From the NCBI GenBank assembly GCA_020725805.1, contig DYEF01000057.1, positions 1-18,955 on the forward strand: DNA of 18,955 bases. Direction: 5' to 3'. This document shows positions 1 to 18,955 of this stretch, piece after piece. How positions within the stretch are numbered: the stretch's first letter is position 1; every line of letters starts with the position of its first letter. Made by a program: the position numbers and the translations under genes. This stretch comes from Bdellovibrio sp. (GTDB lineage: Bacteria; Myxococcota; SpSt-1050). The notes under the pieces were generated by a model that saw only the letters and a program-made list of their open reading frames with translations, did not search any database and was not told where the DNA came from.

Positions 1-72
1 CCAGCTAAGATTTAGTTTTGCGGAGGATTTATGAAAAATTTTGGGGTATTTCCAGTTTTTTGAATATTCCTG

Positions 73-100
73 TTGACTATTCGGGATTTATGCATATTAT
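73..100 (+). promoter_or_regulatory. Sigma-70-like promoter for the FmdB-type gene
   Basis: TTGACT (73-78) and TATTAT (95-100) are separated by 16 bp. Transcription would begin near 107, leaving a leader of about 28 nt that contains AGGAGG at 119-124. This supports the ATG at 135 as the start, because the promoter lies inside any longer reading frame beginning at 18. Confidence 0.5.
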
Positions 101-134
101 TTTAATGCCTTATGGTGTAGGAGGATTGTCCGGT

Positions 135-470
135 ATGCCATTTTATGAATATCAGTGTGAAAAATGCAGTGAAATCTATGAACTCTTCATCCGGAACGGC
201 GAAAAGGTGCCAGATGTATGTGAGGTATGCGGAGGAAGACTCCACAAGATTATTTCCGTGAGTTCCTTCCAGCTCAAGGGTTCCGGCTGGTATATGACGG
301 ATTATGCAAAGAAGAATTCTCCTTCGGAGAGTCATTCGAATAATGGTTCTGCCGGCAACAGGAAGGAAGCCCCGGGTCCGTCCGGAGATACCACGACATC
401 ATCAAAGGAAACAGGTAAAGAGACAAAGCCGGTCAAGCCAAAAGAGGGTAATGCGGCACCCCCTAAGTAA
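135..470 (+). CDS. FmdB-family zinc-ribbon protein
   Basis: A 111-residue protein. The N-terminus MPFYEYQCEKC is the usual opening of FmdB/CxxC_CXXC_SSSS zinc-ribbon proteins. The zinc ligands are Cys8, Cys11, Cys29 and Cys32. The motif F-Q-L-K-G-S-G-W-Y-x-T-D-Y (residues 45-57) follows, as is typical of the family. From about residue 60 to the end the chain is a low-complexity Ser/Gly/Lys/Pro tail, which is common in this family and probably disordered. The family is named after a putative regulator of formamidase expression, but its true function is unknown; a small nucleic-acid or zinc-binding role is only an inference. The open frame extends back to a TTG at 18, but the ATG at 135 is preferred: it starts the conserved domain, has AGGAGG 10 nt upstream, and lies downstream of a promoter. 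Confidence 0.85.
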   Translation: MPFYEYQCEKCSEIYELFIRNGEKVPDVCEVCGGRLHKIISVSSFQLKGSGWYMTDYAKKNSPSESHSNNGSAGNRKEAPGPSGDTTTSSKETGKETKPVKPKEGNAAPPK

Positions 471-476
471 GACTTT

Positions 477-847
477 GCATTAAAATTTCGGATACTGTAA
501 CTCTGCAAATTGGCGCCGGATTTTTGCTGCTATCCGGCATTACCGGTGCCGGGTATGTTGTAACCCATTGATTTTATTGACAAAAATAATAACGGGGATT
601 TTCAGGTCTAATCCATACTCCCGGATGACTGTACCCTTATTCCTGATCGGGAAGATAGTCGGGTTTATGTATCTGCCACCCTAAAGGTCTATCTGTCTGC
701 CTGGCACCGAAAAAATCAATAAAATCAATTAGATAACGGATACAAATCTATTCAGACCCTGTAAGGTTTAATTCTACCCGGCACTCAAAGGGTCAGGGAA
801 GATTCTTACTTTCAAAAGCCGAAGGTTTCTTCTTTTGGGGGAGAAAA
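477..847. other. Gene-free stretch between fmdB-type gene and tRNAs
   Basis: I see no credible coding region here on either strand. It holds a 7-bp perfect hairpin (GCCGGAT 515-521 with ATCCGGC 532-538), not followed by a T-run. It is followed closely by more CCGG-rich dyads (536-555). A longer-range pairing (GACCCT near 755 with AGGGTC near 790) and the arms CAAAAG/CTTTTG (813-837) lie just downstream of tRNA-Glu on the minus strand. They could help end or process the tRNA transcript, but none has a convincing U-tract. Confidence 0.4.
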
Positions 848-920
848 TGACCCCACCGGGAGTCGAACCCGGGTCTTAGCCGTGAGAGGGCTACGTCCTA
901 GGCCACTAGACGATGGGGCC
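848..920 (-). tRNA. tRNA-Glu (anticodon CTC)
   Basis: Read on the minus strand, the 73-nt cloverleaf starts with GGCCCCA, which pairs over 7 bp with TGGGGTC (one G-U). The anticodon loop is C-T-CTC-A-C, giving CTC and reading GAG. The T arm is CCGGG-TTCGACT-CCCGG. The discriminator is A. The 3' CCA is not encoded (the next bases are TTT), so it must be added by the CCA enzyme. It follows tRNA-Gln by only 5 nt and is surely on the same transcript. Confidence 0.95.
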
Positions 921-1337
921 GTAAATGGCTGGGAGACTAGGATTCGAACCTAGATAGACGGATCCAGAGTCCGTCGTCCTGCCGTTAGACGATCTCCCAG
1001 TATCTTTGCGCGGAATGATGAATATACGAGTTTCGCGCTTGTTCTCGTATATGTTTATTCCCTCCCACTTGGAGGAGGGGTTATTGTTCTTTATGTGTAT
1101 TGCTCTCAGATCCGAGCGGATAATTATCTTCTTGAACTCGTAATTCTGGCTTGCTCCGGTAAGTTTCTTGTAGAATTTTAGAGTCTCCGCATAGTTTCTG
1201 GAGCTCCTGTATCTGCATTTCTCTATCTTAACCGAACCTTCCGGAAGCGGTGCGATATTGCAGTCATCCTTTTCCGCAAAGGCCGTTCCGGCAGAAAGAG
1301 AGAACAGAGCAATTATGTAAAAAAGCCTACTCAGCAT
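906..1337 (-). CDS. Small secreted protein whose frame runs into the tRNAs
   Basis: I do not recognise the family. The N-terminus is a clear Sec signal peptide: a basic/polar start, a hydrophobic core (residues 5-17), and AFA at 19-21, so cleavage is expected before EKDD. The mature part contains two cysteines (26 and 41) and alternating hydrophobic strands, ending in ETRIFIIPRKD (residues 102-112). No stop codon appears before tRNA-Gln. Residues 113 to about 139 are a translation of that tRNA, and the stop (906-908) falls inside tRNA-Glu, so the last 31 residues are probably not a selected protein sequence. The native protein may be about 112 residues. No Shine-Dalgarno precedes the ATG; the likely promoter places the transcript start only about 4 nt upstream, suggesting leaderless translation. 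It could also be a decayed gene that has lost its stop. Confidence 0.55.
   Translation of the reverse strand: MLSRLFYIIALFSLSAGTAFAEKDDCNIAPLPEGSVKIEKCRYRSSRNYAETLKFYKKLTGASQNYEFKKIIIRSDLRAIHIKNNNPSSKWEGINIYENKRETRIFIIPRKDTGRSSNGRTTDSGSVYLGSNPSLPAIYGPIV
926..999 (-). tRNA. tRNA-Gln (anticodon CTG)
   Basis: Read on the minus strand, the acceptor TGGGAGA pairs with TCTCCCA, the discriminator is G, and CCA is encoded (926-928). The D arm is GTCT/GGAC. The anticodon stem-loop is ACGGA-CTCTGGA-TCCGT, so the anticodon is CTG and reads CAG. The T arm is CTAGG-TTCGAAT-CCTAG. The gene lies entirely inside the open reading frame of the upstream small secreted-protein gene. Confidence 0.95.
1022..1052 (-). 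other. 9-bp hairpin just upstream of tRNA-Gln
   Basis: ATATACGAG (1022-1030) and CTCGTATAT (1044-1052) are perfect complements around a 13-nt loop, 22 nt upstream of the tRNA-Gln 5' end. It lies within the last conserved-looking codons of the secreted-protein gene. It may be an RNA processing signal separating mRNA from tRNA, or chance. Confidence 0.35.
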
Positions 1338-1347
1338 AGGAAGGGGA

Positions 1348-1376
1348 GATATATACTCTCATTATGAAAAGGTCAA
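1348..1376 (-). promoter_or_regulatory. Promoter for the secreted-protein/tRNA unit
   Basis: On the minus strand TTGACC (1376-1371) and TATATC (1353-1348) are separated by 17 bp. The expected start, near 1341, is about 4 nt before the ATG at 1337, implying a leaderless mRNA. It could also drive the two tRNAs, since I found no separate tRNA promoter downstream. Confidence 0.5.
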
Positions 1377-1393
1377 GAAAAATTTATTTTTAC

Positions 1394-1420
1394 TTGATTT
1401 TTTGGCACATTGGTTATATT
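1394..1420 (+). promoter_or_regulatory. Promoter for zapA, divergent from the minus-strand promoter
   Basis: TTGATT (1394-1399) and TATATT (1415-1420) have a short 15-bp spacer. A start near 1427 would leave about 6 nt before the zapA ATG at 1433, where no Shine-Dalgarno is present. The -35 boxes of the two divergent promoters are 17 bp apart. Confidence 0.4.
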
Positions 1421-1432
1421 GTAAAGACAGTT

Positions 1433-1732
1433 ATGAGAACCAGCAATACTTTTGACATAACCGTATTAGGTCAGAAAATCAAGATTGCTACGGACAGCGA
1501 TGCCGAACATATCGGTATGGTCGTGGATTTTGTTGAAAGGAAGTTTGAAGAGGCAAAGGGCAGTATAAAAGGTATAAATACCCAGAGCCTTCTGATTATG
1601 ACACTTCTCAATGTTGCTGATGAGCTTATAAGACTCAGGAAGAACAAGGCACAGGAGCTTGATAACGTAATTTCAAAAATGCGAAGGATTTTAGAGGTAA
1701 TCGAATACAATGACTCACAGAGAAGAGCATAA
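1433..1732 (+). CDS. zapA: Cell division protein ZapA
   Basis: A 99-residue protein. ZapA is a cytoplasmic FtsZ-binding protein that bundles FtsZ protofilaments at the division site. The N-terminal half (FDITVLGQKIKIATDSDAEH) matches the family's small beta-alpha domain. It is followed by a long helix rich in Leu/Asp/Arg (LLIMTLLNVADELIRL and onward to the end) that makes the coiled-coil dimer/tetramer. The length is typical. The open frame extends to an ATG at 1364, but those extra 23 residues are hydrophobic, unlike ZapA, and would overlap the promoter, so the ATG at 1433 is chosen. It lacks a visible Shine-Dalgarno and may be leaderless. The stop is about 5 nt before 6S RNA, the same zapA-ssrS order as in E. 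coli. Confidence 0.88.
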   Translation: MRTSNTFDITVLGQKIKIATDSDAEHIGMVVDFVERKFEEAKGSIKGINTQSLLIMTLLNVADELIRLRKNKAQELDNVISKMRRILEVIEYNDSQRRA

Positions 1733-1737
1733 TTTAT

Positions 1738-1918
1738 CCCCTGCCGTGCAGGTAAGAAATACACTGTTTGTGAACCAACATCACAGTTTTAGGGAATGCC
1801 CTCTGTCCGTGGTGTGCAGGCCCGTTTCGGGCGGGAAGCCTAAAGCGGATACCGGTGTGCCCACCTATCTTTATGATAGGTTCCATAATGGGTATTTCTA
1901 CCGCACAGATGGCGGGGG
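1738..1918 (+). ncRNA. ssrS: 6S RNA
   Basis: About 181 nt, close to the 184 nt of E. coli 6S. 6S RNA mimics an open promoter and sequesters sigma-70 RNA polymerase in stationary phase. The closing stem pairs CCCCTGCC (1738-1745) with GGCGGGGG (1911-1918), continuing with GTGCAGGTAAGAAATAC against GTATTTCTACCGCAC. The central part carries the conserved order: a GC hairpin followed by GAAGCCTAAA, then GGTGTGCCCACCTATC-loop-GATAGGTTC and GGGTA. These align with the corresponding parts of E. coli 6S (GAAGCCTTAAA, CACC-hairpin-GGTTC). It sits directly after zapA, as in many proteobacteria. A possible -10 (CATAAT, 1728-1733) overlaps the zapA stop, but I see no good -35, so 6S may be processed from a zapA-ssrS transcript. 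Confidence 0.88.
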
Positions 1919-1933
1919 TTCTTTTATTAATCC

Positions 1934-1961
1934 GTCCGGAAACCCTCCGGACTTTATATAT
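1934..1961 (+). terminator. Intrinsic terminator after 6S RNA
   Basis: GTCCGGA (1934-1940), a 5-nt loop, TCCGGAC (1946-1952), then TTTATATAT. It would end the zapA-6S transcript about 35 nt past the 6S closing stem. Confidence 0.75.
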
Positions 1962-1983
1962 ACTGGTTTGCAGAGGAGTTATG

Positions 1984-2125
1984 GCGTAAGAGAATAAGAC
2001 ACCTGTCAAAAAAGGTTAACGATATTAATTATGATTCTGATTATTAAACCGGTAAATAAAAGAGCATACCTGAAAAGACCGGCGTTATTCTGATTTTGAA
2101 TCTATAGGTCCCTTATTCTCTTCGC
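1984..2125 (+). other. Unassigned structured element upstream of rny
   Basis: A long-range helix encloses about 100 nt. GCG (1984-1986) pairs with CGC (2123-2125); U1987 is bulged; AAGAGAATAAG (1988-1998) pairs perfectly with CTTATTCTCTT (2112-2122); after a 2x2 internal loop, ACCT (2001-2004) pairs with AGGT (2106-2109). That is 18 bp in all. Inside, CCGGT (2049-2053) can pair with ACCGG (2078-2082), and GGTTAA (2014-2019) competes for part of the same segment. ATTCTGATT occurs twice (2034, 2087). The element ends 18 nt before the rny Shine-Dalgarno. It may be a structured rny leader, a separate small RNA, or a miniature inverted-repeat element; it matches no riboswitch class that I recognise. 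Confidence 0.5.
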
Positions 2126-2156
2126 AAAATTATTTTTTATATAAAGGAGGTTCAAA

Positions 2157-3710
2157 GTGATTTATCTGGCAGTAGGAATTGCCGCACTGGTGATAGGATT
2201 TATTGCCGGTATGGTAATCGAACACACGAAGAATCAGAAGGCCCGTAACGGGGCTCTGAGAAAGGCTGAGGATATTATTAATGACGCAAAGAAGGAGGCC
2301 GATAATATCGTCAAAAATGCCCGTCTTGATATCAAGGAGCTTGAGATAAGGTCCAGGACCGAATTCGAAAAGGAGACGAGGGAGAAGAAGGAGGAGTTGC
2401 TTCAGATCGAGAAGAGGCTGAGACAGAAGGAAGAGAATCTCGAGAAGAAGGTCGATTTTCTGGACAACAGGGAGGAAGAGCTGAAGAGGAGGGAGAAGAA
2501 CATAACAAGAAGGGAACAGATCGTTGCTGAAAACGAGAAGAAGTACAATGAGCTTCTGGACAGTGCAAAGACCCAGCTCGAGCGTGTGGCAGGTCTTTCA
2601 AGAGATGAGGCAAAGAAGGAGCTTATCCAGTCATTGACAGATGAGGCCAAGCTCGAGGCAGCAAAGATGGTCAAGCAGATAGAACAGGAGGCCAAGGATG
2701 AGGCCGAGAAGAAGGCGAAGGAGATAATTGCCCTTGCAATTCAGAGATATGCCGGTGATTATGTCGCAGAACGGACTGTAACCGTAATCGATCTTCCGGA
2801 CGAAGACCTCAAGGGAAGACTGATAGGCCGTGAGGGAAGGAATATAAGGGCTATTGAACAGGCAACCGGTGTGGACCTGATTATTGATGACACCCCCGAG
2901 GCGGTGATTATTTCATCCTTCGACCCGATAAGGAGAGAAGTGGCGAGAATAGCACTCGAAAAACTCATCGCAGACGGGAGAATTCACCCCGCAAGAATTG
3001 AAGAGGTAGTCTCCAAGACGAGAACAGAGGTGGAGAATGCGGCACGGCAGGCGGGAGAACAGGCTGTCTTCGACCTCGGTATTCACGGAATTCACCCGGA
3101 GCTGGTAAAACTGATAGGAAGGCTGAAATACAGATACTCCTACGGGCAGAATCAGTGGAAACACTCCATTGAGGTCGGATTCCTTGCAGGTGTTATGGCA
3201 TCTGAACTTGGTCTGAATGTCAAGCAGGCAAGGAGGGCCGGGCTGCTCCACGATATAGGAAAAGCCGTCGACCACGAGGTAGAGGGCTCACATGCATCTA
3301 TCGGTGCCGAACTTGCAAAGAAATACGGTGAATCACCAAAGATAATCCACGCAATCAAGGCACATCACGAGGAGGAGAAGCCCGATTCGGTGCTGGATGT
3401 AATAGTTCAGGCAGCCGATGCACTTTCGGGCGCAAGACCAGGTGCGAGACACGAGGTTCTGGAAACATATGTGAAACGTCTTGAGGATATGGAGAAGATC
3501 TGTACTGAGTTCGAGGGTGTGGAGAAGGCATTTGCAATTCAGGCAGGAAGGGAGATAAGGGTAATCGTCCACAATCAGAAGGTTACCGATGAACAGCTCA
3601 CGATTCTTGCCAAGGATATTTCAAAGAAGATTCAGGAGACACTCGCATACCCCGGTCAGATTAAGGTAGTTGTAATCAGGGAGAGCCGCGCGATTGAATA
3701 TGCAAAGTAG
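2157..3710 (+). CDS. rny: Ribonuclease Y (RNase Y)
   Basis: A 517-residue membrane-anchored endoribonuclease that starts mRNA decay. Residues 3-21 form a single N-terminal membrane segment, followed by a long, highly charged coiled coil (about 25-190). A KH RNA-binding domain follows (about 207-272) with the signature GREGRN at 224-229. The HD hydrolase domain (about 336-430) has His336, the His365-Asp366 pair in LLHDIGKA and Asp421 in QAADALS. Length and order are standard. The start is GTG at 2157 with AAGGAGG ending 6 nt upstream. It heads an eight-gene operon, and rny followed by ymdB is a well-known pairing (e.g. Bacillus). Carrying RNase Y rather than relying only on RNase E is consistent with a lineage outside the gammaproteobacteria. 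Confidence 0.95.
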
Positions 3711-3716
3711 GTTTTT

Positions 3717-4502
3717 ATGTCGGTTATCAGAGGAATCCTTTTCGGAGATATAATAGGTCGTGGCGGAAGGGAGACTGTAAAGAAGTTTCTCTCTTCCGTG
3801 CCGGACGGGGAAAAGTTCGATATCGTAATTGCAAACGGGGAGAATGCATCGGGCGGACTCGGTATTACACCGAAGACGGCCTTTGAACTCAGGGATATGG
3901 GTATCGATGTAATAACGAGCGGTAACCATATATGGCGCAAGCGGGAGATGTATAACGAGATGCACAGGGTTCAGCATCTCATCAGACCGGCAAACTATCC
4001 TCCCGGGCTCCCCGGTTCGGGTTTTGTTGTGATAAGGAAGAAAGATACCGATATTGCGGTGATAAACCTCGAAGGAAGAACGTATATAAATCAGCTGATA
4101 GACTGCCCGTTCAGGACCGGTGACCAGATACTCGAACAGCTGTCGGGTGTCAGAATCAGGATAATCGATTTTCACGCTGAGGCGACAAGTGAGAAGAGGG
4201 CGCTTGGGTTCTACTTTGATTCGAGAGTCTCTATGATAGCGGGTACGCACACTCATGTTCAGACTTCGGATGAAGATATTCTGGAAGGCGGTACGGGATA
4301 CATTACTGATGTAGGTATGGTTGGTCCGCTCTATTCCGTCATAGGGCTGAAAAAGGAACTTGCCGTGGACAAATTCCTTACGAACAGACCAAACAGGTAC
4401 GAGACGGGAGAGGGGGTTCAGATTCTGAACGCAGTCGCATTTGAGATTTCTATCGAGACCGGCAGATGCCTGAAAATAGAGAGAATCATAAGGAGGTACT
4501 GA
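3717..4502 (+). CDS. ymdB: YmdB-family metallophosphoesterase
   Basis: A 261-residue cytoplasmic enzyme of the TIGR00282/YmdB family, characterised in Bacillus as a 2',3'-cyclic nucleotide phosphodiesterase that affects biofilm and motility decisions. The dinuclear metal ligands of the family are visible: Asp11 (FGDIIGR), Glu42 and Asn43 (ANGENASGG), Asn70 with the neighbouring catalytic-type His71 (SGNHIW), His153 ([10 protein letters not shown]), and His178/His180 (GTHTHVQT). Length is normal. It starts 6 nt after rny with only a weak AGTAGG ribosome site, so it is probably translated by coupling to rny. Cyclic-phosphate ends are common products of RNA cleavage, which makes an RNA-related role with RNase Y plausible but unproven. 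Confidence 0.92.
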
Positions 4503-4506
4503 GAAG

Positions 4507-5745
4507 ATGTCGAACGCCGAAACCGTGATTAACAGTCTGTTAAGAGGTGTTGTAGATATCGTATCAAGGGACGAACTGGTCAAAAGGCTTGAAGAATCCA
4601 GAAGAAACGGAAAACCGCTCATTGTAAAGGCGGGATTCGACCCAACGGCGCCGGACCTGCATCTGGGGCATACAATAGTTCTTCAGAAGATGAGACAATT
4701 TCAGGAGTTCGGCCACAGGGTGGTATTTGTGATAGGCGATTTTACTGCAATGATAGGAGACCCGACCGGCAAGAATATTACAAGGCCGCCGCTGACCCGT
4801 GAACAGGTGCTCGAATCAGCAAAGACGTATACGGAGCAGGTGTATAAGATTCTTGACAGGGAGAAGACCGAGATAAGATTCAATTCGGAGTGGCTGTCGG
4901 CGCTCGGAGCCGAAGGAATAATCAGACTTGCGGCAAAATACAATGTCGCAAGGATGCTCGAGAGGGATGATTTTAAAAAGAGATACACTTCAGGCGTCTC
5001 GATATCGGTACACGAGTTTCTCTATCCGCTCCTGCAGGCCTATGATTCGGTGGCGCTGCGTGCCGATATAGAACTCGGAGGTAGTGACCAGCTCTTCAAT
5101 CTTCTGGTAGGCAGGGAGATTCAGAAGGAGTATGGCCAGACCGAGCAGATTGTTATAACGATGCCGCTTCTGGAAGGTCTCGATGCGAAACTTGTCGACG
5201 GGAAGCTCACAGGGAACAAGATGAGTAAATCACTTGGTAACTATGTGGGAATAAACGAGCCCCCTGACACAATGTTCGGAAAACTCATGTCAATAAGCGA
5301 TGAACTTATGTGGAGATATTACGAACTTATGAGCAGACTCCCGCTCGATGAGATTTCCAGAATGAGAGAAGATTGCCTCTCTGGCAGGATGAATCCTATG
5401 GAGGCAAAGAAGTCTCTGGCAAAGGAGATAGTGGCAAGATTCCATACAGACGAGGAGGCTGAGAAGGCGCTTTTGAATTTTACTGAGGTCTTTTCCAGAA
5501 AGAATGTGCCTGAGAAGATGGATGAATTCGAAGTAAAAACGGAGGAGAACGGTCAGATATGGGTTTGTAAGGCGCTCGCCTCCGTAAAGGCGGTCAAATC
5601 TACGAGTGATGCAAAACGTCTGATCGAACAGGGCGGACTGTATATCAATAACGAGAGGGTTATGGATCCGAAACTGGGTCTTAAGAGCGGTTCCTATATT
5701 GTTAAGGTCGGCAAGAAACTTTTCATAAAACTCAATGTTATTTAG
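4507..5745 (+). CDS. tyrS: Tyrosyl-tRNA synthetase
   Basis: A 412-residue class I aminoacyl-tRNA synthetase that charges tRNA-Tyr. The HIGH-type signature is HLGH (52-55) and the KMSKS loop is exact (238-242). Tyrosine and tRNA pocket motifs include [13 protein letters not shown] (77-89) and the GGSDQ motif (191-195). The C-terminal ~65 residues are an S4 RNA-binding domain ([20 protein letters not shown]). The sequence style is that of the TyrZ-like group of bacterial TyrRS rather than the E. coli TyrS group. AAGGAGG at 4490-4496 inside the end of ymdB serves its ATG, 4 nt after the ymdB stop. Confidence 0.96.
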
Positions 5746-5754
5746 GAGGAAGCC

Positions 5755-6021
5755 TTGAGCAGAAAGAGAGATGATTTTGAGTCGAAACTGAAAAGACTCG
5801 AAGAGATAACGGAGAGGCTCGAGAGCGGCAGCCTCGGGCTGGAGCAGTCTCTTGAGGCTTACAAAGAGGGGATAGAACTCGCAAGAACGCTTGTGGTAAC
5901 TCTCAGGGAGGCAGAGAAGAAGATTCAGCTTATACAGAAGGAAGGTATCTCTGAATTCGATGATGTAAGGGAGTTTGAAAAGAGGCTCGATGAATCCAGA
6001 AACGAGGATGATGAGAAATAA
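5755..6021 (+). CDS. xseB: Exodeoxyribonuclease VII small subunit
   Basis: An 88-residue protein. XseB is the helical small subunit that pairs with XseA in exonuclease VII, a single-strand DNA exonuclease. The family motif is clear: FESKLKRLEEITERLESG (8-25), then L-x-x-SLEAYKEGIELAR and LREAEKKI. The start is TTG with AGGAGG (5744-5749), which overlaps the tyrS stop. The large subunit gene xseA is not in this window. The charged C-terminal tail (DESRNEDDEK) overlaps the start of the next gene by about 14 nt. Confidence 0.93.
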   Translation: MSRKRDDFESKLKRLEEITERLESGSLGLEQSLEAYKEGIELARTLVVTLREAEKKIQLIQKEGISEFDDVREFEKRLDESRNEDDEK

Positions 6022-6388
6022 ACTTGTTGCAATAATCGATGATGACGTGCTGTTTGCCGAGAGACTTGCAGCTCTTCTCGGCGGTCTCGGGCTGCAGACA
6101 GTCATTGTCGGCGGCGGACTCGAGCTGATATCGGTGCTGAGTATCGACAGACCGCATTTTCTGTTAATCGATACAATGCTCAACTGGATCAATCCCTACG
6201 AGCTTATCGATTCCATAAGGAAAAATTCTGAACTCAGGGATATAAAGGTCTTTCTTATGACGCAGCAGAAAGATTTTGAGAGAACTTGTGACAGATACCC
6301 TGATATTTTATGTATATACAAACCCTCCGAGAGCAGTTTACTTGTGGAGAAACTGAGAGAGGAGATCGTAAAGAATGAGTCTGCTTGA
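6008..6388 (+). CDS. Stand-alone response-regulator receiver domain protein
   Basis: 126 residues, with one CheY-like receiver domain and no output domain. All key positions are present: the acidic pair Asp11/Asp12 (AIIDDD), the phospho-acceptor Asp55 (LLIDTML), the Thr85 switch residue (FLMTQQ) and Lys105 (IYKP). It should therefore be phosphorylatable. The start is taken at ATG 6008 or the adjacent 6011; the frame opens further upstream inside xseB, but those residues precede the receiver fold. It overlaps xseB by about 14 nt and dxs by 14 nt, so it is translationally embedded in the operon. No kinase is adjacent; the only kinase in the window is the minus-strand one at 15621-17561. Target unknown. 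Confidence 0.85.
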   Translation: MMRNKLVAIIDDDVLFAERLAALLGGLGLQTVIVGGGLELISVLSIDRPHFLLIDTMLNWINPYELIDSIRKNSELRDIKVFLMTQQKDFERTCDRYPDILCIYKPSESSLLVEKLREEIVKNESA

Positions 6389-8297
6389 GAAAATAAATAA
6401 TCTGGATGACCTCAGAAATATTCCTGTCGAACAGCTTCCGCAGCTTGCCTCCGAAATCCGTTCGCTCATTATAGATGTCGTATCAAAGAACGGCGGGCAT
6501 CTGGCAAGCTCCCTTGGTGTGGTGGAACTAACCATTGCCCTTCATTATATATTCGATATCCGGCAGGACAGAATAATCTGGGATACCGGACACCAGTCGT
6601 ATGCCCATAAAATCCTGACAGGCAGGAGGGAACGGTTTCATACATTGAGACAGTACAGGGGTATCAGCGGTTTTACCAATATCAGTGAGAGTATTTATGA
6701 TGTATTCGGTACAGGTCACGCCTCTACTTCCATATCGGCGGCTCTCGGGGTTTCGGAGGGGCTGAGACTTAAGGGAGTGAGCGGACGCACTGTCGCTGTT
6801 ATCGGCGACGGAGGGATGAGTTCGGGTCTCGCCTTTGAAGGTCTCAACAACGCAGGTCATATGGAGAAGGACCTGATTGTGATTCTCAACGACAATGAGA
6901 TGTCAATCGGTCCCAATACAGGGGCTCTTTCCAGATGGATTTCCAGAAAGTTTGCCTCTGATTCCTTTGCACAGACAAGGCAGAAGATAAAGAATCTTCT
7001 CGGTAAAATCCCTTCGTTTACCAATGAGGGTATCATGCTCGCCAGAAGGGTAATCAATTCTTCTAAGGTTCTGCTGACACCCGGTATTCTGTTCGAGGGT
7101 CTGAATTTTCAGTATATAGGTCCGCTCGACGGACATAATATCTTCGAACTTCTGGAATTTCTGACGGAGATAAAGAAGCTGGATGGTCCCATACTCGTCC
7201 ATGTCTGTACGCAGAAAGGGAAGGGTTATCAGTTCGCAGAACTCAATCCGGAGAAGTTTCACGGCATATCCTCTTTCAATATCAGTACAGGTGATAAACT
7301 TCAGGGCTCTTCCGCATCCAGAGCATTTACAGATATCTTTTCGGACGTAATCACTGATGTGGCATCGAAGGATGATTCGGTAATTGCTATTACGGCCGCA
7401 ATGACTGACGGATGCGGGCTCAAGAAGTTCAGGAGCAGATTCCCGGACAGGTTCTATGATGTCGGAATCGCGGAACCGCACGCCGTTACATTTGCAGCGG
7501 GACTTGCCACACAGGGGTTAAAGCCGGTAGTCTGTATCTATTCCACATTTTTACAGCGCGCATTCGATATGATAATTCACGATGTGGCCTTGCAGAATCT
7601 GAATGTGATATTTGCCATCGACAGGGCAGGTATAGTGGGAGAGGACGGGCCGACTCATAACGGCTGTTTCGACCTCTCTTATCTCTCTCTCATCCCCAAT
7701 ATCAGGATACTGGCCCCCTGTGACGAGGAAGAGATGCATCAGGCATTCGAATATGCAGTCAATACAGGCGGACCGGTAGCGATAAGATATCCGAGAGCAG
7801 CTGCGGAAAAATACGGCATTAATATCAGACATTCCCCTCTTGAAACGGCAAAGGGAGAGATTGTATACGGATTGAGGGAGCCGGGTTCGGATGTCCTGAT
7901 TGTTACATTGGGCTCGATGGTCTATGAATCCGTTCGTGCAGCCAGACTCCTCGAGAAGAATAACATCAAGGTAACGGTTTTTAACTCACGCTTTGCCAAA
8001 CCCCTCGACAGGGATTTGATTGCGAAACTCGCAAGGTATTCTGATAATATTGTTACAGTCGAAGAGAATACGATAGCCGGCGGATTCGGTTCGTATGTCA
8101 ACCGGATTCTCATTGAGGAGAATCTGAAAAACAGAAATATCCTTAATATCGGGATACCCGACGCCTTTATCGAACATGGTCCCAGAAATATAATTCTCAA
8201 TGAAATAGGACTTACTTATGAGAAGATTGCCGAACGAATCAGGGAGTTCGTTCAGGAGACAGGACGGAGCAATATAATAGATTATCCTGTCAGTTAG
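6375..8297 (+). CDS. dxs: 1-deoxy-D-xylulose-5-phosphate synthase
   Basis: A 640-residue thiamine-diphosphate enzyme that condenses pyruvate and glyceraldehyde-3-phosphate in the first step of the MEP isoprenoid pathway; the product also feeds thiamine and pyridoxal synthesis. Visible motifs are His42 (GGHLASSLG), DTGHQSYAHKILTGR (70-84), GHASTSIS, the ThDP/Mg site GDG (144-146) with NDNEMSI (172-178), IGPLDGHN (248-255), KGKGY (281-285), catalytic Glu367 in GIAEPHAVT, and DRAGIVGEDGPTHNG. The usual AEQHAVT is AEPHAVT here (Gln to Pro at 368), next to the catalytic Glu. Length is typical. It starts 14 nt inside the receiver gene, with a GAGGAG about 12 nt upstream. Confidence 0.95.
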   Translation: MSLLEKINNLDDLRNIPVEQLPQLASEIRSLIIDVVSKNGGHLASSLGVVELTIALHYIFDIRQDRIIWDTGHQSYAHKILTGRRERFHTLRQYRGISGFTNISESIYDVFGTGHASTSISAALGVSEGLRLKGVSGRTVAVIGDGGMSSGLAFEGLNNAGHMEKDLIVILNDNEMSIGPNTGALSRWISRKFASDSFAQTRQKIKNLLGKIPSFTNEGIMLARRVINSSKVLLTPGILFEGLNFQYIGPLDGHNIFELLEFLTEIKKLDGPILVHVCTQKGKGYQFAELNPEKFHGISSFNISTGDKLQGSSASRAFTDIFSDVITDVASKDDSVIAITAAMTDGCGLKKFRSRFPDRFYDVGIAEPHAVTFAAGLATQGLKPVVCIYSTFLQRAFDMIIHDVALQNLNVIFAIDRAGIVGEDGPTHNGCFDLSYLSLIPNIRILAPCDEEEMHQAFEYAVNTGGPVAIRYPRAAAEKYGINIRHSPLETAKGEIVYGLREPGSDVLIVTLGSMVYESVRAARLLEKNNIKVTVFNSRFAKPLDRDLIAKLARYSDNIVTVEENTIAGGFGSYVNRILIEENLKNRNILNIGIPDAFIEHGPRNIILNEIGLTYEKIAERIREFVQETGRSNIIDYPVS

Positions 8298-8298
8298 A

Positions 8299-9699
8299 AT
8301 GAATCTTTACAGCGGGAAATCCTGTGTAGAAATACTCTGGTTCAGAAGAGACCTCAGAATCTATGATAATCCGCTTCTTTCGGTTGCGGACGGATATGTG
8401 CTCCCTGTTTTTATCTTCGATACAAATATACTGCAGAATCTCAGAAAGAATGATGCAAGGGTTACTTTTATCTTTGACTCAGTAAGAAGACTCAGGGAAG
8501 ACCTCAGGAAAACCGGGCTTGACCTGCTCGTCTTTTATGGAAGACCTTATGATGTCTTCTCTTATCTGAAGCGATCGTTTTGTATCAGAAATGTCTATGC
8601 AGTCTCTGATAATGATTCGTATTCAAGAAGCCGTGATAGTAAAATCGGGAAGCTCTGCAGACTTCACCTGATAAATGATGCCTTTCTTGTAAATCCCGAC
8701 CAGATCCGTACTTCGGGCGGTGGTATATATACTGTCTATTCCCATTTCAGAAATGCTGTAATAAAGAAAGTTATTGAGAAATCCGGGGAGTTGTATGCCA
8801 CCGGAAGTGATATGAAAATGCCTACTGTTGATTGCAGGGATATAATTCGGGTTGGTAAAGATAGGCCAGACAAACTTCCTTTTGAGATTGAGAGTCTGGG
8901 TTTTTCAAATAACCGTTCGGGGTATGTAGGTTCAGTCACTCCGTCTGAGACATTGTACGATAGTCTGCAGGACGTCGTAAGTAATTATGAATCACGGAGA
9001 GATTTACCGTCACTCGACGGTACGTCTCATCTGGGTTGTGCCCTCAGGTTTGGGACTGTCTCTGTAAGAGAGGTCTTGAGAAGGGCTCTCAGATGCAGAA
9101 ATTCGTCAGTCTTTATAAATGAACTTATATGGCGGGAGTTCTTCAATTACCTGCTCTGTCATTTTCCGGAAAGTGAGAGCAACAACTTCAGGAATGTCAC
9201 AATCAGCTGGAGATATGATGAGGAGTTGTTTGAGAGATGGAAATCGGGTGAAACCGGTATACCGATAGTTGATGCAGGTATGCGGCAGCTGAATACTGAG
9301 GGGTTTATGCACAACAGGGTAAGGATGATAGCAGCAAGTTTTCTGACCAAGAATCTGCATATAGACTGGCGGTACGGTGAACGGTATTTCTCGGAACTTC
9401 TGATGGACTACGAACTATCCTCGAATGTCGGAAACTGGCAGTGGGTTGCCGGGACGGGTGCAGACCCGAAATCTATGTACAGGATATTCAATCCCTTCCT
9501 GCAGGCTTCAAGGTATGATGCGGATGCAGAATACATAAAAAAGTATGTTCCGGAGCTTAGAGGGCTGAGTGCAGGAGAGATAAACAGTTATGATTTTATC
9601 TACGGGAATAAACTCAGAGGTTATCCGCCTCCTGCTATAGATATTAAATCCTCAGCCCGGGAATTCCGGATGCTTATCAGACGGGGCTCTGCAAAATGA
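8299..9699 (+). CDS. phrB: Class I deoxyribodipyrimidine photolyase
   Basis: A 466-residue light-driven DNA repair enzyme of the photolyase/cryptochrome family, which uses FAD to split cyclobutane pyrimidine dimers. The N-terminal Rossmann-like antenna domain begins with LWFRRDLRIYDN (13-24). The C-terminal FAD domain carries TGIPIVDAGMRQL (319-331), MHNRVRM (337-343), DWRYGERYF and NVGNWQWVAGTGADP. The electron-transfer Trp triad aligns as Trp304, Trp357 and Trp380. CPD photolyase is the most likely activity, but (6-4) photolyase or cryptochrome function cannot be excluded by eye. It starts 1 nt after the dxs stop with no clear Shine-Dalgarno, indicating coupled translation, and overlaps the helicase by ATGA. 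Confidence 0.93.
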   Translation: MNLYSGKSCVEILWFRRDLRIYDNPLLSVADGYVLPVFIFDTNILQNLRKNDARVTFIFDSVRRLREDLRKTGLDLLVFYGRPYDVFSYLKRSFCIRNVYAVSDNDSYSRSRDSKIGKLCRLHLINDAFLVNPDQIRTSGGGIYTVYSHFRNAVIKKVIEKSGELYATGSDMKMPTVDCRDIIRVGKDRPDKLPFEIESLGFSNNRSGYVGSVTPSETLYDSLQDVVSNYESRRDLPSLDGTSHLGCALRFGTVSVREVLRRALRCRNSSVFINELIWREFFNYLLCHFPESESNNFRNVTISWRYDEELFERWKSGETGIPIVDAGMRQLNTEGFMHNRVRMIAASFLTKNLHIDWRYGERYFSELLMDYELSSNVGNWQWVAGTGADPKSMYRIFNPFLQASRYDADAEYIKKYVPELRGLSAGEINSYDFIYGNKLRGYPPPAIDIKSSAREFRMLIRRGSAK

Positions 9700-11252
9700 G
9701 TATTATGATAGAGATGACAGAGCAGATAGCAGAGGCATATGCCCTGATGGAGAAGAGTAATAAGAATATGTTGCTTACAGGGAGGGCCGGAACGGGTAAA
9801 TCGACTCTTTTGAAGTATTTCGTCGAGAATACCAGAAAGAATGTCGTGGTGCTTGCACCGACGGGTGTTGCGGCGCTCAATGTCGGCGGGCAGACCATTC
9901 ATTCGTTTTTCAGATTCGGGATAGATATTACGCCGGACAAGGTAAAGAAGGTCCCTAAATACTCCGAAAAACTATACAAATCCATCGATACGATAGTGAT
10001 AGATGAAATCTCGATGGTCAGGTCCGATATCTTCGAGTGTATTAATCAGTTTATGAAAATTAACGGAAAGAAGAAGAGACTCCCCTTTGGTGGAGTACAG
10101 ATGATACTTGTAGGGGATATTTATCAGCTGCCGCCTGTTGTGAGCCGCAATGAAAGGGAGATATTCTCCGAACTTTACAGGGGATATTATTTTTTTGATT
10201 CAGAGGCATATCAAAATGCTGATTTTGTATACATAGAACTTGAAAAGATTTTCAGACAGAGAGATGGTAAATTCATCGAAATCCTCAATGCAATCAGGAA
10301 TAATACAGTTACAGACGAACAGTTGAAACTCCTCAACACCAGAGTCGATGAGGATTTTATTCCGGCCGGCAAGGATATGTATATTCAGCTTACATCCACC
10401 AGAGATATGGCAGACAGAATAAACCTTGCTCAGTTGTCTGCAATCGAATCGGAATTGTTTACGTTCTTCGGCACTGTTAACGGGGATTTTGACGAGAAGT
10501 TACTGCCTACCGATATGGAGTTGAACCTTAAGGCGGGCTCACAGATAATGCTTATAAATAACGACCCTGATGGCAGGTGGGTAAACGGGACAATCGGGAG
10601 AATTACAGACTTTGAACAGACTGGCGATGATGCGCTTATTGTGGCAGAGCTCGAAGATGGTGAGACGGTAGAGATTTCCCCTCATACATGGAAGATAATC
10701 AGATATAACTACGACAGGGAGCAGAAGAAGATAGTGACCGAACAGATAGGTTCTTTTACCCAGTATCCTGTTATACTGGCCTGGGCGATTACCATCCATA
10801 AGAGTCAGGGAAAGACATTCGAAAAGGTGATAATTGATCTGGGCAGAGGTACATTTGCACACGGGCAGCTGTATGTGGCTCTCTCCAGATGCAAAAGCCT
10901 TGATGGGCTTGTCTTGAGAAGACCCGTCGAAAAGAGGCATATAATTATGGAGAGAAAGGTTGTGGATTTCATTACATCAGTTCAGTACAGACAATCAGAG
11001 AGAGATTTGCCGCTGGAGGAGAAACGCAGAATAATCGATGAGGCAATAATGAATGGTTATGACCTCCGGATCGTTTATTTAAAGAAGACAGATGAAAAGT
11101 CTGTCAGGGTTATCTCTCCGGTTTATCAGGGTGAGATGGAGTTCGGAGGAAGAAAATTTTTGGGAATTAAGGCAATAGATAAAGCAAAGAACGCAGAGAG
11201 ACATTTCAGGATTGACAGGATTCTTGATATAGAGATAAAGAAGGGCGATTGA
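9696..11252 (+). CDS. Pif1-like helicase with C-terminal WYL domain
   Basis: A 518-residue SF1B 5'-3' DNA helicase of the Pif1/RecD/Dda group, acting on replication or recombination intermediates and structured DNA. The motifs in order are Walker A GRAGTGKST (29-37), motif Ia APTGVAALN, TIHSFF, Walker B VIDEISM (101-107), motif III GDIYQLPP (140-147), EKIFRQ, and the C-terminal TIHKSQGKTF and YVALSRC motifs. From about 446 to 515 there is a WYL-type fold (IIDEAI-GYDLRIVYLK..., ending RHFRIDRILDIE), a likely ligand or nucleic-acid sensing module. Pif1-WYL fusions are known in some thermophiles. It overlaps phrB by ATGA and is the last gene of the operon. Its stop is 3 nt from that of the convergent lipoprotein gene, with no terminator in between. 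Confidence 0.9.
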   Translation: MSIMIEMTEQIAEAYALMEKSNKNMLLTGRAGTGKSTLLKYFVENTRKNVVVLAPTGVAALNVGGQTIHSFFRFGIDITPDKVKKVPKYSEKLYKSIDTIVIDEISMVRSDIFECINQFMKINGKKKRLPFGGVQMILVGDIYQLPPVVSRNEREIFSELYRGYYFFDSEAYQNADFVYIELEKIFRQRDGKFIEILNAIRNNTVTDEQLKLLNTRVDEDFIPAGKDMYIQLTSTRDMADRINLAQLSAIESELFTFFGTVNGDFDEKLLPTDMELNLKAGSQIMLINNDPDGRWVNGTIGRITDFEQTGDDALIVAELEDGETVEISPHTWKIIRYNYDREQKKIVTEQIGSFTQYPVILAWAITIHKSQGKTFEKVIIDLGRGTFAHGQLYVALSRCKSLDGLVLRRPVEKRHIIMERKVVDFITSVQYRQSERDLPLEEKRRIIDEAIMNGYDLRIVYLKKTDEKSVRVISPVYQGEMEFGGRKFLGIKAIDKAKNAERHFRIDRILDIEIKKGD

Positions 11253-11255
11253 TTT

Positions 11256-12632
11256 TTATTTAAGGAATTCGGCACCCGTATCGTTGAAGTATTCGAGATT
11301 TACGAAGCCCGAGCCGTCGTAATCAGACGGATACAAAGGCGCAACTCCCTGCTTCTGCGGTATGAAGTTTGCAGGCTCCCAGACCCTTCCCATTACAAGG
11401 GAACTCTTGATAATTCCGCAGTCTCTGTTGGTAAATTTGTCGGAACAGAATCCGTCGAAGAAGGCGTTTTTGTAGCCTGCGCCGTTTGTTGTCCCCTGAG
11501 AAGAGAAGTATTTGAAGCCTATTGCATTGGTTTTATAGTCGGTACCAGAGGTTCCGTCGTCATAGAGATAATTCAGGAATATTACCGAATGTCCTGTTCC
11601 GCTTGTCCTGTCATAGTTTACGAAATCAGCCGGTTTGAGTTTTGAGAAGTCATCGACTTTTTCTCCAAGCCCGTATTTTATGAGCGCGTCACGTGCACCG
11701 TAACACTTTATGGCACTGTCTACATACCAGCAGTGTTTGAACGGCTCCCATTTTAACCACGATGAGGGCATATTCCAGACGCGGCTGTCCTGTGTGTCTT
11801 CGTAATACTTATTCATTGCCATAACGAGCGTCTGCATCGTGATACCTACGCAGTGAGATGTCCGGTCCTTTACGGCAAAGACAAGGTCGCCGTTATAGTA
11901 GAGACTCCTTGTGTGCTGACCGTCTCCGTAACCCAGATTGGAATCCTCTTTTATGAGCAGTTCAATCGTCTCCAGAATATACTGGGCAAATGTCTTGTCC
12001 GGTTCTTCTATTGTGAGGTGGATTATCAGTTCGGTCTTCCCGTTGATAACAAAGCTTATCTCCCTGTTTCCGATTCCGTGAAAACTGTATGTAAACTCGA
12101 AATCACCTGCGCTGTTCCATTCTGCGAATTTGTAATACCCTTCTGCAAGGACGACAAAAGGTGCAGGTGTATATCCCTTAAAGAGCACAGGGGTCAGCTT
12201 TTTGAAGTGTTCGCCGTCTTTCGGTGAATCAAGTCTGAAAGGCTCTGTGATTACTGTGTCTGTAACAGACTCGTCTGCAAGAGCATCTGAGACTATATCT
12301 TCTGAATTAATAATATCAGAAATTGTGTCCGGGATATCCTCATAATTCTCTGCATCGGGGGTAGAAGAACCGTCGGCAATTTCAGTATCAGGAATAATGA
12401 TTATATCTTCTTCAATCTCGCTTGTGTCATTATTATTTGCATCCTCATTAACTATAATTTCGTCCTTTGAAGACAGGTCGGATATTATGTCTTTAGCGTT
12501 TAATATATCTGTCACATCATTTAGGTAGGTAACATCACCGCCTTTGTTACCCGTCTGACTTTCATTGTTTTCTTCGGAGCAGTAAATAAAGACAAAAAGG
12601 ATTGTAAGGACGGCAACAATTGATTTTTTCAT
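11256..12632 (-). CDS. Lipoprotein with Asp-rich linker, Ig-like and Cys/His hydrolase-like domain
   Basis: 458 residues; no exact family recognised. The N-terminus is a hydrophobic signal ending in FIYC, so Cys18 is the likely lipidated residue, although Tyr just before it is unusual. Residues 19-130 are an Asp/Glu/Ser/Thr-rich linker typical of surface lipoproteins. Residues 131-208 resemble an Ig-like domain (FRLDSPKDGEHF... to IHLTIEEP). The C-terminal part has a possible catalytic Cys261 (SHCVGITMQTL) and His348 in PADFVNYDRTSGTGHSVIFL, the order and spacing style of NlpC/P60 or CHAP-type Cys-His hydrolases; assignment to that clan is inference. Four further cysteines (301, 310, 396, 405) may form disulfides. 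GGGAGG lies 7 nt before the ATG. It probably acts outside the inner membrane on peptidoglycan or a peptide bond. Confidence 0.75.
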   Translation of the reverse strand: MKKSIVAVLTILFVFIYCSEENNESQTGNKGGDVTYLNDVTDILNAKDIISDLSSKDEIIVNEDANNNDTSEIEEDIIIIPDTEIADGSSTPDAENYEDIPDTISDIINSEDIVSDALADESVTDTVITEPFRLDSPKDGEHFKKLTPVLFKGYTPAPFVVLAEGYYKFAEWNSAGDFEFTYSFHGIGNREISFVINGKTELIIHLTIEEPDKTFAQYILETIELLIKEDSNLGYGDGQHTRSLYYNGDLVFAVKDRTSHCVGITMQTLVMAMNKYYEDTQDSRVWNMPSSWLKWEPFKHCWYVDSAIKCYGARDALIKYGLGEKVDDFSKLKPADFVNYDRTSGTGHSVIFLNYLYDDGTSGTDYKTNAIGFKYFSSQGTTNGAGYKNAFFDGFCSDKFTNRDCGIIKSSLVMGRVWEPANFIPQKQGVAPLYPSDYDGSGFVNLEYFNDTGAEFLK

Positions 12633-12660
12633 TTAATTACCTCCCGCTGTACATACTATA

Positions 12661-12690
12661 AATATATCAAACTTCTGAAAAGAATGGCAA
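12661..12690 (-). promoter_or_regulatory. Promoter for the 458-residue lipoprotein gene
   Basis: On the minus strand TTGCCA (12690-12685) and TATATT (12666-12661) are separated by 18 bp. A start near 12654 would leave a leader of about 22 nt that contains GGGAGG. A TATAGT (near 12655) further down could be an alternative -10. Confidence 0.45.
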
Positions 12691-12758
12691 CAAAAAAATG
12701 ATACTCAGTTTCATTGCTTTTGCTGGTCCCAGTCACCTTCGCTAACCCGTTGATATTT

Positions 12759-12802
12759 GTCCTAATTTCCAATCGAGTTAATAGCGTTTTACTGGTTAGG
12801 AC
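12759..12802. repeat. Inverted repeat between terminator and lipoprotein promoter
   Basis: GTCCTAA (12759-12765) and TTAGGAC (12796-12802) are perfect complements. Inside them CCA (12769-12771) and TGG (12793-12795) can extend the pairing past a TTT bulge. It could be a hairpin or a loop-forming operator upstream of the lipoprotein gene. Apart from this and the flanking promoter and terminator, I see no gene in 12633-12899. Confidence 0.4.
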
Positions 12803-12835
12803 TATGTTAAGTAAACCCTGCTGATTTGGTGATAT

Positions 12836-12872
12836 GCAAAAAAGCCCTGTAAGGTAATCCTCACAGGGCTTC
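12836..12872 (-). terminator. Strong intrinsic terminator of the Cys-rich protein gene
   Basis: On the minus strand AGCCCTGT (12870-12863) pairs with ACAGGGCT (12850-12843). An inner AGG/CCT pairing lies around an ATTA loop, and six T follow (12843-12838). It begins about 30 nt past the stop of the 790-residue protein gene. Confidence 0.9.
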
Positions 12873-12899
12873 AGGATGGTGGTAAGTACTATGTATCAG

Positions 12900-15272
12900 T
12901 TACTTTGGCAGGCAGCAGGCTCCTTCGAAGCAGGCATACCCTTTTGGGCACTGGGAGTCACTCGAACAGGGGGCAAATGTCTCGATACACTCGCCGTGGC
13001 ATACGCCTTTGTATGCAATCTTTACTCCGGCACACATTGCCTCGCACTCGTTCCCGTATGTCTTTCCGTCGACTCCGCAGACAGGTGCATAATAGAGCGG
13101 GCAGATACAGGATGTCATCTGGCAGCAGCCGTTGATGCAGGCATATCCTGCCTTGCAGTCGGAATCTTTACCGCAGGCCGGCTGGTCGAATGTACAGGCG
13201 TTGGCATAGCATTCCTTGGATATTACATTCCCCTTTTCATCATAGCATACTCTGCATATTCCGCCGTTCGGGTCCTCGAATTCCTCACATTTTCCTGAAC
13301 CGGTGCATTCCTTTCTGGTAACATTGCCATACTGGTCGAAGCAGATTGTGCAGAAACTCCCGCTGGGATCTGTATATGTGTCGCACTTCTCTGCTACTCT
13401 GCATTCCTTTGATACGATGTTGCCGTTGAAATCGACACAGACGGCACATATCGAATTGTTTTCATAGGTCTCTCTGCAGACAACCGAAGGATAACATTCC
13501 TTGAATATTACCTTTCCTTCATTATTTGTGCAAAGTGTGCATTTCATTCCGTTATCCTCATACTGTTTGCAGAATGTAGGATCGTAACAGTCCTCTCTTG
13601 CTATACTGCCGTCAGGAAAGAAGCAGACTCTGCAGGTAAGTCCGTATTCGTCAGTGAATTCATTGCATTTCAGAGGAGGTTCATTGCATTTACAGACCTC
13701 ACAGCCTCTCTCGTCTGTAACAAATCCGTATTCGCAGTAGAGGTCACAGAGTACAGGTTCACAGAGCGGCATGCAGACACCGCCGCCGCCGCAGTCAGTG
13801 GCACAGCATTCTGCAGGATATATTCCGTCGTTCGGCGATCTGCAGACACCTTTTTCATCGATCCATGCACCCCAGCATTTTTCACTGTTATATCCGCAGT
13901 CCATAAGGGCACAGAAATAGCCTTCGGGACAATCTCTGTCTGAATAGCATTCTTTTGATGAAGGTACGCACTGGCCATAGCAAACATCGGGACAGGCCAT
14001 ACCTTTACTCGGATCGCACCCGGGAGGAGGATTGCATATTTCACCTGCATTGCATCTAAAACCATCAGGACAGTCTATATCTGAGTAGCAACCCATCTTG
14101 CATTCGCCGTAATATGCTATTCCAGCTCCGGCGCATTTTGCCTCACATTCATTTCCATAAGTTACACCGTCTGTACCGCATACAGGGGCATAGTACAACG
14201 GGCAGGCACATCCGATGAGCTGGCAGCAGCCATTGATGCACTTATATCCGTCTACTCCAAGCGGGCAGTCAGAATCCATCTTACATTCGAATCCCATCTT
14301 ACAGGCACCGGAGCATCTGCAGCAGGAACCATCAGACTGACATTCAAATCCCTTTTCGCACATAAAGTCTATTCCGCATTTGCCTTCCGATGATGCATAG
14401 CATTCACACTCGCCCTGACATTCACCTTGATATGCCACCATAACACCGGCACATTTTGCAAAACATTCATTGCCGTAGGTTACTCCGTCGGTTCCGCAGA
14501 CAGGTGCATAGTATTCGGGGCAGATACAATTCTGATAAGGCAGGCAGACACCTTCAGACGGCGGAATTACGCACTTGGTTGTAAAGCACTTTTCTCTTCC
14601 GTCAGAACGGTAGTCGGCATTCGGGTATGCACAGTAATAACCTTCCGGGCAATCAGAATCGGATTCACACTTCATATCATTCTTCTTGACACAGACACCT
14701 TCTTCAATAACTACACAATTCGGTCCAAAGCATCTGTATGAACCTTCTTCGTCTCCAGCAACCGGAAATTCACAGTAGTAACCTTCAGGACAATCGAAAT
14801 CTGACTGGCACTTGTATGTGGCCGGAACACACTTGCCGTAACATTCACAGCCTGCACAGAGCGGGCAGGGGCCGAATTCACATATTTCGCCCTTTTCGCA
14901 TTCTGAATCTGACTTACAGACCCTCTCCTTACAGGAGACCACACATACACCGTCCTTACAGAGCCCGACCGGATACTGGCAGGAATTCATTTTGCTGACG
15001 CCGTCCTCATAGACGAGGGTCATACAGTCTGCATCGGATTTACACTCCACAAGGTCGTTTTTACAGTCGAAGCTGCATTTGCCTGATTCACACTTCCAAT
15101 CGCCAACGCATAACGGGTGTGTAAGACCTTCACAGTCCTTTGCAGTAATACAGGAATTCGTCCCGACATTGCCGAGATCTCTCGTCCCTCCGCACCCTCC
15201 GCTGTCTGCGCCGACAACGATAAAGAACGTCAGCACAGAAGAGAGGATGAGCAAAAATCTCTTTCTTTTCAT
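12900..15272 (-). CDS. Secreted Cys-rich protein with Kazal and antistasin-like domains
   Basis: 790 residues with about 121 cysteines (15%). The N-terminus is a signal peptide (hydrophobic 6-20) followed by SGGC, so Cys27 may be a weak lipobox; the protein is exported either way. Three Kazal-type protease inhibitor domains lie at 249-285, 355-391 and 722-758 (CPxYYAPVCGxDGxTYGNEC). By alignment with classical Kazal inhibitors their P1 residues are Glu253, Leu359 and Leu726. An antistasin-like domain is at 500-529 (C-x3-C-x4-C-x3-C-x10-C-x2-C-x-C). Five copies of a 31-32-residue Cys repeat follow (536-688). Many CxSDxDCPxGYxC motifs (e.g. 155-167, 202-214, 442-454) fill the rest. Protease inhibition is the likely role of the Kazal and antistasin parts, and multiple disulfides imply an oxidising location. 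AGGAGG lies 6 nt before the ATG. No clear promoter was found; its own strong terminator follows. Confidence 0.85.
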   Translation of the reverse strand: MKRKRFLLILSSVLTFFIVVGADSGGCGGTRDLGNVGTNSCITAKDCEGLTHPLCVGDWKCESGKCSFDCKNDLVECKSDADCMTLVYEDGVSKMNSCQYPVGLCKDGVCVVSCKERVCKSDSECEKGEICEFGPCPLCAGCECYGKCVPATYKCQSDFDCPEGYYCEFPVAGDEEGSYRCFGPNCVVIEEGVCVKKNDMKCESDSDCPEGYYCAYPNADYRSDGREKCFTTKCVIPPSEGVCLPYQNCICPEYYAPVCGTDGVTYGNECFAKCAGVMVAYQGECQGECECYASSEGKCGIDFMCEKGFECQSDGSCCRCSGACKMGFECKMDSDCPLGVDGYKCINGCCQLIGCACPLYYAPVCGTDGVTYGNECEAKCAGAGIAYYGECKMGCYSDIDCPDGFRCNAGEICNPPPGCDPSKGMACPDVCYGQCVPSSKECYSDRDCPEGYFCALMDCGYNSEKCWGAWIDEKGVCRSPNDGIYPAECCATDCGGGGVCMPLCEPVLCDLYCEYGFVTDERGCEVCKCNEPPLKCNEFTDEYGLTCRVCFFPDGSIAREDCYDPTFCKQYEDNGMKCTLCTNNEGKVIFKECYPSVVCRETYENNSICAVCVDFNGNIVSKECRVAEKCDTYTDPSGSFCTICFDQYGNVTRKECTGSGKCEEFEDPNGGICRVCYDEKGNVISKECYANACTFDQPACGKDSDCKAGYACINGCCQMTSCICPLYYAPVCGVDGKTYGNECEAMCAGVKIAYKGVCHGECIETFAPCSSDSQCPKGYACFEGACCLPK
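13209..13667 (-). repeat. Five tandem 31-32-residue Cys repeats in the coding region
   Basis: Repeat units start at Cys536, 568, 599, 630 and 662 of the protein. Each has the pattern C-x(9-11)-C-x2-C-x(11)-C, with a conserved core of C-x2-C-x3-xG-x-[IV]-x-x-[EK][ED]C, for example CRVCYDEKGNVISKEC in the last copy. The DNA copies have diverged, so the array is old rather than a recent slippage product. I do not recognise the unit as a named domain. Confidence 0.75.
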
Positions 15273-15620
15273 AAAAAACCTCCTAAAAAGGGTTAAAAAC
15301 GATACATTTTTATATTCAAGTTCTGTTCCAGAATACGGGCATAAAAAGTGGCTTGTTTCAAAGGGTTAGATTTTTCAAGGATTGCTTATAACTAGTACGG
15401 GACTCAGAATTTTTTTATTGGACGGTAAAAAATCAGTTCGCTTATAAAAAACCGGAGACGAACCGGAAAAGATATATCTTATGCATATAAAGGTATGCCT
15501 GCCGATGAAACAAGTCAGTAATCAGTAATCTCAATATGTTATAACTGTACCTTCAGAAAAGCGGTAAAAATTTTTAGTTTCATCTCTGCTCTATCCGGCG
15601 ATTTACGGATTTTGCAGGAA
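15273..15620. other. Gene-free stretch between Cys-rich gene and kinase gene
   Basis: AT-rich, with no credible coding region on either strand. It contains the Shine-Dalgarno of the Cys-rich gene (15279-15284), a possible terminator (15445-15466), a perfect 12-bp palindrome AAGATATATCTT (15469-15480), and a CAGTAAT direct repeat (around 15516-15528). I could not find a convincing -35/-10 pair for the Cys-rich gene, although one must lie here unless that gene is read from the kinase operon. Confidence 0.4.
15445..15466 (-). terminator. Possible short intrinsic terminator of the kinase operon
   Basis: On the minus strand CCGG, a 7-nt loop, CCGG and then TTTTTT (15451-15446). The stem is only 4 bp but fully GC, and it lies about 155 nt past the kinase stop. 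The perfect palindrome AAGATATATCTT lies immediately upstream. Confidence 0.4.
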
Positions 15621-17561
15621 TTATTTAGGGATTAAGATTGAGAAAGTTACACCGCCTTCGGGGTTATTCTTACAATTTATTCTTCCGCCGCTTTCTTCAA
15701 TAATTTTTGCTGCGATCGACAGGCCAAGTCCCGCCCCTTTCTCTTTGGTTGTATAAAACGGGTCGAATATGTGTTGTATAATGGCCTCATCGATTCCCTT
15801 TCCGTTATCTGAAATGTAGATCTTTGCAAAGCCGTCTGAATTCTCTGTCTTTATATGAATTTCACCGCCTTTATCTACTGATTCGATTGCATTGATTAAT
15901 ATATTTACAACTGCCTGCTTGAGCTGATTATAGTCGCCCTTTACAATTAGCTCTCCTTTGTAAAGATTATTTACCATTTTTATATTTTTACTTGTGCATT
16001 CCAGTTCGTATAAATCGGTTATTCCTTTAATCAGGTTATTAATATCTATATCCTCGATTCTGGAATCGGATATCTTGGCAAATCTCAGGTATTCATCCGA
16101 TAGCTTTACAAGGTTCTCTATCTCCGACTGGATGAGATTAAGCTTTTTCTGGTAGTGTTCATTGTCAACTCTGTTTTCCCTGAGGTCATCCCTTATGAAT
16201 TCTAGATTGAGAGAGATGGTAGAGAGGGGGTTTTTTATCTGATGGGTGAGCTGGGCGGCCATCCTTCCGATCGTTGCAAGTCGTTCGCTCTGGTTCAGGA
16301 GCCTCTTGGTTCTGACTATCTCGGTCCGGTTTTCGATAATCAATATGACTCCACGGATTCCGCCTGTCTCATCCAGAAAAGGGGAGATGATGATGTCGAA
16401 AATGAGCTGTTCGCTGTCGGATTGAATATTGACCTCTTCTATTATCTGCGTCTTCTTCTCGTATAATGCGATATTTATAGCGTTCCTGATATTACTGTTT
16501 TCAAAACCCGGGAAAGAGGAGAAGAAATTGATGTTTCTTTTTTCTCCGGCAAGACCTAGTAGGGATCTGGCGGCCGGATTAAATTTGATAATCTCGAGTT
16601 TTTCGTTGAGCACTATGATGGAAATCTTTATGCTGTTTATGATGCTTTCATTAAAGGATTTGATGTAGTCGAGTTCCGAATTGAGTTTCCTCAGGTTGGC
16701 GGTGAGTGTGAGTAACTGGTTGCGGTTCTCCTCTGTCTCTTTCTGTATTTTCAGAAATTCAGAGGTCAGGTTATTGATGTTGTTTATGAGGTCGGATATC
16801 TCATCTTCGTCTGCCGTCTTTATAGGCTCAAACTGATGGTGCAATATCATCGAGTCCAGTTTGGAAGAGAATCTTACGATTCTTTTGAGTCTTTTTTCTA
16901 TTCCCGTCAGGACAAGAACTGAGATAACGAAGGCGAGTATAGTAAAAAATATCAGCTGCCATCTGATTGTATTCTCCTCGCTTTCTATCCTGCGGATGAG
17001 AATTCTCATCAGCCCCTCGACCTGCATTATAAGAATCTTTTGTTCCTTTCTGAGTGTATTCTCTGCATTTTCTACCGGTATCCAGTAGTCTATTGGTCCC
17101 GGGTATATGCCGAGTTTAACCGATTCTATGAGTTTCTCTACCGCCTTGTTGTACTGTTCGGTTCTCTGCTCGAGTGATCTGATTCTTTCAAGAAGCTGAT
17201 TGTATGATTTCTCTTCATCAGAACCTGTAAATATCTTTTCGGACATGGCAAGAAGGCTCTTGATTCTGACCAGATATTCACTGCTGCTGTTTCTGAATGA
17301 AAGGTAATATGATTCGATTGCCGCAATCTTTTCTTCTTTTTCCTTAATGTCGAGGGTGTTTCTGAGTTCGTCGAATTTCAGATAACGTGAGCTTTCTATG
17401 CGCTGGGAATATTTATAAAGCGGAAGATAGATATTGGCAAATACAGATGCCTTCTGACCAATGTCGCTGAGTCTCAAGATGGCAATTATCAGGATAATGA
17501 TATAGAGCAGATTGATAATCAGAAATCCGATAAATACTCTGAAGCCGAGGGAGAATTTCAT
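15621..17561 (-). CDS. Membrane sensor histidine kinase (NtrB-like)
   Basis: 646 residues. The order is: TM1 (about 9-31); a mostly helical extracytoplasmic sensor region (32-200) like a four-helix-bundle domain; TM2 (about 202-220); HAMP (about 219-270); a coiled-coil linker; a PAS domain (about 300-412); the HisKA dimerisation domain with phospho-acceptor His440 in LTHQIKNPLSTI; and a HATPase domain with N-box NILINAIES (553-561), G1 DNGKGI (585-590), F-box FDPFYTTK and G2 GAGLGLS (609-615). This is the NtrB/AtoS type of kinase, which usually drives an NtrC-type regulator. No response regulator is adjacent. It starts 9 nt after the lipoprotein gene with a weak ribosome site, so the two are co-transcribed and probably coupled. 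The signal is unknown; the periplasmic bundle makes a ligand or envelope cue likely. Confidence 0.92.
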   Translation of the reverse strand: MKFSLGFRVFIGFLIINLLYIIILIIAILRLSDIGQKASVFANIYLPLYKYSQRIESSRYLKFDELRNTLDIKEKEEKIAAIESYYLSFRNSSSEYLVRIKSLLAMSEKIFTGSDEEKSYNQLLERIRSLEQRTEQYNKAVEKLIESVKLGIYPGPIDYWIPVENAENTLRKEQKILIMQVEGLMRILIRRIESEENTIRWQLIFFTILAFVISVLVLTGIEKRLKRIVRFSSKLDSMILHHQFEPIKTADEDEISDLINNINNLTSEFLKIQKETEENRNQLLTLTANLRKLNSELDYIKSFNESIINSIKISIIVLNEKLEIIKFNPAARSLLGLAGEKRNINFFSSFPGFENSNIRNAINIALYEKKTQIIEEVNIQSDSEQLIFDIIISPFLDETGGIRGVILIIENRTEIVRTKRLLNQSERLATIGRMAAQLTHQIKNPLSTISLNLEFIRDDLRENRVDNEHYQKKLNLIQSEIENLVKLSDEYLRFAKISDSRIEDIDINNLIKGITDLYELECTSKNIKMVNNLYKGELIVKGDYNQLKQAVVNILINAIESVDKGGEIHIKTENSDGFAKIYISDNGKGIDEAIIQHIFDPFYTTKEKGAGLGLSIAAKIIEESGGRINCKNNPEGGVTFSILIPK

Positions 17562-17570
17562 CAGGCTTTT

Positions 17571-18821
17571 TTACTTCTTCTCCACCGGCAGTCCGACAAG
17601 TATTGCTGTGGCATTATCATTCTGATTGTAGATAAAGCCCAGACAGATATCGTATTTTTTCAGCCCGAGGTCTTTGGTCTTGATGACATAGTAATAAATC
17701 GTTGCCTCTCCCTGCTGCAATGTCTTGGGTGTGCCATATTTGGTGTTAAAGAAGGATTCTATACTGCTTTTAGAAGACCCAAGCGTAAGATTTGTCCCCT
17801 TGAGTTTTCCGAAATACGGCGGGTAGAGTGTAATCGTCTTGACGTCGCCTGAGGAGGATTGTGAATCGATGGCCGTAAAACCTATAGAGAGGTAGTTGTA
17901 ATAGGTAAGTTTACTTGTGTTGTCATCAACTTTCAGGTCTTCGGGTCCGAGTATATTTCTCATATCAGATATAGATGTAGCATTACTCATAAATAAGGCG
18001 ATATCCGCGGTTATTCCGAGCGCCTTTGAGTTTTCGTAGTCGATATCGCCGGACGGGACGACTTTCTGGGGTCTGTAGATTGTGAAACCGGTTATCTTCT
18101 GGGATGAATCTGAGGCTACATTGATACCTTTCTTGAAATAGAAGTCGAATGTGTAATCTGTCCCTTCCACATTTGTCGTGGCTGAATGGTCAGAACTGCC
18201 AAACTCACTCTTTGCCTTTGAAAGGGCATCGCCGGTACGGGTCTTACCTTCTGTCTCGCCGTAAAAATCCTTTGAAATAATTATTCTCAAAAGTTTGTCA
18301 TTGTCTGTAAGGGATTTGGAACCATCTGTGTCTCCGAAGAGGAGATCAAACTTTAATTGGTCCATTCGGAGATAATATGGAACTCTTGAATCAGGGACAG
18401 TCATAGGAATGTCTTTTATGATGCCATAGGTATCATCAATTCTTATCTGTCTCGGCTGAGAATTGTATATAATGTCAATTCCGGATCCAGCAATAATTTT
18501 TGCAAGCGGCGGTGGATTGGTATCTGTAATGACATCCTCTGTATCTGAACCAGCATCTGCATCTGTCGTTGTGACATCAGTGTCAATTGTATCAGGCTGT
18601 ATATCCGGTGTTATTTCGTCTGAAGGCTCTGTGTCTGGAAGTATGACAATATCTTTTTCTGCATCAGTCAGGGTGTTCTCATCCTTTACCTCATTTATAT
18701 CTTTGATTTCATTATCTGCTGTACCTGATATATCATCGGATGAGCTTGTGTCATCACTGCAGGAAATATAAATCATCGTACCGAATAAAATGACAAAAAA
18801 CAGAAAAATAATCTTCTTCAT
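17571..18821 (-). CDS. Lipoprotein with Asp-rich linker and triplicated module, partner of the kinase
   Basis: 416 residues; family not recognised. The signal peptide ends YISC, so Cys21 is the likely lipidated residue. Residues 22-103 are an Asp/Thr/Ser-rich linker containing DIVILPDTE, nearly the same as in the lipoprotein at 11256-12632. The folded part (about 107-412) seems to contain three related modules of about 70 residues (near 180-252, 266-336 and 339-412). Each has a helix followed by [FL]G-x-P/S, then Y/F-rich strands and a final I-T-x-[IV]-x-x-P type strand, as seen in small periplasmic beta-helix modules of the GxxxxxVxxxLGxP style. AGGAGG (18828-18833) precedes the ATG by 6 nt, and a near-consensus promoter is upstream. 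Its gene is first in the operon with the sensor kinase, so it may present or bind the kinase's signal. Confidence 0.75.
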   Translation of the reverse strand: MKKIIFLFFVILFGTMIYISCSDDTSSSDDISGTADNEIKDINEVKDENTLTDAEKDIVILPDTEPSDEITPDIQPDTIDTDVTTTDADAGSDTEDVITDTNPPPLAKIIAGSGIDIIYNSQPRQIRIDDTYGIIKDIPMTVPDSRVPYYLRMDQLKFDLLFGDTDGSKSLTDNDKLLRIIISKDFYGETEGKTRTGDALSKAKSEFGSSDHSATTNVEGTDYTFDFYFKKGINVASDSSQKITGFTIYRPQKVVPSGDIDYENSKALGITADIALFMSNATSISDMRNILGPEDLKVDDNTSKLTYYNYLSIGFTAIDSQSSSGDVKTITLYPPYFGKLKGTNLTLGSSKSSIESFFNTKYGTPKTLQQGEATIYYYVIKTKDLGLKKYDICLGFIYNQNDNATAILVGLPVEKK

Positions 18822-18846
18822 CGCTTACCTCCTCATCAGGCTAATA

Positions 18847-18875
18847 ATTATACATTAAAGCATTACTAAATGCAA
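18847..18875 (-). promoter_or_regulatory. Near-consensus sigma-70 promoter of the lipoprotein-kinase operon
   Basis: On the minus strand TTGCAT (18875-18870), a 17-bp spacer, and a perfect TATAAT (18852-18847). The start is expected near 18840, giving a leader of about 19 nt with AGGAGG. Confidence 0.75.
18860..18873. promoter_or_regulatory. Dyad overlapping the -35 box, possible operator
   Basis: GCATT (18860-18864) and AATGC (18869-18873) form a perfect 5-bp dyad around 4 bp, covering the -35 box and most of the spacer. A related GCATTTTGC lies about 30 bp upstream (18901-18909). The position suits a repressor or autoregulator, but the dyad is short. Confidence 0.35.
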
Positions 18876-18955
18876 AAAATAAGAACATTAATTGGATTAA
18901 GCATTTTGCGATGTAATGTTTTTTTAGTGTTTCTCTGGTAAAAAAATCAGGATTA

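What the first reader, a model, noticed from the sequence alone, without database searches (positions are those of the whole stretch)
12900..15272. Bacterial multi-headed protease inhibitor with about 120 cysteines
Three Kazal domains and an antistasin-like domain, both mostly known from animals, occur in one exported bacterial protein with five further Cys repeats. The predicted P1 residues differ (Glu, Leu, Leu), suggesting targets of different specificity: a Glu-specific protease and chymotrypsin- or elastase-like proteases. It could shield the cell from proteases of prey, host or competitors, or control its own.
Basis: partly seen in the sequence, partly recalled or inferred. Interest (0 to 1): 0.65.

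Follow-up and report, generated by a model that had tools for sequence, protein, structure and literature searches.

The report
Bacterial surface multi-headed Kazal–antistasin lipoprotein
A single bacterial gene encodes a probably lipid-anchored, fully disulfide-bonded protein carrying four small protein-cutting-enzyme inhibitor modules best known from leeches and other animals; relatives keep the same bait residue in each module, so it probably blocks subtilisin-like enzymes at the cell surface, but nothing has been measured.

Summary
The minus-strand ORF 12900-15272 (790 aa) has 121 Cys, three Kazal domains, one antistasin domain and five ~31-aa four-Cys repeats. Kazal 3 models as a Kazal fold with the inhibitory loop in place (0.5 Å to leech tryptase inhibitor). 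Orthologue comparison shows strong purifying selection and 113/113 aligned Cys kept. New here: (1) Cys27 is probably the lipidated N-terminus, since the Cys count after it is even in the protein and its four closest relatives, and in 27 of 29 related lipoproteins; (2) the antistasin P1 is Asp; (3) P1 is conserved head by head (K1 Glu 5/5, K2 Leu 4/4, K3 Leu/Met) while P2 and P1' of K1 vary; (4) the phylum carries Kazal in 40/195 and antistasin in 33/195 genomes, and in one other family all nine genera carry a related protein with antistasin P1 Asp and Kazal P1 Glu/Asp. Best explanation: a membrane-tethered multi-headed inhibitor, mainly of subtilisin-type proteases, with a conserved target rather than an arms race. 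A non-inhibitory agrin/follistatin-like role remains a live rival. New variant of a known kind.

The parts
12900..15272 (-). ORF, 790 aa: exported multi-domain Cys-rich protein (121 Cys)
15279..15284 (-). Shine-Dalgarno AGGAGG, 6 nt before ATG
   Evidence: sequence
15192..15272 (-). Signal peptide, residues 1-27, ending ADSGGC27; Cys27 is the presumed lipidated Cys (atypical lipobox; paralogue has LGGC)
   Evidence: Cys parity; Cys27 invariant in alignment
14418..14528 (-). Kazal 1 (residues 249-285), CICPEYYAPVC..., P1 = Glu253 (14514-14516)
14100..14210 (-). Kazal 2 (residues 355-391), CACPLYYAPVC..., P1 = Leu359 (14196-14198)
12999..13109 (-). Kazal 3 (residues 722-758), CICPLYYAPVC..., P1 = Leu726 (13095-13097)
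   Evidence: model
13686..13763 (-). Antistasin domain core (residues 504-529), P1 = Asp510 (13743-13745)
13572..13667 (-). Four-Cys repeat 1 (536-567)
13479..13571 (-). Four-Cys repeat 2 (568-598)
13386..13478 (-). Four-Cys repeat 3 (599-629)
13290..13385 (-). Four-Cys repeat 4 (630-661)
13197..13289 (-). Four-Cys repeat 5 (662-692); modelled as three short beta strands
14529..15152 (-). N-terminal run of CxSDxDC(P)xGxxC modules (residues 41-248)
   Evidence: no Pfam family above cut-off
12838..12869 (-). Likely intrinsic terminator GCCCTGT...ACAGGGC-TTTTTT, so the gene is probably monocistronic
   Evidence: read; 12-nt loop is outside the pattern scan

Best explanation
A lipid-anchored, fully disulfide-bonded surface protein that displays four canonical (Laskowski-type) serine-protease inhibitor heads on a Cys-rich stalk. 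Each head offers a rigid loop whose P1 residue (Glu, Leu, Asp, Leu from N to C terminus) enters the S1 pocket of a serine protease and blocks it. The most likely targets are subtilisin-family (S8) proteases, which accept Leu and are inhibited by Glu-P1 Kazals. Head-by-head conservation of P1 suggests a stable target, plausibly a protease the cell or its kin secretes, with the anchored inhibitor protecting the envelope. Shown: domains, modelled fold of Kazal 3, conservation, purifying selection. Strongly inferred: export. Inferred with indirect support: lipidation, full disulfide pairing. Inferred: inhibition, S8 targets, self-protection.
For: Pfam hits above cut-off; K1 aligns without gaps to leech tryptase inhibitor through the reactive loop; Kazal 3 model pLDDT about 84-90, 0.5 Å rmsd over 37 columns to trypsin-bound LDTI, TMt 0.89, Z 5.8 by VIA. 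P1 conserved while P2 and P1' vary in K1: PEY/PEI/YEL/PEY/YEI; K2 Leu in 4/4; K3 L, L, M, M; antistasin mostly D/E. In the f5 family nine genera carry antistasin P1 Asp 9/9 and Kazal P1 Glu 8, Asp 1. Glu P1 sits in subtilisin S1 in a crystal structure and other Glu-P1 Kazals inhibit subtilisin (PMC3082530); the EPI1 Kazal inhibits subtilisin A (PMC1236909). The genome has an exported S8 protease with DTG, GHGTHCSG and GTSMACPH motifs, and S8 occurs in both relatives. Even Cys counts after Cys27: 120, 112, 98, 104, 100; 27 of 29 related lipoproteins even.
Against: No inhibition data. Acidic P1 at two heads is poor for most S1 proteases. Most of the chain is non-inhibitor Cys modules. Kazal and antistasin modules also serve as non-inhibitory spacers in animals. 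The window lipobox is non-standard (SGGC). Only 4-5 close relatives carry the P1 comparison, and the K2/K3 loops hardly vary anywhere, so P1 conservation there is weak evidence. No protease gene is linked to it in this genome; the f5-family neighbour is a metallopeptidase, not a Kazal target.
Confidence: 0.5

Rival explanations
1. A non-inhibitory cell-surface protein: Kazal and antistasin modules act as stable disulfide-rich spacers or binding modules, as in agrin, follistatin and SPARC-type proteins, and the whole is an adhesive or protective coat.
For: Kazal and antistasin make up only about 137 of 790 residues; the rest is Cys modules of a kind also found on other exported proteins, including this genome's own S8 protease. 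Agrin and follistatin are among the best PDB matches of K1. P1 conservation is also expected if the loop is a fixed binding surface. The four-Cys repeats occur in tandem without any Kazal in other genomes.
Against: The reactive loop has no insertion or deletion relative to true inhibitors and superposes on protease-bound LDTI. In K1, P1 is fixed while its neighbours change.
Confidence: 0.3
2. A shield against foreign proteases (prey, competitors, host), in which different P1 residues widen the target range.
For: Different P1 residues in one chain; phylum-wide P1 diversity across unrelated Kazal proteins; paralogues in G002, one with an extra antistasin head with P1 Lys.
Against: Within orthologous positions P1 does not diversify, unlike what an arms race would give; the f5 family keeps Asp/Glu across nine genera.
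Confidence: 0.15
3. A Cys-rich metal-binding or redox protein in which the inhibitor-like modules are incidental.
For: 15% Cys.
Against: Even Cys counts in all close relatives and recognisable disulfide-bonded folds.
Confidence: 0.03

Closest known systems
Non-classical Kazal inhibitors (MEROPS family I1): leech-derived tryptase inhibitor, infestin, rhodniin, CrSPI-1
   Same: Short CxC start, CPxxYxPVCGxDGxTY core, loop geometry, helix between Cys 4 and Cys 5; multi-headed members exist; Glu P1 occurs (CrSPI-1)
   Different: Animal secreted inhibitors with Kazal heads only; here in a bacterium, probably lipid-anchored, combined with antistasin and unknown Cys repeats; P1 rarely basic (5/90 heads Lys/Arg)
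Antistasin family (antistasin, hirustasin, guamerin, gigastasin)
   Same: Cys spacing of the 26-residue core and position of the reactive bond
   Different: P1 Asp instead of Arg or Met; the N-terminal Cys subdomain is not clearly conserved; only one head
EPI1 of Phytophthora infestans (Kazal inhibitor of subtilases)
   Same: Microbial Kazal inhibitor acting on subtilisin A and plant subtilase P69B (PMC1236909)
   Different: Soluble, two domains, from an oomycete plant pathogen; no antistasin
Ecotin
   Same: Bacterial inhibitor of serine proteases (PMC9904509)
   Different: Unrelated fold and no Kazal or antistasin domain (own knowledge)
TIGR04201 Myxo_Cys_RPT and other Cys-rich exported proteins of Myxococcota-type bacteria
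   Same: Repeated Cys modules, lipoprotein export; an f5-family relative hits TIGR04201 above cut-off
   Different: The window protein itself has no NCBIfam hit and carries inhibitor heads

Membership tests
Kazal domain (PF00050/PF07648) | Profile score above curated cut-off | tested here: met
   51.1 bits (cut-off 21) and 49.4 (22.8), three stretches
Kazal domain (PF00050/PF07648) | Six Cys in Kazal order and Kazal fold with inhibitory loop | tested here: met
   (modelled for Kazal 3 only; K1 and K2 by near-identical sequence)
Kazal domain (PF00050/PF07648) | Inhibits a serine protease | not testable with these tools
   needs assay
Antistasin family (PF02822) | Profile score above cut-off and Cys spacing of core | tested here: met
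Antistasin family (PF02822) | Complete antistasin domain including N-terminal Cys subdomain | tested here: inconclusive
   region before residue 504 is Cys-rich but spacing was compared only by eye
Antistasin family (PF02822) | Inhibits a serine protease | not testable with these tools
   needs assay
Bacterial lipoprotein | Standard lipobox [LVI][ASTVI][GAS]C | tested here: not met
   window and G001 have GADSGGC and were not picked up by the lipobox rule; paralogue G002a has LGGC. Hence 'probable lipoprotein', not a filed member
Bacterial lipoprotein | Conserved Cys after the hydrophobic segment, left unpaired | tested here: inconclusive
   Cys27 invariant in five proteins and remaining Cys even in all, indirect support only
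TIGR04201 Myxo_Cys_RPT | Profile hit | tested here: not met
   no NCBIfam family for the window protein

The most novel reading that the evidence does not exclude
Multi-headed Kazal-antistasin lipoproteins are a conserved bacterial surface system of canonical inhibitors with acidic P1 residues, kept by whole lineages to hold their own secreted subtilisins in check, and antistasin inhibition is thus not essentially an animal invention.
Probability: 0.25. Interest if true: 0.65.

Novelty: new variant of a known kind. Interest (0 to 1): 0.45.

Why it matters
Canonical inhibitors of the Kazal and antistasin types are studied almost only in animals and oomycetes. A widespread, conserved, probably surface-anchored bacterial version with acidic P1 residues would give a testable model for how protein-degrading bacteria survive their own proteases, new subtilisin inhibitors, and evidence on where antistasin domains come from. 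The counts here (40/195 and 33/195 genomes of one phylum) show it is not a curiosity of one genome.

Tried and rejected
Full-length AlphaFold model with five sequences: pLDDT 48.5, unusable beyond local secondary structure. Aligning overlapping repeat pairs gave a wrong register, and mixing repeats with Kazals misaligned them, so the repeats were modelled only within the C-terminal fragment. The structure comparison covered only the Kazal part of that model (residues 59-103), so the fold of the four-Cys repeats is not settled. Phage origin: no tblastn match in 50,697 phage records. Conserved neighbourhood: none seen between G000, G001 and G002. The own trypsin-like hit is a DegP-type protease (judged from sequence), not an obvious target. 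A first P1 tally failed through a wrong pattern, redone. Literature search found no paper on Kazal in Myxococcota; the single hit was an author name.

Full report
Observation. The minus-strand ORF 12900-15272 begins with ATG behind AGGAGG and encodes 790 aa. Pfam places three Kazal stretches and one antistasin stretch well above curated cut-offs. It has 121 Cys. Five repeats of 31-32 aa with four Cys each lie at residues 536-692. The rest is CxSDxDC-type Cys modules that match no Pfam family above cut-off. A hairpin with a T-run at 12838-12869 follows the gene (read), so it is probably monocistronic.

Reactive sites. Kazal P1 residues are Glu253, Leu359 and Leu726, reading the residue two after the second Cys as in leech tryptase inhibitor, to which K1 aligns without gaps through the loop. 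The antistasin core aligns to antistasin, hirustasin and guamerin so that Asp510 sits at their P1 (Arg, Arg, Met) (the P1 positions of these inhibitors are from established knowledge).

Fold. A model of the last 131 residues (repeat 5, one Cys module, Kazal 3, C-terminus) has mean pLDDT 81. Its Kazal part matches LDTI in the trypsin complex at 0.5 Å over 37 columns with TMt 0.89, Z 5.8, rmsd 1.4 Å over 40 residues by the second aligner. The best Foldseek E-value is only 8e-3 because the domain is tiny; sequence and structure agree. The full-length model is unusable.

Relatives. G001 (same genus; contig JAOAFA010000058, Deltaproteobacteria MAG SKW273) has an 83% identical orthologue; G002 (same order; JACRCP01 groundwater MAG) has three paralogues. 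Against G001, pN is 0.098 and pS 0.82 (saturated), and 113/113 aligned Cys are kept: strong purifying selection. Gene neighbourhoods differ; in G001 the gene lies after ileS-lspA-lgt-lgt (identified from sequence).

P1 conservation. K1 loops are PEY, PEI, YEL, PEY, YEI: P1 Glu is fixed while P2 and P1' change. K2 is Leu in 4/4, K3 Leu, Leu, Met, Met. Antistasin P1 is D, E, E, D, with an extra head K in G002b and G in G002c. In family f5 all nine genera carry a related ~800-1000 aa Cys-rich protein with an antistasin head P1 Asp (9/9) and a Kazal P1 Glu (8) or Asp (1). Over 90 distinct CxC-type Kazal heads gathered here, 41 have acidic P1 and 5 Lys/Arg; this set was gathered by similarity to the window protein and to Pfam, so it is not an unbiased census.

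Anchoring. The window sequence lacks a standard lipobox, but Cys27 is invariant in the five closest proteins and the number of Cys after it is even in all five (120, 112, 98, 104, 100). Among Kazal/antistasin proteins with a recognisable lipobox 27 of 29 are even. Because each module carries an even number of Cys, parity mainly says that all modules are fully paired and that Cys27 is the odd one out, as a lipidated Cys would be.

Distribution. In 195 genomes of the phylum Kazal occurs in 40 and antistasin in 33; 14 control genomes have none. Kazal also appears in Bacteroidota, Patescibacteria and archaeal MAGs. A 2025 paper reports 97.8% of InterPro antistasin proteins as eukaryotic (PMC12482156), so antistasin in bacteria is the less expected half.

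Function. Published data point elsewhere: CrSPI-1 places P1 Glu48 in the subtilisin S1 pocket, and several Glu-P1 Kazals inhibit subtilisin (PMC3082530); EPI1 inhibits subtilisin A and a plant subtilase (PMC1236909). Leu is also acceptable to subtilisin (established knowledge). The genome encodes an exported S8 protease with intact catalytic motifs, itself bearing similar C-terminal Cys modules, and S8 is found in both relatives. In three f5 genera the related gene stands next to an exported oligoendopeptidase F, and in four next to a transglutaminase-fold lipoprotein. Proteolysis is thus in the neighbourhood, but the link is circumstantial. I judge an anchored multi-headed inhibitor most likely (0.5), a non-inhibitory surface protein next (0.3).

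Novelty. Kazal and antistasin inhibitors are known; the combination, the probable lipid anchor and the conserved acidic P1 in bacteria make it a new variant of a known kind.

Noticed in passing
window 1735-1922 (+): 6S RNA (Rfam RF00013, 89.5 bits) between a ZapA-like gene (1364-1732) and rny (2157-3710).
   Followed up: partly
window 848-920 and 926-999 (-): tRNA-Glu(CTC) and tRNA-Gln(CTG); ORF 906-1337 runs over them, so its C-terminal part is probably not coding as called.
   Followed up: partly
window 11256-12632 (-): 458-aa predicted lipoprotein downstream of the Kazal gene, with SHCVG and GTGHSVIF segments suggesting a papain/NlpC-like hydrolase; no Pfam or NCBIfam hit.
   Followed up: no
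L178 283-2445 (-); L034 10896-11942 (-); L035 10633-13692 (-): Exported proteins end in GCSC plus a few residues, without a following membrane segment; possibly a short C-terminal sorting or lipidation tag.
   Followed up: no
L010, L015, L022, L032 (G017, G056, G054): The ~31-aa four-Cys repeat (C..G..CxxC....G....C) occurs in 3-8 copies in proteins without a detected Kazal or antistasin head; apparently an undescribed repeat family.
   Followed up: partly
L139, L133, L153: Chitinophagales and Saprospiraceae MAGs encode very large exported proteins with many Kazal heads (L139: ~2,050 aa frame, 161 Cys).
   Followed up: no
L187, L188, L190: Conserved cluster in family f5: beta-propeller (Reg_prop) lipoprotein, Kazal-antistasin lipoprotein, exported PepF oligoendopeptidase on one strand.
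   Followed up: partly
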